The translations under genes and the position numbers were made by a program. From a virus: DNA of 50,486 nt. The notes beneath the pieces are model-generated. The model saw only the letters and a program-made list of their open reading frames with translations, made no database searches and had not been told where the DNA came from. Positions 1 through 50,486 of the stretch are shown one piece after another (the stretch's first letter is position 1; the number at the start of each line of letters is the position of its first letter). The DNA lies in the IMG/VR virus record IMGVR_UViG_3300033153_005771, positions 1 through 50,486 of that record; one strand, 5' to 3'.

Positions 1-112
1 CAAGAATGAGATCATCGATCTGGGATTCTCAGAGCCTATCTCGGTATGGGAGAACAGGGGTAAGAACTATATTCTGAACGGGCATCAGCGCCTTGTCACA
101 CTGACTAGGATG
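1..112. repeat. Terminal redundancy, left copy
   Basis: Identical to 50375-50486 except T at 106 where the right copy has C at 50480. It lies inside the ParB-like reading frame, and joining the ends restores an uninterrupted gene. The simplest reading is an assembly overlap of a circular or circularly permuted genome. The one mismatch suggests population variation or a read error. Confidence 0.9.
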
Positions 113-691
113 CGTGACTCCGGATACGATATCCCGCCGATACCAATATCGTCCGTATCAGCCAAGAACAAGTCAGAGGCCAAGCGGAAGGTGCTGGCGC
201 TCACTTCTCAGTATGGTGAGATGACCGAGGAGGGCCTTCGGGGATTCATGGCAGAGGCCGAGATTGCCCTTGCTGAGGTGAAGGACTCGTTTCGGTTTCC
301 TGAGATCGATTTTGCGGCGTTCGATAATCCTGATAGTTCCGGGGATGACGAGCCGTATTCAGCAAAAATAGAGGCCCCGATATATGAACCCACAGGACCG
401 CAGCCGGGATTCGATCAGATGCTCAGCAGGTCCAAAACAGTGGATCTCGTTTCAGAGATCGAGAAATCTGATATACCGGATGATATCAAGGAATTCCTGA
501 TGCTGGCAGCACAGAGGCACAATGTTTTCAACTATGAAAGTATCGCGAATTACTACGCCCATGCACCAGCAGAAGTCCAAAACCTGATGGAGCGGTCTGC
601 TCTGGTCATAATCGACTTCGACAAGGCGATTGAGAACGGATTTGTAACATTGTCAAAGGAATTGGCAGATACATATGCAAGAGATAAGTGA
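2..691 (+). CDS. ParB/Srx-fold nuclease-like protein (C-terminal part; starts at the other end of the window)
   Basis: The frame is open from base 2 and continues the ORF that begins at 50265; joined, the protein is about 267 residues. The joined N-terminal part carries the ParB-like sequence ILNGHQRLVTLTRM, equivalent to the ParB GHRR box that binds CTP or supports nuclease activity in ParB/Srx proteins. The rest (residues about 80-267) is less conserved, with an acidic linker near DNPDSSGDDEP and a helical C-terminus. It overlaps the next gene by 17 bases and lies just upstream of terminase. In phages such ParB-like proteins often neighbour terminases, DNA methylases and DNA-base glycosyltransferases. 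A role in marking or processing DNA for packaging is inference. An internal ATG at 110 could start a shorter product but would lose the ParB motif. Confidence 0.8.
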   Translation, partial: KNEIIDLGFSEPISVWENRGKNYILNGHQRLVTLTRMRDSGYDIPPIPISSVSAKNKSEAKRKVLALTSQYGEMTEEGLRGFMAEAEIALAEVKDSFRFPEIDFAAFDNPDSSGDDEPYSAKIEAPIYEPTGPQPGFDQMLSRSKTVDLVSEIEKSDIPDDIKEFLMLAAQRHNVFNYESIANYYAHAPAEVQNLMERSALVIIDFDKAIENGFVTLSKELADTYARDK

Positions 692-1586
692 TTCCGAACT
701 GCCCGAAGACTTCGCAATTTTTATCCTTACGCACGGGAGGCCCGATAATGTCAAGACCATAAGCACTCTCGAGCGCAGCGGGTATCGTGGTAAGATTTAC
801 TTCATTGTCGATGATCTGGATAAAACCGTTTCTAAATATATCGAGAATTTCGGGGAAGCAAATGTCATTGTCTTCGACAAGATGGCAGAGGCCTCCAAAA
901 CAGATTCGGCCGATACCCTAGACGATATGCGCACGATAACATATGCGAGGAATGCGAGTTTTCAGATTGCCAGAGATCTAGGGTTGAAGTATTTCATGCA
1001 ACTTGACGACGATTACACCAAGTTCGAATACCGTTTTAATGACAGGCTTAGATACAAGCCTGAGGTATTTACTACCGTACGGAAGAATCCCCGGCTAGAT
1101 GATGTTTTGGCACCAATTCTTAAATTTTATAAGAATGTAAACGTCGCTACAGTAGCAATATCACAAGGAGGCGACTGGATCGGCGGGGAAAATAGCAGTG
1201 CCGCAAAAGCCATAACTCCCAAGAGAAAGGCCATGAATTCGTTTATTTGTTCAGTAGATCGCCAGTTCAGATTTGTTGGCAGGATGAATGAGGATGTTAA
1301 TACTTACACATCGTTGGGTAGTCGTGGAGTATTGTTTCTAACGATAAATCAAGTCAGCCTTACTCAGATGGGAACGCAATCAAGCGAGGGCGGAATTACT
1401 GAACTCTACAAGTCATTCGGCACATATGTGAAGTCGTTCTACACGATCATGTTCCACCCGTCATCCGTGAAGATATCTCAAATAGGCAATGCAAGGGAGT
1501 CTATGAGAATCCATCATGCAGTAAAGTGGAAAAATACTGTACCGATGATCATAAGAGAAACCTGCAGGGCCAGCAATCCCGCTTGA
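675..1586 (+). CDS. TET-associated-type glycosyltransferase (GT-A fold), putative DNA base glycosylation
   Basis: 303 residues. The N-terminal strand ILTHGRPDNVKT followed by YFIVDDLDK and, at residues 107-113, FMQLDDD is the pattern of the phage TET-associated glycosyltransferases (TAGT family), with the DDD as the metal and nucleotide-sugar binding DxD. The second half holds a WIGGE motif and conserved FRFVGRMNEDVNTY, which in this family likely shapes the acceptor site. The start lies inside the ParB-like gene, so the two are probably translated together. Known family members glycosylate hydroxylated bases in phage DNA. I see no TET/JBP oxygenase or nucleotide hydroxymethylase in this genome, so the acceptor is unknown. 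A generic GT2-like glycosyltransferase acting on another substrate is the alternative. Confidence 0.7.
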   Translation: MQEISDSELPEDFAIFILTHGRPDNVKTISTLERSGYRGKIYFIVDDLDKTVSKYIENFGEANVIVFDKMAEASKTDSADTLDDMRTITYARNASFQIARDLGLKYFMQLDDDYTKFEYRFNDRLRYKPEVFTTVRKNPRLDDVLAPILKFYKNVNVATVAISQGGDWIGGENSSAAKAITPKRKAMNSFICSVDRQFRFVGRMNEDVNTYTSLGSRGVLFLTINQVSLTQMGTQSSEGGITELYKSFGTYVKSFYTIMFHPSSVKISQIGNARESMRIHHAVKWKNTVPMIIRETCRASNPA

Positions 1587-1609
1587 GTGTAAAATCAGGA
1601 TAATATTAC

Positions 1610-2125
1610 ATGGCTAAGCGTGGGCGAAAGAGCGCATGGGAAACGAAGATAGAGCCCCATCTCGATCAGATTATGGGATGGGCTCGCAATGGTCATCTGG
1701 ACAAGCAAATCTGTGAAGCGCTCGGAATCAGCCATCAGGCCTTCTGCAAATATAAAAAACTAAAAGACGAATTACGTGAAGCCTTAAAAGTCAATAAGGA
1801 AATCGCTGACTTGAGGGTCGAGGACTCTCTTTATAAGCGTGCCTTGGGCTACCAATACGAGGAAATTCATACAACTGTCCGCGCAGCGAAGGGGAATCAG
1901 CCGGAAACCGTTGAAATCAAAAAGATTAAAAAGACGGTTTTACCAGATACGACCGCTCAAATCTTCTGGCTGAAGAATAGGAAGCGGCTTGAGTGGCGCG
2001 ACGTTTGGAGGAAGGACGAGGACGCCGACGATTCGACTGACGCAAAACCCGTCACCCTGGCATACGACCCGACCAAGCGACTGACCGCAGAACCAGAGGC
2101 CCCAGATGAACGCACCGATCATTAG
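1610..2125 (+). CDS. Terminase small subunit
   Basis: 171 residues. An N-terminal basic segment and a helix-turn-helix-like region (residues about 25-50, KQICEALGISHQAFCKYKK) are followed by a helical region and the sequence DTTAQIFWLKNRKRLEWRD, which is highly typical of phage small terminases. It would recognise the packaging site and load the large subunit. The stop overlaps the large-subunit start by 20 bases, which fits the usual TerS-TerL pairing. A modest AGGA lies 9 bases before the ATG. Confidence 0.88.
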   Translation: MAKRGRKSAWETKIEPHLDQIMGWARNGHLDKQICEALGISHQAFCKYKKLKDELREALKVNKEIADLRVEDSLYKRALGYQYEEIHTTVRAAKGNQPETVEIKKIKKTVLPDTTAQIFWLKNRKRLEWRDVWRKDEDADDSTDAKPVTLAYDPTKRLTAEPEAPDERTDH

Positions 2126-3515
2126 GCGGTCCTCGACCCCGTCATTCAGCGAATTCGACCCGCTGCAAATCCCGATGCAGGCTCGGGTTATCGACGATGT
2201 TTTCCATAATTTCGATTATTCGTTGGGCGTGCATGAGGTTCTGCTCTCGGGGTCGGTGGGATCTTCGAAATCAATTTTGATGGCCCACATATTCACCCGC
2301 ATCCTCTGGCAATATCCAGGCGCTCGAGCGTGCCTGTGTCGTGAGGCCCTGCCCGACCTCAGGGATACCATTTACCGGAAAATCATTGAGCATCTTGAGG
2401 GCACGTTCGAGCGGGATCGGGATTATTCGACCCGTGAGACCAACGCCTATATCAAATTCAAAAACAAATCGGAAGGCATCAGCCGGACGTGGGCAGACAA
2501 GCGATACACCAAGCCCCGGTCCCTCGAGTTATGCCTCGCCCTGTTCGAAGAACTTATCGAGGCCGACGAGAAGGACTCGCAGTTCTACCATGAGGTCATC
2601 GCCAGGCTGAACAGACAGCCGCACGTGCCCATTCAGCTGGCCATCTGTGCCACGAACCCGGACAGCCCGAGCCATTGGGCATACAAGCACTTCATCGAGC
2701 CGAATATGGGCGGCAAGAAGCACCCGACGCGCCATGTCTACTATTCGGTGACGAGCGATAATCCCTTCCTACCGAAATCTTATATCTCGAAATTGCTTGA
2801 TAATTATGACGAGAAAACTGCTCAGAGGATGCTATTTGGCAAATGGATCGAGATAAAAACCGAGGTCATCTATCACGCATACTCAAGTGAAAACCAGAAG
2901 TTATCAGATAAATTTAATGTAAATTCTAGCTTTCCGATAATCATATCATGGGATTTCAATATTGGAGAAGGCAAGCCCATGTCATTGGTCATCATGCAAT
3001 TCGATACTGCGAAGGACATCCTCCACATCTTCGGGCAGGTCATCATCGAAGGGATGCGGACAGATGATAGTTGCGATGAACTCGCCGCGAGGGGATTTCT
3101 TGATTTCGGCAATGAGTATGTTATAACAGGCGACGCATCCGGCAAAAACCGCGATACTAGATCAAAGCGCTCGGACTATGATATAATCCGGAAATATATG
3201 AGCAACTACCTGACAAAAACTAGAAATCACTTGAAATTTACCATGGCCGTGCCGAAGGCGAACCCGCCAGTGCGGACCCGGCACAACACGTTGAATGGAT
3301 ATTGCAAAAACGCCAAGGGGCGTCATCGCCTGTTCGTCTATGAAGGTTGCCCGATCATCGACGAGGGACTCCGACTCACCGCTCTGAAAAAGGGCGGGCT
3401 GTACATCGAGGACGACTCGAAGTCGTATCAGCATTGCACTACCGCGATAGGCTACGGCCTTTTCACTGCCATCAGACGACGCGATACGAAACCGCAGGGG
3501 AGTGTCCAGCTATGA
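2106..3515 (+). CDS. Terminase large subunit (packaging ATPase and nuclease)
   Basis: 469 residues, normal for a TerL. Walker A is at residues 48-56 (SGSVGSSKS), and the Walker B region with the catalytic glutamate is LCLALFEEL at about 139-147. The C-terminal RNase H-like nuclease shows ISWDFNIGEG and ITGDASGKNRDTRS with acidic metal ligands. It would pump DNA into the prohead through the portal and cut concatemers. It overlaps the portal start by four bases (ATGA). The Walker A serine residues replace the more common GGRGSGKS form, as seen in several phage TerL branches. Confidence 0.93.
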   Translation: MNAPIIRRSSTPSFSEFDPLQIPMQARVIDDVFHNFDYSLGVHEVLLSGSVGSSKSILMAHIFTRILWQYPGARACLCREALPDLRDTIYRKIIEHLEGTFERDRDYSTRETNAYIKFKNKSEGISRTWADKRYTKPRSLELCLALFEELIEADEKDSQFYHEVIARLNRQPHVPIQLAICATNPDSPSHWAYKHFIEPNMGGKKHPTRHVYYSVTSDNPFLPKSYISKLLDNYDEKTAQRMLFGKWIEIKTEVIYHAYSSENQKLSDKFNVNSSFPIIISWDFNIGEGKPMSLVIMQFDTAKDILHIFGQVIIEGMRTDDSCDELAARGFLDFGNEYVITGDASGKNRDTRSKRSDYDIIRKYMSNYLTKTRNHLKFTMAVPKANPPVRTRHNTLNGYCKNAKGRHRLFVYEGCPIIDEGLRLTALKKGGLYIEDDSKSYQHCTTAIGYGLFTAIRRRDTKPQGSVQL

Positions 3516-5017
3516 TGCTCGCAGGCGAACATGGATTACCACTCAGGCAGCAGATACCGTCGATGCTGAAATGGGTGGAATGTCATCAGGCATATCTCGA
3601 TTTCAATTCTGTGCTGTTCGATGTCTATGAGGGCGAGCTGCTCAAATACATCCAGGCGGACCTGCGGAAGCAGTTGTCCGAGCAATCATATGCTCAGGTC
3701 GCCCACCGAATCGCCCCGATCAATGTTCTCGTCAAGGTCGTCGACAAGCTCAGCAAAATATATCAGCAGGACCCGTCGAGATCAGTCGAGCGCCCCAAGG
3801 TTGACGGAGCATCTGAGCCAGAGAACGATCAGCGTGACGAGGATTCCGAGCTCCTGGCGTGGTACGCCGAGAAGATGAGCGTCAATCACAAAATGAACGT
3901 CGCGAATGAGTTTTTCAACTTGTTCAAGGCATCGCTCGTACAGCCGTATGTCCATCGTGGGGTTCCGTCCCTCAGGATCATACCGAATGATCGATTCATC
4001 GTCATGAGCACGGACCCAGTCGAGCCCACGCGGCCGACTCATGTCATCATCCCGTACGGCACGAAAGAAAAATGCACGACCAATCCCCGGAGCAAGGCCG
4101 AGACGTATCGTACCGTCAGGGTATACCATGCTCATACCGACATGGAGTTCCTGATTTTCAACTCTGATCAGGAGGTGGAGATCGAGGATATGCGAGCTCT
4201 GGGGAATGAGGACGGGGTCAATATCTTCGGCAGGCTGACCTTCACGTATGTCAACAGGTCGAACAATCTGCTCATCCCGAAGGCAGACCGCGACGGGTTC
4301 CAGATCACAAAGTTGATTCCAATCCTGTTCAGCGATTTGAATTTCGCGGTGATGTTCCAGGCGTTCTCCATCATATACGGCATCAACATCGACGAGCAGG
4401 TCATGACGATGGCCCCCAACTCGTTCTGGCGATTCAAGAGCGACGACAAGGCGGAGGGCAAGGCGGAGATAGGTACAATCAAGCCCGAGGTCGATATCTC
4501 GGAGGTAATCGAACTCATCCGCACAATCTTCTCGTTGTGGCTCAACACCAAGGGCATTCAAGCCGGCGCAGTAGGGCAGGCAGATGGCAATAATTTCGCC
4601 TCAGGCATCTCAAAGATACTCGACGAAATGGATACCAGCGAAGACAGACAGCGGCAGGTGTCATTTTTCAAGACGGGCGAGCAGGACCTGTGGGACCTGA
4701 TTCTGAACTACATGCATCCAGTCTGGGTGAAGAGTGGCATGATCGAGAACAAGGCCACGTTCTCAGCCGACGCGTCGGTGAAGACGAACTTTGCTGAACA
4801 GGTCCCGACGTTCGGGCGTGGAAAACTAGTCGAGGACTTGGACAAGGAAGTCGGTGCAGGATTCATGCCTCGCAGTGAGGCCATCCATCGACTCAACCCG
4901 CACAAGACCGAGAAGGAACTCGTCACGTATATGGCACGCATCGACAATGAGCGAATCGAGATCGTCGACATGGACAAGCCGGCAGACGAGGAAGACGATG
5001 ACGATGATCAATCATAA
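3512..5017 (+). CDS. Portal protein
   Basis: About 501 residues from the ATG at 3512, chosen because it forms an ATGA overlap with the TerL stop and has GGGGAG upstream; the frame is open further upstream but that would lie inside TerL. Position after TerL, length, and the central segment around PNDRFIVMSTDP with a helical C-terminal half are those of siphovirus portals. The C-terminus ends in an acidic run (DEEDDDDDQS). It would form the dodecameric ring through which DNA enters and leaves. I assign it from context and overall pattern rather than a short diagnostic motif. A long antisense frame inside it looks like a shadow. Confidence 0.85.
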   Translation: MMLAGEHGLPLRQQIPSMLKWVECHQAYLDFNSVLFDVYEGELLKYIQADLRKQLSEQSYAQVAHRIAPINVLVKVVDKLSKIYQQDPSRSVERPKVDGASEPENDQRDEDSELLAWYAEKMSVNHKMNVANEFFNLFKASLVQPYVHRGVPSLRIIPNDRFIVMSTDPVEPTRPTHVIIPYGTKEKCTTNPRSKAETYRTVRVYHAHTDMEFLIFNSDQEVEIEDMRALGNEDGVNIFGRLTFTYVNRSNNLLIPKADRDGFQITKLIPILFSDLNFAVMFQAFSIIYGINIDEQVMTMAPNSFWRFKSDDKAEGKAEIGTIKPEVDISEVIELIRTIFSLWLNTKGIQAGAVGQADGNNFASGISKILDEMDTSEDRQRQVSFFKTGEQDLWDLILNYMHPVWVKSGMIENKATFSADASVKTNFAEQVPTFGRGKLVEDLDKEVGAGFMPRSEAIHRLNPHKTEKELVTYMARIDNERIEIVDMDKPADEEDDDDDQS

Positions 5018-5040
5018 ATTCATCTGACAGGAGAAACGAT

Positions 5041-5325
5041 ATGAGTACTGAATATGCGGCCGTTCAAAAACATTGCGGAGGGATTTCTCGGATACTGGAG
5101 AACATCGAAAGCCGAGGATATGCCAAGGTCGACATGGATAAGGTGAATCAGTGCAAGTCATTCCTCATGGATATCGCCGCAGATGCTATCGACCAAGATA
5201 GAGCTGGAAAGGCCAAGCGCGACGAGGAAAAGAAGGCTGTGCGCGCCAAGGCCGCCGCTGTCGCGAAGGAAAAAGCAGGCAAGGCTGATTCCGCCGCGAA
5301 GGCTGCTGAAAAAGCAAAGAAGTAA
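5041..5325 (+). CDS. Small helical Lys/Ala-rich protein between portal and head genes
   Basis: 94 residues with a good AGGAG site. The first 50 residues (HCGGISRILENIESRGYAKVD) look folded and helical. The last 40 are almost only A, K, E and D, giving a highly charged helix or coiled coil. I do not recognise a family. Its place between portal and the head-morphogenesis genes suggests a head-assembly or scaffold-like accessory role, which is inference. Confidence 0.7.
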   Translation: MSTEYAAVQKHCGGISRILENIESRGYAKVDMDKVNQCKSFLMDIAADAIDQDRAGKAKRDEEKKAVRAKAAAVAKEKAGKADSAAKAAEKAKK

Positions 5326-5328
5326 TGC

Positions 5329-5811
5329 ATGGGCGCGAAATGGCAGCGAGTGCTCATCAAGATACCGAAGGATATCAAACCGCGCGATAGGGTGAAGATC
5401 GCTGATGCAGTACTTGAGCACATACGAGACCGAACGGAACGAGGAGTTGGCGTCATCAAGCGCCAAGGCTCTCTTGACGGCATTGTGCTCCGGACGAAGC
5501 AATTCGCAAAGTACTCTAAAGCATACAAAGAATCTCTCGATTTCGAGATCGCTGGAAAAACTGATACCGTCGACCTTACGCTCTCCGGTGACATGCTCAT
5601 CGAGATGGATTTACTCAGCCACAAGGCAGGCGAGATTCGGATCGGATACGATAAGGACAGTGAAGAGAACGAGAGGGCAGACGGGAACATCCGGGGCACG
5701 TCAGGGCCGGCAGGTTCGAAGCCCCGAGCAAAGCGGGATTTTCTCGGCATAGAGGCGCGGGTCCTATCGAGGATAATTGCTCAGCATCGGAAAGATAAGG
5801 ATAAGAAGTGA
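5329..5811 (+). CDS. Head-tail connector or morphogenesis protein (putative)
   Basis: 160 residues beginning three bases after the previous stop. The middle has YSKAYKESLDFEIAGK and DLTLSGDML, and near the end RDFLGI. This layout resembles proteins of the phage virion-morphogenesis (Mu gpG-like) type that join head and tail, but the match is by eye. It overlaps the next gene through GTGA, so the two are likely made together. The alternative is an unrelated small head protein. Confidence 0.6.
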   Translation: MGAKWQRVLIKIPKDIKPRDRVKIADAVLEHIRDRTERGVGVIKRQGSLDGIVLRTKQFAKYSKAYKESLDFEIAGKTDTVDLTLSGDMLIEMDLLSHKAGEIRIGYDKDSEENERADGNIRGTSGPAGSKPRAKRDFLGIEARVLSRIIAQHRKDKDKK

Positions 5812-6314
5812 CAGCCAAAAAAGACCTCAGGACATTCATCGACGAACTGAACGGCGTGTTCAAGAAGTCCACGAATGCTTCCTCTATGGTCAAACTGGCA
5901 CAGCAGGCCATCCTCATCATCGTGCGGCGTACCCGATTGGGTTTCGGAATACCCAAGGCTGGCGGCCGGAGAAAATCGCTCAGTTCGATGCACAAATGGT
6001 CGCCCGGATATCTGAAGTGGAGGAAGGACCATCCTGGAGACCTCCATCGGTTGACTCGGCCATCGAAGAACAACCTCACCCTGACCAGTCAGATGCTCGA
6101 CTCGGTCAAGGTGGATAAGAGATCGACGAAGCGTGTCACGATAGCACCTCAGGGACGCAGGAAAGGCCAGAAGATAGGCAATCAGAAACTGGCCGACGTC
6201 CTCCTAAACAGGTTCGGGTATCGATGGCTCGATATGACGATACCTGAAGAGAAGCAACTAACGAGGTATTACCGGAAGAACTTCGGTGATTTAGTTAAAC
6301 GCAAGTTGAGGTAA
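5808..6314 (+). CDS. Putative head-tail joining protein
   Basis: 168 residues from a GTG start that overlaps the upstream stop (GTGA). Very basic. The central part NLTLTSQMLDSVKV echoes the DLTLSGDMLIEMDL of the gene before it, suggesting two related connector proteins in tandem. The conserved order of a SSMHKW..YLKWR segment and this SQML segment fits virion-morphogenesis proteins. No catalytic motif is visible. Its role as a connector is inferred from position and similarity to its neighbour. Confidence 0.55.
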   Translation: MTAKKDLRTFIDELNGVFKKSTNASSMVKLAQQAILIIVRRTRLGFGIPKAGGRRKSLSSMHKWSPGYLKWRKDHPGDLHRLTRPSKNNLTLTSQMLDSVKVDKRSTKRVTIAPQGRRKGQKIGNQKLADVLLNRFGYRWLDMTIPEEKQLTRYYRKNFGDLVKRKLR

Positions 6315-6333
6315 CAAAGGGAGGTCTTTCATT

Positions 6334-7098
6334 ATGATTAGATTGTTTTGGATCTTGAACGTCACCAACTGGATCGGGCTGTGCCTGCATGCAGAAGGTG
6401 ACAATGCCTCCGGTGGGGGTGCTCCAGATGGTTCCAGTGGGGCCGATGGTGGAAAGACCGACAAGCCAGACCCGAATCCGGCTACCGTAGATGCTCCACC
6501 GCCTGATGCGACACCCCCGCCAGACCCAAAGGGCACGGTCGCATATGAAACCCATCGAACCCTTCTCAGTGAGAAGAAAAAGCGCGATGAGGAGAACCGT
6601 GTTCTCCGTGAACAAATCGCTGCCAGGGACAAAGCGGACAAGGAGCGTGAGGACGCAAAGCTTCTGGAGAATGAGGACTACAAGAAGATGGTCGAGAACC
6701 GCGACCAGACGATTGTCGAGAAGGATATTCTGCTGAAAGAGAAGGACGAAACGCTCACCGGGTTGAAATCCAGGGAGACCAACGCCCAGAAAATCAGCGC
6801 ATTTCTCGATACACTCGCTGGAGACGTTCGATCATGCTACTGGGACAAGATTGATATTGCCAAGATTCCCATCGACCCGGATACGGGCGAAGTGGATGCC
6901 ATGGCAGTCACTCAGCAGGTCGAGATATTCAAAAAGGAATATCCTGAACTGATCACAGGTCTCGCAGGTCCGAAACTCCCGAATGGTGCGCCTCCTGCAA
7001 GAAACGCCGGTGCTGGAACCTTGACTTATGAAGCATGGCTAAAACTGCCGGCAGCAGAGATGAAAGCACGTAAGAATGAGGTAATAAAGCCTCAGTAG
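6334..7098 (+). CDS. Capsid scaffolding protein (putative) with hydrophobic N-terminus
   Basis: 254 residues, directly before the major capsid gene, the usual place of a scaffold. Residues 24-70 are a low-complexity Gly/Asp/Pro linker. Residues 75-150 form a highly charged coiled coil rich in E, K, D and R, and the C-terminus is shorter and mixed. This is the classic build of a siphovirus scaffold. Odd: the first 20 residues (MIRLFWILNVTNWIGLCLHA) are hydrophobic and look like a signal or membrane segment, which scaffolds normally lack. The start has a strong GGAGG site, and I see no better in-frame start downstream. Confidence 0.68.
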   Translation: MIRLFWILNVTNWIGLCLHAEGDNASGGGAPDGSSGADGGKTDKPDPNPATVDAPPPDATPPPDPKGTVAYETHRTLLSEKKKRDEENRVLREQIAARDKADKEREDAKLLENEDYKKMVENRDQTIVEKDILLKEKDETLTGLKSRETNAQKISAFLDTLAGDVRSCYWDKIDIAKIPIDPDTGEVDAMAVTQQVEIFKKEYPELITGLAGPKLPNGAPPARNAGAGTLTYEAWLKLPAAEMKARKNEVIKPQ

Positions 7099-7141
7099 TA
7101 TGTGATCGAAGCGCCGGTGCATCAGTAGGAGAGTAACCACA

Positions 7142-7993
7142 ATGGCTGACACCACACTGGCATCCGTGAACGACCAGATTCAAACATACTGGTCACCGGT
7201 CTTCACAAAGCAACTCCGAGAAGCCTTGCTCCTCGGCTCGTTCGTCAACAAGGAATATGAAGGGGAGATCAAAAAGGGCGGTGACACGGTCACAGTGACC
7301 CAGATCAACGCACCGCAAGGTGAACTCCTCGATGTCGGCACAAATGCCGATTCTTTCAACCCCGAGGAACTGTCAACTTCGAAGATCGACATCAAGGCGG
7401 ACAAGCGTGCCGTCGCTTCGTACAAGTTCCATGACCTCGTGTCCATTCAATCCCTCATCGACTTCAACGATCCCGAAGTCGAAAACTCGCTCAAGTTTGC
7501 CATGGCAAGACAGATCAACGACTACCTGTATTCGTTGGTCAACCCGAGTGCAGCGACACCGAATCATATCATCGCCGTTGCCGATATGAACTCTGCGGCA
7601 ATCGCCGCAATGAGGGTTCTCGCTGGTCAGGCACAGTGGAACCACGAGAAACCCTGGGTCTCCCTGCTCGACCCTGTCTATTACGGCGATGTCATGGACG
7701 ACACCACAATGAATTCGACCGACCACGGCGCAACGGACGCCCCGGTCATCTCCGGCCAGATCGCCCAGCCTCGTTATGGTTTCAACATCTATGAGGACAA
7801 CAGCCGCGCTGCCGACAACGGCATTTTCTTTCACCCCGACTTTCTCCATCTCGTGATGCAGACTCAGGTCACCACGAAGGTCTCCGACCTCCACGGGAAC
7901 TTGCAGTTCGGAAACGTCATGAGCGTTGACATCGTCTTCGGCGCCAAGCAGGGCATCGATGGCGACAAGAAGGTCATCAAAGCGACCGCCTGA
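7142..7993 (+). CDS. Major capsid protein
   Basis: 283 residues with a GGAGAG site upstream. The N-terminal IQTYWSPVFTKQLREALLLGSFVNKEYEGEI pattern is seen in P22/T7-like or short HK97-type capsid proteins of environmental siphoviruses. The central LDPVYYGDVMDD and the GFNIYEDNS region are also typical. Its place after the scaffold and before small decoration-like genes supports the call. It would form the icosahedral shell. Confidence 0.85.
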   Translation: MADTTLASVNDQIQTYWSPVFTKQLREALLLGSFVNKEYEGEIKKGGDTVTVTQINAPQGELLDVGTNADSFNPEELSTSKIDIKADKRAVASYKFHDLVSIQSLIDFNDPEVENSLKFAMARQINDYLYSLVNPSAATPNHIIAVADMNSAAIAAMRVLAGQAQWNHEKPWVSLLDPVYYGDVMDDTTMNSTDHGATDAPVISGQIAQPRYGFNIYEDNSRAADNGIFFHPDFLHLVMQTQVTTKVSDLHGNLQFGNVMSVDIVFGAKQGIDGDKKVIKATA

Positions 7994-8034
7994 TAGGACC
8001 ATCGTTCTGGGGCGGCACTTGAGAGGTATTTGTA

Positions 8035-8499
8035 ATGTTGGATTTTGAAAATCGGAATCAGAAAACGAATTTGCAGTGTGCCACAACGAAGGACCCAAAG
8101 GAACTCTGCAAGCTCGTGAATTCGATCAAGTGCAAGCTCCAGATCATCGGCTTCACAGCAAGCAACGGGAGGCACACGATGTTTTTCGTTGCTGAGAATC
8201 CCGTGAAGTTCAAGCGCGGCGGCATCCTCATCGATGATGTCGACCTCGTGGAAGATGTGAAGCCGGAAGCATCAGCGGAAACTGACACGAAGACGACGAC
8301 AGCGCCGGTCGCTGAAGTGACTGACAAAGTCGACACCGAACCGAAAACAGCGGCATTGCCCGATCTGCCCCCGAGCCCCACGGCAACGGCGGAATCTACA
8401 GCATCGGACGCGCCGACAGGAACGCAGGCAACCACTGACGACAAGCCCAAGGATGACAAACCGAAGGCAGGTCCAGGCAGGGGCAACAAGCGTTCGTGA
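8035..8499 (+). CDS. Small head-associated protein with Thr/Ala/Pro-rich tail
   Basis: 154 residues. The first 75 form a compact domain (NLQCATTKDPKELCKLV ... VKFKRGGILIDDVD). The remainder is a low-complexity, disordered tail rich in T, A, P, D and K ending in GPGRGNKRS. It sits directly after the capsid gene with a GAGAGG site. Function is unknown; a head decoration or accessory role is inferred only from place. Confidence 0.65.
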   Translation: MLDFENRNQKTNLQCATTKDPKELCKLVNSIKCKLQIIGFTASNGRHTMFFVAENPVKFKRGGILIDDVDLVEDVKPEASAETDTKTTTAPVAEVTDKVDTEPKTAALPDLPPSPTATAESTASDAPTGTQATTDDKPKDDKPKAGPGRGNKRS

Positions 8500-8514
8500 A
8501 AGGGTGAATAGACC

Positions 8515-8958
8515 ATGGCAGACAAGAATGTTGCGGACCACAAATATGTTAGTCCCATGTTTCACAATGCGATCACTCTCATCCGGGCAATCTATGACTT
8601 CGCCCTGGATACCGGTGAATCTGATGACGACTACATGCTCATCACGGCCGGCTCTGATGACGTGGTAATCCACGGTTACTGGGTACGCGGCATTACCCTG
8701 TTCGATTCCGCTGGCGATGGAACGACCGTCGATGTCGGTGTCGATGGTGGTGACGAGGATATCCTGATGGACGGAATTGTCGAAGCGAGCTTTGCGGCCG
8801 ATGCACTCCTTCAGGCCACCATCGTTGAAGGCGCACCGAACGTGATGCCGATGCCTCTAATACTGCCGGCAAACACGGCGATTCGGATGAAATTCGCGGT
8901 TGAGGATTTGACATCGGGTAAGGCCGAATTCAACTTCCTCGTGTCGAAGTACAAGTAA
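8515..8958 (+). CDS. Putative capsid decoration or small structural protein
   Basis: 147 residues of mostly beta-strand character with a run of DVGVDGGDED and a hydrophobic strand NVMPMPLILPANTAI, typical of jelly-roll-like phage surface proteins. It follows the capsid genes and is followed by a hairpin. Function is inferred from fold-like features and position. Confidence 0.6.
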   Translation: MADKNVADHKYVSPMFHNAITLIRAIYDFALDTGESDDDYMLITAGSDDVVIHGYWVRGITLFDSAGDGTTVDVGVDGGDEDILMDGIVEASFAADALLQATIVEGAPNVMPMPLILPANTAIRMKFAVEDLTSGKAEFNFLVSKYK

Positions 8959-8992
8959 GATCGGCCTGAACAGGTTGTAACCCTGACTATCG

Positions 8993-9023
8993 AGAGCCCT
9001 GGCGCATATGCCGGGGCTCTTTC
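8993..9023 (+). terminator. Hairpin in the structural operon, possible weak terminator
   Basis: An 11-bp stem with one G-T pair: AGAGCCCTGGC at 8993-9003 pairs with GCCGGGGCTCT at 9010-9020 around a 6-base loop, followed by TTC only. The stem is strong but the T-tract is short, so partial termination or an mRNA processing and stability element downstream of the head genes is more likely than a full stop. Confidence 0.5.
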
Positions 9024-9038
9024 GAGAGGCTGGTCTGA

Positions 9039-9458
9039 ATGTCAGATGCCGATGGAACACTTCCGCGCAGGACGTTAAACGCTCTACAGAATCGAAGTCT
9101 GATAGAGTGCCCGAATGCGTCTGGGAAATATGCACGGCGTGTTTCACCCTGCCCTGGCTCAGTCTGGCCATCCCCTCCATCAGGACTTACAACGGGCGGC
9201 TTAATATCCGAGGTTCCCCTTACCACGGGCGCTTGGGCTGCTTTGCCGACAGTTCCACTTACTGGTAGGAATGCAATTTGCATTCAGAACCTAAGCGGTG
9301 AAGCGATCTTGATCAATTACGTCGACACAGTTGGCGTGACGATAGGAATTATGATACCCAACGGTGGGCAGAGATATTATGATATTGGTGACAGCATCAT
9401 TTTATACGGGCGCGCAGTCGCAGGCACTCCCAGTATAATAATCGAGGAAATAGCCTAG
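9039..9458 (+). CDS. Small virion protein, unknown
   Basis: 139 residues. The C-terminal half (CIQNLSGEAILINYVDTVGV ... NGGQRYYDIGDSIILYG) looks like a beta-rich accessory virion domain found on small head or fibre proteins. The N-terminal half is Pro/Ser/Gly rich. The start follows the hairpin at 8993 with a GAGG site. Its stop directly abuts the next ATG. Confidence 0.6.
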   Translation: MSDADGTLPRRTLNALQNRSLIECPNASGKYARRVSPCPGSVWPSPPSGLTTGGLISEVPLTTGAWAALPTVPLTGRNAICIQNLSGEAILINYVDTVGVTIGIMIPNGGQRYYDIGDSIILYGRAVAGTPSIIIEEIA

Positions 9459-9782
9459 ATGCCGGGAATTGGATCGACCAGCGATACCGTTAGTGCGATA
9501 ATCGAGAGGGCAGAAACCCCGACGATTACGAATAAAGCACTCCCCACTGCGGGGGCCGAGGTCACTCATGCTCTCCAGGCTGGCGTTAAGAAAATCGAAT
9601 TTCAAGCACGGGGAGACAGTACGATTAAGTTCAGTTTTGTATCGGGACAGTCAGGAACGAATTATTTCACGCTCCACAAGGGAAGTGGATACGCAATCGA
9701 CGGACTGAAATTGTCAGGGACGACGCTATATGTTCAGGCCAACAAGAACAACGAAATCCTTGAAATTCTCGAATGGGTATAA
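9459..9782 (+). CDS. Small virion protein, unknown
   Basis: 107 residues, starting on the base after the upstream stop. Beta-rich: VKKIEFQARGDSTIKFSF and LKLSGTTLYVQANKNNEILEILEW. The pattern resembles small beta-barrel accessory virion proteins. It is likely translated together with the gene before it. I do not recognise a family. Confidence 0.6.
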   Translation: MPGIGSTSDTVSAIIERAETPTITNKALPTAGAEVTHALQAGVKKIEFQARGDSTIKFSFVSGQSGTNYFTLHKGSGYAIDGLKLSGTTLYVQANKNNEILEILEWV

Positions 9783-9791
9783 GGAGGTATT

Positions 9792-10628
9792 ATGCCAATT
9801 AGCAAAATCAGAATTGACTTCGACCCAACTTCGGTCGATGATCTCGACCGCATCGGAGCGCACCTTCTGGGTCTCCGTGGCGGAAACTCTCAACCAATCG
9901 ATTCCCGCGACAATTCGGGAGTCGAAGAACTCTACGTTCATGACGTGGATGCCAACTCCGAACTCGATGACATCACGGCACTGCTCACGACCATCGATGC
10001 CGATACTGCCGCCATTCTGCTCGAGGTCGAGGCACTGTCCCATGCCGAAGATTCGGCGGCGGGCTCTGGCGATATGGGCCTCATGGCTCTGGCCGTGAGG
10101 AACGACTCCGAGGGGAGCCTCGTCGATACCGATGGCGACTATGGGGCGCTCCAATTGGATGCGGTCGGACGTCTTCGCGTTATCGCTGACATCGATCTTT
10201 CGAGCAACGTGGCAGATGATGATGAGTCCACTGAGAATCCGATTCTCACCGGTGGTGTGGCGCACGATGCTGCATCCGCACTCGGGGCACTCTCCGACGA
10301 TGGCGACAAAATGCACATCCTCGGCGACCTCTACCGCCGGCAATTCGTCAACGATGCATTCAACATCGCACTGAAGAACACGGCTGCAGTAGTCGGCACA
10401 GATGCCGCTGAAGTTGCCGCAGCACCATTGGCCGGAAGGCTCGCGGTCGAAATCGCCAATTTCGGTGACAAGACTGTCTACGTCGGGTTCGACAACACCG
10501 TCACCGTGGCAAACGGATATCCGATTCCGAAGAACGCTTCGATGTATCTTCGCGCAGGCGAGCCGGTCGACATCTGGATGATCTCCGGAACGGCGGCCCA
10601 GGACGTGAGGCTGCTCGAGGCAGCGTAA
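9792..10628 (+). CDS. Structural protein of the environmental-phage fibre/decoration type
   Basis: 278 residues with an ideal GGAGG site 5 bases before the ATG. The region AEDSAAGSGDMGLMALAVRNDS followed by DGDYGALQLDAVGRLRV is a motif I recognise from structural proteins of many environmental phages. The C-terminus (VYVGFDNTVTVANGYPIPK ... LRAGEPVDIWMIS) looks like a beta-rich surface domain. The exact place in the virion is unknown. Confidence 0.65.
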   Translation: MPISKIRIDFDPTSVDDLDRIGAHLLGLRGGNSQPIDSRDNSGVEELYVHDVDANSELDDITALLTTIDADTAAILLEVEALSHAEDSAAGSGDMGLMALAVRNDSEGSLVDTDGDYGALQLDAVGRLRVIADIDLSSNVADDDESTENPILTGGVAHDAASALGALSDDGDKMHILGDLYRRQFVNDAFNIALKNTAAVVGTDAAEVAAAPLAGRLAVEIANFGDKTVYVGFDNTVTVANGYPIPKNASMYLRAGEPVDIWMISGTAAQDVRLLEAA

Positions 10629-10657
10629 AACACAAGACCATGTAGGATTTCAAAGCA

Positions 10658-10930
10658 ATGCAAGTCAAGCCGTACGATACAGACGCGATAGACCAGATGG
10701 TTAAGATCGTTAAGAGAGCCCGATTCCTGGAGATGGATGGCGAGGAATGCCTTGGACTCGCTCAGGCACTCGCCCGTCTCCTCGATCTGAAGGGCAGGAT
10801 ACAGCAGGAGCTTTCCAAGCCACCTCCGTCACCGGTCAAGACTCGCAAGAGAGCGCCGAGTAAGCCGAAGCCGGGGAAAAGCATCATCAAGCCAGTTCCG
10901 AAGAAACCGACAGGAGACGCACCAAAGTGA
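10658..10930 (+). CDS. Small protein with basic Pro/Lys-rich tail
   Basis: 90 residues. A helical N-terminal part (MVKIVKRARFLEMDGEECLG) is followed from residue about 50 by an almost pure K/P/S/R tail (PPPSPVKTRKRAPSKPKPGK) likely to be disordered and able to bind DNA or an acidic surface. It overlaps the next gene through GTGA. No family recognised. Confidence 0.6.
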   Translation: MQVKPYDTDAIDQMVKIVKRARFLEMDGEECLGLAQALARLLDLKGRIQQELSKPPPSPVKTRKRAPSKPKPGKSIIKPVPKKPTGDAPK

Positions 10931-12150
10931 AAGGAACTATATTCAAACTGATTTCCATATTATCCCTCGTGTTCGTAATCGCATGGGATAATAGGTCAGT
11001 CATCATCGATGGCGGATCGGATGAAACGTCAATCGGCAATACGCTCGACAGGCTCCATGTCCAATGCAAAATCAGAGGGCGGGACGGGTTCCATGATGTT
11101 GATGTCATCAATGACGGGGGCGTGCGGAAATTAGCAGTCCTCGCAACCACAATTGTTGAGCAGATTTTCGGACAGCCGGCAAGCGCTGCCGGATTTTTCT
11201 ATATCGGCGCAACGGCCGAGGATGCCGATGGGGTTGGCTCGGTAAATTCGAATGTCCGTGTAGAGATTCCTGCCGCAGTATCACCGCTCGATGACGACTA
11301 CCCAGCCGTTGACGTGTATACCAGCGTGACTGCCGCGATTGTGAATAACACGAATCCAGAACGGGCGCTGGCAACACAGATATGCATCAATCTGAATTCA
11401 GATCCGGATTTCAGGCTGGCATGGCGCTGCGATGTTTTGAAGAATCATTCTGGCGTTTTCATTGAGGCAAGGATATTCAACGAATTCGGCGAGCGCACGA
11501 CATGGACGGTGACTGCCGGCGGAGATACCGTCATCAATCAGGCGACTGACAATATCACCAGGGCCGGCTCAAGCACGCAGCTAGTTCGATCGCCAGATGA
11601 TAAACGCATCGGAGTGCTCAATATCGAGGGAAGCGTCAGCGTTACCCCTGGTTCCCTGAGCGATCAGTACGAAGCACATCTGATGACGAATGCCAATAGC
11701 GATGACATGCACATCGACGGCAGCTCGGCGCAACAGTCATTTTGGATTCATTGCGACGATGATTTTGATCAATTCGTTACGGAGATCAGAATCTATTGTA
11801 CCGATAATGGGATTAAGACAACACTATTCTGCGCAGCCCCTGCGGCCACGAATGGACTGCTGGTCAATATCAAATCTGACGGGGAGGCTACACAATTCAC
11901 TGATCATCCTATCATGGATTCTGGAGACTTCCTTTTTCATGTCTCTGTTCCTGTCTCGAACTTTCGCATGGACTTCAATCCTGCCACTGACATTTTGATC
12001 GGTGCGAGATCATATCCAAATCCATTCCCAATCAGGAAATGCGGCTCAAGCATAAACGGTGACGATTTCATACAGGCAATTGTGCGAGACAACTTCTCAT
12101 CCATCCAGAAACTGCATATGATTGTGCGCGGATTCAAGAGGGAACCATAA
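10927..12150 (+). CDS. Virion-region protein with N-terminal hydrophobic segment, unknown
   Basis: 407 residues from GTG at 10927, which overlaps the upstream stop. Residues 1-21 (MKGTIFKLISILSLVFVIAW) form a typical type II signal or membrane anchor, unusual for a virion gene. The rest is beta-rich with many Asp and Asn (e.g. DDDYPAVDVYTSVTAAIVNN). It may be an exported or membrane-tethered virion-associated protein; alternatively, translation starts further in and the hydrophobic segment is not made. Start choice rests on the tight coupling. Confidence 0.6.
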   Translation: MKGTIFKLISILSLVFVIAWDNRSVIIDGGSDETSIGNTLDRLHVQCKIRGRDGFHDVDVINDGGVRKLAVLATTIVEQIFGQPASAAGFFYIGATAEDADGVGSVNSNVRVEIPAAVSPLDDDYPAVDVYTSVTAAIVNNTNPERALATQICINLNSDPDFRLAWRCDVLKNHSGVFIEARIFNEFGERTTWTVTAGGDTVINQATDNITRAGSSTQLVRSPDDKRIGVLNIEGSVSVTPGSLSDQYEAHLMTNANSDDMHIDGSSAQQSFWIHCDDDFDQFVTEIRIYCTDNGIKTTLFCAAPAATNGLLVNIKSDGEATQFTDHPIMDSGDFLFHVSVPVSNFRMDFNPATDILIGARSYPNPFPIRKCGSSINGDDFIQAIVRDNFSSIQKLHMIVRGFKREP

Positions 12151-12473
12151 TGGAATCGATTCGGCTCTATATAGAAGTGCCTGCGAATGACATAAAAGAT
12201 GACGATTACACCCCTGGTGATGGTGTCGACGTGAATATCACCAAGTTCGTGGCGTCTGGAATCTTCTGCTCGAGCATGGTCAAGATAGAATTCTTCTGGG
12301 ATACTGAATTGATTTTCGTGGCACACGGCTCAGTCGTTGAGGAATACATCAGGGGCGGAAACTATCGTGCACTCAGGACAGTCACCGGGGATGGGTCGAA
12401 AAAACTGAAAGTCCTTTTGTCAAATGACACCGACTCGCCAGAGACTATCGGCGGATCGATGTATTGGGAGTGA
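12150..12473 (+). CDS. Small beta-rich structural protein (paralogue 1)
   Basis: 107 residues; its ATG shares one base with the upstream stop. The C-terminal half contains VTGDGSKKLKVLLSND, matched by the next gene's YLGDGSKRFKVEIATT at the same relative place, so the two look like a tandem duplication. No family recognised; position suggests a minor virion protein. Confidence 0.6.
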   Translation: MESIRLYIEVPANDIKDDDYTPGDGVDVNITKFVASGIFCSSMVKIEFFWDTELIFVAHGSVVEEYIRGGNYRALRTVTGDGSKKLKVLLSNDTDSPETIGGSMYWE

Positions 12474-12474
12474 T

Positions 12475-12786
12475 ATGTCTAATGTCTCGATTGTAAAACA
12501 TGAGGATATCCAAAGCGGAAGCCCGAAGGAGTATGAGCTGCAGCCAACTCCTGACGGGAAAAGCGCACTACTAGAGCGCATCGGCATCACGCCTCTTCAT
12601 GGCGAGCTAATCAGCTTGGTGATATCATATGACGGAGATGTCATTAGATCGATTTGTACAGACATGACTCAGGAATTGGCGATCAACATCGCTTATCTCG
12701 GCGATGGCTCGAAGCGATTCAAAGTCGAAATAGCAACTACGGCAAATCAAGCCTATACAGCATGGCTCGACGCGAAAGTGATTTGA
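12475..12786 (+). CDS. Small beta-rich structural protein (paralogue 2)
   Basis: 103 residues from ATG 12475, preferred because GGGAG lies just upstream and the gene before it ends at 12473. It shares with its neighbour the layout of an N-terminal domain with LISLVISYDGDVIRS and the segment GDGSKRFKV near the C-terminus. Likely a duplicated minor virion protein. Its stop overlaps the next start (TGATG). Confidence 0.6.
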   Translation: MSNVSIVKHEDIQSGSPKEYELQPTPDGKSALLERIGITPLHGELISLVISYDGDVIRSICTDMTQELAINIAYLGDGSKRFKVEIATTANQAYTAWLDAKVI

Positions 12787-13025
12787 TGGCAGAGATGAAT
12801 CATACCCCAATTGCATGCAAAGACTACGATGTCATGGCATGGCTATGGGAGGTCAAAGGCATCGAGCATATCGAGGACTCGGGGCGCAAGATACGCAAGG
12901 GTTTGATGGAGTATCAGTACGACATTGACGGCGATGAGTGGGTCAGGCTGAGGGCAGAGTACACCAAGACGAAATATCCTCAGTTCCTTCACCGCATGAA
13001 GCTATTGAAAGACCCGTCATTCTAA
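12786..13025 (+). CDS. Small protein, unknown
   Basis: 79 residues from ATG 12786, which overlaps the upstream stop; a longer frame exists but would lie inside that gene. Helical and charged, with WLWEVKGIEHIEDSGRKIRK and a basic C-terminus. No motif recognised. Its co-transcription with structural genes suggests a virion assembly role. Confidence 0.55.
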   Translation: MAEMNHTPIACKDYDVMAWLWEVKGIEHIEDSGRKIRKGLMEYQYDIDGDEWVRLRAEYTKTKYPQFLHRMKLLKDPSF

Positions 13026-13035
13026 GGAGTGGGCG

Positions 13036-13875
13036 ATGATTCATAATCAACGAGTGTTCTTCTCCGACGATGGCACGCTGATCGATATCAGCAAGCAGGT
13101 GAATACCTTTCGCGCCGATACGGTCACGATTCCATACGTGGCCGGCGAGGACTACATATTCATCGGGTCCGATATGCCCTTCAATCACAAATATATCGAC
13201 ATCGACACGCCGAATGATCAAGCGGCGGTCCCATCTGTTGACATCTGGTTTTCGAATGATTGGGAGTCCGCAGTCGACCTCATCGACAGGACCGATGATG
13301 CGGGCGTGGCCCTGGCGCAGTCTGGAATCCTCCAATGGACGACAGAGGACGAGAAGGGATGGGACAGAGAGGAAGACTCGGAGGATGTGACGGGGCTTTC
13401 TGGCACCGTTATTCACGGCATGTACTGGATTCGGATTTCATTCAGTGCATCACTCGCTGCGGGATTGAAAATCAACTACATCGGGCACAAGTTCTCCGAT
13501 GATGGCGAACTATACTCTCATTATCGGGACCTGGACAACGCGACTCTGAAGGCGGCAATCGAGGCGGGGAAAACAGATTGGCTCGAGGAGCATCTCACGG
13601 CTGCTGAGATCATCGTGAGGGACATGAAGCGCCGGCAATTGATCAAGTCAGCATCTCAGATTCTCGATTACGAGCTACTGGTCGAGCCCTCGGTTCATAA
13701 AGTGGCAGAGATCGTATACCGTTCGATGGGCCGGGGATATATCGAGGCTCGCAAACTGGCAGCAACCGATTATTCGAACGCAATGAACATCAAGAACTTC
13801 AACGTCGATAAGAACAAGGACGCGAGCCTGAGCGATGCTGAGCGCAGGATATCAACGTCCTTCATGACGAGGTAA
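13036..13875 (+). CDS. Putative head-tail adaptor or structural protein
   Basis: 279 residues with AAGGAG upstream. The N-terminal 130 residues are beta-rich (NTFRADTVTIPYVAGEDYIF ... VDIWFSNDW). The C-terminal half is helical (NATLKAAIEAGKTDWLEEH ... SDAERRISTSFMTR). It sits just before the tail terminator-like gene, where adaptor or stopper proteins lie. No diagnostic motif seen, so the role is inferred from place. Confidence 0.5.
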   Translation: MIHNQRVFFSDDGTLIDISKQVNTFRADTVTIPYVAGEDYIFIGSDMPFNHKYIDIDTPNDQAAVPSVDIWFSNDWESAVDLIDRTDDAGVALAQSGILQWTTEDEKGWDREEDSEDVTGLSGTVIHGMYWIRISFSASLAAGLKINYIGHKFSDDGELYSHYRDLDNATLKAAIEAGKTDWLEEHLTAAEIIVRDMKRRQLIKSASQILDYELLVEPSVHKVAEIVYRSMGRGYIEARKLAATDYSNAMNIKNFNVDKNKDASLSDAERRISTSFMTR

Positions 13876-13879
13876 GTAC

Positions 13880-14341
13880 GTGGCTGAGAAGATCAACCTG
13901 GTATATGACGAACTGATTTCAGTCATCGGGACTGCCCTCGGATCGGACTATGTCGAACTTCCAGATCCCGACGAGATCACGAACAACCCGGAAATATACC
14001 TGGTGAATGGGTTCGGTATCGGCTTTGGGCCCGGAGAGGATACGCTCAAGAATATGTGCCAAAAGGCATTGATGGACAGGGTATATCCCGTGCTCCTGGT
14101 GAATAAGGTCCTCGCCACTGATACGAATACTGACGGCCGGAAGGTCCAGAAAAAGAAACTGACAGCCGATTTGTGGAAGATTCAGAACGCCCTCGTCGAT
14201 GACTTTTCCTTGAATGGAAAGGCGGCCCTTGCCCAGTATCTGAGCGACAGCGGCGTTGAATACGAGGATACAGAGGACAGGGGCGACTATTACTTTATGG
14301 CTATCGCAATTGGAGTTAATTTCATCGAAAATTTTGGATGA
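13880..14341 (+). CDS. Tail terminator-like protein
   Basis: 153 residues from a GTG start. The pattern LVYDELISVIGTALGSDY, then VELPDPDEITNNPEIYLVNGFGIGFGPG and a conserved aromatic C-terminus fits siphovirus tail terminators (gpU-like), which cap the tail tube before joining to the head. It lies directly upstream of the tail tube gene, the usual order. Confidence 0.65.
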   Translation: MAEKINLVYDELISVIGTALGSDYVELPDPDEITNNPEIYLVNGFGIGFGPGEDTLKNMCQKALMDRVYPVLLVNKVLATDTNTDGRKVQKKKLTADLWKIQNALVDDFSLNGKAALAQYLSDSGVEYEDTEDRGDYYFMAIAIGVNFIENFG

Positions 14342-14356
14342 TAAAGGAGTTATATC

Positions 14357-15871
14357 ATGGCTGAGCAAACACGGAATTCGGTGCTCGCGATTATGGAGGA
14401 AGTGGACGAAGGGACGCCGGTAAAGCCGACAGTGCCGACTGATTTCGTTGCTCTCCAGGATGGCGCGGACATGGCAGCAAACATCGAACCCCTCGAAAAC
14501 GCCGAACTGAAGGCGAGCCTTGGCAAGTCCAAGGCTATTCTAGGGCTCGAGTCGCCGACGTTCACGATGTCTCATTACCTGAGGCATTCCGGAGTAGAGG
14601 GACAGGCCCCGGACTACAATCTGTTCCTGAAGGCTGCATTCGGAAATGAAGTGATCGAGGCAGCGGAATTCAATACCATCGTCGGATCAACCGTTTCGGC
14701 CGTCAACGTCGATGCCGGTGAAGGTCCTGAATACGAACGAGGCCAAGCCCTGCTCGTCAAGGACCCTGTGAACGGGTATTCCATCAGGCCGATCAAGTCG
14801 GTTGCCGGAGATGTCCTGACGCCGGGCTTCAATCTGCCAGTCGCGCCAGGCATCGGAGTTGACCTCGGGAAGAGCGTGACATACACACCAGCAAACGCCG
14901 ATCACATCACGCTTTCCATCTGGCATTACCTGTCTAACGCAGGTGCCATCGAATTGATGGCCGGCTCTCGTGTGACGGAACTCGGAATCGAGTTTGCGGC
15001 CGGCCAATTGATCAACATGTCCATGTCCTGCGAGGGAATTCAGTATTATTGGAATCCCATCGTGATCGATGCAACGAATAAGTTCATGGACTTCGACGAT
15101 GGCGGTGGCGAGGAGAACGTATTCGTCGCCGAGAAGACATACAAAGACCCCACCGATCTTGCCGCAGCACTACAGACGGCCATGGACGGTGCGACGGCCG
15201 ACAACATCACCGTTGTGTATGACAGCGACACCGGGAAGTTCGTGACCACATCGGATGGCGGAACGTTCGAACTCCTCTGGAAAACGGGCGTCAAGGGCTC
15301 GGACAATACCGATACGCACATCGGAACCCTGCTTGGCTTCGACGATGCTGCCGATGATACCGGGGCGCTCACATACACGAGCGACACGGCCCAAGACTGG
15401 TCAGCACCGGCCACACCGTCGACCGATGACTCTGACCCGCTCGCAGCGAAGAACAACTCAGCCCTCATCGGAGATGCCGACGACAATACGTGCTTCGAAG
15501 CATCCACGGTATCGGTTGCCATGGGCACGCCCAAGACCGACATCAATAGCGTTTGCGCAGAGACAGGGAAATCCGGTTCTGTCATCACAGAGCGCACGAA
15601 CACGGTGACCATCACTGCCCTGCTCGAGCGGCATGAATCCGAGAGATTCAGGAAGTTCCGCCAGAACGAAGAAACCAGTTTCATGTATGCATTCGGCCCG
15701 AAGGTCGGGGGGAACTGGGTCGCAGGGAAATCAGGATGTCTGTACCTGCCGACATGTACCATCACGAGCTACGATGCAGTCGATCAAGATGGACTGCTCG
15801 CGGTCACGATCATCCTGACCGCATTTGTCAATGCCGATAACGAGGGCGAGGTCTACCTCTCCTTCGTTTGA
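14357..15871 (+). CDS. Major tail tube protein with inserted domain
   Basis: 504 residues, long for a tail tube protein. The N-terminus (MAEQTRNSVLAIMEEVDEGTP ... LQDGADMAANIEPLENAELK) and C-terminus (CTITSYDAVDQDGLLAVTIILTAF) are of the usual tube type. Residues about 258-350 form an extra domain (TDLAAALQTAMDG ... TGKFVTTSDGGTFELLW ... GTLLGFDDAADDTGAL), which recurs in the product of 19462-20598. Such inserts usually decorate the tube surface. The gene is preceded by a strong AAGGAG. Confidence 0.8.
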   Translation: MAEQTRNSVLAIMEEVDEGTPVKPTVPTDFVALQDGADMAANIEPLENAELKASLGKSKAILGLESPTFTMSHYLRHSGVEGQAPDYNLFLKAAFGNEVIEAAEFNTIVGSTVSAVNVDAGEGPEYERGQALLVKDPVNGYSIRPIKSVAGDVLTPGFNLPVAPGIGVDLGKSVTYTPANADHITLSIWHYLSNAGAIELMAGSRVTELGIEFAAGQLINMSMSCEGIQYYWNPIVIDATNKFMDFDDGGGEENVFVAEKTYKDPTDLAAALQTAMDGATADNITVVYDSDTGKFVTTSDGGTFELLWKTGVKGSDNTDTHIGTLLGFDDAADDTGALTYTSDTAQDWSAPATPSTDDSDPLAAKNNSALIGDADDNTCFEASTVSVAMGTPKTDINSVCAETGKSGSVITERTNTVTITALLERHESERFRKFRQNEETSFMYAFGPKVGGNWVAGKSGCLYLPTCTITSYDAVDQDGLLAVTIILTAFVNADNEGEVYLSFV

Positions 15872-15906
15872 TCAAGATTGATTCCGGGGTCATCCGTGGC
15901 CCCACC

Positions 15907-15930
15907 GTTCAAGTTCACGTTCAAGTTCTA
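15907..15930 (+). repeat. Tandem 12-bp repeat in the leader of the tail chaperone gene
   Basis: Two copies of GTTCAAGTTCWM (GTTCAAGTTCAC, GTTCAAGTTCTA) followed by a partial GTTCC, inside the 87-base gap between the tail tube stop and the chaperone start. It may act in the mRNA leader; nothing else is visible in the gap. Confidence 0.6.
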
Positions 15931-15958
15931 GTTCCATTATTTTCATCGGAGAAATGAC

Positions 15959-16330
15959 ATGCTACACAAAGTCAAGATCACAGGACCTCTCTCTGGAACG
16001 GTCGAGGTGGATGTTCCGAACTACATGGCACGGATTCAGGCAATCGAGGAATTGGATATCACTGTCAAGGATGCGGAGGCCGCTGGTGCCACCAAATTCG
16101 AGAAAGCGAAGAAGGTCTTTGACTATATGAAGAGGTGCATAAAGTCAGTCGATCTGAAGACCCCGGAAGGTGCGAGGGTCGATAACTTCGATGACATCGG
16201 CTGCTTCATCGAGGGAAAGCAAGTGATCGAGCAGTTGCAGACCGTGTGCCTCCAGGGGATACAGTTGGGGGAAGCCTCAAAGCGGCAATCAGGAAAGAGG
16301 TCTTCGGGGCGTACCACGCGAAAGTCGTAG
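15959..16330 (+). CDS. Tail assembly chaperone (G-like)
   Basis: 123 residues between the tail tube and tape measure genes, the fixed place of siphovirus tail chaperones. The folded part ends near LQTVCLQGIQLGE; the last 20 residues are a basic, low-information tail, as expected when the frame runs past a frameshift site. The product would coat the tape measure during tail growth. The 0-frame overlaps the next frame by up to 136 bases (from 16195). Confidence 0.75.
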   Translation: MLHKVKITGPLSGTVEVDVPNYMARIQAIEELDITVKDAEAAGATKFEKAKKVFDYMKRCIKSVDLKTPEGARVDNFDDIGCFIEGKQVIEQLQTVCLQGIQLGEASKRQSGKRSSGRTTRKS

Positions 16331-16491
16331 ATGGTCCCCACGTTGCCGCTTATATGCAAAGGAAACGGGTCATCGAACTCGGCCAGCGATACGAGATGAC
16401 CGATATAGAGTGGAAAATCCATATCTATATTGACAACGAGATCGAACGGCTGAGGAAGATGGACCCGAAGAATAAGAAGAAGGGAAAGTAA
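16246..16491 (+). CDS. Tail assembly chaperone frameshift extension (GT-like, T part)
   Basis: This frame is open from 16195 and lies in -1 relative to the chaperone gene. It encodes SLKAAIRKEVFGAYHAKVV ... IYIDNEIERLRKMDPKNKKKGK. It is most likely expressed as the C-terminal part of a -1 frameshift fusion, as in lambda G/GT, rather than from its own ATG at 16246, which has no evident ribosome site. The predicted join is at 16265-16273. Confidence 0.65.
   Translation: MPPGDTVGGSLKAAIRKEVFGAYHAKVVDGPHVAAYMQRKRVIELGQRYEMTDIEWKIHIYIDNEIERLRKMDPKNKKKGK
16265..16273 (+). other. Candidate -1 ribosomal slippery site
   Basis: Zero-frame codons TTG GGG GAA contain five Gs at 16267-16271. A -1 slip re-pairs the GGG codon perfectly and moves reading into the open frame that ends at 16491. 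The A-site codon GAA would re-pair as GGA with a mismatch, so this is not a textbook XXXYYYZ heptamer, and CAG GGG at 16253-16258 is the alternative site. Confidence 0.5.
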
Positions 16492-16492
16492 C

Positions 16493-19465
16493 GTGGCAAC
16501 CGTTGAACTCGAAATTCTGGCAGAAGTACGAAAAGCCAGCAAAGACGTTCGAGCATTCGGCGATAGTGCTACGAAATCACTGACCGGAGTCGAGAAGGCC
16601 TTCGGGGCAATCGTGACGGGCGGTGGGGCACTCATTGCGCTTGAACTCGGATCGAGGATTATCGAGGGAGTCAGTCAGGCAGTCGACCAGCTTGGCGACT
16701 TCTCGACAGCCCTTTCCGAGATCAACTCAATCGCCAGCGATTCTGTCAAGCAGAACGAGGACCTTGCAGATACGCTGGTCGATGTTGCCGCGGAATTCGG
16801 CACAGAGGCCACGACACAGGCCAAGACCTTTTACCAAATAATCAGTGCCGGAGTTTCTGACGCCGCGAAGGCCCAAGACCTTTTAATCGTCAGCAATAAA
16901 TTGGCCGTTGCAGGGGTCGCAGATGTAGGCGCATCGGTCGATATCCTCACGTCGGCATTGAACGTCTACACCAAGTCGAATCTGAGCGCCACGGAGGCGT
17001 CTGATGCGCTATTCAAGGCCGTGGAACTGGGAAAGACTTCGATTCCGGAACTCAGTTCCAGTTTGGGCGGCGTCCTTCCAGTAGCCCAGGCATTGAACAT
17101 CTCGTTCGATACGGTAGCGGCCACGATTGCGACCCTGACAGCCAAGGGGATTCCATCCACAGCAGAGGCCGTCACTGGTCTGAAGTCCATTTTCACTGGA
17201 CTGCTCGAGGCGCAAGGGAAAGTTGCCAAGGAAAGCGAGGAAGTTCAAAAGGCGTTCTCGCTGCAAGCCCTGGAAACCAAATCACTCGACAAGTTCCTGA
17301 AGGACATGTTGAAATCGGTCGATGGGTCCAAGGTCAAGCTGAAGCAACTCATCGGATCGAGCGAAGCCCTGACCTCGATTCTCGCCCTTGCCGGCGATGG
17401 ATTCGATACGCTTGGCGACAATATCGATTCGATGTCCACGAAGGCCGGGGCATCTGAGGAAGCGTTCAAGGAGATATCCGACTCGATTGGCTTTCAACTC
17501 AATAAGCTGAAAAACAACTTCTCGAATCTCATCCTGAAGATATCGCTGTCGGGCTCTGAATCGGTCCTTGCCATCATCAAGTCGATGAATAAGAGCTTCG
17601 CCGGCCTCCAGAAGATAGCGAAGGAAACAGGCAAGGTGATGGATGACATTGCCTCTGGATTCAAGACAGGATTCGGTCTCGCTGCCGAGGAACAGAAGAA
17701 ATTCACGAATGGCCTTGAGACAGGAGCGAAGGCCCTTGATGACGCCAGGGCATCGTTTTTCAATCTGCGTGAATCCCTTGCAGGTCTGTCGGCAAAGCGG
17801 AAAGAGATCATAGCTCAAAATAAGGGGTTCCTGAATTCCTTTTTCGGCATTGAGAAATCCACGCGGATTATTGACGAACAGATCGCGAAGCTGACCGAAC
17901 AGAAGAAGTCGCAACGCGAATTGATCAAGGGTCTTGAGGATCAGGTCGGCGCATTTGGAGAAATCAAAAAGGCCGCAGATGCCAGTGCAAAAGCCGAAGA
18001 GGACCGATTTGACGCTGTTCGGGCAGCTGCATTGAAGTTGAGTACAGAGCAAAAGAAGCTGGCTGCTGGACACACTAAACTAGTAACGGATCAGGCTACT
18101 GCAGACGCCGATGCCGCAAAGAAACAGCTCGCCCTGAGCCTGAAAGCCGACCAGGAATTCCAGAAAAAAATTAGCGGTGCAATCGCTGGATCGATATCTG
18201 GAGGCGTCGAGGGAGCTGCGGGTGCGGCAGTCAGCATCATCGGCGATATCATCGCACCGGGATTCGGTGAGGCATTCGGTGCAGCATTCAACCTATTGGC
18301 ATCAGATACCGAAGAATTCGAAAAGAAAATAGAACAACTATTCTCCCCTGAGTTGTTCCTCAATATCGCCCAAAATATTGGAACCCTGTTCGATAAAATG
18401 CCTGAACTGGCGAAGGAACTCATCAAGGGGATTATCGCCGCATTGCCTGAACTGGCCAAGTCATTAGCGAAGCCAGAATTCTTCACTGAATTGACATTTG
18501 CGATCATCCAAGGTCTGGCCGAAGGGCTGGTCGAGCTTGCTCAATCTATCGGCGTTGTCGAATTCTTCAACGGCGCAGTCGAGGCATTGGGTGAGGCGTT
18601 CGATGTCCTGGGGCAGGGAATGAAAGATGCCTTCGCCGCCGCCGGCCGTGCCCTACTAGCGGCAGGAACAGCACTTGTCGATGGGGTCAAGGCTGGATTC
18701 CAGGCAATAATCGATGGATTCCTTGCCATCCCTGAACTGATCGGAGCAGCCATCACCGGTGTGATCGACGGAATCAAGTCATTGAGAGATTCTATCATGG
18801 CCATTCCAGGTGCGATGGTCGACGGCGCGGTTGCAGCTGGCGAGGCCATCACCGATGCTATCGTAGCTGTCGGGGAATTCTTCACTACAGTAATCCCCGA
18901 TGCACTCGCAGCGGCGGGAGATGCTGTCGGTGAGGCATTCTCCGCTGCTGCTGGTTTCATCACAGATGCTGCTGCGGATATGCTCAATGCGTTCATTAGT
19001 CTGCCTGGAATACTCGCCGATGAAGTTGCGGACTTCGGCGTGCTGATATTTGATTCGGTCGTCCAGGCCTTAGAGGATGCTTTTACATCAGTCGGCGACA
19101 GCCTTGGTGATTTCTTCGACTGGCTCACGCCCATCACTGACGCAATGAAGGAAGCCGGCGGAGAGCTTGCCAGCCTTCTAACGGGCGGACTGGTCGGCGG
19201 TGGCGACGAGGGTGGGGGATTCCTGTCTAAGCTGAACCCGTTCGCAGAGGGCGGTGTTGTCCCTGCCGGATTCCCGAACGATACGTTCCCGGCTGGTTTG
19301 ACATCTGGTGAAACCGTGTTGACTCCTGATCAACTGAAAAAGATATTGTCCGGACGGAGCGAGTCGGCGGGCGAGCAGAACTTGACCATACTGCTCCAAA
19401 TCGGCGAACAGGAGCTTTCGCGAGTGATACTGAACCTGAACAGACAAGGATTTAGAACGGCATGA
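16493..19465 (+). CDS. Tape measure protein
   Basis: 990 residues from GTG, the longest gene, directly after the tail chaperones. The N-terminal third has the phage tail tape measure domain (QAKTFYQIISAGVSDAAKAQ, ALFKAVELGKTSIPELSSSL). Long helical, Ala/Lys-rich stretches follow, then a Gly/Ala-rich hydrophobic region around residues 560-600 and 640-860 able to enter membranes. It sets the tail length and may help DNA cross the host envelope. It overlaps the next gene by four bases. Confidence 0.93.
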   Translation: MATVELEILAEVRKASKDVRAFGDSATKSLTGVEKAFGAIVTGGGALIALELGSRIIEGVSQAVDQLGDFSTALSEINSIASDSVKQNEDLADTLVDVAAEFGTEATTQAKTFYQIISAGVSDAAKAQDLLIVSNKLAVAGVADVGASVDILTSALNVYTKSNLSATEASDALFKAVELGKTSIPELSSSLGGVLPVAQALNISFDTVAATIATLTAKGIPSTAEAVTGLKSIFTGLLEAQGKVAKESEEVQKAFSLQALETKSLDKFLKDMLKSVDGSKVKLKQLIGSSEALTSILALAGDGFDTLGDNIDSMSTKAGASEEAFKEISDSIGFQLNKLKNNFSNLILKISLSGSESVLAIIKSMNKSFAGLQKIAKETGKVMDDIASGFKTGFGLAAEEQKKFTNGLETGAKALDDARASFFNLRESLAGLSAKRKEIIAQNKGFLNSFFGIEKSTRIIDEQIAKLTEQKKSQRELIKGLEDQVGAFGEIKKAADASAKAEEDRFDAVRAAALKLSTEQKKLAAGHTKLVTDQATADADAAKKQLALSLKADQEFQKKISGAIAGSISGGVEGAAGAAVSIIGDIIAPGFGEAFGAAFNLLASDTEEFEKKIEQLFSPELFLNIAQNIGTLFDKMPELAKELIKGIIAALPELAKSLAKPEFFTELTFAIIQGLAEGLVELAQSIGVVEFFNGAVEALGEAFDVLGQGMKDAFAAAGRALLAAGTALVDGVKAGFQAIIDGFLAIPELIGAAITGVIDGIKSLRDSIMAIPGAMVDGAVAAGEAITDAIVAVGEFFTTVIPDALAAAGDAVGEAFSAAAGFITDAAADMLNAFISLPGILADEVADFGVLIFDSVVQALEDAFTSVGDSLGDFFDWLTPITDAMKEAGGELASLLTGGLVGGGDEGGGFLSKLNPFAEGGVVPAGFPNDTFPAGLTSGETVLTPDQLKKILSGRSESAGEQNLTILLQIGEQELSRVILNLNRQGFRTA

Positions 19466-20598
19466 GTTGCACAAGATTCATGACATCAAATCTAGCTGAT
19501 ACCAGTACCATCGCTGACGGTTCGGCATCGTCTGAACAGACGCCATTTCCAGCGACGAATGCGTATGATTCGCCACGCCGGTCGAAGGTCTGGCGATCCA
19601 GTGGGTATTTCGAAATTACATCATCCAACAAAACGCTTGTATTCGAGGAAACTGATGGGGTCGACCTCACCGCCACTCTGAGCGAGGGCGGGTATGCGAC
19701 ATTTGCCCTGCTTGCTGTTGAAATCAAGACGCAAATGGAAGCCGCTGGCTCATCAGTGTACACGATAGGCACGGAATCAGGAACCGGCAAGATCGAGATC
19801 GTATCTGATGGCGGCGGCGGTGGGGGAATCCTCGATATTGAGTGGACAGGATCGACGGGGCTCGCCTCGACGCTCGGGTTCCTGACGACCGAAGATGATA
19901 CCGGGGCGCTATCCTATGTGGCCGACGTGCTTCGAATCTCGACCGGCGAATGGATCAAGTGGGACATGGGCCTATCGTCAAATCCGCTGGCGTTCGTCAT
20001 GATCGGTCCTCGCAATTCGGCTATAAAGATCACACCGAGCTCGACGATCAAATTGCAGGGCAACGAAACTGACGTATGGACCGGTCCATCATATGAGCAG
20101 TCGATAGCGTATGACGATGCGGCTATGATCGTTCTATCATCCGCAGGGTTACACACAGGGGCGCTGCGGTTTTGGCGAATACTGATAGAGGACATCGCAA
20201 ATTCAAACGGATATGTAGAGATCGGCCAGATATTCATCGGCGACTATTTCCAAGCGACACGCGGGGCCGTTCAATTCCCATTTACAGACCGCCAGATTGA
20301 TAGGAGCGCTACGGTTTTCTCACAAGGCGGACAGTCATTTTCTGATATAAGGCAGAAGTCGGGGAGATTCCCTGTCGAATGGTTCGGTCTGACAACCGCA
20401 GAAAAAGAATCGATACAAGAGCATTGGCGCTTATTCGGGAAATCCATACCGTTTTTCGTTATCATGGACCCTGACGAAGTGTTTTCCAGCGCTGATTCAT
20501 ATTATACAAAATACGTAAAATATGAGGGCGAGCCAGAATTCAGGCTTGTCCGACCTGGCATCTGGGAAGCTGGAATGACGCTATTGGAGCAGCTATGA
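19462..20598 (+). CDS. Distal tail-type protein carrying the tail-tube insert domain
   Basis: 378 residues following the tape measure. The outer parts (NAYDSPRRSKVWRSSGYFEI; RFWRILIEDIANSNGYVEIG; IGQIFIGDYFQ) are of the kind found in proteins at the tail tip of environmental siphoviruses. Residues about 60-150 repeat the domain seen in the tail tube protein (KIEIVSDGG ... STLGFLTTEDDTGALSYVAD). This suggests a distal tail or tip role. The stop overlaps the next ATG. Confidence 0.65.
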   Translation: MSCTRFMTSNLADTSTIADGSASSEQTPFPATNAYDSPRRSKVWRSSGYFEITSSNKTLVFEETDGVDLTATLSEGGYATFALLAVEIKTQMEAAGSSVYTIGTESGTGKIEIVSDGGGGGGILDIEWTGSTGLASTLGFLTTEDDTGALSYVADVLRISTGEWIKWDMGLSSNPLAFVMIGPRNSAIKITPSSTIKLQGNETDVWTGPSYEQSIAYDDAAMIVLSSAGLHTGALRFWRILIEDIANSNGYVEIGQIFIGDYFQATRGAVQFPFTDRQIDRSATVFSQGGQSFSDIRQKSGRFPVEWFGLTTAEKESIQEHWRLFGKSIPFFVIMDPDEVFSSADSYYTKYVKYEGEPEFRLVRPGIWEAGMTLLEQL

Positions 20599-21080
20599 CA
20601 TGGCGAATCTGGGCGCAGGAGTGGCAATCCGGGGAACTGTCGGACACGAGCAAGTTCTTTACGTTCAAGATGCCTAGCGCTAAAATACTGCTCGGCATCA
20701 GGACGTGGATCGTGGTGTATAATGACCCGACATTCACCGATCTGAATGCGAAGTTATATTCCGACGAAATCATTGGTGGGCTGCATACCCCGAAAGCCCT
20801 GATCGCATCGTCAACCAAAAGTATCACGAAGGCCGAAGTCCTCACGCTCGACAACGGGGTCCGCGAAATTCCGTTCACGTTCGATTATATCCCGTTGAAC
20901 GCCGACACGTTTTATAATCTCGTGATAAATGGCGCAGGGTATTCGTATTCGGCGGGATCACATCTGGCGTGGCGCGTATCGTATCCAAATCCGGTCTATA
21001 CCGATGGGATCACCGTTGTTCCTGAGAGTCTGAGCAAAATGCCGTTCTTCGTTTCGTCCATTATCGCCGGGGATTTCTGA
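20595..21080 (+). CDS. Minor tail protein, unknown
   Basis: 161 residues, overlapping its neighbours at both ends (ATGA at the start and a one-base overlap at the stop). Beta-rich (ILLGIRTWIVVYNDPTFTDL; VREIPFTFDYIPLNADTFYN), likely a jelly-roll tail-tip component. No family recognised beyond position. Confidence 0.6.
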   Translation: MTWRIWAQEWQSGELSDTSKFFTFKMPSAKILLGIRTWIVVYNDPTFTDLNAKLYSDEIIGGLHTPKALIASSTKSITKAEVLTLDNGVREIPFTFDYIPLNADTFYNLVINGAGYSYSAGSHLAWRVSYPNPVYTDGITVVPESLSKMPFFVSSIIAGDF

Positions 21081-23497
21081 TGGCATATGCTGATCTGTTA
21101 TCAGACGAAGGTATCGAAAGTCAATACCTATGCGTATTGAAGCCCCGCCGGCGTGTTGAATCGTGGGCACTCGTATCGGGAACAATCTATCGGGCCGCGT
21201 TCGATTTCGGGTACATGTTCAAGATCGTAGTCGACGGAATCGAGAAGGACGAGGCGACCGACTCCACGCTGGCGGATGGCGGTTGGTATCTTGATTTCGA
21301 AAATGGATTGCTTTATCTGGATATCGGGGGAGACCCCGCCAGCAATTACGTTGTTGGAACATATGAAATCCACATATCGACAGATAATGCATATTGGTAT
21401 CGCGATCCATCCGATACAAGACTGACCCGAACACGCTTGATCACTGATCATGTTCCGGCACCGCCTCTCGGTAATCGATATAAAGTCAGGTTTGATCTTG
21501 ATTCGGCCGATGGCGTGACAATAGACGGCAGGGAATTACCCCCGGCAACGAGTCCGACGCTCTTCGATGGCGAATGGTACTTGGATTCTGAAAATGACAT
21601 ATTATATTTCGAGTTTGACCCATCAATGTATGGTGATGATCCGAACACATCAATCGTCATCGTTTCTTATACGTTGACGCCAAGGCAATCGGATTCGAAC
21701 TGGTATCGGGCCGACGAGGATGGCGGATCGATCAAGGTTCATTACAATCCGATCATCTCGAAAGTGCCTTCGATCAAGATTCAGAATAATGATCTCCTAC
21801 AGGGGTTTCTTCCGACATCTGCATCGAACCTTGTTCTGAACGAGGCCGCCCACATAATGCAGCGGCACGTATACGATTCATCGTTCTATCTGGCTGAAGT
21901 AGAGATATATCATTGGCTGGATGAGTTGAAGTCGGAGAATCTAAGCCTTGTTTTTCGCGGTCTTTGCGGAAATCCGTCATTCGCTGATACGTCGGTTTCT
22001 ATCCGCATGTTCGACAGGAATAGAGAGCTTGAGACAGAGATCAGAAATATCGTGAGTCAGTTGGATGGCATCACGCCAGGGGTATCGTTCTGGCCATTGT
22101 CGTCTACCGTTGAGCCTGAATTGAGGAACAGACCAATCCGTCGCGTGTACGGTATTGTGGACACGTTCAGGCTGGTCAACCTTGACTACAATGTCGACAG
22201 TCCGACAACCTCGAACAATCGATTATGGGGATGCTGGCAGGCATCAGACACATCATCTGCCAACGGAACTGCCGTTCCATCCGCACCAGCAAGCACGGCC
22301 ACAAGGACATATCTGAATGGCAAAATAGCACGAGTGGGCGATTATATAACGAATTTAAATACAGACGATTTTTTCGAGGTCATCGCAATTGGCGTGGCAT
22401 CAGGGAAAGATTACGTTGAGCATAGCGCTGTCACCCCCGCATCCCCATTCGAAAATATACTAAGAAGTCTCGCGAATCGTGTCACCCTTGTTCAGGATGG
22501 TGCGGCGTATATCCTCAAGCCCACTCGTGATTACACATTCACAAGGAACACGCCAGACAATACGATGGAACTGACGTTGACAAGTTCGGCAGAATCGAAT
22601 GTCGGGGCGTCAACTTTCAATCCATCCTCTGATTTAATCTATTGCAGAGCCTACGGGCCGCGATCTTCGTCATTTGATATATTTCCACAATTGAAAGGCG
22701 CAAAATTCGGCTCTGATTCAGACGACTCACTCGTCCAATCAAACGGTATCGTGATTCTATACTCTCTATTGAGGATGTTCGCCGGGATCCCTGAGTCTGA
22801 AATCGACGTTGATACGTTTGAATCGCTTGAGGCAACGCTTACAACAGAGGTCGGATTCGCCATCCCAGAAGATCATGGCGCCAATTTCCCGAGGGTCAGG
22901 CAGTCAGTGAACGATGTTTGCCGATCACTATTGCTGCAAATATTCCTGGATTCTGATGGGAAGTGGTCGTTGGCTGAAATCGGGCCGGCCGGGTCGGCAG
23001 ACAAGACAGTCGACGACGAGGAAATATTGTCGATTTCACAGTCGTTCGATTACGATGACATCCTGTCAGACATATTCATAAAGGCCGGGAAAGGCGATGT
23101 CAATCGAGACACGAACGAGTTATCGGGTGATTGGTACGTGATCAGCAAGTCGGCCACGAGCGACAATGCACTTTATGTCCACAAGATCAAGCGGCAGAAG
23201 ACATTCAAAACGCTGCATTCCATCGAATCGGAGGCCCAGACATACGCCGATCGGCTGGCGTTCATACTCGGCGAGCGCAGGGGGGTCCTGTCCTTCTCGG
23301 CAAAGCACAGATTTTTCGATACAGAGATTGGAGACATAACGACGGTGTCGAGGCCTAGATTGCCCGGTTTTGAATTCGATAGTAGTATCGACAGAACTAG
23401 GGACTATGCCATAAGGGCAACAGACAAGAACCTTAATCGTGTTAAAATAGAACTCGACGATCAGAAGGGAATCGAGGACAATAGCGGGAGTTGGTAA
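21080..23497 (+). CDS. Tail hub / baseplate-like protein with tandem N-terminal domains
   Basis: 805 residues. The N-terminal 220 residues hold two similar domains: DGGWYLDFENGLLYLDIGG ... NAYWYRDPSD (about 34-115) and DGEWYLDSENDILYFEFDP ... SNWYRADED (about 130-216). The middle resembles hub proteins (NPIISKVPSIKIQNNDLLQG; FPRVRQSVNDVCRSLLLQIF; DGKWSLAEIG), and the C-terminus has TYADRLAFILGERRGVLSFS followed by EIGDITTVSRPRLPG, a pattern common in phage tail hub proteins. It would close the tail tip and carry the fibre. Confidence 0.65.
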   Translation: MAYADLLSDEGIESQYLCVLKPRRRVESWALVSGTIYRAAFDFGYMFKIVVDGIEKDEATDSTLADGGWYLDFENGLLYLDIGGDPASNYVVGTYEIHISTDNAYWYRDPSDTRLTRTRLITDHVPAPPLGNRYKVRFDLDSADGVTIDGRELPPATSPTLFDGEWYLDSENDILYFEFDPSMYGDDPNTSIVIVSYTLTPRQSDSNWYRADEDGGSIKVHYNPIISKVPSIKIQNNDLLQGFLPTSASNLVLNEAAHIMQRHVYDSSFYLAEVEIYHWLDELKSENLSLVFRGLCGNPSFADTSVSIRMFDRNRELETEIRNIVSQLDGITPGVSFWPLSSTVEPELRNRPIRRVYGIVDTFRLVNLDYNVDSPTTSNNRLWGCWQASDTSSANGTAVPSAPASTATRTYLNGKIARVGDYITNLNTDDFFEVIAIGVASGKDYVEHSAVTPASPFENILRSLANRVTLVQDGAAYILKPTRDYTFTRNTPDNTMELTLTSSAESNVGASTFNPSSDLIYCRAYGPRSSSFDIFPQLKGAKFGSDSDDSLVQSNGIVILYSLLRMFAGIPESEIDVDTFESLEATLTTEVGFAIPEDHGANFPRVRQSVNDVCRSLLLQIFLDSDGKWSLAEIGPAGSADKTVDDEEILSISQSFDYDDILSDIFIKAGKGDVNRDTNELSGDWYVISKSATSDNALYVHKIKRQKTFKTLHSIESEAQTYADRLAFILGERRGVLSFSAKHRFFDTEIGDITTVSRPRLPGFEFDSSIDRTRDYAIRATDKNLNRVKIELDDQKGIEDNSGSW

Positions 23498-23499
23498 TT

Positions 23500-23928
23500 A
23501 TGGCTTCAAATGTACGTACGTATGACTTTGTTTCAGGAGTCGAGACCGACGACTTGCCAGTTGCCGGCACTCCATCTGCCGAGGACGACAACGTCACGCT
23601 CGGATTTCTCTTGGACGTCATCGGCACCAGGGCCGCGCCCATAGCAATTGCGGTGGGCGGCATCCTGAATGTCGAGGACAAATTCAAGACGGTCTATTTC
23701 ATCCAGGGCGATGGAGGACCGATCGATGTGACTGCCAATCCTCAGATAGTGGCAGGGACAAGAGTCGGCCAAGTGCTGGAGATCATCTGCCGGTCTGATG
23801 TGAATACGGTCAAGCTGGAGGACGGGACGGGCCTATCGCTGAACGGGTCATTTACCATGGGCGAAGAGTCCCGCCTTGAGCTCTACTGGGATGGCACCAA
23901 TTGGATCGAACTGACTAGGAGCGAGTGA
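23500..23928 (+). CDS. Small beta-rich tail or fibre-associated protein
   Basis: 142 residues from ATG 23500, preferred to an upstream TTG because GGGAG lies 9 bases before it. Beta-rich, with a C-terminal LSLNGSFTMGEESRLELYWD and GTNWIELTRSE, a pattern common at the ends of phage fibre-type domains. It sits between hub and fibre genes, so an accessory of the fibre or tip is likely. Confidence 0.6.
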   Translation: MASNVRTYDFVSGVETDDLPVAGTPSAEDDNVTLGFLLDVIGTRAAPIAIAVGGILNVEDKFKTVYFIQGDGGPIDVTANPQIVAGTRVGQVLEIICRSDVNTVKLEDGTGLSLNGSFTMGEESRLELYWDGTNWIELTRSE

Positions 23929-23929
23929 C

Positions 23930-26650
23930 ATGAAGAAATACCTGATACCAGTAGTGATAGTCTGCCTGATGGCCGGAGCGGTCTATGCCGGTGCAGAGAG
24001 GCTGTTCACGACCACTTATGTGAGACTGCTTGAGCCAGGGGACACGGGCAGGAGTGTTACGCTCGGCACTGGGGCTCTTACGGCCAATCGAACGCTGTCT
24101 GCTCCTGACCTTTCTGGAACGATCATGTGCGCAACATGCGTCCAGGTCATGACCAACAAAACGGTTGACGCAGATTCCAATACAATTTCGAACCTAGAAC
24201 ACGGGGCCGAGGTTGATAACCCGACGTCCGGTGTTCATGGCGTATCCGGTGATGTAGTCGGCACAAGCGACGGCCAGACGCTAACAAACAAGACAATCGA
24301 TGCAGACTCGAACACCGTTTCCAATTTGGAGCACGGCGCGGAGGTGGACAACCCATCCTCTGGTGTTCATGGAGTTGCGGGAACAGTCGTTGGAACAAGC
24401 GACTCGCAAACGCTGACCAATAAATCGGTTGACGCCGATTTGAATACCATCACGAATATCGACGACGGAGAGATAAAAGCAGCTGCGGGGATATCCCGAT
24501 CAAAGCTAGAGGCCGGGACGATAGGATGGGCTGCCTTCTATAATGGCGCGACAGGCATACTGGACGAGGAGCAGTATACGGATAAATCGAGAGGTGGAGC
24601 GGGCGCCGACATGTCGGGCGTGACCTTCCCCTCTTCTGGCACTATTGTGACAGCAACCAGCGTAGCGGTATTCACCAATAAGACCTTCGATATTGATGGT
24701 ACTGGCAACTCACTCTCGAACATTGCAAATGCGAATATTAAAAACGGGGCGGCCATCTCCAGGCAGAAGCTGGCAAGCGGAACTATCGATCATGTCGTCA
24801 TCAATGGCGGCGATGGCACAATGTCGAGTGAGGAATTCCTGGACCCGGTCAGAGGCGGTACTGGCGGCGATTCGAGCGGCGATACCGGCGTGGCCAAGGT
24901 AACGGCAGGAACGTGGTCGGCGGATGCGACCAGTGGCGACCTCGGCGACATGGACCCATCGGGCGCTGAGGACGGCCAGGCGTATGTTTATGATGCAGGG
25001 ACGTGGGTGCCAGGTGCTTCTGGTGATTCGTCGTTCAAGCTGGTGAAGGTCACGACAACGAATCTGAAAATCAGCGAGGGGTTCTATCGGTATAACGGCC
25101 GCACATATTGTTCACGGGACGGAAGTGGCACAAGCGAGGTCGATCTTTCAGACCTTTCCTACACGACCTTTCCGCTTGACACCAACGACGATTATCTTGT
25201 CTATATCGACACGACCGATTCTACGTATCAGATCGTGAATGGGTCCAATCGCGAATGCTACCTAGTTGCTGATTCAGCGGTACACGTTACAAAAACCCAG
25301 CCAAGTGCAATCGATTCGTGGCGTTATTTTCTCATTGGGCAATTTTCAACCGATGGCTCCGGGGAGTTGCAAACCGCTTGGGATATGAGACCAGAGGACG
25401 CCGTATCGTGGGCTAATCTGAATCTCGTGAACATGAGCGATTGGGCGAGTTATACACCGACTGGGTCGTGGACAACCAACACAACTTACACTGGGAAGTG
25501 GCGCAGGGTTGGCGACACGATGCACGTCTACGTCAGGGCGGACCTGACTGGGGCACCGTTGCCTTCTATCAATCTGACAATTGATATTCCTTCTGGTCAG
25601 GCAATTGATACAACAAAATTCCCCTCAATAGACACTGACTGGCGGCTTGGATGGTGCTCGGTGAACGATGACACAGATGTTTCGTTTGAAGGAAGCACCT
25701 CTTATGTCGATGCGAATACATTTGGCATTTTGTACCACAAGGAAAGGGAAGAAACTAATAACATTACGTGGGGCGCCCCCATAGCGGTGGCCGCCCCGTT
25801 TACATTTGCATCACCAGATTCAATCGAATGCTATGCGTCGTTTCCAATTGTCGGTTGGACCTGGGACACAGGTGCTATAGCCTCAACTCTCAACTCTGAA
25901 ACAATTCGTGTAACCAGTGCGGCTGCGCAGGGATCGTGTGATGCTGATTATAGTGAGATTTCAGCAAATATTGATATTGAATTTGCTGGTATTCGTATTG
26001 AATATTGGGACGACTCTGGATCAGATTTGATTTGGAGCCTCATTGCAGATGCGACACTACTCGATGCAGCGGCAATAAAGATCAGCGCAACTAACAAAAT
26101 ATGCATAGACTGGGGGGCCTCTGCATTTGATGCAAGTGATTATGCTGATATCGTTATTGGCCCCAGCCCAAACGTAACAGCAATTCCACCGGCAACGACA
26201 GATCAGAATGGGTATTTCCCGACACACGCGAACTTGACTGACGCAAAGGCGGCGGAACTTGGATATAAGATTTACACTCTGGCGGATGGGGGCGTGCTGG
26301 CCAATTGCTCTGCTGGCGGAACCACAGCTCAAATATGCACACCTGAATCTGGAGATACAGTAAACACTGCCTACGCCATACCTAAAAAACTCACAGATGG
26401 GAAATGGGCAATTTTTGTAACTGTCGATGTTATCCTAGCCACCACTTCGGATAATCCGATATTCGAATTGGATGGAGTGACTTGGGTTGCCAATCAAGCG
26501 ATCTCCGTTAGAATATCAGCCGCCGATTGGGGAAAGGGTGTGGTGAATGATGCTAGTAACCTGCTCAATCTCAATGCTGGGACAACCACGACGGGATACC
26601 TATTTGACTTCACAGGCATCTCAACTGCTAAACCTGGATGGGCCGATTAA
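23930..26650 (+). CDS. Tail fibre / receptor-binding protein with signal-peptide-like N-terminus
   Basis: 906 residues. Residues 1-21 (MKKYLIPVVIVCLMAGAVYA) are a textbook signal peptide with a VYA|GA cleavage site, which is odd for a fibre. Then come tandem repeats with TLTNKTIDADSNTVSNLEHG (see 24143-24406), a motif of phage fibre proteins, followed by SRSKLEAGTI and GGTGGDSSG linkers. The C-terminal half is beta-rich with SYTPTGSWTTNTTYTGKWRRVGDTMHVYV, a common fibre tip module. It would bind the host receptor. It closes the rightward structural block. Confidence 0.75.
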   Translation: MKKYLIPVVIVCLMAGAVYAGAERLFTTTYVRLLEPGDTGRSVTLGTGALTANRTLSAPDLSGTIMCATCVQVMTNKTVDADSNTISNLEHGAEVDNPTSGVHGVSGDVVGTSDGQTLTNKTIDADSNTVSNLEHGAEVDNPSSGVHGVAGTVVGTSDSQTLTNKSVDADLNTITNIDDGEIKAAAGISRSKLEAGTIGWAAFYNGATGILDEEQYTDKSRGGAGADMSGVTFPSSGTIVTATSVAVFTNKTFDIDGTGNSLSNIANANIKNGAAISRQKLASGTIDHVVINGGDGTMSSEEFLDPVRGGTGGDSSGDTGVAKVTAGTWSADATSGDLGDMDPSGAEDGQAYVYDAGTWVPGASGDSSFKLVKVTTTNLKISEGFYRYNGRTYCSRDGSGTSEVDLSDLSYTTFPLDTNDDYLVYIDTTDSTYQIVNGSNRECYLVADSAVHVTKTQPSAIDSWRYFLIGQFSTDGSGELQTAWDMRPEDAVSWANLNLVNMSDWASYTPTGSWTTNTTYTGKWRRVGDTMHVYVRADLTGAPLPSINLTIDIPSGQAIDTTKFPSIDTDWRLGWCSVNDDTDVSFEGSTSYVDANTFGILYHKEREETNNITWGAPIAVAAPFTFASPDSIECYASFPIVGWTWDTGAIASTLNSETIRVTSAAAQGSCDADYSEISANIDIEFAGIRIEYWDDSGSDLIWSLIADATLLDAAAIKISATNKICIDWGASAFDASDYADIVIGPSPNVTAIPPATTDQNGYFPTHANLTDAKAAELGYKIYTLADGGVLANCSAGGTTAQICTPESGDTVNTAYAIPKKLTDGKWAIFVTVDVILATTSDNPIFELDGVTWVANQAISVRISAADWGKGVVNDASNLLNLNAGTTTTGYLFDFTGISTAKPGWAD
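24143..24406 (+). repeat. Tandem 132-bp coding repeat in the fibre gene
   Basis: Two full units of 44 codons start at 24143 and 24275; a third, partial unit starts at 24407 and then diverges. Each encodes QxxTNKxxDADxNTxSNLEHG and a GVHGVxGxVVGTSD segment. The units differ at many wobble positions, so the duplication is old or gene conversion is slow. Confidence 0.8.
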
Positions 26651-26693
26651 TAGAAAATTCAATGTCACGTATATAGTGAAATGATGACCCGCC

Positions 26694-26716
26694 TAGCCCG
26701 GCCATCATACCGGCTA
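26694..26716. terminator. Hairpin in the convergent gap between fibre and leftward operon
   Basis: The 100-base gap 26651-26750 lies where two operons meet. TAGCCCGG at 26694-26701 pairs with CCGGCTA at 26710-26716 with one bulged C. CCCGCC and GGCGGG further out can extend it. Neither side has a T-tract, so it is at best a weak bidirectional terminator. Confidence 0.3.
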
Positions 26717-26750
26717 TCACGTAGGCGTCACTTGGCGGGATTCTTCGGGG

Positions 26751-27440
26751 CTACATAGAGCACAGGCGACATGCAGTCTTTCTTCGGCGCTGCTTTGGGA
26801 CTCGGCCCGATTCGAATTCGGCACGCATATCCTTCAGTGCTGCCGGCCATGTGTCCCTTCCCGGTGATCTGAACGTATACCCTGTCTGATGCTCCCATTC
26901 CTCACCCTTGACATATTCATCAGGATAATACGTCAGCAATTCCCACCATTCGTGGAGCGTCTGATAAAAGCAGACGGCGCAATCTGTCCTTTTCGGTGGC
27001 TCGAATCCCTTTGATCGGCAATATCCGATTACATCATCAATGCCCCACTTCCAATCACGCAGAGGATATACGATCTTGTTTCCCTCGTAGATTCCGCCAG
27101 CACGTCCCTCCTCATCTGATCTCAGACCGACAGCAAGGACAGCATCAGGATGAGTAGAGAGCCACTGAGCACACGGTTCGATCTTGATCATCCGCGTACA
27201 CCACCTCATCCTCCAATTCGGAAGGCATCCCTGTTCGTCAATCAATTCAGAGAGCGTCGGGGCATTTAGATCGATCAGTTCTGAATCGGTTGCCTTGGCA
27301 ACGGCTTCGATATGCGTTCTGACTTGCGGGAGTTCGTTTCCTGTCGCCGTATGGAGGAGTCTGAATAGATGGCCACGCTCGGCCAATCGGAGGGCGAGAG
27401 CAGTTGAATCCTTTCCACCTGAGAATGCGACGATTAGCAT
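26751..27440 (-). CDS. PP-loop ATP pyrophosphatase, PAPS reductase-like
   Basis: 229 residues. The P-loop SGGKDST lies at residues 7-13, followed by the family's NWRMRWCTRMIKIEP, VGLRSDEEGRAG, and two Cys pairs (CAVCF and near the C-terminus CRLC). Proteins of this family activate a substrate with ATP; in bacteria relatives reduce PAPS, modify tRNA or insert sulfur into DNA (DndC). The substrate here cannot be told. It is the last gene of the leftward operon and starts three bases after the stop of the holin-like gene. A second, longer PP-loop gene lies at 44591-45487. Confidence 0.8.
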   Translation of the reverse strand: MLIVAFSGGKDSTALALRLAERGHLFRLLHTATGNELPQVRTHIEAVAKATDSELIDLNAPTLSELIDEQGCLPNWRMRWCTRMIKIEPCAQWLSTHPDAVLAVGLRSDEEGRAGGIYEGNKIVYPLRDWKWGIDDVIGYCRSKGFEPPKRTDCAVCFYQTLHEWWELLTYYPDEYVKGEEWEHQTGYTFRSPGRDTWPAALKDMRAEFESGRVPKQRRRKTACRLCSM

Positions 27441-27443
27441 GGG

Positions 27444-27788
27444 CTATTTATCCACCTTTTTCTCCGGTAGTATCTTACATCTCGCCACATCGAAGACGGT
27501 CCCAGCCTTCGGCCTTCCGGCTGTTCCTGCGATGATATACCACTTGACCTTACCCACCATGACGAATCGACCTGTCTTTTTCTCATTCGATATCAGGTAA
27601 TATCTGACGATAGTCTTATTGCTCATCGAAGCCCATGCCGCGTTCAATCCCTGGACCATCGCAGAACTGGGCTTGCATGGGACCTCAAGGGCGATTTCAG
27701 CGGCCCCTACCTTCTGGATTCCCTTACCAGCAAACAGCGTAAGAGCGAGGGCAGGGAGCGCCAGGCATAGCTTGAACAGTCGTTTCAT
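27444..27788 (-). CDS. Possible nested exported protein from an internal in-frame start
   Basis: The internal ATG at 27788 is preceded by AAAGGAACACGAC, a good Shine-Dalgarno site at proper distance. The 114-residue product would begin with a basic start, a hydrophobic core and end its signal near VGAAE, followed by EVPCKPSSAMVQGLNAAW and a YYLIS..KKTGRFVMVGK domain. Nested dual starts are well known among phage lysis genes. The alternative is one polytopic protein. Confidence 0.5.
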   Translation of the reverse strand: MKRLFKLCLALPALALTLFAGKGIQKVGAAEIALEVPCKPSSAMVQGLNAAWASMSNKTIVRYYLISNEKKTGRFVMVGKVKWYIIAGTAGRPKAGTVFDVARCKILPEKKVDK

Positions 27789-28010
27789 GTCGTGTTCCTT
27801 TCGTTCGATGAGCATGGCATAGAGGCCCGTTCCGATGGACAGTATTACAGGGGCAGCGATTGCCCCAATGATGGCCGCAAGGGCGAGCTCTTGGACGTCC
27901 ACGCCATTCTGGGCGAGCTTGACGATGGGCACGAATAGCGCAGCGAGGGCTCCGACTGCGAAGCGGGTGAGGGCGGGTTCTGGTCTTGGTTCGGTCTGTG
28001 TTGTGGTCAT
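27444..28010 (-). CDS. Membrane protein, holin-like N-terminus fused to a signal-peptide-like second half
   Basis: 188 residues starting in an ATGA overlap with the gene upstream. Residues 13-33 (ALTRFAVGALAALFVPIVKL) and 42-65 (LALAAIIGAIAAPVILSIGT) form two membrane segments of holin type. From residue 75 a new Met begins MKRLFKLCLALPALALTLFA, which reads as a complete signal peptide in its own right. The remaining 85 residues are a small soluble domain with two Cys. The internal Met has its own ribosome site, so two proteins may be made (next entry). No lysis function is proven. Confidence 0.6.
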   Translation of the reverse strand: MTTTQTEPRPEPALTRFAVGALAALFVPIVKLAQNGVDVQELALAAIIGAIAAPVILSIGTGLYAMLIERKEHDMKRLFKLCLALPALALTLFAGKGIQKVGAAEIALEVPCKPSSAMVQGLNAAWASMSNKTIVRYYLISNEKKTGRFVMVGKVKWYIIAGTAGRPKAGTVFDVARCKILPEKKVDK

Positions 28011-28516
28011 AGATTCTCATCCTCGTATGGAATATGAGCGGGCATGTGTAGCCCAAAGTCGAATCGAAACCCACCGGGGAATGCCCATAGATGATACATA
28101 TTTGCTGTGTCGACGAGATCGGCCTCGGATGGAAAGACCTCAATCGCTGTCCGACCGGCGCCGACCAGCTCATTCTTGATGTTCTGCTTTGCCATCCATG
28201 GGATTTCGGTGTTCGCGCCAGTATACCATCGAATCATGAAATGATCGATCATGCCGAACATCTCGCTTTTCTGCTGAAAATGCTGAACGACGAATACACC
28301 ATTGGAGAGGAAGGCCCTAAGCCCCCTTGGCACGCCAGTCTTGATAAGGCCGGCATCCGCATCGATGATCGTCTGTTCTGTCAGGTCAGTGAATCTGTTC
28401 CATTTAGGATACCGTTTCCTTGCCTGCTCGGATATGTGCCACAGCTGTCTTGTAGACAGGGGGAGGGTATCAAGCTGTTCCTTCGTGTATGGGCATTTCT
28501 GCGGTCTCAGGTTCAT
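28007..28516 (-). CDS. Conserved phage protein (DUF7694-like), unknown function
   Basis: 169 residues from ATG 28516, chosen for its GAAGGAG site at 6 bases; a longer frame to 28564 lacks one. The C-terminal part IKNELVGAGRTAIEVFPSEA and LVDTANMYHLWAFPGG is a strongly conserved block of a widespread phage family with no known role. It overlaps the next gene by ATGA. The N-terminal 60 residues are helical and basic. Confidence 0.65.
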   Translation of the reverse strand: MNLRPQKCPYTKEQLDTLPLSTRQLWHISEQARKRYPKWNRFTDLTEQTIIDADAGLIKTGVPRGLRAFLSNGVFVVQHFQQKSEMFGMIDHFMIRWYTGANTEIPWMAKQNIKNELVGAGRTAIEVFPSEADLVDTANMYHLWAFPGGFRFDFGLHMPAHIPYEDENL

Positions 28517-28526
28517 GGAGTCTCCT

Positions 28527-28742
28527 TCAATGAAATGAAATCCAAATATCAGCACTATGCTCATCCGAATCGGGATACCCGGTCAAAACAATCGGAGTTG
28601 ACTCGATAGGCGGCTGATGATTGATGGTGATTTTAAAATTCAGTAATTCAAACCGAAACCGCTTCGCCCACTTCTTCCTGATACGCCGTTTCTTGTGCTT
28701 GGTATTGATACAAAGATAGCTCTTAGGCGTTATTCTATTCAT
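28527..28742 (-). CDS. Small basic protein, unknown
   Basis: 71 residues from ATG 28742, which overlaps the stop of the upstream gene (GATGAATAG). Very basic: NTKHKKRRIRKKWAKRFRFE. This could bind nucleic acid. The start has a poor ribosome site, so expression would rest on coupling to the upstream gene. Confidence 0.5.
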   Translation of the reverse strand: MNRITPKSYLCINTKHKKRRIRKKWAKRFRFELLNFKITINHQPPIESTPIVLTGYPDSDEHSADIWISFH

Positions 28743-28974
28743 CAGGGTTGAACCCATGATCAATAGCTATTCTACGAAGATCATGGCCATTATAGTAATA
28801 CCTGCCGCACAAGAAACATTGAATCACATTATCGATATTATCTTTTAAATGTTGATGCGATTCATTGCAGTTCCAGCATGACCTCGTCCATGTCCATACA
28901 TCGCGGTCGAATGTGAAATTCCCCAATGCAGGGTTGAATGTCATGTGGTCGCCGAATGTTATGAGATTGCTCAT
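28735..28974 (-). CDS. Small zinc-ribbon protein
   Basis: 79 residues from ATG 28974, which overlaps the upstream stop (ATGA). Two Cys pairs, CWNC and CFLC, spaced about 23 residues apart form a probable zinc ribbon. The C-terminus is GFNPDE. One of several small Cys-pair proteins in this operon. Confidence 0.6.
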   Translation of the reverse strand: MSNLITFGDHMTFNPALGNFTFDRDVWTWTRSCWNCNESHQHLKDNIDNVIQCFLCGRYYYNGHDLRRIAIDHGFNPDE

Positions 28975-29201
28975 CCCCGGACCCCATCCCTCACCTGAGT
29001 ATTCATGACCTCGAAAATACATCTCCATGGGCCGACCATCGTGGCGATTCCATGAAGATTGCATCGCGGACAGTGCGCTCTCTCACCAGTATACGGTCCA
29101 TCATGATCATGTCCAAGGAATTCGCAGGAGTTCAGATATCTGATCATCACAGACTTGGAAAACTCATTCAATCGCCTGCAGATATCGCCGTTGATCGTCA
29201 T
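28971..29201 (-). CDS. Small zinc-ribbon-like protein
   Basis: 76 residues. A CPRC pair in the middle (ERAHCPRCNLHG) and another Cys earlier (SCEF) suggest a small metal site. It starts two bases after the upstream stop and overlaps the next gene by ATGA. No function known. Confidence 0.55.
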   Translation of the reverse strand: MTINGDICRRLNEFSKSVMIRYLNSCEFLGHDHDGPYTGERAHCPRCNLHGIATMVGPWRCIFEVMNTQVRDGVRG

Positions 29202-29203
29202 TA

Positions 29204-29494
29204 TTATTGCCCTCTCAATAATTCAAGCCTCTGGCGGTCCTGGATATCCTTATCGATCCGATACCCCTCAGACAAATTGTAGCACTGAAACCCGCACTTG
29301 GAACAGATGTTCTGACTGCCAGCGTAGTAATCACCAGACATGGCGGACCAGACGGACCCCTGCGTCCCACAGCCGGGGCAATACATATCATCATCCAGTT
29401 CCCATGTCTCGTCATAGGAGTGCGACCAGACGGGCTTGTGCTCCGTCTTCCAGTTGCATTTGAAATAGTCGATTTTGAGGATTTTCTTGGTCAT
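29204..29494 (-). CDS. Small double zinc-ribbon protein
   Basis: 96 residues. CPGCGTQG and, 27 residues later, CSKCGFQC give four well-placed Cys of a treble-clef or zinc-ribbon fold. The stop is two bases from the next start, and the start overlaps the upstream gene. Such proteins often bind nucleic acid or a host polymerase, but nothing here shows which. Confidence 0.6.
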   Translation of the reverse strand: MTKKILKIDYFKCNWKTEHKPVWSHSYDETWELDDDMYCPGCGTQGSVWSAMSGDYYAGSQNICSKCGFQCYNLSEGYRIDKDIQDRQRLELLRGQ

Positions 29495-29745
29495 GATTTC
29501 CCATCCGGTTTCGGTTCAACCTCGGATTTCTTCGGCATCCACTGACCGCACGGGCCGTTTGCCTCTGGGTATATGGTCCATGATTGGTCCTCGGCTCCAT
29601 CATAGACGACGGTTGGAGGATTGGCATAGCAGTACCCGTTGTCGGCACGCGCGACACGGAACACGCACGTAGAGCATAGCTGTTTCATGGCGAATTGATA
29701 CCATGTAGCCTTGGCGTACATCTGGGTGCCTGTCAGTCTGTTCAT
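29491..29745 (-). CDS. Small Cys-containing protein, unknown
   Basis: 84 residues. CSTC and two further Cys (GYCYAN, GPCGQW) may hold a metal. The middle reads PPTVVYDGAEDQSW and the C-terminus is a charged tail. Start and stop both overlap or abut neighbours, so it is an operon member. Confidence 0.55.
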   Translation of the reverse strand: MNRLTGTQMYAKATWYQFAMKQLCSTCVFRVARADNGYCYANPPTVVYDGAEDQSWTIYPEANGPCGQWMPKKSEVEPKPDGKS

Positions 29746-30230
29746 CAGTAGCGCCCTTCGACAGTGTATTCAATGTTATCGGGCGATGGCCTGTGTCCGC
29801 ATGTATTCCAGACATAGAACGGCCTGCCATCCCACACAAAGGGCTTTCTCTGGAGATGCTCTATAGTGATGTCCTTCGGGATGATCGGCCCTGAATCGAC
29901 CGGCAGACATTCTTCAAGGGGTTGGCCGAAATCTGGCACTTGCCATTCCCCACGGCGCACGTTGGCCGGATTCGGCAGGTTCCGATATCGCTGATAGGTC
30001 GTAATGGCGTTTAGCATGATCGCGATGCAACTCGATTCCCGCCCTCTGGATTCGTTATACATCTGGGTGTACTGCTTTGCGGTATTCTGTGACCGTCTCA
30101 ACTCACCATTGTATTTCGTCTCAAGCCTGCGGTGGGTCTTGTTTATCTGTCGGCCGAACCACACGATGGTGAAGACGTTGATGGCAACGAATAGGACGAT
30201 AGTGAATGTCAAGAATAGTGGGTGAATCAT
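29745..30230 (-). CDS. Single-pass membrane protein with short coiled coil
   Basis: 161 residues. Residues 3-26 (HPLFLTFTIVLFVAINVFTI) are a membrane anchor; residues 30-65 are charged and helical (KTHRRLETKYNGELRRSQN). This is how an inner-membrane spanin starts, but the C-terminal 90 residues (Pro- and Trp-rich, PFVWDGRPFYVWNTCG) do not fit. It overlaps the DUF5675 gene by ATGA. Function unknown. Confidence 0.5.
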   Translation of the reverse strand: MIHPLFLTFTIVLFVAINVFTIVWFGRQINKTHRRLETKYNGELRRSQNTAKQYTQMYNESRGRESSCIAIMLNAITTYQRYRNLPNPANVRRGEWQVPDFGQPLEECLPVDSGPIIPKDITIEHLQRKPFVWDGRPFYVWNTCGHRPSPDNIEYTVEGRY

Positions 30231-30646
30231 ATCCCTCGTACCTCCAAAGTGAACTCAGCCCCATACCCCATTTTCTGAATAAACATCTCGCACGCTGCCC
30301 TGGAATAGCCGATGCCAGGAATCCCATCGATAATGGAGAACGCTCGACCTAGCAGGATGCACCCCTTGGTGTTCATCAGATAGTTGCCCACATGGGCAGT
30401 GATCTTCGTTCTGTTCAGGACGCTCTTGACTCTGAAAACCGCGTCCATATCGGCGTCTTTAGGGACGGAACACTCGTACTCACCCGCTGGGATGCACGAG
30501 ATATCCCGCTCGTTGTTCTTCCACTGCAGCTCGAGCGTGACGCACCACGGGACCATGTCGAATGCGTTCATGATCACGCCGAATGTTCCGAGTTCGGATC
30601 GGTCGGGCGGGGTCAGTCGTTGTAGGATTAGTTTGGTTGTGGTCAT
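30227..30646 (-). CDS. DUF5675 family protein
   Basis: 139 residues with AAAGGAAG upstream. TLELQWKNNERDISCIPAGEYEC and TKGCILLGRAFSIIDGIPGI are the hallmarks of DUF5675, a family of unknown function found widely in phages, often near lysis genes. Its place between a membrane protein and the methyltransferase cluster gives no firm role. It is one candidate to look at for a missing cell-wall enzyme, though I see no catalytic site. Confidence 0.7.
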   Translation of the reverse strand: MTTTKLILQRLTPPDRSELGTFGVIMNAFDMVPWCVTLELQWKNNERDISCIPAGEYECSVPKDADMDAVFRVKSVLNRTKITAHVGNYLMNTKGCILLGRAFSIIDGIPGIGYSRAACEMFIQKMGYGAEFTLEVRGI

Positions 30647-30658
30647 TTTCCACTTCCT

Positions 30659-30952
30659 TTACAGCGCTATCAAGAGCGCCTTGTTGAATACAATCCGAGC
30701 ACCGCCATCCCGGAAACGATGGACGGGTTTAATCCATCCATCGAGAAACTTCCTTTCGTTGGGCGGGATATTCCGCCACTTCGCCACGTATGCAGCGTCT
30801 AAGGCGAATCCGATAGGGTCAGGGCCCTGCATTGATCCAGTGAGGTATCCGTGATCAGCCAGCCATCGCTCGGCCATGTGCAATGCCTCGAATGGCCCGC
30901 ACGGCTTGATTTCCACGGTATTCTTCTCACACGTCACTGTTTTCTTTTCCAT
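30659..30952 (-). CDS. Small protein overlapping the DNA methyltransferase, unknown
   Basis: 97 residues. The start at 30952 has AGGGGAG at proper distance, and the gene overlaps the methyltransferase end by 26 bases. Middle: AERWLADHGYLTGSMQGPDP. No motif recognised. The tight overlap suggests it is made together with the methyltransferase. Confidence 0.55.
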   Translation of the reverse strand: MEKKTVTCEKNTVEIKPCGPFEALHMAERWLADHGYLTGSMQGPDPIGFALDAAYVAKWRNIPPNERKFLDGWIKPVHRFRDGGARIVFNKALLIAL

Positions 30953-31826
30953 CGAACAACTCCCCTTGATGGTGAGAGGTTTCGGCCTTATGCAGATTCT
31001 TCACCGCTACATCGAAATATGACCGCTTTAGCTCCACTCCCATGAACCTGCGGCCCATCCGGAGGGCTTGATATCCTTCTGAGCCGATGCCAGCGAAGGG
31101 TGAGAACACAAGATCATCAGGCCGCGACCACAGCCCTACACACCGTTCTATGACGCCCAACTGCAAGGGGCATATGTGGCGGCAATCGTCATCATCACGC
31201 GCCCCAGACTTATTGAGCGTGTTGCTCATATTGATGTCTGTCCAAATCGGGGAGGCCCATTTCTGCCATTGGGCGACAGGGAATTCTTCTGGTGTGTGCG
31301 ATATCGGATCGGGATTCTCGCCGGGTTTCCGCATGGTCACGACATAATCAGGGATACCCATCCGAGACATGGCCGAATCCTTTTTGATCTGCTTCCACAG
31401 CAACCCGAGGGCTTTGGTTCGCTGCATGGCGGTCACGGGGTCTTTCCATATGCAAACTTCGGAATGGAAGATCCAGCCAGCATCCACATACATTTTGATC
31501 AACTCGCCCCTAAAATCACGGATGCCAATATATCCGTGATTCTGCTTGGACGTGGGCAGGTTCATGCAATGGAAAGATAATAGCCTTCCAGGCTTTGTGA
31601 TTCTGAGTAGATCCTCAACGAGAAATAAAAAGTGATCGTAGAACACGGTATCGCTGGACGAGTTACCCATATCGCGGTCTGAATTTGAATAAACATATAA
31701 TTGGGAAAATGGGGGAGAGAAAACCGAGTAATCGATACTTGATTCTGGTAATGCGCGGGATACCTCTACACAATCGCCATGGTACAGGACCCATCTATCT
31801 CTGATACATTGATCAATGACTTTCAT
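30927..31826 (-). CDS. Beta-class DNA methyltransferase (N4-cytosine or N6-adenine)
   Basis: 299 residues. Catalytic motif IV SPPF is at residues 37-40 and the AdoMet-binding motif FAGIGSEG at about 244-251; this order is that of beta-class amino methyltransferases. SPPF is more common in N4-cytosine enzymes. The C-terminal GRRFMGVELKRSYF closes the AdoMet fold. The target sequence cannot be read from the gene. It is the third gene after an SNF2 helicase and an HNH endonuclease, overlapping the latter by 14 bases, which suggests these three act together or move together. Confidence 0.85.
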   Translation of the reverse strand: MKVIDQCIRDRWVLYHGDCVEVSRALPESSIDYSVFSPPFSQLYVYSNSDRDMGNSSSDTVFYDHFLFLVEDLLRITKPGRLLSFHCMNLPTSKQNHGYIGIRDFRGELIKMYVDAGWIFHSEVCIWKDPVTAMQRTKALGLLWKQIKKDSAMSRMGIPDYVVTMRKPGENPDPISHTPEEFPVAQWQKWASPIWTDINMSNTLNKSGARDDDDCRHICPLQLGVIERCVGLWSRPDDLVFSPFAGIGSEGYQALRMGRRFMGVELKRSYFDVAVKNLHKAETSHHQGELFDGKENSDV

Positions 31827-32571
31827 TTATGTACTCCCCGGTTTCATTTTTGGAACTGTGGACGTATTTATGACACGATCGACACAGAAGGATCAAATTG
31901 TTCTGATTGCAGCGGAAACGTTTATATTCGAATCCAGCTATGTGGTGTATGTCAAATGTGCCCCGATTCGTTGTTTCATTATGGTGCTTGCGGCATCGCC
32001 GACAAGTTGCGCAGTCTCTTTTCCAAACGGAGATCACCGCCTTCTTCCATTTTTCAGAAGAATAGATGGACTGCCTTTCTGGCGTAATCCCGCCCTTCCA
32101 ATTAGGCGTGTCTGGCCCTGTTTTGCCTTTAAGATGATGAACGCCATTTTTCAAATACGGAACATGGCCGTCTGCAAGTCGAATGTCCCGTATTTTATCG
32201 CGGGCTTCTTTCGTATGCTTACGCCCCTTGAAAAGGCTCACCTGACCTTTTTTAAAATGCTGCCGGACATCCGTCCCACGGCTTCTCGTCTCTATGCCGT
32301 AATCCATCAGCCATTCCCACACCCTCTTAGAATTACGATTTACAATTCGCGCGATCTGCGTGCAGTCGAGTCCTTCAGCCACATATTTCTGATATAACCA
32401 CTCTTTTGTCCACCCCCTCAATTCGCGCTGATGTATCTGCCATTTACCCTTACACCCCCTATCGCAGAAGAAATTCTTTATTGGCCTGTAATTATCTGGG
32501 CCCAGTAAGCGCCTTTTCAGAGGCGCGTCACACCATGAGCAGATTACATTGTGGATGGGATTTCTATCCAT
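31813..32571 (-). CDS. HNH endonuclease with NUMOD3-like DNA-binding segment
   Basis: 252 residues from ATG 32571, which overlaps the helicase stop by eight bases. The N-terminus has CSWC and CDRGCKG pairs; then comes a helix-turn-helix-like part (LDCTQIARIVNRNSKRVWEW); then GRKHTKEARDKIRDIR, a NUMOD3 motif typical of homing endonucleases; then the HNH fold with CRRC, FDIHHI, NNLILLCRSCHKYVH. Such genes usually cut a fixed DNA site and can spread themselves. Unlike a free homing gene, it is joined by overlaps on both sides to its neighbours. Confidence 0.82.
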   Translation of the reverse strand: MDRNPIHNVICSWCDAPLKRRLLGPDNYRPIKNFFCDRGCKGKWQIHQRELRGWTKEWLYQKYVAEGLDCTQIARIVNRNSKRVWEWLMDYGIETRSRGTDVRQHFKKGQVSLFKGRKHTKEARDKIRDIRLADGHVPYLKNGVHHLKGKTGPDTPNWKGGITPERQSIYSSEKWKKAVISVWKRDCATCRRCRKHHNETTNRGTFDIHHIAGFEYKRFRCNQNNLILLCRSCHKYVHSSKNETGEYINESH

Positions 32572-33991
32572 TGATCCATCCTGGAATAATGATGTCCATG
32601 TTGGGCTCGTATACCGTAACATCTCTTTTCAGGGATGATATTTTTCGTCTTGTAAAATCACGCATATATTCGACCATGGCGCCTGATAACTCTTGGGCCT
32701 GCCTCTCCTTGCGCTTTATGTTCTCAAGCACCGCGCCTTCGATATCTGCTGTAATGATATGCACATCGACGGGATTCTCCTGACCGAACCGCCAGAAACG
32801 GCGCGTGGCCTGATATAGCTGTTCGAATGAATCATTCAGGCCTACAAAGATCGTTTGATTGCATATCTGCAGATTCAAACCGAATCCCGCGATAGATGGC
32901 TTTGTGATCAGAACACGGATGTCACCATTCACAAATCCCATCACTCGATTTTCTTTATCCTCAGACTTGTGGGAGCCTCTCACCTCAACTGCGCCATCAA
33001 TCGCTTTAGTGAGCTTTTCGCTCTCGTCGTTCCGATGGCACCACACGAGAACCTTTCCGCTCATGCCATTTGCAATCTCAGCAGCCCTCGCCACTCGGAT
33101 ATCGACCGTCCGGCGCCTTGCTGTGATACGCTCTGAGAGCGACTGTGCCACATGGGGGAATAGCTCGCCATCCAGAAGCATGCCCGATTCAATGCAATGC
33201 TCATGATGGTTCAACGGGGGCAGATCATATCCTTCGTCTGAGAATCCAAGATCAGATGGCTTCTTGATGGCGACACCCCACGTAGACAGCCATTCCCAGA
33301 ATTTGGTTTTCCCATGTCCCTTCAAGACCCATTTAGATGTCTGCCCGCCGTCATGCGTGAAAAACATGGCAAGCATCTCAGCCATGGACATGATGCCCAG
33401 AAATTCGGCTTGGTTTCCGAGTTCCATATGATCATTCGGGCTCGGGGTCGCTGTGCAGGATAGCCGGTGCGGGATCTCACGACATAATTCTATAAGGCGC
33501 TTGCGGGTCTTGCCGTCTATTGATTTCAAGATACTGGATTCGTCCAGCACGATACCATCGAAAAAACAGGCTTTGATACCTTGCTCGAAGTGATCCACCA
33601 TCTCATAGTTCGTGATGAAGATGCCCGTGTCGTATGCATTTGGCCCTATCCTCAATTCATCGAACGACCTCACATATTTCACGGGCACGCCGAACTTTGC
33701 ACCCTCACGAACAGTCTGATGGGCAACGCATAGCGGGGCAAATATCAATACGCGGTTGCCCGTATGCTGGTGGACGATCCATGCCCAAATGAGTTGCATG
33801 GGCGTCTTACCGAGTCCCGTATCGGCGAATATAGCGGCCCGCCCTCGCCGGACAGCCCAGTCTATAATTGACTTTTGAAACGGAAACGGCCGATATTCCC
33901 CATGACTCGGGTATAGGCCTTCGTCGGGCTCGAAGCCCGAATTGATATCTTCGAATCGCTTCGATTCCAGGAACGTATTATATTCGTTCAT
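32564..33991 (-). CDS. SNF2/DEAD-type helicase
   Basis: 475 residues. Motif I ADTGLGKT is at 56-63, motif II is LDESS (149-153) in place of DEAD or DEAH, motif III SCTATPSPND, and the second RecA domain ends with QATRRFWRFGQENPVDVH, the SNF2 motif VI. Similar helicases with DESS occur in many phages. It would move along or remodel DNA with ATP. It is the first gene after the leftward promoter at 34102-34130 and is followed by the HNH nuclease and methyltransferase. Confidence 0.85.
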   Translation of the reverse strand: MNEYNTFLESKRFEDINSGFEPDEGLYPSHGEYRPFPFQKSIIDWAVRRGRAAIFADTGLGKTPMQLIWAWIVHQHTGNRVLIFAPLCVAHQTVREGAKFGVPVKYVRSFDELRIGPNAYDTGIFITNYEMVDHFEQGIKACFFDGIVLDESSILKSIDGKTRKRLIELCREIPHRLSCTATPSPNDHMELGNQAEFLGIMSMAEMLAMFFTHDGGQTSKWVLKGHGKTKFWEWLSTWGVAIKKPSDLGFSDEGYDLPPLNHHEHCIESGMLLDGELFPHVAQSLSERITARRRTVDIRVARAAEIANGMSGKVLVWCHRNDESEKLTKAIDGAVEVRGSHKSEDKENRVMGFVNGDIRVLITKPSIAGFGLNLQICNQTIFVGLNDSFEQLYQATRRFWRFGQENPVDVHIITADIEGAVLENIKRKERQAQELSGAMVEYMRDFTRRKISSLKRDVTVYEPNMDIIIPGWING

Positions 33992-34101
33992 CCAAAATCC
34001 TAGAGACCCTGCCCCGGTCGGGTCGCCTCAGACGGGTCCAGGGCAAGGCCATTCGTATTTATGTTAATTCGGGATTGTGAGGCAACCCAAAAGCAAACGT
34101 G

Positions 34102-34130
34102 ATAGTAGCATTACTGACGTTAGCTGTCAA
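34102..34130 (-). promoter_or_regulatory. Leftward sigma70-type promoter for the helicase operon
   Basis: On the minus strand, TTGACA (34130-34125), a 17-base spacer and TACTAT (34107-34102). This is a near-consensus promoter about 110 bases before the helicase start. The leader between can fold through GCCCTG and CAGGGT segments. Confidence 0.75.
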
Positions 34131-34159
34131 GGGGAACGCGGAGGACTACGGCATTCATC

Positions 34160-34516
34160 CTAAGCCCCCTTCAGCGCCTCCAGCAGCACCCTGATGTCTG
34201 TTATCTGAAACTCAATGACTGTCTTGCGGCGGTCCATGTCAATCTTGATCACACGCCCCTCCAGACCTCTGTGGTAGAGCCTAGCCAGTTTCCCCCGGTG
34301 GATGCCTGAGATTGACAGATTGATGAATCGTGTGGACATCTCAGCGTCGGACAGCGCTTTGAGCAACGCGGTCCTTTGCGCCATCAGCCTCCTCAGCACT
34401 GGCCTGTAGACACGTTGCCTGTGGCTGCATGAGAGGCAGGCGCGGAACCAATAGAAGTTCGATACATTCCGCGCCCATGTAGACCATTGATGAGATGACA
34501 TGCACTGGCCCATCAT
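34160..34516 (-). CDS. Small protein downstream of the hexamer repeat
   Basis: 118 residues from the tandem ATG ATG at 34516; the first overlaps the stop of the repeat gene (ATGATGA). The C-terminal half (INLSISGIHRGKLARLYHRG ... RKTVIEFQITDIRVLLEAL) looks folded. The frame stays open upstream through the whole repeat up to 34711, so a longer form with a (Val-Glu/Val/Gly) repeat is possible. No family recognised. Confidence 0.5.
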   Translation of the reverse strand: MMGQCMSSHQWSTWARNVSNFYWFRACLSCSHRQRVYRPVLRRLMAQRTALLKALSDAEMSTRFINLSISGIHRGKLARLYHRGLEGRVIKIDMDRRKTVIEFQITDIRVLLEALKGA

Positions 34517-34749
34517 AACGACCACGACCCCGACCACGACCCCGACCTCGACCACGACCTCGACCACGACCTCGACCACGACCTCGACCCCGACCTCGAC
34601 CACGACCTCGACCACGACCTCGACCCCGACCTCGACCACGACCTCGACCACGACCCCGACCTCGACCTCGACCTCGACCACGACCACGACCTCGACCACG
34701 ACCTCGACCACGACCTCGCATACCCGGCCCTTGCTGTGGCTGCGTTCAT
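34513..34749 (-). CDS. Repeat-encoded Ser-Trp/Arg/Gly protein
   Basis: 78 residues. The ATG at 34749 overlaps the upstream stop (ATGA) and has GAGGAG six bases before it. After MNAATARAGYAR the rest is a dipeptide run Ser-X with X being Trp, Arg or Gly, ending ...WSL. Both its start and its stop are coupled to neighbouring genes, which is the best argument that this frame is translated. The other two frames of the repeat are also open. Function unknown; the product would be highly unusual. Confidence 0.4.
   Translation of the reverse strand: MNAATARAGYARSWSRSWSRSWSWSRSRSRSGSWSRSWSRSGSRSWSRSWSRSGSRSWSRSWSRSWSRSGSWSGSWSL
34518..34715. repeat. 198-bp hexamer array, 33 units of NCGACC
   Basis: Counted by hand on the plus strand: 33 consecutive units, five fixed positions in every unit, the variable base being A, T or C but never G. 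T and A often alternate, giving a local 12-bp period. All three minus-strand frames are open across the array and give Gly-Arg, Val-X and Ser-X dipeptide runs. Confidence 0.97.
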
Positions 34750-35081
34750 TTTACGCTCCTCGACAGCGGGTGAGTCCACTCGCAGCAATCGACGACGGCC
34801 CCGCGCCCAAGGATGGCCGTGCCCTGAACAACGGGCTCAACCTCGGACAACTCGCCCGTGGACAAGGCTTTTTCGAATCTGCCAGTATCGGCAATCCACG
34901 CGGCATCCTCGATTACAATCTCCTGATCCCCAACCGACACAACCCGCCCCGTCCAATAGTTCGTGACGAGCCTGAACAGGTACGCCTTTCCGACCACGTA
35001 GGGCGACACCGGGGCGCTCTGCTTGCCCATCATGTTCATGATTTCCTTCATCTCGCCAATTGTCATCTCGTCAATGTTCAT
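34746..35081 (-). CDS. Small protein, unknown (RecT operon)
   Basis: 111 residues; start and stop overlap neighbours by ATGA. N-terminus is helical (NIDEMTIGEMKEIMNMMGKQ); the middle has KAYLFRLVTNYWTGRVVSVG and QEIVIEDAAWIADTGRF, a small beta-barrel-like segment seen in phage early proteins of unknown role. It follows the recombination genes. Confidence 0.65.
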   Translation of the reverse strand: MNIDEMTIGEMKEIMNMMGKQSAPVSPYVVGKAYLFRLVTNYWTGRVVSVGDQEIVIEDAAWIADTGRFEKALSTGELSEVEPVVQGTAILGRGAVVDCCEWTHPLSRSVK

Positions 35082-36031
35082 TTCACATCTCCGGTTTCGT
35101 TGTTGGTGCCGACAGAGTAATCGATCGAAATTCGATCCACCTTGCCCTGGACAATCAGAGTGATCACGGTCTTTGCGGTATCCTCATCGATACCGCCATC
35201 AACGAGGGACTTCAAGGCCGCTCGGTTGATATTCTTCCGATGGTTCTTGTCCGCCGCCAGCATATCGAGACGCCTCTGCTCGGCCCTCTCCTCCACGATT
35301 TTCTGTTGCTGCTCTGCCTCGATCTTTCGCCGCTCCTCCTGTCGGGCCTCCTCCGCCCTGAGCTCGCCATCTTCAACGGCTCTTTGGGCGTCAGCCTTGG
35401 CCCTCTTCTCGGATTCTTCTGCCTCGAATTGCCTACGATTGGCAGCCCGCTCACGCTCCGTCGCCTTGTCGCGCTCGTCCTTTCTGGCTCTTTCGACGGC
35501 CTCTCTTGACTTGCGCTCGTCCTCCTCCTTCTGTCGCTGAGCCCCCTGCTGCTTGGCGATTTCAGCCTTCTGCCGGTCGATCTCCTCCTGCTCTTTCCTG
35601 ATCTTTTCCTGCTGGCGATCCAGTTCCTCGCGCTCCTTGCGGTCCTTCTCCGCCTTGATTTTGGCCTTGCGCTCCTTGTCGGCCACCTCCCAATCAGTGA
35701 GAGGCTTTCTGAACTCATCCCGGAGAGAATCGAGCTGCCGCTTCATCTCTCCTCGGGCGGTGTCGATGACCTTGCACCGGGTCTTCATGTCGATCACAAG
35801 TGACTTGCCGGCCTCCTCGAGCATGGTCTTCGATCTTGTGATTTTGTGGGCGACAGCCTTCATCTCAGCCCTGCCTCCCGACGTCGAGATGTCTATGTCG
35901 TACGCCCGAACGATATCTGTTATCGTTGCTATGACGGGCACGATGCCCTCGGGAGTGAATACCTGAGGCACGTTCAAGGTCTCCACCCGGATCAGCCCCA
36001 GCTCTTCTGTTTTTGCTATATCTGTTGTCAT
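35078..36031 (-). CDS. Long coiled-coil protein of the recombination operon
   Basis: 317 residues. Residues 1-110 form a globular helical part (ITDIVRAYDIDISTSGGRAE ... LDSLRDEFRKPLTDWE). Residues about 115-260 are a nearly pure E/K/R/Q/A coiled coil. The C-terminal 55 residues fold again (INRAALKSLVDGGIDEDTAK). Similar proteins sit next to RecT and exonuclease genes in many phages; their role is not known. It may link the exonuclease-annealase machine or act as a structural maintenance-like factor. Confidence 0.7.
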   Translation of the reverse strand: MTTDIAKTEELGLIRVETLNVPQVFTPEGIVPVIATITDIVRAYDIDISTSGGRAEMKAVAHKITRSKTMLEEAGKSLVIDMKTRCKVIDTARGEMKRQLDSLRDEFRKPLTDWEVADKERKAKIKAEKDRKEREELDRQQEKIRKEQEEIDRQKAEIAKQQGAQRQKEEDERKSREAVERARKDERDKATERERAANRRQFEAEESEKRAKADAQRAVEDGELRAEEARQEERRKIEAEQQQKIVEERAEQRRLDMLAADKNHRKNINRAALKSLVDGGIDEDTAKTVITLIVQGKVDRISIDYSVGTNNETGDVK

Positions 36032-36067
36032 CGGTTTTTCCTCATCTAGTGGCGGTATGACGCCGTG

Positions 36068-37249
36068 CTAGAATTCGACATTATCATCGATACTGCCACT
36101 CAAATCGAACGATCCCGGCCCCTGCTCGCTCTCCGAAGTCTCACCGGTCATCGGGTTATATGCTGGATCATCCGCACCAGGTTGCGGGGAGCCAGCACCC
36201 TGTGCCCGCCGCTGCTCAGCCGCCCGTTCCCCGAGCTTCTTGACCTTGGAGCGAAGGCTGACGAGGTGGGCCTTCTGAGCCTCATTGTAGAGCCTCTGGA
36301 ATTCAGGAGCCGGCTCGTTGTTGATCGTGGTGTCGAATCCACCAAGCTCGCACATCACGTTCGCATAATCGTAGGACAGGGTATCACGCTCGGGTTTGTT
36401 CTTGTCGCCCTTGCCGTTCTCGGTGGGAGGTGGCTGCGGCTGGGGCTGTCCACCAGCCTCCCCTCGGAGTTCCTGATTCTGAGGACTGCCGTGAGATTCG
36501 GCGTCTTGCCCCGAGGTCTCGCCCTGCTGATCACCATTGCCATCCATGAAATCGTTCTTCATCTCGGCGGCATCCTGGCTAGTGGCCATGTCGATGGCTG
36601 CGATTTTATCCCCAGGTGTGATCTGTCGAGCCCCCTCTGGACTGTCGGGCAGAACATTATGGTCATACTCAGCGATGGCCATGCCCTCGAGCAAGTCGGG
36701 GAAGATGTCTTTCAGGTTCGCTGACCGAGCACGACGCTTGAGCATCGTTTTCAACCATTTTTTGTACGTGTCGTTCTGGAAAAGGCCGGCATCACGGGCC
36801 TCCTGTACAGTGAAAAAGGTCTCGTTGGTCTCCTTGTCACCCTTGCGCTGGACGAAGCAGACCGCGCCGAAAACAGGATTCTTCAAGTTCTTGTTCTTGA
36901 CGCATATCTCCATGCTGTTCTCGTCCACAAAGTATTCCTTGAAATACTCCAGCTCTCTGGAATGTCGGACGATGGCCAGAGGCAGGTCGCCATAGATACT
37001 CGGAGTGCCCTTGATGACTGCGATTTGTCGCAGCGCCATAAGCCCTTTCAGACCAAGTTCGGCCGCATACTGCAGACCAATCATGACTTGCTCGGGGCTC
37101 TTGTACTGTGCCGGAAGCATGCCGCTGGAGAGCCACATCTTGCACAGCTTCCACTGCCCAGAGAAATCCATGGCGACGAGTGCGCCCTCAACGAAACTGA
37201 TACTGTTGTCCATTTTTGCCAGCGAGTTATTCTTCTCCTGTTCACTCAT
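36068..37249 (-). CDS. recT: RecT-family single-strand annealing protein
   Basis: 393 residues. The core (residues about 30-200) has the RecT pattern GLQYAAELGLKGLMALRQIA and WLKTMLKRRARSANLKDIFP. A long Gln/Pro/Gly-rich, disordered linker follows (about 235-290), then a helical part and an acidic end SIDDNVEF. It would anneal complementary strands made by the exonuclease. It overlaps the exonuclease stop by eight bases. The C-terminal tip resembles that of single-stranded DNA-binding proteins, not typical of RecT. Confidence 0.85.
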   Translation of the reverse strand: MSEQEKNNSLAKMDNSISFVEGALVAMDFSGQWKLCKMWLSSGMLPAQYKSPEQVMIGLQYAAELGLKGLMALRQIAVIKGTPSIYGDLPLAIVRHSRELEYFKEYFVDENSMEICVKNKNLKNPVFGAVCFVQRKGDKETNETFFTVQEARDAGLFQNDTYKKWLKTMLKRRARSANLKDIFPDLLEGMAIAEYDHNVLPDSPEGARQITPGDKIAAIDMATSQDAAEMKNDFMDGNGDQQGETSGQDAESHGSPQNQELRGEAGGQPQPQPPPTENGKGDKNKPERDTLSYDYANVMCELGGFDTTINNEPAPEFQRLYNEAQKAHLVSLRSKVKKLGERAAEQRRAQGAGSPQPGADDPAYNPMTGETSESEQGPGSFDLSGSIDDNVEF

Positions 37250-38210
37250 AGGTCAGTTCCTCCATCATTCGTTTTTCGTACCAGACCTCGGGATCCATGT
37301 CTTCGACTTCCTGGGGGAACCCGGGCCACATGCTGTCTTTCATACATCTGGCGTAAATGTCAAGCGACTTGCGCCATTTTCGATGGCCGATATCGAGAAA
37401 CCTGTTCGACAGTTGGCCGAAACGGATCACTCTGGATTCCTTCTGCCTGACGACGAACACCGTAGGGGCCTTGATTTTGAGAACACGATGGACCGCTTCG
37501 AAATGGATGACGGCCTGCATGTCGTAGTGATGCTCTCCGATATGGCCTCTGAATTTGTGGATGTTGGCGATCGTCTTGAATTCCACGATTTTCGGCCTGT
37601 CTAGATCATCGCGGATCAGGTCGATACGGTCCTTGCAGAGCACTCCGGTTGCATCATCGATCCAGTACAGAGTGTGCTCGGCCTTGCCGCCTGTGAGCAT
37701 GCTACGCGCCAAATCGTTTGTGTTGATGATATCGACGAGTTTGTAGACGTCGTCATACTCTTTCGACTTCAGAACTGTCAAGCCCTCGCTGCTGGCGATG
37801 AGATCGGCACGGAGTTCTTTGAACCGCTTGGTTCCGCGGGGCGACTTGACATCTGGATTCTCGTCGATGACTTGCTGAATGATGTCAAAGTCGCTCACAT
37901 ATTGCTGCGTGAACCGTTTGGGCTCGAGCACGATCGTGTGGGATGCGTTCCCGATAATCAGTGCTATGCGCTTTTCCTCTGTGCGCTCCTCTTGAGGCCC
38001 CAAGTGTTTCTCTTGAAATTCCTGGGGGCAGAGCAGGCACAGGGCAAGGCCAGATCGTGAGACGCCGGGCGAGCCGAACCCGTGGTACACGTCGTTCGAT
38101 ATTTCGTAAGGATGGAAGATTCGCCCTGCCAATTTGCCGGCAGCGTGAAGGTCGTTCAGGTCTTGGATCGATAGTGCTTTCATGGGTCCTAGTTCAGTTT
38201 TGCTGTTCAT
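37242..38210 (-). CDS. PD-(D/E)XK exonuclease of the RecE/YqaJ-like type
   Basis: 322 residues from ATG 38210, two bases after the upstream stop. IGNASHTIVLEPKRF is the hallmark of the RecE-like/DUF3799 group; LCKDRIDLI and KIVEFKTIANIHKF give the catalytic D and ExK; YDMQAVIHFEAVH closes the fold. It would resect DNA ends for RecT, forming a Red-like pair. The start at 38231 in the same frame would lie inside the upstream gene. Confidence 0.85.
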   Translation of the reverse strand: MNSKTELGPMKALSIQDLNDLHAAGKLAGRIFHPYEISNDVYHGFGSPGVSRSGLALCLLCPQEFQEKHLGPQEERTEEKRIALIIGNASHTIVLEPKRFTQQYVSDFDIIQQVIDENPDVKSPRGTKRFKELRADLIASSEGLTVLKSKEYDDVYKLVDIINTNDLARSMLTGGKAEHTLYWIDDATGVLCKDRIDLIRDDLDRPKIVEFKTIANIHKFRGHIGEHHYDMQAVIHFEAVHRVLKIKAPTVFVVRQKESRVIRFGQLSNRFLDIGHRKWRKSLDIYARCMKDSMWPGFPQEVEDMDPEVWYEKRMMEELTYE

Positions 38211-38211
38211 T

Positions 38212-38421
38212 CTACGCCCCCTTCTGTCCATTCAGACGATTGGCCAAGCGCTCCAGAATATCCTGGGCCACGCCGGTATAGAAGGCACTGAGCATTCGAG
38301 GGCTTTCCGCCGCCCCGGAGTCAGCCACCGGAAGCCCGTTCTCCCGAGCCTCGGCAGGACTAGGCGGATCGAGTGCAACTAGCGCCCTGAGTACCTCACT
38401 CAATATTTCTGCTCGATTCAT
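38212..38421 (-). CDS. Small protein between regulator and exonuclease
   Basis: 69 residues from ATG 38421, in ATGA overlap with the Cro-like gene; the longer open frame runs over that gene and is not used here. Helical at both ends (NRAEILSEVLRALVALDPPS; GVAQDILERLANRLNG). Function unknown. Confidence 0.6.
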   Translation of the reverse strand: MNRAEILSEVLRALVALDPPSPAEARENGLPVADSGAAESPRMLSAFYTGVAQDILERLANRLNGQKGA

Positions 38422-38606
38422 GTGATGTCCCCCACCTCTACGCTGAGGAGATTCGCCAGCCGTTTTTTGTGCTTCTCCGGAACGGGGATACCGCGGCACC
38501 AGTTCGTGACGTTCGCTGGACGGATTCCTAGATGATTTGCCAGCCATGACTTCTTGACCCCGCGCCCTTCGATGAGATCGTTGAGAGTTTTTTTCTTCCT
38601 AGCCAT
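38418..38606 (-). CDS. Cro/CI-type helix-turn-helix regulator
   Basis: 62 residues with GGAGGG upstream. GVKKSWLANHLGIRPANVTN is a clear helix-turn-helix, followed by WCRGIPVPEKHKKRLANLLS, the usual Cro/CI five-helix layout. It is an early gene of the operon started by the promoter at 38901-38929. The palindrome at 38932-38957 could be its operator, giving self-control; this is inference. Confidence 0.82.
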   Translation of the reverse strand: MARKKKTLNDLIEGRGVKKSWLANHLGIRPANVTNWCRGIPVPEKHKKRLANLLSVEVGDIT

Positions 38607-38639
38607 TGTCTGATCCCTCCGCTTCTTTGATGACTGATT

Positions 38640-38819
38640 TCACGCCTTGCCCTCCCTCACCTGTCGTTCAATGCGACGGATAAGCCCGCGCATCTTTACC
38701 TGTGCTGCCGTTATGTGCTCCTGTGGGTCGCCCTCGGCACATAGAGCCATGTCTGCGTTGATCAAGTCAGACCGGATGGCCTTCAGCGCGATGAACAGGT
38801 TCTCGGTTTGCTTTTTCAT
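38640..38819 (-). CDS. Small helical protein, unknown
   Basis: 59 residues (MKKQTENLFIALKAIRSDLI ... GLIRRIERQVREGKA). Start overlaps the stop of the 16-codon leader by ATGA. The composition suggests two or three helices. No family recognised. Confidence 0.65.
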   Translation of the reverse strand: MKKQTENLFIALKAIRSDLINADMALCAEGDPQEHITAAQVKMRGLIRRIERQVREGKA

Positions 38820-38866
38820 CCGGCAGCCGCCCGCTCATCATAGATATGCATTGATATGGTAGTCAT
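38816..38866 (-). CDS. 16-codon leader ORF
   Basis: MTTISMHIYDERAAAG, with AAGGGG eight bases before the ATG, is the first ORF after the promoter at 38901-38929, and its stop overlaps the next start (GGATGAAAA). It probably couples translation of the next gene; it may also be the remnant of a longer protein. Confidence 0.45.
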   Translation of the reverse strand: MTTISMHIYDERAAAG

Positions 38867-38900
38867 GAGGCGACCCCTTTTGAAGTTTTACTCACCTTTT

Positions 38901-38929
38901 ATTGTATCATATGGCAGATTATGTGTCAA
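38901..38929 (-). promoter_or_regulatory. Leftward consensus sigma70 promoter of the recombination operon
   Basis: On the minus strand TTGACA (38929-38924), a 17-base spacer and TACAAT (38906-38901). The -35 is perfect and the -10 differs by one base, so it should be very strong unless repressed. It would serve the genes from 38866 down to the repeat region at 34160. Confidence 0.88.
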
Positions 38930-38931
38930 TA

Positions 38932-38957
38932 AATAAATTTAGTTTAGGAAATTTATT
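38932..38957. promoter_or_regulatory. 9-bp perfect inverted repeat next to the -35 box (candidate operator)
   Basis: AATAAATTT (38932-38940) and AAATTTATT (38949-38957) are exact inverse copies around an 8-base spacer, and end two bases from the -35 box. It overlaps the end of the RusA-like gene. No T-tract follows on the minus strand, so it is an operator rather than a terminator. The Cro-like protein is the likely binder. Confidence 0.65.
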
Positions 38958-39363
38958 ATGCCTGGGATATTGCGACCTCGAACCGGGGGCAGGCCTTGTC
39001 TATATCCTCTGAATAATCAACTGAGCAGGCACACCTATTATCGTTGAGACCCAGAACTCGGCTAACTACGTCCACGGTGTCATCCAGGAAATTGGCCGGA
39101 TCGGAGTTATAGTGGGGTCGGTGGAACATGAGATCGACGCGGTATTTTGCCTTGAGCTGGAACTGTCCGAGGCAGTAGACTAGGCGCTTTTTGTCAGTAC
39201 AGACCCGATATTTCCGTCTGATACATTCGTCTATGAGTGCGTGCCAGACCTGCATACGGGCCGCCTTGTGCTCGGCTGACAAGTGCTTGTTTCCCCTGCC
39301 CGCATAGCGTTCGTTCTTTGAGAGTTTGGGATTGTAGGGAAATGAGAATGTAATCAGGCGCAT
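38956..39363 (-). CDS. RusA-like Holliday junction resolvase
   Basis: 135 residues. PYNPKLSKNERYA at the N-terminus and DPANFLDDTVDVVSRVLGLND match RusA: the conserved S-x-N-x-x-Y and the acidic D..N..D...D cluster that binds metal. It would resolve branched DNA before packaging. The start lies three bases after the upstream stop. Confidence 0.78.
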   Translation of the reverse strand: MRLITFSFPYNPKLSKNERYAGRGNKHLSAEHKAARMQVWHALIDECIRRKYRVCTDKKRLVYCLGQFQLKAKYRVDLMFHRPHYNSDPANFLDDTVDVVSRVLGLNDNRCACSVDYSEDIDKACPRFEVAISQA

Positions 39364-39366
39364 TAG

Positions 39367-39642
39367 CTATCCCCGATCATCATTGACAGTGACCACAATC
39401 CACTCGCCTGACGAGAGCTCAATGCGGACCTCCCCACGGGCATCATGCAAAATGAGTATCCACTGATCGGTATCCATCTGCTCGAGATGGAATTGAGGAC
39501 CGACAGCCTCGTCGAGCGATCCATCGTCATTGTAGCGGAGTTCGACGGGCTTTTTGAGCCGTTCGATTTCATCGGCGGCATCATCCAAGACACCTCCAGC
39601 ATCATCATCGGCAGTCATCCGTAATTTTTCCACGATATCCAT
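39367..39642 (-). CDS. Small phage protein, unknown
   Basis: 91 residues from ATG 39642 with AAGGGA six bases before it; an ATG at 39657 is less likely. The N-terminal DIVEKLRMTADDDAGGVLDD followed by AADEIERLK is a frequent phage small-protein pattern. The C-terminus is beta-rich (DARGEVRIELSSGEWIVVTV). Role unknown. Confidence 0.6.
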   Translation of the reverse strand: MDIVEKLRMTADDDAGGVLDDAADEIERLKKPVELRYNDDGSLDEAVGPQFHLEQMDTDQWILILHDARGEVRIELSSGEWIVVTVNDDRG

Positions 39643-39666
39643 CACAATCCCTTTCATGATTTGTCG

Positions 39667-39891
39667 TTAAACGTCACAGGGTTTGAAGTCTTGCGACTTG
39701 GCGATGTCTTCAAAATCGACGCCTTCTTCGATCATGCGGGTTAATTTCTTGTTTTCGCGCTCCAGGTCGATAATACGCTGACAGCCTTTCCTGGCTATGT
39801 TCGCTTTATCGAAATGGATATGATTATGAATCACCTTATCCTCGATCCATTTAGCAAGGTAATTCAACTCATTTTTTATACATTCACCCAT
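39667..39891 (-). CDS. Small helical protein, unknown
   Basis: 74 residues with AAGGGAG upstream. Ends in a leucine-zipper-like helix (RKGCQRIIDLERENKKLTRM) and the tail GVDFEDIAKSQDF. Likely forms a dimer. No family recognised. Confidence 0.6.
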   Translation of the reverse strand: MGECIKNELNYLAKWIEDKVIHNHIHFDKANIARKGCQRIIDLERENKKLTRMIEEGVDFEDIAKSQDFKPCDV

Positions 39892-39918
39892 ATCGTTCTC
39901 CCTTTCAGGTTGTGGTAA

Positions 39919-40155
39919 TCAATCCAAGCCAGCAAGCATAGTTCTAAGCCTGTCCTTCACAAGGTCAACCGCCTCTTTCTTGGCATCGTCAACTGTTTTC
40001 GATACTAGTTCAAATGCTGAAAACTCAGCTTCACCACATGAAACAAGCCAGGTATCAGGCGGATAGTGTATATGCCGATGGAGAGAAATCCGTACCCTGC
40101 CAGCAATTAATTCGTGGGCTTCTTTTCCATGTCTGACTTTCCATTTTGCCACCAT
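39919..40155 (-). CDS. Small protein, unknown
   Basis: 78 residues with GGGAGAG upstream. N-terminal beta part (VRISLHRHIHYPPDTWLVSC) and C-terminal helix (DDAKKEAVDLVKDRLRTML), like a small double-stranded RNA- or ligand-binding alpha/beta fold, but no family recognised. Confidence 0.6.
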   Translation of the reverse strand: MVAKWKVRHGKEAHELIAGRVRISLHRHIHYPPDTWLVSCGEAEFSAFELVSKTVDDAKKEAVDLVKDRLRTMLAGLD

Positions 40156-40171
40156 CGTACTCTCCCTTTAA

Positions 40172-40351
40172 TCAGTCTGGCTCTATATAAACCAAACGTT
40201 CTAGAAGGTTTACAGCAATCACCAAATCGCCAACCAAGTCTGATATTTTATCCTCTTTCCGGTACGGGCCTTCCAATCCAGAGCAACCGTTGTGATACCA
40301 ATCAAGGCGCTTTCTCAGGTGTTTGATATTTTCTGTTATCGTCATCGGCAT
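40172..40351 (-). CDS. Small helical protein, unknown
   Basis: 59 residues from ATG 40351 (GAGGTGAG just upstream; an in-frame GTG lies two codons before). Sequence runs MPMTITENIKHLRKRLDWYH ... LVIAVNLLERLVYIEP. Helical; no motif. Confidence 0.55.
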   Translation of the reverse strand: MPMTITENIKHLRKRLDWYHNGCSGLEGPYRKEDKISDLVGDLVIAVNLLERLVYIEPD

Positions 40352-40417
40352 ACTCACCTCAAATCAGTTACTTACAGCGTAACTTCCGTTCCCGTGTGAA
40401 AGCGTATCAGAACTAGT

Positions 40418-40717
40418 CTAGTATTTCCGAATCCGGCAATAATCCCGAACCTCACAATCCACACTACCACACGCAACAACCTCGAGCCCCTCGCACCTCT
40501 CGACAACAACATCACAAACGGCCTGCATCTCACGCCGTTGCTCGTGATACGTTGCCAGCAGCCAGTTCCGACCCTTCCGTAACCTGATAGCCCTGCGGTT
40601 GTATATCGACACCTGCGTGCGGCTCGCATCGAGGATCATGAGCGTGGCCAGCAGTTGCGATCGAAGCCACTCGATGTCCTGTGATTTCAGTACGTCTTTT
40701 TTCATGCCTTTGTCCAT
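40418..40717 (-). CDS. First gene of the leftward early operon, unknown
   Basis: 99 residues with GGAG upstream of ATG 40717. Basic and helical (WLRSQLLATLMILDASRTQV; NRRAIRLRKGRNWLLATYHE), with three Cys near the C-terminus (VCDVV, CGSVDCEVRDYC). It lies next to the divergent promoter region; a regulatory role is possible but not shown. Confidence 0.55.
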   Translation of the reverse strand: MDKGMKKDVLKSQDIEWLRSQLLATLMILDASRTQVSIYNRRAIRLRKGRNWLLATYHEQRREMQAVCDVVVERCEGLEVVACGSVDCEVRDYCRIRKY

Positions 40718-40817
40718 AGCGGATCTCCGAATCGTTGGGCGCCCCCTGCCAGGGCTCAGGAGGACTTGTGGGCTGACGATTGTCTGTTAAGGACAATGCC
40801 CCGGACTGTCTGCCCTG

Positions 40818-40846
40818 TATTTAGCACTGGTCAGCGGTTTAGTCAA
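40818..40846 (-). promoter_or_regulatory. Leftward promoter of the early operon
   Basis: On the minus strand TTGACT (40846-40841), 17-base spacer, TAAATA (40823-40818). The -35 is good, the -10 weak. It points to the gene starting at 40717 and lies back to back with the rightward promoter at 40862-40890. Confidence 0.55.
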
Positions 40847-40850
40847 GGGG

Positions 40851-40878
40851 GAATAATTATATTGACAGAATAATTATA
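40851..40878. repeat. Direct 11-bp repeat GAATAATTATA flanking the rightward -35 box
   Basis: Copies at 40851-40861 and 40868-40878, 17 bases apart, exactly on either side of TTGACA. Each holds the 8-bp palindrome ATAATTAT. The second copy lies in the promoter spacer. This is the layout of a repressor operator between two divergent promoters. Confidence 0.75.
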
Positions 40879-40890
40879 CCATAGTATACC
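40862..40890 (+). promoter_or_regulatory. Rightward promoter with doubled TATACC
   Basis: TTGACA (40862-40867), 17-base spacer, TATACC (40885-40890). A second TATACC lies in the spacer at 40875-40880. The ATG of the first gene is at 40908, behind a perfect GGAGGTGA. The same layout occurs at 44297-44325. Confidence 0.7.
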
Positions 40891-40907
40891 CACACTCGGA
40901 GGTGACT

Positions 40908-41084
40908 ATGGCTAAATCGAAACCAGAAAGGCAGTACACGAGTAAAATGACGGTAGAACGGTGGGCGGGACTTCTGAAACTTAAGGCCAAGCGGTCGATG
41001 GGCGGAAAAGAGCCGCGCATCAGGGATCTGATCGAAGAGGCGGTCGATGGCCTTCTAAAAAAAGAGAGGGTGGGGAAGAGGTGA
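40908..41084 (+). CDS. Small ribbon-helix-helix-like regulator
   Basis: 58 residues from ATG 40908, chosen for the ideal GGAGGTGA before it (a GTG lies two codons upstream). A strand-like start (RQYTSKMTVERWAGLL) and two helices (IRDLIEEAVDGLLKK) fit the ribbon-helix-helix fold. As first gene after the double-TATACC promoter, it may control that promoter or its divergent partner. Overlaps the next gene by GTGA. Confidence 0.6.
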   Translation: MAKSKPERQYTSKMTVERWAGLLKLKAKRSMGGKEPRIRDLIEEAVDGLLKKERVGKR

Positions 41085-41428
41085 GCCATTACATGAACGA
41101 AGAGCGGGAAGAATGTGATCATGTCAGATTCTGCGCGTACCTAAACAATATAAATGAATGCTTCGCATTTGTTGTTGATCCTGGATCCATGAAACACTCC
41201 CACCTTGGCATACAGCGCAATCCCCTAAAAGGATGCCCAGATATAATCTGCTGCTATAAAGGATGTTTCTTGGGAATAGAAATAAAGAAATGTCGCAATA
41301 ATGTGTCCGACAGCCAGAAGGACTTTATTACAAGGATAAGGAAGAGCGGCGGGTGGGCTATTGTGGCATCAAATACAAGACAAATCCGCAGCATACTTAG
41401 GACAATAGATGAAAGAAATAGACATTGA
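41081..41428 (+). CDS. VRR-NUC domain nuclease
   Basis: 115 residues from GTG in overlap with the upstream stop; an ATG at 41093 is an alternative. NPLKGCPDIICC and FLGIEIKKCRN with SDSQKDFITRIRKSGGWAIV are the core of the VRR-NUC PD-(D/E)XK family (catalytic D and ExK). Phage members often work with SNF2 helicases on branched DNA. The helicase here lies in the leftward operon. Confidence 0.8.
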   Translation: MSHYMNEEREECDHVRFCAYLNNINECFAFVVDPGSMKHSHLGIQRNPLKGCPDIICCYKGCFLGIEIKKCRNNVSDSQKDFITRIRKSGGWAIVASNTRQIRSILRTIDERNRH

Positions 41429-41588
41429 AGTAATCAGAATGACAGTCCGCATAAAATCAACAACATATCATGCGTTGCTTGACTACCAAAATAGGCATCG
41501 GAACAAAAACGGCAAGAAGCGGAGCATGGGTAAGATTATGGATGCGGCGCTAAAACAGTATCTGGAGGACAATCGGGCACGAGCATGA
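41409..41588 (+). CDS. Second ribbon-helix-helix-like protein
   Basis: 59 residues; ATG 41409 overlaps the VRR-NUC gene by 20 bases. MTVRIKSTTYHALLDYQNRH is a ribbon-strand plus first helix, and MGKIMDAALKQYLED the second helix, of the CopG/Arc fold. A start at 41439 would leave only the fold itself. Likely a DNA-binding regulator. Confidence 0.65.
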   Translation: MKEIDIEVIRMTVRIKSTTYHALLDYQNRHRNKNGKKRSMGKIMDAALKQYLEDNRARA

Positions 41589-41622
41589 AAATAGAGTGAC
41601 CTGATGATAAGGGAGTTTCCGA

Positions 41623-41892
41623 ATGAGCCTAAATAGCGATTGCCCAAGATGCAAGGGCCATCTTGCTCCATCCTCGCCCATATTCATGAGCGGAAAGTGG
41701 AAATGGGTGATTGATTGTATAAGCTGTGGCCTGAGTATTCCGAGCACTGTGCCAGAGCACTATCGCAAGGATCGATATGCAGTGGACCATACGTCGGATC
41801 ATAATAAGCAGACGCCCTTTTCGAATCAATATGAAAACTTGATATATATCGACTATGACATCGATGAGCCTGGAAAGGATGGAGGATGTTGA
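41623..41892 (+). CDS. Small zinc-ribbon protein
   Basis: 89 residues. CPRC and, 23 residues later, CISC form a zinc ribbon in the first 40 residues; the rest is polar and ends KDGGC. It overlaps the start of the methyltransferase by seven bases, so may be coupled. Function unknown. Confidence 0.65.
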   Translation: MSLNSDCPRCKGHLAPSSPIFMSGKWKWVIDCISCGLSIPSTVPEHYRKDRYAVDHTSDHNKQTPFSNQYENLIYIDYDIDEPGKDGGC

Positions 41893-42980
41893 ATGGGCTG
41901 GATATACCTAGCGTGCTCAGATCGCTCGACCTGTTCAGCGGGCGAGGAGCCCAAGCACGAGCCCTATCGCCGTGGATCATGCCTGCCGCCTACTGTGAAA
42001 TCAATCGATACTCCCAGCGAATACTTCTGGCAGAGATGGCACGAGGAGCGATTCCGACTGCGCCTATCTGTGACGATATACGCTCGCTCACTGCCGACAT
42101 GCTGCCATTCCGACCCGACATCGTTGTTGCTGCCGTGCCCTGTCAAGGATTTTCCTGTGCAGGTCGCGGTGAAGGCCTGGATCACGAGTCAAGCGCACTT
42201 TTCTTCGAAGTGCTCAGACTTGTCACTGATATTCGACCCGCCTTCGTGTTCCTGGAAAACAGCCCAGCAATCACTGTTCGAGGAGGGTCAGAAGTCATGG
42301 CCCGATTTGCCGCGCTTCGGTATGATTCGCGATGGTGCATGCTGTCCGCTGAAGAAGTCGGCAATGCGTGCCATAAAAGAGATCGATGGTGGTGCTTACT
42401 TGCCAACGCCGACAGTATCTCAGCGCACGAACCAAGGCGGCGGCAGCGGGATAGTCGGCAAGGATCGGCACAGCTTGAGCGGGATGGCCAAACGGGAGAT
42501 GGTCCCAACGCCCTGCAAAGCGGGGGGAGGAAGGGCGATTCCAGAGGATGCCAATTTCAGCGGGCTGACTTGCGCATACAAGAAAAATGGGACGAAAGTT
42601 CAGGTGGCCCTGGATGTCCTGGCGAAACGCAAGAGAATCCCGACTCCAACCAAAACAGATGCCAGGGGGCGCGGATATCAGAGGAGCAGGGGGGGGGCAA
42701 TCTACATGAGTCTCATAGGACTGGCGAAAGCGAAAATACCGGCACCAGTGAAACACGACGAACGCGAGCCTCATCCGAAAGACATGGAGCGGAGAACAAT
42801 CCCATGCAACGCACTTGCGAATGCGTCTATGCTGCCAGGACATCCGCAAGGCGCGTACAACCCAGAGTATACAGAACAGGTCTTGGGATCGCGCATAGGT
42901 CACACCGCATTGCCGCCTTGGGCGAAAGTTGGGATGAACCAACGGCGCGGGAAGCATTCAAAATCTTGATGAGGCTATGA
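41886..42980 (+). CDS. DNA cytosine-C5 methyltransferase
   Basis: 364 residues. AdoMet motif I LDLFSGRG (14-21), catalytic motif IV PCQGFS (85-90, active Cys 86), motif VI as VFLENSPAI (about 121-129) and motif VIII as HKRDRWWCL. The C-terminal end VYRTGLGIAHRSHRIAALGE matches the closing motif of this family. Residues about 195-310 are a polar, low-complexity region where the target recognition domain is expected. It would methylate cytosines in phage DNA; the target cannot be read. A second frame (41893-42969) is open over nearly all of it. Confidence 0.85.
   Translation: MLNGLDIPSVLRSLDLFSGRGAQARALSPWIMPAAYCEINRYSQRILLAEMARGAIPTAPICDDIRSLTADMLPFRPDIVVAAVPCQGFSCAGRGEGLDHESSALFFEVLRLVTDIRPAFVFLENSPAITVRGGSEVMARFAALRYDSRWCMLSAEEVGNACHKRDRWWCLLANADSISAHEPRRRQRDSRQGSAQLERDGQTGDGPNALQSGGRKGDSRGCQFQRADLRIQEKWDESSGGPGCPGETQENPDSNQNRCQGARISEEQGGGNLHESHRTGESENTGTSETRRTRASSERHGAENNPMQRTCECVYAARTSARRVQPRVYRTGLGIAHRSHRIAALGESWDEPTAREAFKILMRL
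41893..42969 (+). CDS. Alternative +1 frame over the cytosine methyltransferase (possible overlapping gene)
   Basis: 358 codons open from ATG 41893. Its second half shows WPDLPRFGMIRDGACC, GGAYLPTPTVSQRTNQGGG, two further PTP repeats (VPTPCKAGGG, IPTPTKTDARG) and YNPEYTEQVLG. From memory this is the pattern of proteins annotated next to or with phage Dcm enzymes. The same bases give LANADSIS in the main frame and LPTPTVSQ here. It could be a translated overlapping gene, a frame shared by ancient frameshift, or a compositional shadow. A long antisense frame in the same region argues for the last. Confidence 0.3.
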   Translation: MGWIYLACSDRSTCSAGEEPKHEPYRRGSCLPPTVKSIDTPSEYFWQRWHEERFRLRLSVTIYARSLPTCCHSDPTSLLLPCPVKDFPVQVAVKAWITSQAHFSSKCSDLSLIFDPPSCSWKTAQQSLFEEGQKSWPDLPRFGMIRDGACCPLKKSAMRAIKEIDGGAYLPTPTVSQRTNQGGGSGIVGKDRHSLSGMAKREMVPTPCKAGGGRAIPEDANFSGLTCAYKKNGTKVQVALDVLAKRKRIPTPTKTDARGRGYQRSRGGAIYMSLIGLAKAKIPAPVKHDEREPHPKDMERRTIPCNALANASMLPGHPQGAYNPEYTEQVLGSRIGHTALPPWAKVGMNQRRGKHSKS

Positions 42981-42981
42981 C

Positions 42982-43152
42982 ATGCCCACAGACCTAACCG
43001 ACATGGAGAAGTCCTGCCGAGTCGATCGCGTCATGTTCGCCACGGGCTGCGAGCGGTCGTCGGCATGGGTGGAACTTGAGCAGGTCGAATGGAACGTGCG
43101 GCGTGCGATCGTCCGGTTGAGTACGATCCGGCCGCCTTATGGTGAGGATTAG
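42982..43152 (+). CDS. Small protein, unknown
   Basis: 56 residues; ATG two bases after the methyltransferase stop with GAGG upstream. MPTDLTDMEKSCRVDRVMFA ... STIRPPYGED. Helical; no family recognised. Last gene of this rightward block. Confidence 0.55.
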   Translation: MPTDLTDMEKSCRVDRVMFATGCERSSAWVELEQVEWNVRRAIVRLSTIRPPYGED

Positions 43153-43189
43153 GCGGCCCTCGATGACGCTCTCCGCATCACCGCCAGCC

Positions 43190-43351
43190 CTAGCCCCTCT
43201 CCTTAGCCACGCTCTCATGTATCCACATCTTGATGAGCGCCTGGCGAGCAACACCCATCACGGTTGCGATTTTGTCAACCTCGGCGAGCAGTTTATCCGG
43301 CAGGTCGAGGTTGATTCTGGTACGTTTTTTCGCGTTTTGTGATCGTGTCAT
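43190..43351 (-). CDS. CopG/BrnA-type ribbon-helix-helix protein
   Basis: 53 residues: RTRINLDLPDKLLAEVDKIA followed by TVMGVARQALIKMWIHESV, the strand-helix-helix layout of CopG family regulators and antitoxins. AGGA lies upstream. No toxin partner is evident next to it. It is the last gene of a small leftward block and ends 38 bases from the convergent rightward gene. Confidence 0.75.
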   Translation of the reverse strand: MTRSQNAKKRTRINLDLPDKLLAEVDKIATVMGVARQALIKMWIHESVAKERG

Positions 43352-43372
43352 GTTGTTATCCTGACTTCCGTG

Positions 43373-43663
43373 TTATTCTTTCTCGAGACCGAAATACTGA
43401 GCCCCTGCGTATCCCATTTGATCAACCGATACAATTTCGAGGTCTCCATCGGAGTATGTGGCGATGATATCCATATCATCTAGCGCCTCCTGGACCTGCT
43501 CTGAAGTGAGGTCAAGGGCGTCAAAAGGGTCGGCCCAATCCTGGGCGCAAACCATGTCATCATTGCCACAGCCGTTGTTTTCATCGACTGAGTAGAGGTG
43601 ACCTGACTCGTAAATAAACAGGCCGCCGGCGTTGTCTTCGAGGCACAGTGCTTTCTTTGTCAT
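43373..43663 (-). CDS. Small acidic protein, unknown
   Basis: 96 residues from ATG 43663 behind CGGAG; a longer frame to 43687 has no ribosome site. Acidic throughout (NGCGNDDMVCAQDWADPFDA; LTSEQVQEALDDMD). The charge pattern resembles phage DNA-mimic or host-inhibitor proteins, but this is only an impression. Confidence 0.6.
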   Translation of the reverse strand: MTKKALCLEDNAGGLFIYESGHLYSVDENNGCGNDDMVCAQDWADPFDALDLTSEQVQEALDDMDIIATYSDGDLEIVSVDQMGYAGAQYFGLEKE

Positions 43664-43680
43664 GTCGATCTCCGTTGTTA

Positions 43681-43908
43681 TTAGCAATAGATAGTTTCGA
43701 TTGACGGTGCATATGCGCCGTCATCATCGTCGTCCATCTCGGCAACCGATGCATAGAAATACTGTGTCAGCCCATCGCAGCTGTTGCACATATGAGCATC
43801 GGCATATTCAAAATCAAGGCCGATGAAGAGCAGCAAAATCGCGTCTAAGTAATCGTCACTTGTGCCTGCCCGCCCCTTGCCATCACACCATTTGTATTGT
43901 TTTTCCAT
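43681..43908 (-). CDS. Small acidic protein, unknown
   Basis: 75 residues from ATG 43908 with GGAGGATACG upstream. Acidic with a DDDDD run (VAEMDDDDDGAYAPSIE) and three Cys. It shares its first residues (MEKQ) and its whole 22-bp start region with the gene at 43920-44234, so one start was likely copied from the other. Confidence 0.6.
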   Translation of the reverse strand: MEKQYKWCDGKGRAGTSDDYLDAILLLFIGLDFEYADAHMCNSCDGLTQYFYASVAEMDDDDDGAYAPSIETIYC

Positions 43909-43918
43909 CGTATCCTCC
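43897..43918. repeat. 22-bp duplicated start region (copy 1)
   Basis: Identical to 44223-44244. On the minus strand it holds GGAGGATACG, the ATG and the first codons of each gene. It shows duplication or recombination of a translation start module between neighbouring genes. Confidence 0.85.
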
Positions 43919-43919
43919 A

Positions 43920-44234
43920 TCATCTATACGGGTTATAGCCTTCGCCGCCTTCGTTGTTGACAATGTCCCACTGTCGCGCTTTCCTCGCCCGTTCGTCGCG
44001 TCTCGCGTGATGTGGCGCGAGGTACGCATTGATCAGGGTTTCGGCCAGCGCGGCTTCATCGGCGGTGAGCGCGATCTTGTCGAGAGTCGCTACGTATGTC
44101 ACACCATCAACAATCATCGGACTGGCAAGTCTGAAAACATGTGAGGACGCGATTTTGCCATCAAAGAAAATGCCGTCTACAGTTCCAACGAGATCGCGGC
44201 CGTCTTTTGTTTTTTTGATCAGTTGTTTTTCCAT
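43920..44234 (-). CDS. Small protein, unknown
   Basis: 104 residues from ATG 44234 behind GGAGGATACG. LIKKTKDGRDLVGTVDGIFF, PMIVDGVTYVATLDK and a helical basic C-terminus (NAYLAPHHARRDERARKARQ). First gene of the small leftward block. Not recognised. Confidence 0.6.
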   Translation of the reverse strand: MEKQLIKKTKDGRDLVGTVDGIFFDGKIASSHVFRLASPMIVDGVTYVATLDKIALTADEAALAETLINAYLAPHHARRDERARKARQWDIVNNEGGEGYNPYR

Positions 44235-44244
44235 CGTATCCTCC
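44223..44244. repeat. 22-bp duplicated start region (copy 2)
   Basis: Second copy of the start module described at 43897-43918. Confidence 0.85.
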
Positions 44245-44296
44245 GTTGTTTTCCTTGTGCCCATATAAGACTCTTCGGCATTTCTACCCCACTTCT

Positions 44297-44325
44297 TGAG
44301 TAAAAAATATACCTTTTCTATACCA
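44297..44325 (+). promoter_or_regulatory. Rightward promoter with doubled TATACC (second example)
   Basis: TTGAGT (44297-44302), 17-base spacer, TATACC (44320-44325), with another TATACC in the spacer at 44309-44314. The plan is the same as at 40862-40890. The transcript would run into the terminator at 44392-44417. Confidence 0.6.
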
Positions 44326-44347
44326 TTATGGAATCATTGGGGTAAAA

Positions 44348-44422
44348 ATGAAATCACGCCATTTTGAATATCGTGAGGACATCCCCCGAATCGTCCCACG
44401 CAGGGGCGGCTTTTTTTCTTGA
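44348..44422 (+). CDS. 24-codon leader ORF ending in a terminator
   Basis: MKSRHFEYREDIPRIVPRRG plus FFS, with GGGG upstream of the ATG. Its last codons are the T-tract of the terminator at 44392-44417. Translation to the stop would cover the hairpin, as in attenuation leaders. It may be chance. Confidence 0.35.
   Translation: MKSRHFEYREDIPRIVPRRGGFFS
44392..44417 (+). terminator. Intrinsic terminator after the first rightward promoter
   Basis: CGTCCC (44392-44397) pairs with GGGGCG (44403-44408) around ACGCA, followed by GC and seven Ts. Short stem but a good T-tract. Confidence 0.6.
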
Positions 44423-44459
44423 CTGGTGGTGCCCATTGTTGTACAGACATAGAACCTGA

Positions 44460-44488
44460 TTGAGCATGCCACCAATCGGACATATAAT
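44460..44488 (+). promoter_or_regulatory. Rightward promoter between two terminators
   Basis: TTGAGC (44460-44465), 17-base spacer, TATAAT (44483-44488). The -10 is perfect. The next gene starts at 44591, behind a strong terminator, so most transcripts may be only about 90 bases long. Confidence 0.7.
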
Positions 44489-44494
44489 AAGCAG

Positions 44495-44583
44495 AACCGC
44501 CCTGGCAGCAAACCATGGCGTTTATCCATCAGCCCTCTCCCGGAATCTTTGGCATGCTCTCGGGAGGGGGCTCTTTCTTTTTT
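44495..44583 (+). ncRNA. Candidate small RNA or attenuator leader (about 90 nt)
   Basis: The stretch between the promoter at 44460-44488 and the T-tract ending at 44583 has no convincing ORF and ends in a strong hairpin. It is either a free phage small RNA or the regulated leader of the PP-loop gene. Ends are estimates: the 5' end is placed about seven bases after the -10 box. Confidence 0.45.
44531..44583 (+). terminator. Strong intrinsic terminator in front of the PP-loop gene
   Basis: A 12-bp stem (AGCCCTCTCCCG at 44531-44542 with CGGGAGGGGGCT at 44561-44572, one G-T pair), an 18-base loop, and a CTTTCTTTTTT tail. The gene's ATG is only eight bases after the tail. Confidence 0.82.
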
Positions 44584-44590
44584 GGGCTGT

Positions 44591-45487
44591 ATGACACCTG
44601 ATCCTAGCAAAACATATTTCGTCTCGGTTTCAGGGGGCAAGGATTCGACTGCCCTATGGCTGTATCTTGAAAGAGACCTCAAACTACCAAATCTTGTTCC
44701 GATATTCGCTGATACCAAATGGGAACATAAAATCACCATCGACTACCTCCGATACCTCAACAGCGTGATGAATGCCGAGCTTAGATACGTTGAGCTTGAA
44801 TTCGGGTTCGCTGATCTGTGCGTGAAGAAAAAACGGTTTCCATCCCCACGCCGACGGTTCTGCACGGAATGGCTCAAACTTCGTCCGATCCGTGATTTCA
44901 TCAACCATTATATGATTGATAACAACCTTGAAGACCACGACGTTGTTATGTGCTGTGGGGTGCGCAGAGAGGAAAGCCATGCAAGGCGTAATTTCCCGGA
45001 ATTCGAGTGGGACGACTTCATGCAGATTCCTAAGTGGAATCCGATTGTGGCTTGGATATGGAATCAGGTTTTCGACCTTCATGATAAATATGATATCATG
45101 CCGAACCCCCTCTATCTGCTGGGAATGTCACGAGTGGGGTGTATGCCGTGTATTATGTGTAATCAAAAAGAACTTAGGGTCATCGCCGAACGCTGGCCGG
45201 AGATCTTCGAGGTGATCGCGATCATCGAAAAGATACTAGCCGGTAATAGCAAGCAAGGATTTGACGCGGCATTTTTCGACTATCGTATGGTGCCAGATCG
45301 GTTCTGCTCAAAAGTATACGTCGGCAAGAATGGCGAGAAATACAAGGTTCCAACCGCCGAAGACATGTTCAAATATGTTCTCATGAACAAGGACGATCGC
45401 AGGGCGGGGCTGGGACAGCTCAAGTTATTTGAAGATGAGAAGAATGAGCCTTTGTCGTGCGATAGCATATATGGGCTTTGTGAATAG
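44591..45487 (+). CDS. PP-loop protein, PAPS reductase-like (phage type)
   Basis: 298 residues from ATG 44591; the frame also allows a TTG at 44549 inside the terminator loop. SGGKDSTALWLYLE (14-27) binds ATP; RRFCTEWLKLRPI and CCGVRREESHARR form the family's substrate site; MSRVGCMPCIMCNQKELRVIA carries the Cys cluster of phage PAPS reductase-like proteins. It lacks an evident good ribosome site. The role may be sulfur metabolism or modification of a nucleotide; it cannot be told here. A shorter relative is encoded at 26751-27440. Confidence 0.82.
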   Translation: MTPDPSKTYFVSVSGGKDSTALWLYLERDLKLPNLVPIFADTKWEHKITIDYLRYLNSVMNAELRYVELEFGFADLCVKKKRFPSPRRRFCTEWLKLRPIRDFINHYMIDNNLEDHDVVMCCGVRREESHARRNFPEFEWDDFMQIPKWNPIVAWIWNQVFDLHDKYDIMPNPLYLLGMSRVGCMPCIMCNQKELRVIAERWPEIFEVIAIIEKILAGNSKQGFDAAFFDYRMVPDRFCSKVYVGKNGEKYKVPTAEDMFKYVLMNKDDRRAGLGQLKLFEDEKNEPLSCDSIYGLCE

Positions 45488-45516
45488 GCACTAATACGAG
45501 CAGATACGGGTAAGGC

Positions 45517-46278
45517 ATGCACCGAGGATTTGTAGTCGTCTGGAGAAAGATTGAGGACTCTCAGGTGTGGTCGATGAAAGATGACATCTTTGGTCTTGCC
45601 ATTAGATGCCTAGTGATGGCCAATCACGTGGACAAGTGGTGGAATGGGAATCTCATAATGCGAGGGTCTTTCGCCACATCCATCGAGAGCCTGCGCTCGA
45701 AAGGCAAGTCTACCACACAACGCACAAGAACGGCATTGAAGGTTCTTCGCGATATCGAATTTCTAACAACCAAAACAACAAGCCAGTATACGCTCGTGAC
45801 CATTGTCAACTATGACTTGTACCAGGATAAGAAGTCGAAGGTAACAAACAAAGTAACAAACAATCAACAAACGGATAACAAACGGATAACAAACGGCCAA
45901 CAACAACTAAACAATGAAGAACCATGTAACCATGAGAACAAAGAACACATAGAGTCCGTTTTCCAGCACTGGAATTCCGAGGGGGTCATTACACACCGAT
46001 CGGTGGGCAAATTCAAAGAGTGCCTGTCCGCTGCGTTGAAAACATATTCGCCAGACGAACTCAAGGCTGCTGTCTCGAATTATGCTGATATTCTGAAATC
46101 CGTGGATTGCTATTGGTCGTACAAGTGGAATCTCCACCAGTTCCTAACCCAGAAGAACGGCATTGATAGGTTTCTACCTGAGAACTTCAATCGAAACGAC
46201 TATCTGGTCAGAGGAAATAAAGGCAATCAGCAGCCCCCACCAGAAAAACCATTCAAATCAACGAAGGACTTCGGATGA
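45517..46278 (+). CDS. Replication initiator / replisome organiser with internal iterons
   Basis: 253 residues. The N-terminal winged-helix domain (GFVVVWRKIEDSQVWSMKDD ... LAIRCLVMANHVDKWWNG; TTQRTRTALKVLRDIEFL; YTLVTIVNYDLYQDKK) is that of phage replication organisers. An N/T/Q-rich linker (residues about 108-140) is encoded by the repeats at 45841-45896. The C-terminal part (LSAALKTYSPDELKAAVSNY) would contact the helicase encoded just downstream in ATGA overlap. Confidence 0.78.
   Translation: MHRGFVVVWRKIEDSQVWSMKDDIFGLAIRCLVMANHVDKWWNGNLIMRGSFATSIESLRSKGKSTTQRTRTALKVLRDIEFLTTKTTSQYTLVTIVNYDLYQDKKSKVTNKVTNNQQTDNKRITNGQQQLNNEEPCNHENKEHIESVFQHWNSEGVITHRSVGKFKECLSAALKTYSPDELKAAVSNYADILKSVDCYWSYKWNLHQFLTQKNGIDRFLPENFNRNDYLVRGNKGNQQPPPEKPFKSTKDFG
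45841..45896 (+). repeat. Iterons inside the initiator gene (candidate replication origin)
   Basis: Five units around AACAAAC: GTAACAAAC at 45841 and 45853, then TCAACAAACGG, ATAACAAACGG and ATAACAAACGG at 45864, 45875 and 45886. Period is 12 then 11 bases, about one helical turn. A/T-rich sequence continues to about 45960. In lambda and many other phages, the origin lies in the initiator gene in this way. Confidence 0.65.
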
Positions 46279-47603
46279 AAGAACTCGAAACAGCCATGAA
46301 GCGAGAGATAATGGCCAGGAATCAGCTTGAGCCTTGGATTCTACGGCACATGTGCGAGCCTGCCGTGCCAGACGACTACAAGGCAGACGTGGCAGGGCTA
46401 GATGTCAGAGGCGTTTTCAAGGACGTGCTGAACTATCTCATACGCGAAAACGGTTACTACCGCACGGCACGGGAGAGTCGCATCCCGGAAAACTGGCCAA
46501 ACGAGGACATCGAGGCGCACATCCAGTCGATCATGTCTCTCGATGTCATCGCCATACCGACTCTCACAGAATGCATCATGAGGCACAGGCAGCACACGAA
46601 GCGGCTGGCGTGCATCGCATTTCTGGATTGGTCAGCAGAGACGCTGAGGGAAACCAACCCCATCGACTGGCCATCGAAGGTATCTGAGAAGCTCGGGGAA
46701 CTCATTGAGGCACCGAACGACGAGGGGTGGGAAGACTACAAGACTATGATGGAGAAAACGAAGCAGCACATCGAGGATATCCAAGACGGGAAAATCAAGC
46801 ATCTCGAGGTGGGAATCGATTGGTTTGACGAGCGGCTGAAAACTCAGCACGGGGATTTCGTTGTTCTGGCGGCAAGGCCGGGGCTCGGCAAGACGGCATT
46901 GATTCTCAACATCATCGGGGCAATTGCAAGGGCTGGCCGGCACAAGGCAGCAATCGTCGAACTCGAAATGACCAACGAGGCGATGGGCATGAGGATTGTT
47001 TCGGCCGAAACGGGAGTGTATCACAGCAAACTCAAAAACCCCAGCGGGCTGTCGGACTACGACAAGCGGCAATTGGCCGGATACTTCGAAAAACCAGTGC
47101 AGAAACCCATCTATTTCAACTCGAGCCCCGGCATGAGATGGTCAGAGATAACGAGGGAGCTCGCCCATGCCAAGGCGCTCTATGGCATCGAGTTCGCTTT
47201 CATCGACAATCTGTCGCTCATACGCACTGGCGATCACAGAGAAAGGCTGCAGGAGGTGTCGTTCATCACCAAGAGCATGAAGCACCTGGCCAGAAGCCTC
47301 GGGATAGTGCTATTTGCAGTGGTCCACATGAATCGGCAGATCGAAGCCAGAAACGGCGCCGAGCCCCAAATGTCTGACCTGAGAGAGTCAGGCACGATCG
47401 AGCAAGATGCTGATACGGTCATGTTCCTGACCGAGGAGAAGGGCAAGAACGAGCTCGACGACAAGGAAATCGAACTCAAGTGCTGGGTGAAAAAGGCGCG
47501 GCACGGTCCAACAAGCATGACCACGGTTGTCTTCGATAAGCGAATACAGCGGTTCAGGCTGATGACAGAGGCCGAGGAGCATTTTGGAATTGCGAAGAGC
47601 TAG
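46275..47603 (+). CDS. DnaB-like replicative helicase
   Basis: 442 residues. The N-terminal domain (VFKDVLNYLIRENGYYRTAR) binds partners; LEVGIDWFDERL then Walker A AARPGLGKTALILNI at about residue 200; EFAFIDNLSLI is Walker B; DLRESGTIEQDADTVMFL is the DnaB hallmark. It would unwind the fork as a hexamer. Overlaps the initiator stop by ATGA. Confidence 0.9.
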   Translation: MKELETAMKREIMARNQLEPWILRHMCEPAVPDDYKADVAGLDVRGVFKDVLNYLIRENGYYRTARESRIPENWPNEDIEAHIQSIMSLDVIAIPTLTECIMRHRQHTKRLACIAFLDWSAETLRETNPIDWPSKVSEKLGELIEAPNDEGWEDYKTMMEKTKQHIEDIQDGKIKHLEVGIDWFDERLKTQHGDFVVLAARPGLGKTALILNIIGAIARAGRHKAAIVELEMTNEAMGMRIVSAETGVYHSKLKNPSGLSDYDKRQLAGYFEKPVQKPIYFNSSPGMRWSEITRELAHAKALYGIEFAFIDNLSLIRTGDHRERLQEVSFITKSMKHLARSLGIVLFAVVHMNRQIEARNGAEPQMSDLRESGTIEQDADTVMFLTEEKGKNELDDKEIELKCWVKKARHGPTSMTTVVFDKRIQRFRLMTEAEEHFGIAKS

Positions 47604-47646
47604 GTTACCAACAGTCTCAGGATTAACCAAATCACGGAGGGCAACT

Positions 47647-47778
47647 ATGACAAGCGACGACTATTCGGAAATTAACCTCACAAACGTCAGTGACGGCGCT
47701 GCGCTGCAGTATTTTGATCGAGAGATGAAAACGGTCATGAAAAACATCCTGGATCCCAACACCGACGCGAGAAGTTGA
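47647..47778 (+). CDS. Short conserved phage protein, truncated by a frameshift
   Basis: 43 residues with a strong GGAGGG before the ATG. INLTNVSDGAALQYFDREMK and NILDPNTDA match the start of a common phage protein that usually continues for another 40-60 residues. Here it ends ARS*, while the -1 frame goes on as EKLKDKPVTILA before its own stop at 47805. A one-base indel is likely. The role of the family is not known to me. Confidence 0.6.
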   Translation: MTSDDYSEINLTNVSDGAALQYFDREMKTVMKNILDPNTDARS

Positions 47779-47955
47779 AAGACAAGCCGGTGACGATTCT
47801 GGCTTGATACGATGGGGCCGAGGGGTGGCGGGCTGGTGAGATTGGCTACAGCCAGAAACCGGGGGGAATGCCATATTCTTCGGCAGAGATGCCCTACTCC
47901 AAGGCCCCGCCCATAGCACACGAGATGGACAAATCTTGTCCAGGAGGAACGAGCA
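47779..47955 (+). pseudogene. Probable remnant downstream of the truncated gene
   Basis: Between 47778 and the next gene, one frame is open from 47808 to 47963 (YDGAEGWRAGEIGYSQKPGG ... HEMDKSCPGGTSNE). It is in the same frame as the EKLKDKPVTILA extension and separated from it by TGA at 47805. It could be the degraded remainder of the gene before it or of another gene. An ATG at 47868 could give a 31-residue peptide, without a clear ribosome site beyond GGGGGG. Confidence 0.35.
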
Positions 47956-48219
47956 ATGAGTGAGGAACGCGTTTTTTTGGAGCATGGCGAAGCAAAAGCC
48001 ATGATGGCCGAAGGTGACTATGTGCATACGTTCAGAAATGCATGCGACGGCACGCTGATCGGGGCCGATATGGGCAGGGATAGGTTAATCAAAATTATCG
48101 AAGGCGGCGCTACGTGTGAATTGGCCGGCGAGGTGGCCGCAGACATGAAGCATGGCCTTGTGATACACGATGACGATGGTTTTCTATTCGTCGCAACCAA
48201 GGGGAGTAGTGAGCAATGA
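47956..48219 (+). CDS. Small protein, unknown
   Basis: 87 residues with AGGAGG at proper distance. Middle DYVHTFRNACDGTLIGADMG and end DDDGFLFVATKGSSE. It resembles small phage early proteins of unknown role. Overlaps the next ORF by ATGA. Confidence 0.65.
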   Translation: MSEERVFLEHGEAKAMMAEGDYVHTFRNACDGTLIGADMGRDRLIKIIEGGATCELAGEVAADMKHGLVIHDDDGFLFVATKGSSEQ

Positions 48220-48347
48220 AGGACGAGCATTTCGAACAGCAGGCGTTTCCGGGAGGAGACAAAGAATGCGGGCAATCGCCGGACTTTTCCGGCCAAACGG
48301 AAAGCCGGTCCCGGGCCATTGGCCGATTTTCAAAGAGGGCGAATTGA
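48216..48347 (+). CDS. Short ORF, probably a shortened conserved protein
   Basis: 43 residues beginning MKDEHFEQQAFPGGD, a start I associate with longer phage proteins of unknown role. The start is coupled to the gene before by ATGA. The next gene begins inside it at 48266 in another frame, so the second half is shared. Confidence 0.4.
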   Translation: MKDEHFEQQAFPGGDKECGQSPDFSGQTESRSRAIGRFSKRAN

Positions 48348-48445
48348 TCGAGATCAAAAACTACACGTTCAAGGTCGCCCACATCGGGGAGAGCCACATG
48401 TTGCTCGAGCCCGTGGGACCGATCATCATAGGGGGTGGGGAATGA
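48266..48445 (+). CDS. Small beta-rich protein, unknown
   Basis: 59 residues; GGAGGAG eight bases before the ATG. PIFKEGELIEIKNYTFKVAH and MLLEPVGPIIIGGG give a small beta domain. Overlaps the next gene by ATGA. Confidence 0.6.
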   Translation: MRAIAGLFRPNGKPVPGHWPIFKEGELIEIKNYTFKVAHIGESHMLLEPVGPIIIGGGE

Positions 48446-48915
48446 TCACAATCTCAACGAGAAACCTGCCCCCCAACGTATCCAGGCTATTCGTTCAGGC
48501 TGCTGGTATATATAATGCATTTTTAGACGACTTGGAGGTCAAGAAAGCTATGGTAGATGAGGATTTCACGCATACCAAAAAGCCAGGATGGCAGGTTCTG
48601 TCCGATCTCAGGGACAATCGGGCGGTTACAATCGTCGGCTATCGCTCGTTCTGGCGAAAATCCAAGCAAAAGGGTAAAATACTCAGCAAGAAACGCAATA
48701 TATACGGCGTGAATCTCCGGAAACCCTGGGAAGAGTGGGGGCACTGCCAGGCATCGGAACTCCATGCCCACGAATGCTCACACCTCGCAAGGTTCCGCCA
48801 TGGGCGGGGCTGGTTTTCGAACTGGAAAACCAAGGCGAAACTGATGAGCGTGCCGTATCGGATCGGGGACATGGTGAGAGTCTACTGCCTAAGCCTCATG
48901 AGGTCCGACTGTTGA
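48442..48915 (+). CDS. Protein of unknown function
   Basis: 157 residues from ATG 48442, in ATGA overlap with the gene before; the frame runs further upstream but over that gene. Basic, with NRAVTIVGYRSFWRKSKQKG and two Cys-His stretches (EWGHCQASELHAHECSHLAR), perhaps a metal site. No family recognised. Confidence 0.55.
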   Translation: MITISTRNLPPNVSRLFVQAAGIYNAFLDDLEVKKAMVDEDFTHTKKPGWQVLSDLRDNRAVTIVGYRSFWRKSKQKGKILSKKRNIYGVNLRKPWEEWGHCQASELHAHECSHLARFRHGRGWFSNWKTKAKLMSVPYRIGDMVRVYCLSLMRSDC

Positions 48916-48951
48916 CTAAAGGCATCGGGAAATGATACCGATAGAGCTATT

Positions 48952-49458
48952 ATGACACCTGAGTATTACAAACTTGGCGGACTGATCATAGTCGCTCTGA
49001 TCGGCTCGAACGGCCTCGGGTATCTCGTGAAACTCCTGCTGAACGCTAAGGTCAGGTCTGGCGAGCGCGCCGAAAAAGGTCAATCTGACTCCCTGAAAAA
49101 ACAGGTCAACGGGCTCGAGAGTGAGAAGGACCAGCGCCAGCGTGAGGCCCTGGCCGCACTCAAGGCTGAGCGTGACGAAACACGAGCCGTGCTCAAAACA
49201 GAGCGCGACGAGGCCCGCAGGCAGCAAGACCAAGCCATCCGGAGCGACATTCAGGCCAATCGCACCGAGATATGCCACATCCAGAAAGATTTTCGAGAAT
49301 TCCAGGACACATGGAGCCGTGAGGCTGCGACGTCGACCGCTATGCGCAAGGCCCTTTTTGCGAAACTCGACACCCAGGGGCGGCAGATCGACAACATCCA
49401 GGACAAAATCGGTGAGTTTACTGAAGCACAGGCAACACAAAGAAAATCTACGAACTGA
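48952..49458 (+). CDS. Membrane-anchored coiled-coil protein (possible spanin or lysis accessory)
   Basis: 168 residues. Residues 6-30 (YKLGGLIIVALIGSNGLGYL) cross the membrane once. Residues 35-110 are a charged coiled coil (LKKQVNGLESEKDQRQREAL), continuing to EIGHIQ-like heptads. This is the build of an inner-membrane spanin, and the two genes after it encode small membrane proteins. No outer-membrane partner lipoprotein was found, so this is tentative. Confidence 0.55.
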   Translation: MTPEYYKLGGLIIVALIGSNGLGYLVKLLLNAKVRSGERAEKGQSDSLKKQVNGLESEKDQRQREALAALKAERDETRAVLKTERDEARRQQDQAIRSDIQANRTEICHIQKDFREFQDTWSREAATSTAMRKALFAKLDTQGRQIDNIQDKIGEFTEAQATQRKSTN

Positions 49459-49467
49459 GGTTGACAG

Positions 49468-49569
49468 ATGGCACAACTTTGTGCTGAAATCATAGCCATC
49501 CTGATTTTCGCCGCAATGATGGCGATTCTTAATTTGAGGCAAAAATGCGATCATTTTACAAAGGCCTGA
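49468..49569 (+). CDS. Small membrane peptide
   Basis: 33 residues, almost all one membrane span (EIIAILIFAAMMAILNL). GAGG upstream. Its end overlaps the start of the next gene by 25 bases. It fits a small lysis peptide in this cassette, but this is only by context. Confidence 0.45.
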   Translation: MAQLCAEIIAILIFAAMMAILNLRQKCDHFTKA

Positions 49570-50018
49570 GATATCTGATTTTCACGATCATCCTCGGAAC
49601 ACTCTGCACTGGCGTACTTTTCGCACTTCAGCCAGGGGCAGCCGTAGAAACCACGGCAGTTGGGACCATGGAACTCATCAAGGAGTTCGCGAAACTCCTG
49701 TGGAACATCCGCACCATGGGCCTCATGGCAATCCTGATGGGCTCCATCGCCCTGCTGATGAAATTCATAAATCACGGCTGGGTCGATCGCAAGCTGAACA
49801 AGCTCGACCAGAAAGAGAAGGCCCTGGGCCGGAAGATCAAACAGATTGTCCTCGTCGTACTCGGCGTCGTGATGGGAATACTCACATCGCTCGGCACGGG
49901 CGTACCAATCATCGAGGCCATCATGATCGGTCTCGTTGCATCCGGCGGGGCCTCGTCGATTTACAACGCGGTGAAGGCGTTTTTTCCAAGCAAGACCAAG
50001 CCACCATTGCCCGGCTAG
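49545..50018 (+). CDS. Holin-like multi-pass membrane protein
   Basis: 157 residues with three to four membrane spans: LRYLIFTIILGTLCTGVLFA; MGLMAILMGSIALLMKFI; QIVLVVLGVVMGILTSLGTG; PIIEAIMIGLVASGGASSIY. A charged loop (VDRKLNKLDQKEKALGRKIK) splits them. Place after a spanin-like and a small membrane gene, at the end of the operon, suggests a holin. No experiment-backed motif is visible. Confidence 0.55.
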   Translation: MRSFYKGLRYLIFTIILGTLCTGVLFALQPGAAVETTAVGTMELIKEFAKLLWNIRTMGLMAILMGSIALLMKFINHGWVDRKLNKLDQKEKALGRKIKQIVLVVLGVVMGILTSLGTGVPIIEAIMIGLVASGGASSIYNAVKAFFPSKTKPPLPG

Positions 50019-50139
50019 TTCAGGGGATGAACGGGGCGCGGGGATTTGTCCTTTGCCGTGCGTTCGACTCGTCGCCGTTTGCCTCCCGGCTTGCTCGTAC
50101 CGGGAATCGATGACGATCGGACCCACAAGCATTCGAAAG

Positions 50140-50170
50140 CGGTCTCAGATTTATATTTGAGGCCGTTTTT
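50140..50170 (+). terminator. Intrinsic terminator at the end of the rightward early/lysis operon
   Basis: CGGTCTCA (50140-50147) pairs with TGAGGCCG (50158-50165) around a 10-base A/T-rich loop, followed by five Ts. It separates the membrane-protein genes from the ParB-like operon. Confidence 0.78.
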
Positions 50171-50219
50171 GTATTGACCCGCAAAACAACAGCCCCAGGT
50201 TTTCCAGCCGTATTGACCC
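50171..50219 (+). repeat. Direct repeat GTATTGACCC in front of the ParB operon
   Basis: Copies at 50171-50180 and 50210-50219, 39 bases apart. Each contains TTGACC, a -35-like box. Neither has a good -10 at 17 bases; the second has TATGTG. They may be upstream promoter elements or activator sites for late genes. Confidence 0.6.
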
Positions 50220-50241
50220 CCGACTATCCTTGCATTATGTG

Positions 50242-50263
50242 CGAATATGCTATAATTAAAACG
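50242..50263 (+). promoter_or_regulatory. Extended -10 promoter directly before the ParB-like gene
   Basis: TGCTATAAT (TATAAT at 50251-50256) is an extended -10 box. The -35 position is weak (CCTTGC). The ATG at 50265 is eight bases from the -10, so the transcript would begin at or one or two bases before the start codon. There is no ribosome site. This predicts a near-leaderless mRNA. Confidence 0.65.
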
Positions 50264-50264
50264 C

Positions 50265-50486
50265 ATGAATACTATCGAAATAAAATGCGCAGGCTCGAGC
50301 ACTCTACCCATCGAAGAACTCACACCGTTTCAGGGAGACCTCAAAACCCTGTCCGATGAGAATTACGAAAAGCTCAAGAATGAGATCATCGATCTGGGAT
50401 TCTCAGAGCCTATCTCGGTATGGGAGAACAGGGGTAAGAACTATATTCTGAACGGGCATCAGCGCCTTGTCACACTGACCAGGATG
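50265..50486 (+). CDS. ParB/Srx-fold nuclease-like protein (N-terminal part; continues at position 2)
   Basis: Begins MNTIEIKCAGSSTLPIEELT and contains EIIDLGFSEPISVWENRGKN and ILNGHQRLVTLTRM, the ParB-like core. It runs off the right end in frame with the ORF open at base 2. Start chosen as the first ATG after the extended -10; no Shine-Dalgarno site is present. Confidence 0.8.
   Translation, partial: MNTIEIKCAGSSTLPIEELTPFQGDLKTLSDENYEKLKNEIIDLGFSEPISVWENRGKNYILNGHQRLVTLTRM
50375..50486. repeat. Terminal redundancy, right copy
   Basis: Matches 1-112 with one mismatch (C at 50480 against T at 106). In the ParB frame the change falls in the third base of an ACT/ACC threonine codon, so it is silent. 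Confidence 0.9.

Follow-up and report, generated by a model that had tools for sequence, protein, structure and literature searches.

To our knowledge, the sugar-modified phage DNAs understood so far carry their sugars on bases that have been hydroxylated, either by a TET enzyme or at the nucleotide stage. O-glycosylation of a DNA base normally requires a hydroxyl group. The TAGT family of glycosyltransferases was reportedly defined by Iyer et al. in 2013. A hydroxycytosine case of sugar-modified phage DNA has been described (PMC13390438). The passages on TAGT in PMC13216743 place the T6 beta-glucosyl-HMC alpha-glucosyltransferase (ggt) in the TAGT Pfam family and report solitary TAGTs, without an alpha- or beta-glucosyltransferase, in 288 of 753 phage genomes.

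We analyzed a TAGT locus in the virus record IMGVR_UViG_3300033153_005771, which was taken in its entirety (50,486 nt; hereafter the window). Positions 1-112 recur at 50375-50486 with one mismatch, and the window is therefore apparently circular and probably a complete genome. The full ParB-PAD gene spans the contig junction (50265-50374 joined to 1-691; 266 aa). The features are as follows:

50265..50486, + strand: start of the ParB-PAD gene; 50375-50486 is the duplicate of 1-112
1..337, + strand: ParB-N (ParB/Srx), the N-terminal part of ParB-PAD, whose gene starts at 50265; phrog_620 E=1.1e-14, NGHQR motif
338..691, + strand: PAD, an all-helical C-terminal domain of about 115 aa and obligate TAGT partner; profiles and structure model
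675..1586, + strand: TAGT glycosyltransferase, PAD-linked subfamily, GT-A fold; PF20691 E=3.6e-37
1610..2125, + strand: terminase small subunit, TAGT neighbour outside the module; phrog_309 E=4.6e-44
2106..3515, + strand: terminase large subunit, neighbour outside the module; PF04466 E=1.1e-16
30927-31826, - strand: N6/N4-type methyltransferase
41886..42980, + strand: C5-cytosine methyltransferase-like gene; PF00145 E=2.5e-24, profile positions 2-170 of 324

The ORF at 675-1586 (303 aa) is a genuine phage TAGT. An earlier, sequence-only reading had recognized the family from short motifs, and the profile searches bear this out, with a PF20691 score of 128.7 bits against a curated cut-off of 27.5 and a match to phrog_842 at E=1e-68. 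The gene order given in that reading also holds, since the ATG of TAGT sits within the upstream ParB-like gene (overlap of 17 nt) and the two terminase genes follow. The name of phrog_842 refers to a T6-type beta-glucosyl-HMC alpha-glucosyltransferase; no direct sequence relation to T6 ggt was found with the TAGT profiles built in this analysis. Structure prediction yielded a model with a pLDDT of 91.4 and structural matches to GT-A enzymes. Across 55 sequences, residues D111-D113, N205, D207, H280 and H281 were invariant or at least 90% conserved, forming the motifs D-D-D, N-E-D and H-H, in line with the metal and donor sites of GT-A enzymes.

The best PDB match of the TAGT model was AvpGT, a nucleoside 3'-O-glucosyltransferase (PMC11959488), although with a TM of about 0.41 the two resemble each other only weakly. 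About equal matches were obtained with other GT-A enzymes, some of which (SunS, for example) glycosylate proteins, and collagen GalT was also among the matches. These matches, together with the position of TAGT next to the terminase in most lineages, are what may be expected of an enzyme that glycosylates a protein, for example a virion, portal or terminase protein. However, the giant Vibrio phages carry the pair beside a helicase, not a terminase, and no structural protein is common to all carriers in the eight-genome BLASTP comparison given below. Since the partners of ParB-N also turn out to be DNA-modifying enzymes, we consider a protein acceptor quite improbable.

Relatives of the locus were collected by tblastn (41 phage records) and by pattern scans (278 in IMG/VR and 8 in bacterial genomes). 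The sequence-only reading had tied TAGT to ParB. The overlap with a ParB-like gene is real, but ParB itself is not essential. Profiles placed the conserved part of the gene in its C-terminal 115 or so residues, termed PAD, and the ParB-N domain is swapped or absent. About 55 loci contain PAD alone and 40 contain ParB-N plus PAD; the profiles likewise showed that the candidate "short ParB" proteins are PAD alone and not a ParB-N domain. A scan starting from PAD found TAGT directly downstream or one gene away in 76 of 76 loci, counting as adjacent five loci in which the PAD-TAGT overlap exceeded the limit set in the script. The TAGT loci of this clade that have no PAD are three that begin at a contig edge and that of Lactobacillus phage Ld17, in which PAD is lost and TAGT is degraded. 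The two genes overlap in 148 of 152 cases.

The distances within the two families support the same pairing. Over a non-redundant set of 64 long-form loci, TAGT distances were correlated with those of PAD (Mantel rho 0.356, reached in 0 of 200 permutations) but not with those of ParB-N (rho 0.001, p 0.44). PAD and TAGT therefore form a core that co-evolves, to which ParB-N has been added by swapping or from which it has been lost. ParB-PAD and TAGT were also the only two families common to all eight genomes in a BLASTP comparison of a varied set of bacterial and archaeal phages and prophages, in which some genomes are covered partly and distant relatives are missed by BLASTP. The set consisted of the window, HHTV-2, Nocardia NTR1, Lactobacillus c5, Lactobacillus jlb1, Porphyromonas phage 005b, an E. 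coli Rac-like phage and a Bacteroides ihuae prophage; the next most shared family was the terminase, in five of the eight. We conclude that the conserved partner of TAGT is PAD and not ParB-N.

The structure model of PAD is all-helical (pLDDT 80.6), and seven of its residues are invariant (Y6, Y15, R59, H60, Y72, E84 and D92), with H60 as the single invariant histidine. No PDB structural match was obtained at E<=0.001 and the viral structure library returned two close relatives only, so that PAD was rejected as a recognizable fold. A PDB profile match to Fusobacterium adhesin A (E=0.006) was dismissed as a coiled-coil chance match. With no known fold to assign, an adaptor role is suggested for PAD by analogy.

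The obligate presence and high conservation of PAD would also suit a hydroxylase of an unrecognized kind, which could be PAD itself or unrelated enzymes in different phages, and which would hydroxylate a base for TAGT to glycosylate. Known TAGT pathways need hydroxylation, and the TAGT of T6 sits beside a dCMP hydroxymethylase. However, the usual 2-His-1-carboxylate and diiron sites need more than a single invariant histidine. This argues against PAD being a non-haem iron oxygenase of the usual type, although PAD may still be catalytic. PAD has no structural match to oxygenases, the window proteins include no oxygenase-family member, and no further gene was common to the eight genomes compared. 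Based on this evidence, we regard an unrecognized hydroxylase as unlikely.

Searches for the known hydroxylases gave consistent results. The sequence-only reading had noted by eye that no TET enzyme or hydroxymethylase was visible, and profile searches of the whole record agree, with no Tet_JBP, no Thymidylat_synt (the thymidylate-synthase/hydroxymethylase family), and no oxygenase family among the 59 proteins (Pfam, E<=0.01). We therefore rejected the idea that the window hides a TET or hydroxymethylase gene. The absence extends to the family: none of 49 related records gave a Tet_JBP match, and the same search recovered the TET gene of mycobacteriophage Nigel as a positive control (E=4e-8). 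Thymidylat_synt matched 2 of 50 records, many of which are fragments and several complete genomes. Both matches are in giant myoviruses: pv27 is a carrier of the PAD-TAGT module, and Aeromonas phage 65 has a TAGT of another clade; none of the small PAD-TAGT phages tested within the 50 records had a match. The absence of TET and hydroxymethylase is thus the rule for the PAD-linked TAGT subfamily.

A C5 methyltransferase is present in the window, as the sequence-only reading had reported; only the N-terminal half of its product matches the PF00145 profile. Such genes occurred in only 3 of 50 related records and are not conserved with the module, and C5 methylation was rejected as a general first step. 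The same reading had offered a host-made modified base as a possible acceptor, which would fit the failure to find a phage-encoded hydroxylase. However, the hosts span Haloarcula, Nocardia, Lactobacillus, Bacteroidota and enterobacteria such as E. coli, and we know of no hydroxylated DNA base that is common to them. Because the module occurs across such diverse hosts, a host-made base is very improbable as a general answer, and both this acceptor and a protein are less likely than DNA.

The case for DNA rests mainly on the company that ParB-N keeps. In the window, ParB-N shares an operon with the predicted modifying enzyme TAGT, and a Pfam scan of the 59 window proteins (E<=0.01) for the partner expected in ParABS partition found no ParA family. 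The commonest ParB-N type was present in 80 loci of the scan, 10 of them with TAGT (nine with PAD, and locus L338 with another adaptor). Pfam assignments in 65 non-TAGT loci of this type included 49 N6/N4 methyltransferases, 6 Mom proteins (PF25680), 1 C5 methyltransferase and 1 PAPS-reductase protein, and a queuine tRNA-ribosyltransferase-like protein was another partner according to PHROGs. The nearest relatives of the window ParB-N are Porphyromonas phage fusion proteins of ParB-N and a methyltransferase, encoded just upstream of the terminase. In phage Nigel, the related ParB-N protein gp1 (E=6e-14) is encoded by a gene that overlaps that of the TET oxygenase gp2. Phage DNA-modifying enzymes thus often have ParB-N beside them, and by guilt by association DNA is favoured as the acceptor; the suggestion in the sequence-only reading that the acceptor might not be DNA at all has become less likely. 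Since about half of the loci have no ParB-N, targeting by ParB cannot be general.

Several further observations were made on these genes. In loci L284, L293, L303, L311, L316 and L341, Mom family genes lie directly 3' of ParB-N genes, and the Mom-linked ParB-N proteins bear short C-terminal tails of their own; the tails of ParB-N proteins look enzyme-specific. A PAPS-reductase-family gene is located at 26751-27440 (- strand) in the window, and in locus L323 a gene of this family adjoins the ParB-N gene. An SNF2 helicase and an N6/N4 methyltransferase form a single ORF in locus L025 (2193-4097) and are split in the window (30927-33991, - strand), where an HNH gene at 31813-32622 separates them. 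The HNH gene looks like a homing-endonuclease insertion.

The operon is also frequent in E. coli, in which 865 of 5426 complete genomes (about 16%) match at least 80% of the operon-bearing stretch. Its context there is a Rac-type prophage (for example locus L180, 15220-16933). Strain K-12 has kept only a ParB-N stump, the truncated remnant ynaK (JM109, locus L181, 3220-3483). The truncated K-12 gene is probably the reason why intact ynaK-PAD genes carry a pseudogene annotation, and some PGAP records name the TAGT a "GREB1-related protein". With the operon this widespread in E. coli, its function lends itself to testing in laboratory strains of the species.

A second TAGT clade, which includes Aeromonas phages 65 and Aeh1 and many small phages, was separated from the PAD clade by a branch with 100/100 support. 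The clade has a small adaptor of its own, different from PAD, which 72 of 85 loci encode in a separate gene upstream and most others within the TAGT polypeptide; in locus L338 it is fused to ParB-N. The consensus of this adaptor reads EWKGMPEF...KSIWFPFKE (L182-L261, L098-L101 and L338). Tet_JBP was found in 0 of 50 and Thymidylat_synt in 1 of 50 records of this clade, so that a TET gene adjacent to TAGT was rejected as the norm here too. The fusions of adaptors to TAGT and to ParB-N suggest that the small adaptors are subunits that bridge TAGT and its guide.

The operons vary in additional genes, as expected if these serve in making or decorating sugars. A fusion gene for a histidine phosphatase and a cytidylyltransferase lies between PAD and TAGT in loci L131, L138, L139 and L158, and is a possible source of a phage-made activated-sugar donor. 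A SAM methyltransferase is present within the operon in L026, L032, L082, L166 and others. In L025 (5041-6699), two tandem TAGT domains form one polypeptide, which perhaps adds two sugars.

Based on these comparisons, the genes at 50265-691 and 675-1586 are predicted to form a two-component DNA-glycosylation module, in which TAGT glycosylates phage DNA, assisted by PAD as an adaptor and optionally by ParB-N as a guide; we assign this reading a probability of roughly 0.6. TAGT would act as a GT-A sugar transferase on a nucleotide-sugar normally supplied by the host, PAD as its dedicated helical subunit, and ParB-N, when present, as an interchangeable targeting domain. Newly made phage DNA would be glycosylated before packaging, probably at limited sites selected by ParB, and may thereby be protected from host nucleases. 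Counting against this explanation, the hydroxyl for O-glycosylation is not accounted for by the genes found. On this view neither TET nor a nucleotide hydroxymethylase supplies the acceptor, and the module would most likely either modify an ordinary group of DNA or generate an acceptor itself. Candidate sources are direct transfer, an acceptor made by PAD and a supply that differs from phage to phage. A more specific form, in which TAGT-PAD is a self-contained, hydroxylase-independent glycosyltransferase of unmodified DNA (at a base amine or the deoxyribose) and a swappable ParB chooses the sites, is tentative and in our view somewhat doubtful. If true, it would provide viruses of bacteria and archaea with a hydroxylase-independent route to glycosylated DNA, carried silently by about one-sixth of E. 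coli genomes. A widespread two-gene module without homologues of TET or thymidylate-synthase-type hydroxymethylases suggests that either the DNA chemistry or the hydroxylase is of a new kind. It also points to ParB as a guide domain that can be reused by different DNA-modifying enzymes.

Compared with known systems, the locus resembles the TAGT family PF20691 in its strong profile match, GT-A fold and conserved active-site residues. It differs from TET-linked TAGT systems in having neither TET nor hydroxymethylase and in belonging to a clade of its own, apart from the Aeromonas 65/Aeh1-like enzymes, and from T6, where ggt has the dCMP hydroxymethylase gene at its side, in that the window has no such gene. 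Solitary TAGTs are known, but a full-text search of limited coverage found no published account of a ParB-N/PAD-TAGT module, and the TAGT passages of PMC13216743 describe neither ParB-N, PAD nor an adaptor. The closest parallel in organization is offered by the phage pairs of ParB-N with a methyltransferase, Mom or TET, which share the same ParB-N type and operon logic and often lie near the terminase. In the module described here, however, the enzyme is a glycosyltransferase, and ParB-N, which about half of the loci lack, is joined to PAD.

Follow-up and report, generated by a model that had tools for sequence, protein, structure and literature searches.

Ser/Arg or Gly/Arg low-complexity chains, as in SR proteins (RS domains) and RGG/RG tails, are likely to be disordered and to bind nucleic acid. 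In Hfq, a protein with an Sm core, an acidic disordered tail binds the core, regulates the binding of nucleic acid, with which it competes, and restricts the aggregation of DNA (PMC5606850). The phage gene pair described here, P3 and SX, resembles Hfq in combining a core of predicted Sm fold with a low-complexity chain that is predicted to be disordered; however, the Hfq tail is part of the protein, whereas SX is a separate, coupled gene that encodes almost only a dipeptide repeat, and the charges are reversed, as P3 is acidic and SX basic. SX is comparable to RS domains and RGG tails as a chain of Ser/Arg or Gly/Arg type, but differs in that it is free-standing, alternates strictly between Ser and a second residue (X), contains about one-third Trp and has no RRM. 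The phage family DUF6948 (PF22253) shares with P3 a two-gene layout with a repeat gene and is the top named match of the P3 model in a viral structure library; its repeat partner is an acidic G-[SYD] protein, whereas SX is a basic S-[WRG] protein.

The window analysed here spans the whole of an IMG/VR virus record (50,486 bases) and has genes for a terminase, a DnaB helicase and RecT. A first-pass annotation, made from the letters and their open reading frames, had pointed to 33 perfect NCGACC hexamers in which the varying base is A, T or C and never G. A recount confirms 33 consecutive units (14 ACGACC, 14 TCGACC, 5 CCGACC and 0 GCGACC), a copy number that, like the others given below, derives from a metagenome assembly, probably short-read; 60 shuffles that preserve dinucleotides give no run of more than 2 units. 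The window holds no second NCGACC array. All three leftward frames are open across the array, as the annotation had stated, and its residue assignments for each frame are correct (Gly-Arg; Ser with Trp, Gly or Arg; Val with Val, Gly or Glu); an open frame on the plus strand is also present (Table 1).

Table 1 Coordinates of the P3–SX locus and of other features in the window
Feature	Position	Strand	Details
Hexanucleotide array, 33 NCGACC units	34518-34715	-	GGTCGN on coding strand; encodes (Ser-[Trp/Arg/Gly])n
SX gene, 78 aa	34513-34749	-	ATG at 34749; stop TGA 34513-34515
Ser-X open frame	34513-34788	-	Spans array
Gly-Arg open frame	34341-34721	-	Spans array
Val-X open frame	34160-34711	-	Spans array
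Plus-strand open frame	34500-35120	+	
Shine-Dalgarno GAGGAG	34756-34761	-	6 nt before SX ATG, within 3' end of P3 gene
P3 gene, 111 aa	34746-35081	-	Directly upstream of SX; stop overlaps SX start (ATGA)
P4 gene, 118 aa, basic (+13)	34160-34516	-	ATG at 34516; ATGA-coupled to SX stop
phrog_1376-type gene	35078-36031	-	E 4.8e-49; upstream, same operon
RecT-like ssDNA annealing protein gene	36068-37249	-	Context
PAPS-reductase-domain gene (PF01507)	26751-27440	-	E 8.6e-11
PAPS-reductase-domain gene (PF01507)	44549-45487	+	E 3.9e-23
N6/N4-type DNA methyltransferase gene	30927-31826	-	
C5-type DNA methyltransferase gene	41886-42980	+	
Weak tandem repeat, period 11, about 5 copies	45842-45903		In ORF upstream of DnaB-like helicase gene

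The ATGA couplings that were said to favour the Ser-X frame are present at both ends of the gene: the P3 gene ends in AAATGA, which overlaps the SX start codon, and SX ends in TTATGA, which overlaps the start codon of P4. The predicted SX protein consists of the leader MNAATARAGYAR followed by strict alternation of Ser with Trp, Arg or Gly to the C terminus, where the last residue is Leu. It has no Pfam domain and matched no profile family, and the possibility that SX is an SR protein, with an RRM and an RS domain, was rejected because the 78 residues comprise only leader and repeat. The array makes up the bulk of a genuine protein-coding gene, SX, with predicted translational coupling to the P3 gene. 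P4 was rejected as a member of the module; no relatives were found in viral contigs, and it lies outside the conserved cassette.

Relatives of P3 with 37–59% identity occur in at least 80 IMG/VR contigs, and nearly all have a hexamer array directly downstream, the opposite of array-free relatives that keep one clean gene. The units vary among relatives (GGTCGN, GGTCAN, GGTCTN, GGAGCN and GGAGTN), and all combine a Ser codon with NGG. Across 68 non-redundant arrays, Ser is found at 96.4% of 1,635 Ser positions, encoded predominantly by TCG in 43 arrays, AGC in 10, TCA in 9, TCT in 4 and AGT in 2. The 1,621 X residues include 536 Arg, 480 Gly and 460 Trp; Arg is strongly preferred to Lys (536 versus 24) and Trp to Tyr or Phe, 87% of the X codons are NGG and 12.6% are without GG. 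Trp and Arg are both present in every array of at least 15 units (51 of 51). A change between TCN and AGY alters the DNA yet Ser is kept, which marks the protein as the selected object; these codon patterns indicate that selection acts on the protein, in the form of a strict alternation of Ser with Trp, Arg or Gly. Ser-X is the correct frame. The Gly-Arg frame, which underlay the proposal of an RGG-like protein, is wrong: this reading is absent from the 25 of 68 arrays that use TCA, TCT, AGC or AGT for Ser, in which Ser-[W/R/G] is kept, and codon switching between relatives rules out both the Gly-Arg and the Val-X frame as the gene. The broader idea of a low-complexity protein of nucleic-acid-binding type is plausible.

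The flanks of the array are also shared. A leader that approximates MNAAILRTGFD (M-N-x-A-x-L-R-T-G-F-D) is common to relatives in about 70 loci, the ATGA (−4) overlap occurs in 44 of the 68 relatives, and a Shine-Dalgarno-like match of at least 4 nt precedes the gene in 57% of the 68, compared with 20% of random upstream windows. The C termini of P3 proteins tend to PRxQK before the stop codon, and that stretch holds the Shine-Dalgarno-like bases and the overlap; in the window, P3 ends in ...PLSRSVK.

Because no sequence family covers P3 (no match in Pfam at E 0.01, NCBIfam or PHROGs), it is called Sm-like from its predicted fold only. The AlphaFold2 model, based on 54 sequences, has a mean pLDDT of 93.9 and forms a five-stranded, strongly bent small barrel. 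VIA-align superposes the model on the archaeal SmAP 1jri_B with Z 9.8 and an rmsd of 2.2 over 70 aligned residues; 306 chains reach Z ≥ 8, and the top of the list consists entirely of Sm/LSm proteins (including 1jri_B/1loj_B). A Foldseek search of the PDB also lists Sm/LSm proteins, the best of them at E 2.9e-3 with prob 1.00. P3 is thus predicted to have an Sm/LSm fold, as in archaeal SmAP and eukaryotic Sm/LSm proteins (1jri, 1loj and 1i8f, with about 70 residues aligned), but it differs from these in sequence, with 16–22% identity in the best rows, and in an extra helix that separates strands 3 and 4. A shared fold by itself shows no function. The structural list for P3 also contains a 94-residue protein of Eggerthella phage PMBT5 (A0A345MKF1), which may correspond to the PMBT5 gene of the third family described below.

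The association of P3 with SX was also examined in reverse, using Ser-X arrays recognized by DNA pattern alone in loci gathered regardless of P3. Among the matches listed, 108 locus-strands have an array and enough upstream sequence, and in 88 of these a P3-family gene lies directly upstream (63 P3 and 25 a distant P3 homologue, with profile thresholds of E 1e-3 and 1e-2, respectively, in a small search space). No recognized Sm-like gene lies directly upstream of the remaining 20 among the matches listed, and a few of these have one downstream. All locus counts are lower bounds. The P3 branches are related to each other (hhalign E about 1e-9), and the repeat genes beside the distant branch have different leaders, for example MR..KQKYR. 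None of 329 profile hits joins core and repeat in one natural protein. The first-pass annotation had called such arrays rare in phage genomes; this claim is wrong, as at least about 120 IMG/VR stretches match each of two patterns, and the array is part of a two-gene cassette that is widespread. In a collection of 84,980 genomes, P3 occurs in 4 contigs, all of them MAG contigs and all with SX, and 50,697 phage records include a single P3 record and a single distant-P3 record, each derived from the Manatee Spring metagenome. Given that P3 is seen only in such MAG and metagenomic records, all examples of the S-[WRG] version known here come from uncultivated phages. An annotated relative of SX, UOF78858.1 in MW202573.1 (Myoviridae sp. 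ctTUS972, Manatee Spring), has the SX-type leader and S-[WRG] repeat, adjoins a P3 gene and is annotated as a hypothetical protein; it differs in coming from a metagenomic record without a named function.

The genes that neighbour P3–SX are not conserved, although many belong to DNA metabolism, and the genomic context therefore tells little beyond this tendency. A partnership with a recombination operon was considered and rejected, as the RecT, exonuclease, helicase and phrog_1376 genes of the window are neighbours in only 0–3 of 45 loci.

The P3–SX pair represents a general phage cassette, in which a small Sm-like-type gene is followed by a hexamer-encoded dipeptide-repeat gene. In one version P3 is paired with an S-[WRG] repeat; in the others, DUF6948 precedes a G-[SYD] repeat and a putative Sm-like third family precedes a G-[YND] repeat. 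DUF6948 is followed by a G-[SYD] gene in 73 of 79 loci (L327–L405; at least 79 loci), and some of the others are contig ends. The two genes overlap mostly by 13 nt, and the X residues of the repeats are Ser (880), Tyr (660) and Asp (577). The AlphaFold2 model of DUF6948 has a pLDDT of 97.2, and nearly all of the listed fold matches are Sm/LSm proteins, which head the lists of two fold searches, at a modest VIA Z of 7.3. P3 has no match to PF22253, with a non-significant profile–profile hhalign probability of about 1%, and the DUF6948 profile found nothing in the window. Isolated phages with the DUF6948 pair are Iodobacter phage PhiPLPE, Pectobacterium phage Ymer, Vibrio phage IKEMa6-1 and Chlorobiaceae phage CV-1-33. 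The third upstream family was first seen in locus L077; its pairing was predicted and then scanned for, and a G-[Y/N/D] gene lies downstream in 16 of 16 loci that are long enough to show one. This pair is also found in three GenBank phages, namely Eggerthella phage PMBT5, Rhodobacter phage RcapNL (Sm-like-type gene RcapNL_00047, repeat gene RcapNL_00046) and MW202613.1.

Gly-[Tyr/Asp/Ser] repeat genes are present as well in some of the P3 loci, and in L016 and L039 they are preceded by DUF6948. Acidic Gly-X genes adjoin cationic Ser-X genes in the same phage at L016 (3602-4197), L039 (4288-4901), L077 (581-1824) and L018 (1-1550), suggesting that chemically opposite partners are used together.

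The arrays change rapidly. Within one array, about 96% of the Ser codons are of one kind, and in 47 of the 53 arrays with at least four AGG or CGG codons, Arg is encoded purely by one or the other; the absence of G at the varying base in the window array reflects this family habit of one Arg codon per array. The order of Trp, Arg and Gly is near-random within arrays. Loci L020, L024 and L025 have flanks with 87–95% identity and arrays that cannot be aligned but are built of the same codons, and the near-identical L049 and L050/L051 have arrays that differ by whole units. Arrays can also be identical in contigs from different metagenomes (L008/L009 and L063/L064). In the window, neighbouring units are usually different (4 identical of 32 at lag 1) and identity is enriched at lag 2 (18 of 31), which together point to growth of this array in 12-bp steps. 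Slippage of single units was rejected as the main source of order, because the family as a whole shows no surplus of identical neighbouring units. Diversification by a DGR-like system was also rejected: single-Arg-codon arrays are not expected from random N-base mutagenesis, and no reverse transcriptase (RVT_1) was found in the window record, which may be a fragment, in a search with positive controls. We infer that three frozen hexamers are shuffled, gained and lost under selection for a mixture. Loci L063/L064, L076, L088, L111 and L297 carry SX paralogues in tandem, every copy with a leader and an array of its own; their flanks are near-identical but their arrays differ.

The explanation that we favour, at somewhat short of an even chance, is that SX is coupled to the Sm-like P3 as one instance of the general cassette and acts as a disordered tail in trans on a nucleic-acid-binding ring. 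By analogy with Hfq, the Sm-like protein would assemble into an RNA- or ssDNA-binding ring, and the repeat protein would be a disordered polymer defined by composition, with Trp/Arg or Tyr/Asp as stickers and Ser/Gly as spacers. Coupled translation would set a fixed ratio of core to repeat, and the repeat protein would then serve in trans as the tail of the ring. As a cationic-aromatic chain, SX may bind nucleic acid, the acidic Sm-like core or both, and could help to hold, anneal or condense phage RNA or ssDNA, by analogy with the tuning of Hfq by its disordered C-terminal tail. Whole hexamer units could be gained, lost and shuffled without a change of frame, and under this proposal the fast drift of array length and unit order would follow from a requirement for composition and alternation only.

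P3 (−3.0) and SX (+9.5) carry charges of opposite sign, as do DUF6948 (+1.7) and its G-X partner (−7.5), but the two proteins of the third family do not (Sm-like −1.4, G-X −10.1). Charge complementarity between core and tail was therefore rejected as a universal rule, and a simple electrostatic latch is not universal either. A wider proposal, which we regard as possible and hold more tentatively, is that these cassettes are widespread, unrecognized two-gene devices of RNP type, with an Sm-like ring and a dipeptide-repeat polymer in trans that is cationic (S-[WRG]) or anionic (G-[YDSN]), sometimes both in one phage, and that they could build phage-specific condensates or control phage RNA or ssDNA.

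Much of the chemistry of SX would suit a protein that acts alone. Its composition of Arg, Trp, Gly and Ser, with the preferences for Arg and Trp given above, and the presence of DNA-metabolism genes nearby in many phages are consistent with an independent cationic-aromatic disordered protein of RGG/RS-like type that coats or condenses ssDNA or RNA, with the Sm-like gene setting its expression by coupling and not acting as a physical partner. We consider this unlikely, as pairing with an Sm-like gene recurs in several families with differently composed repeats; this counts against mere expression coupling, which needs no such gene each time. Slightly less probable is a counter-defence or host-takeover module in which the repeat protein is a decoy, an aggregation seed or an inhibitor of a host factor. 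The autonomy of the cassette, its variable neighbours, its fast-changing sequence and its tandem paralogues (L063, L076 and L297) are all typical of arms-race genes; however, PADLOC defence profiles gave no match at E 0.1 and there was no other profile match, and the composition is constant, unlike most arms-race interfaces.

It is very improbable that the DNA or RNA itself is selected, as a (GGN4)n strand that forms G-quadruplex-like or recombination-prone structures. GG does recur every 6 nt on the coding strand of both S-X and G-X arrays, but the prevalence of NGG among X codons is accounted for by Trp, which has TGG only, and by homogenization of the units, and this reading fits poorly with Ser that is held across TCN and AGY, with the X codons that lack GG and with the conserved leader, Shine-Dalgarno sequence and ATGA. 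A marginally poorer prospect is neutral microsatellite expansion, or an assembly artefact, in a dispensable gene. Arrays do turn over rapidly and short-read copy numbers may be inexact, yet arrays recur unchanged across metagenomes, Trp, Arg and Gly are near 1:1:1 overall, the frame is kept in relatives and the layout recurs in isolated phages, so that this account is already contradicted. Phase variation through repeat number, as the first-pass annotation had suggested, is scarcely credible: units are indeed gained and lost, but a 6-nt unit preserves all frames, near-identical contigs differ by multiples of 6, and on/off switching is thereby excluded.

In the open-access literature, we found nothing on these repeat proteins or on their pairing with DUF6948 or phage Sm-like proteins, although a description may exist elsewhere, and a term search of a survey of prokaryote and phage low-complexity proteins (PMC6821194) showed no such repeat family. 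The two-gene design, versions of which with differing repeats are found in hundreds of diverse phages, thus seems to be undescribed. Judged by sequence, P3–SX is a new gene pair that at best works like an Sm protein with a disordered tail. In every family examined the rule held that a small Sm-like-type phage gene is followed by a coupled gene for a near-pure dipeptide repeat. The cassette offers a natural system for the role of a disordered polymer of which composition alone is conserved, and bears on why Sm cores need tails and on how hexamer arrays shuffle yet keep frame and mixture. For the G-X version, there are isolated phages in which the cassette can be tested (Rhodobacter RcapNL, Eggerthella PMBT5, Iodobacter PhiPLPE and Pectobacterium Ymer).

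The analysis also corrects annotation (L406, L408, L427 and L429). Repeat genes had been missed, as in PhiPLPE, in which the G-X gene is unannotated; read in another frame, as with the gene annotated in CV-1-33; or named ‘adsorption protein’ (PMBT5 YP_009807317.1, gp38) or ‘lamprin’ (MW202613.1).

Elsewhere in the window, the two PAPS-reductase-domain genes have a possible role in DNA or nucleotide modification, and two DNA methyltransferases are encoded on opposite strands. The second tandem repeat (TAACAAACGGA) occupies a position that would suit a replication-origin iteron.
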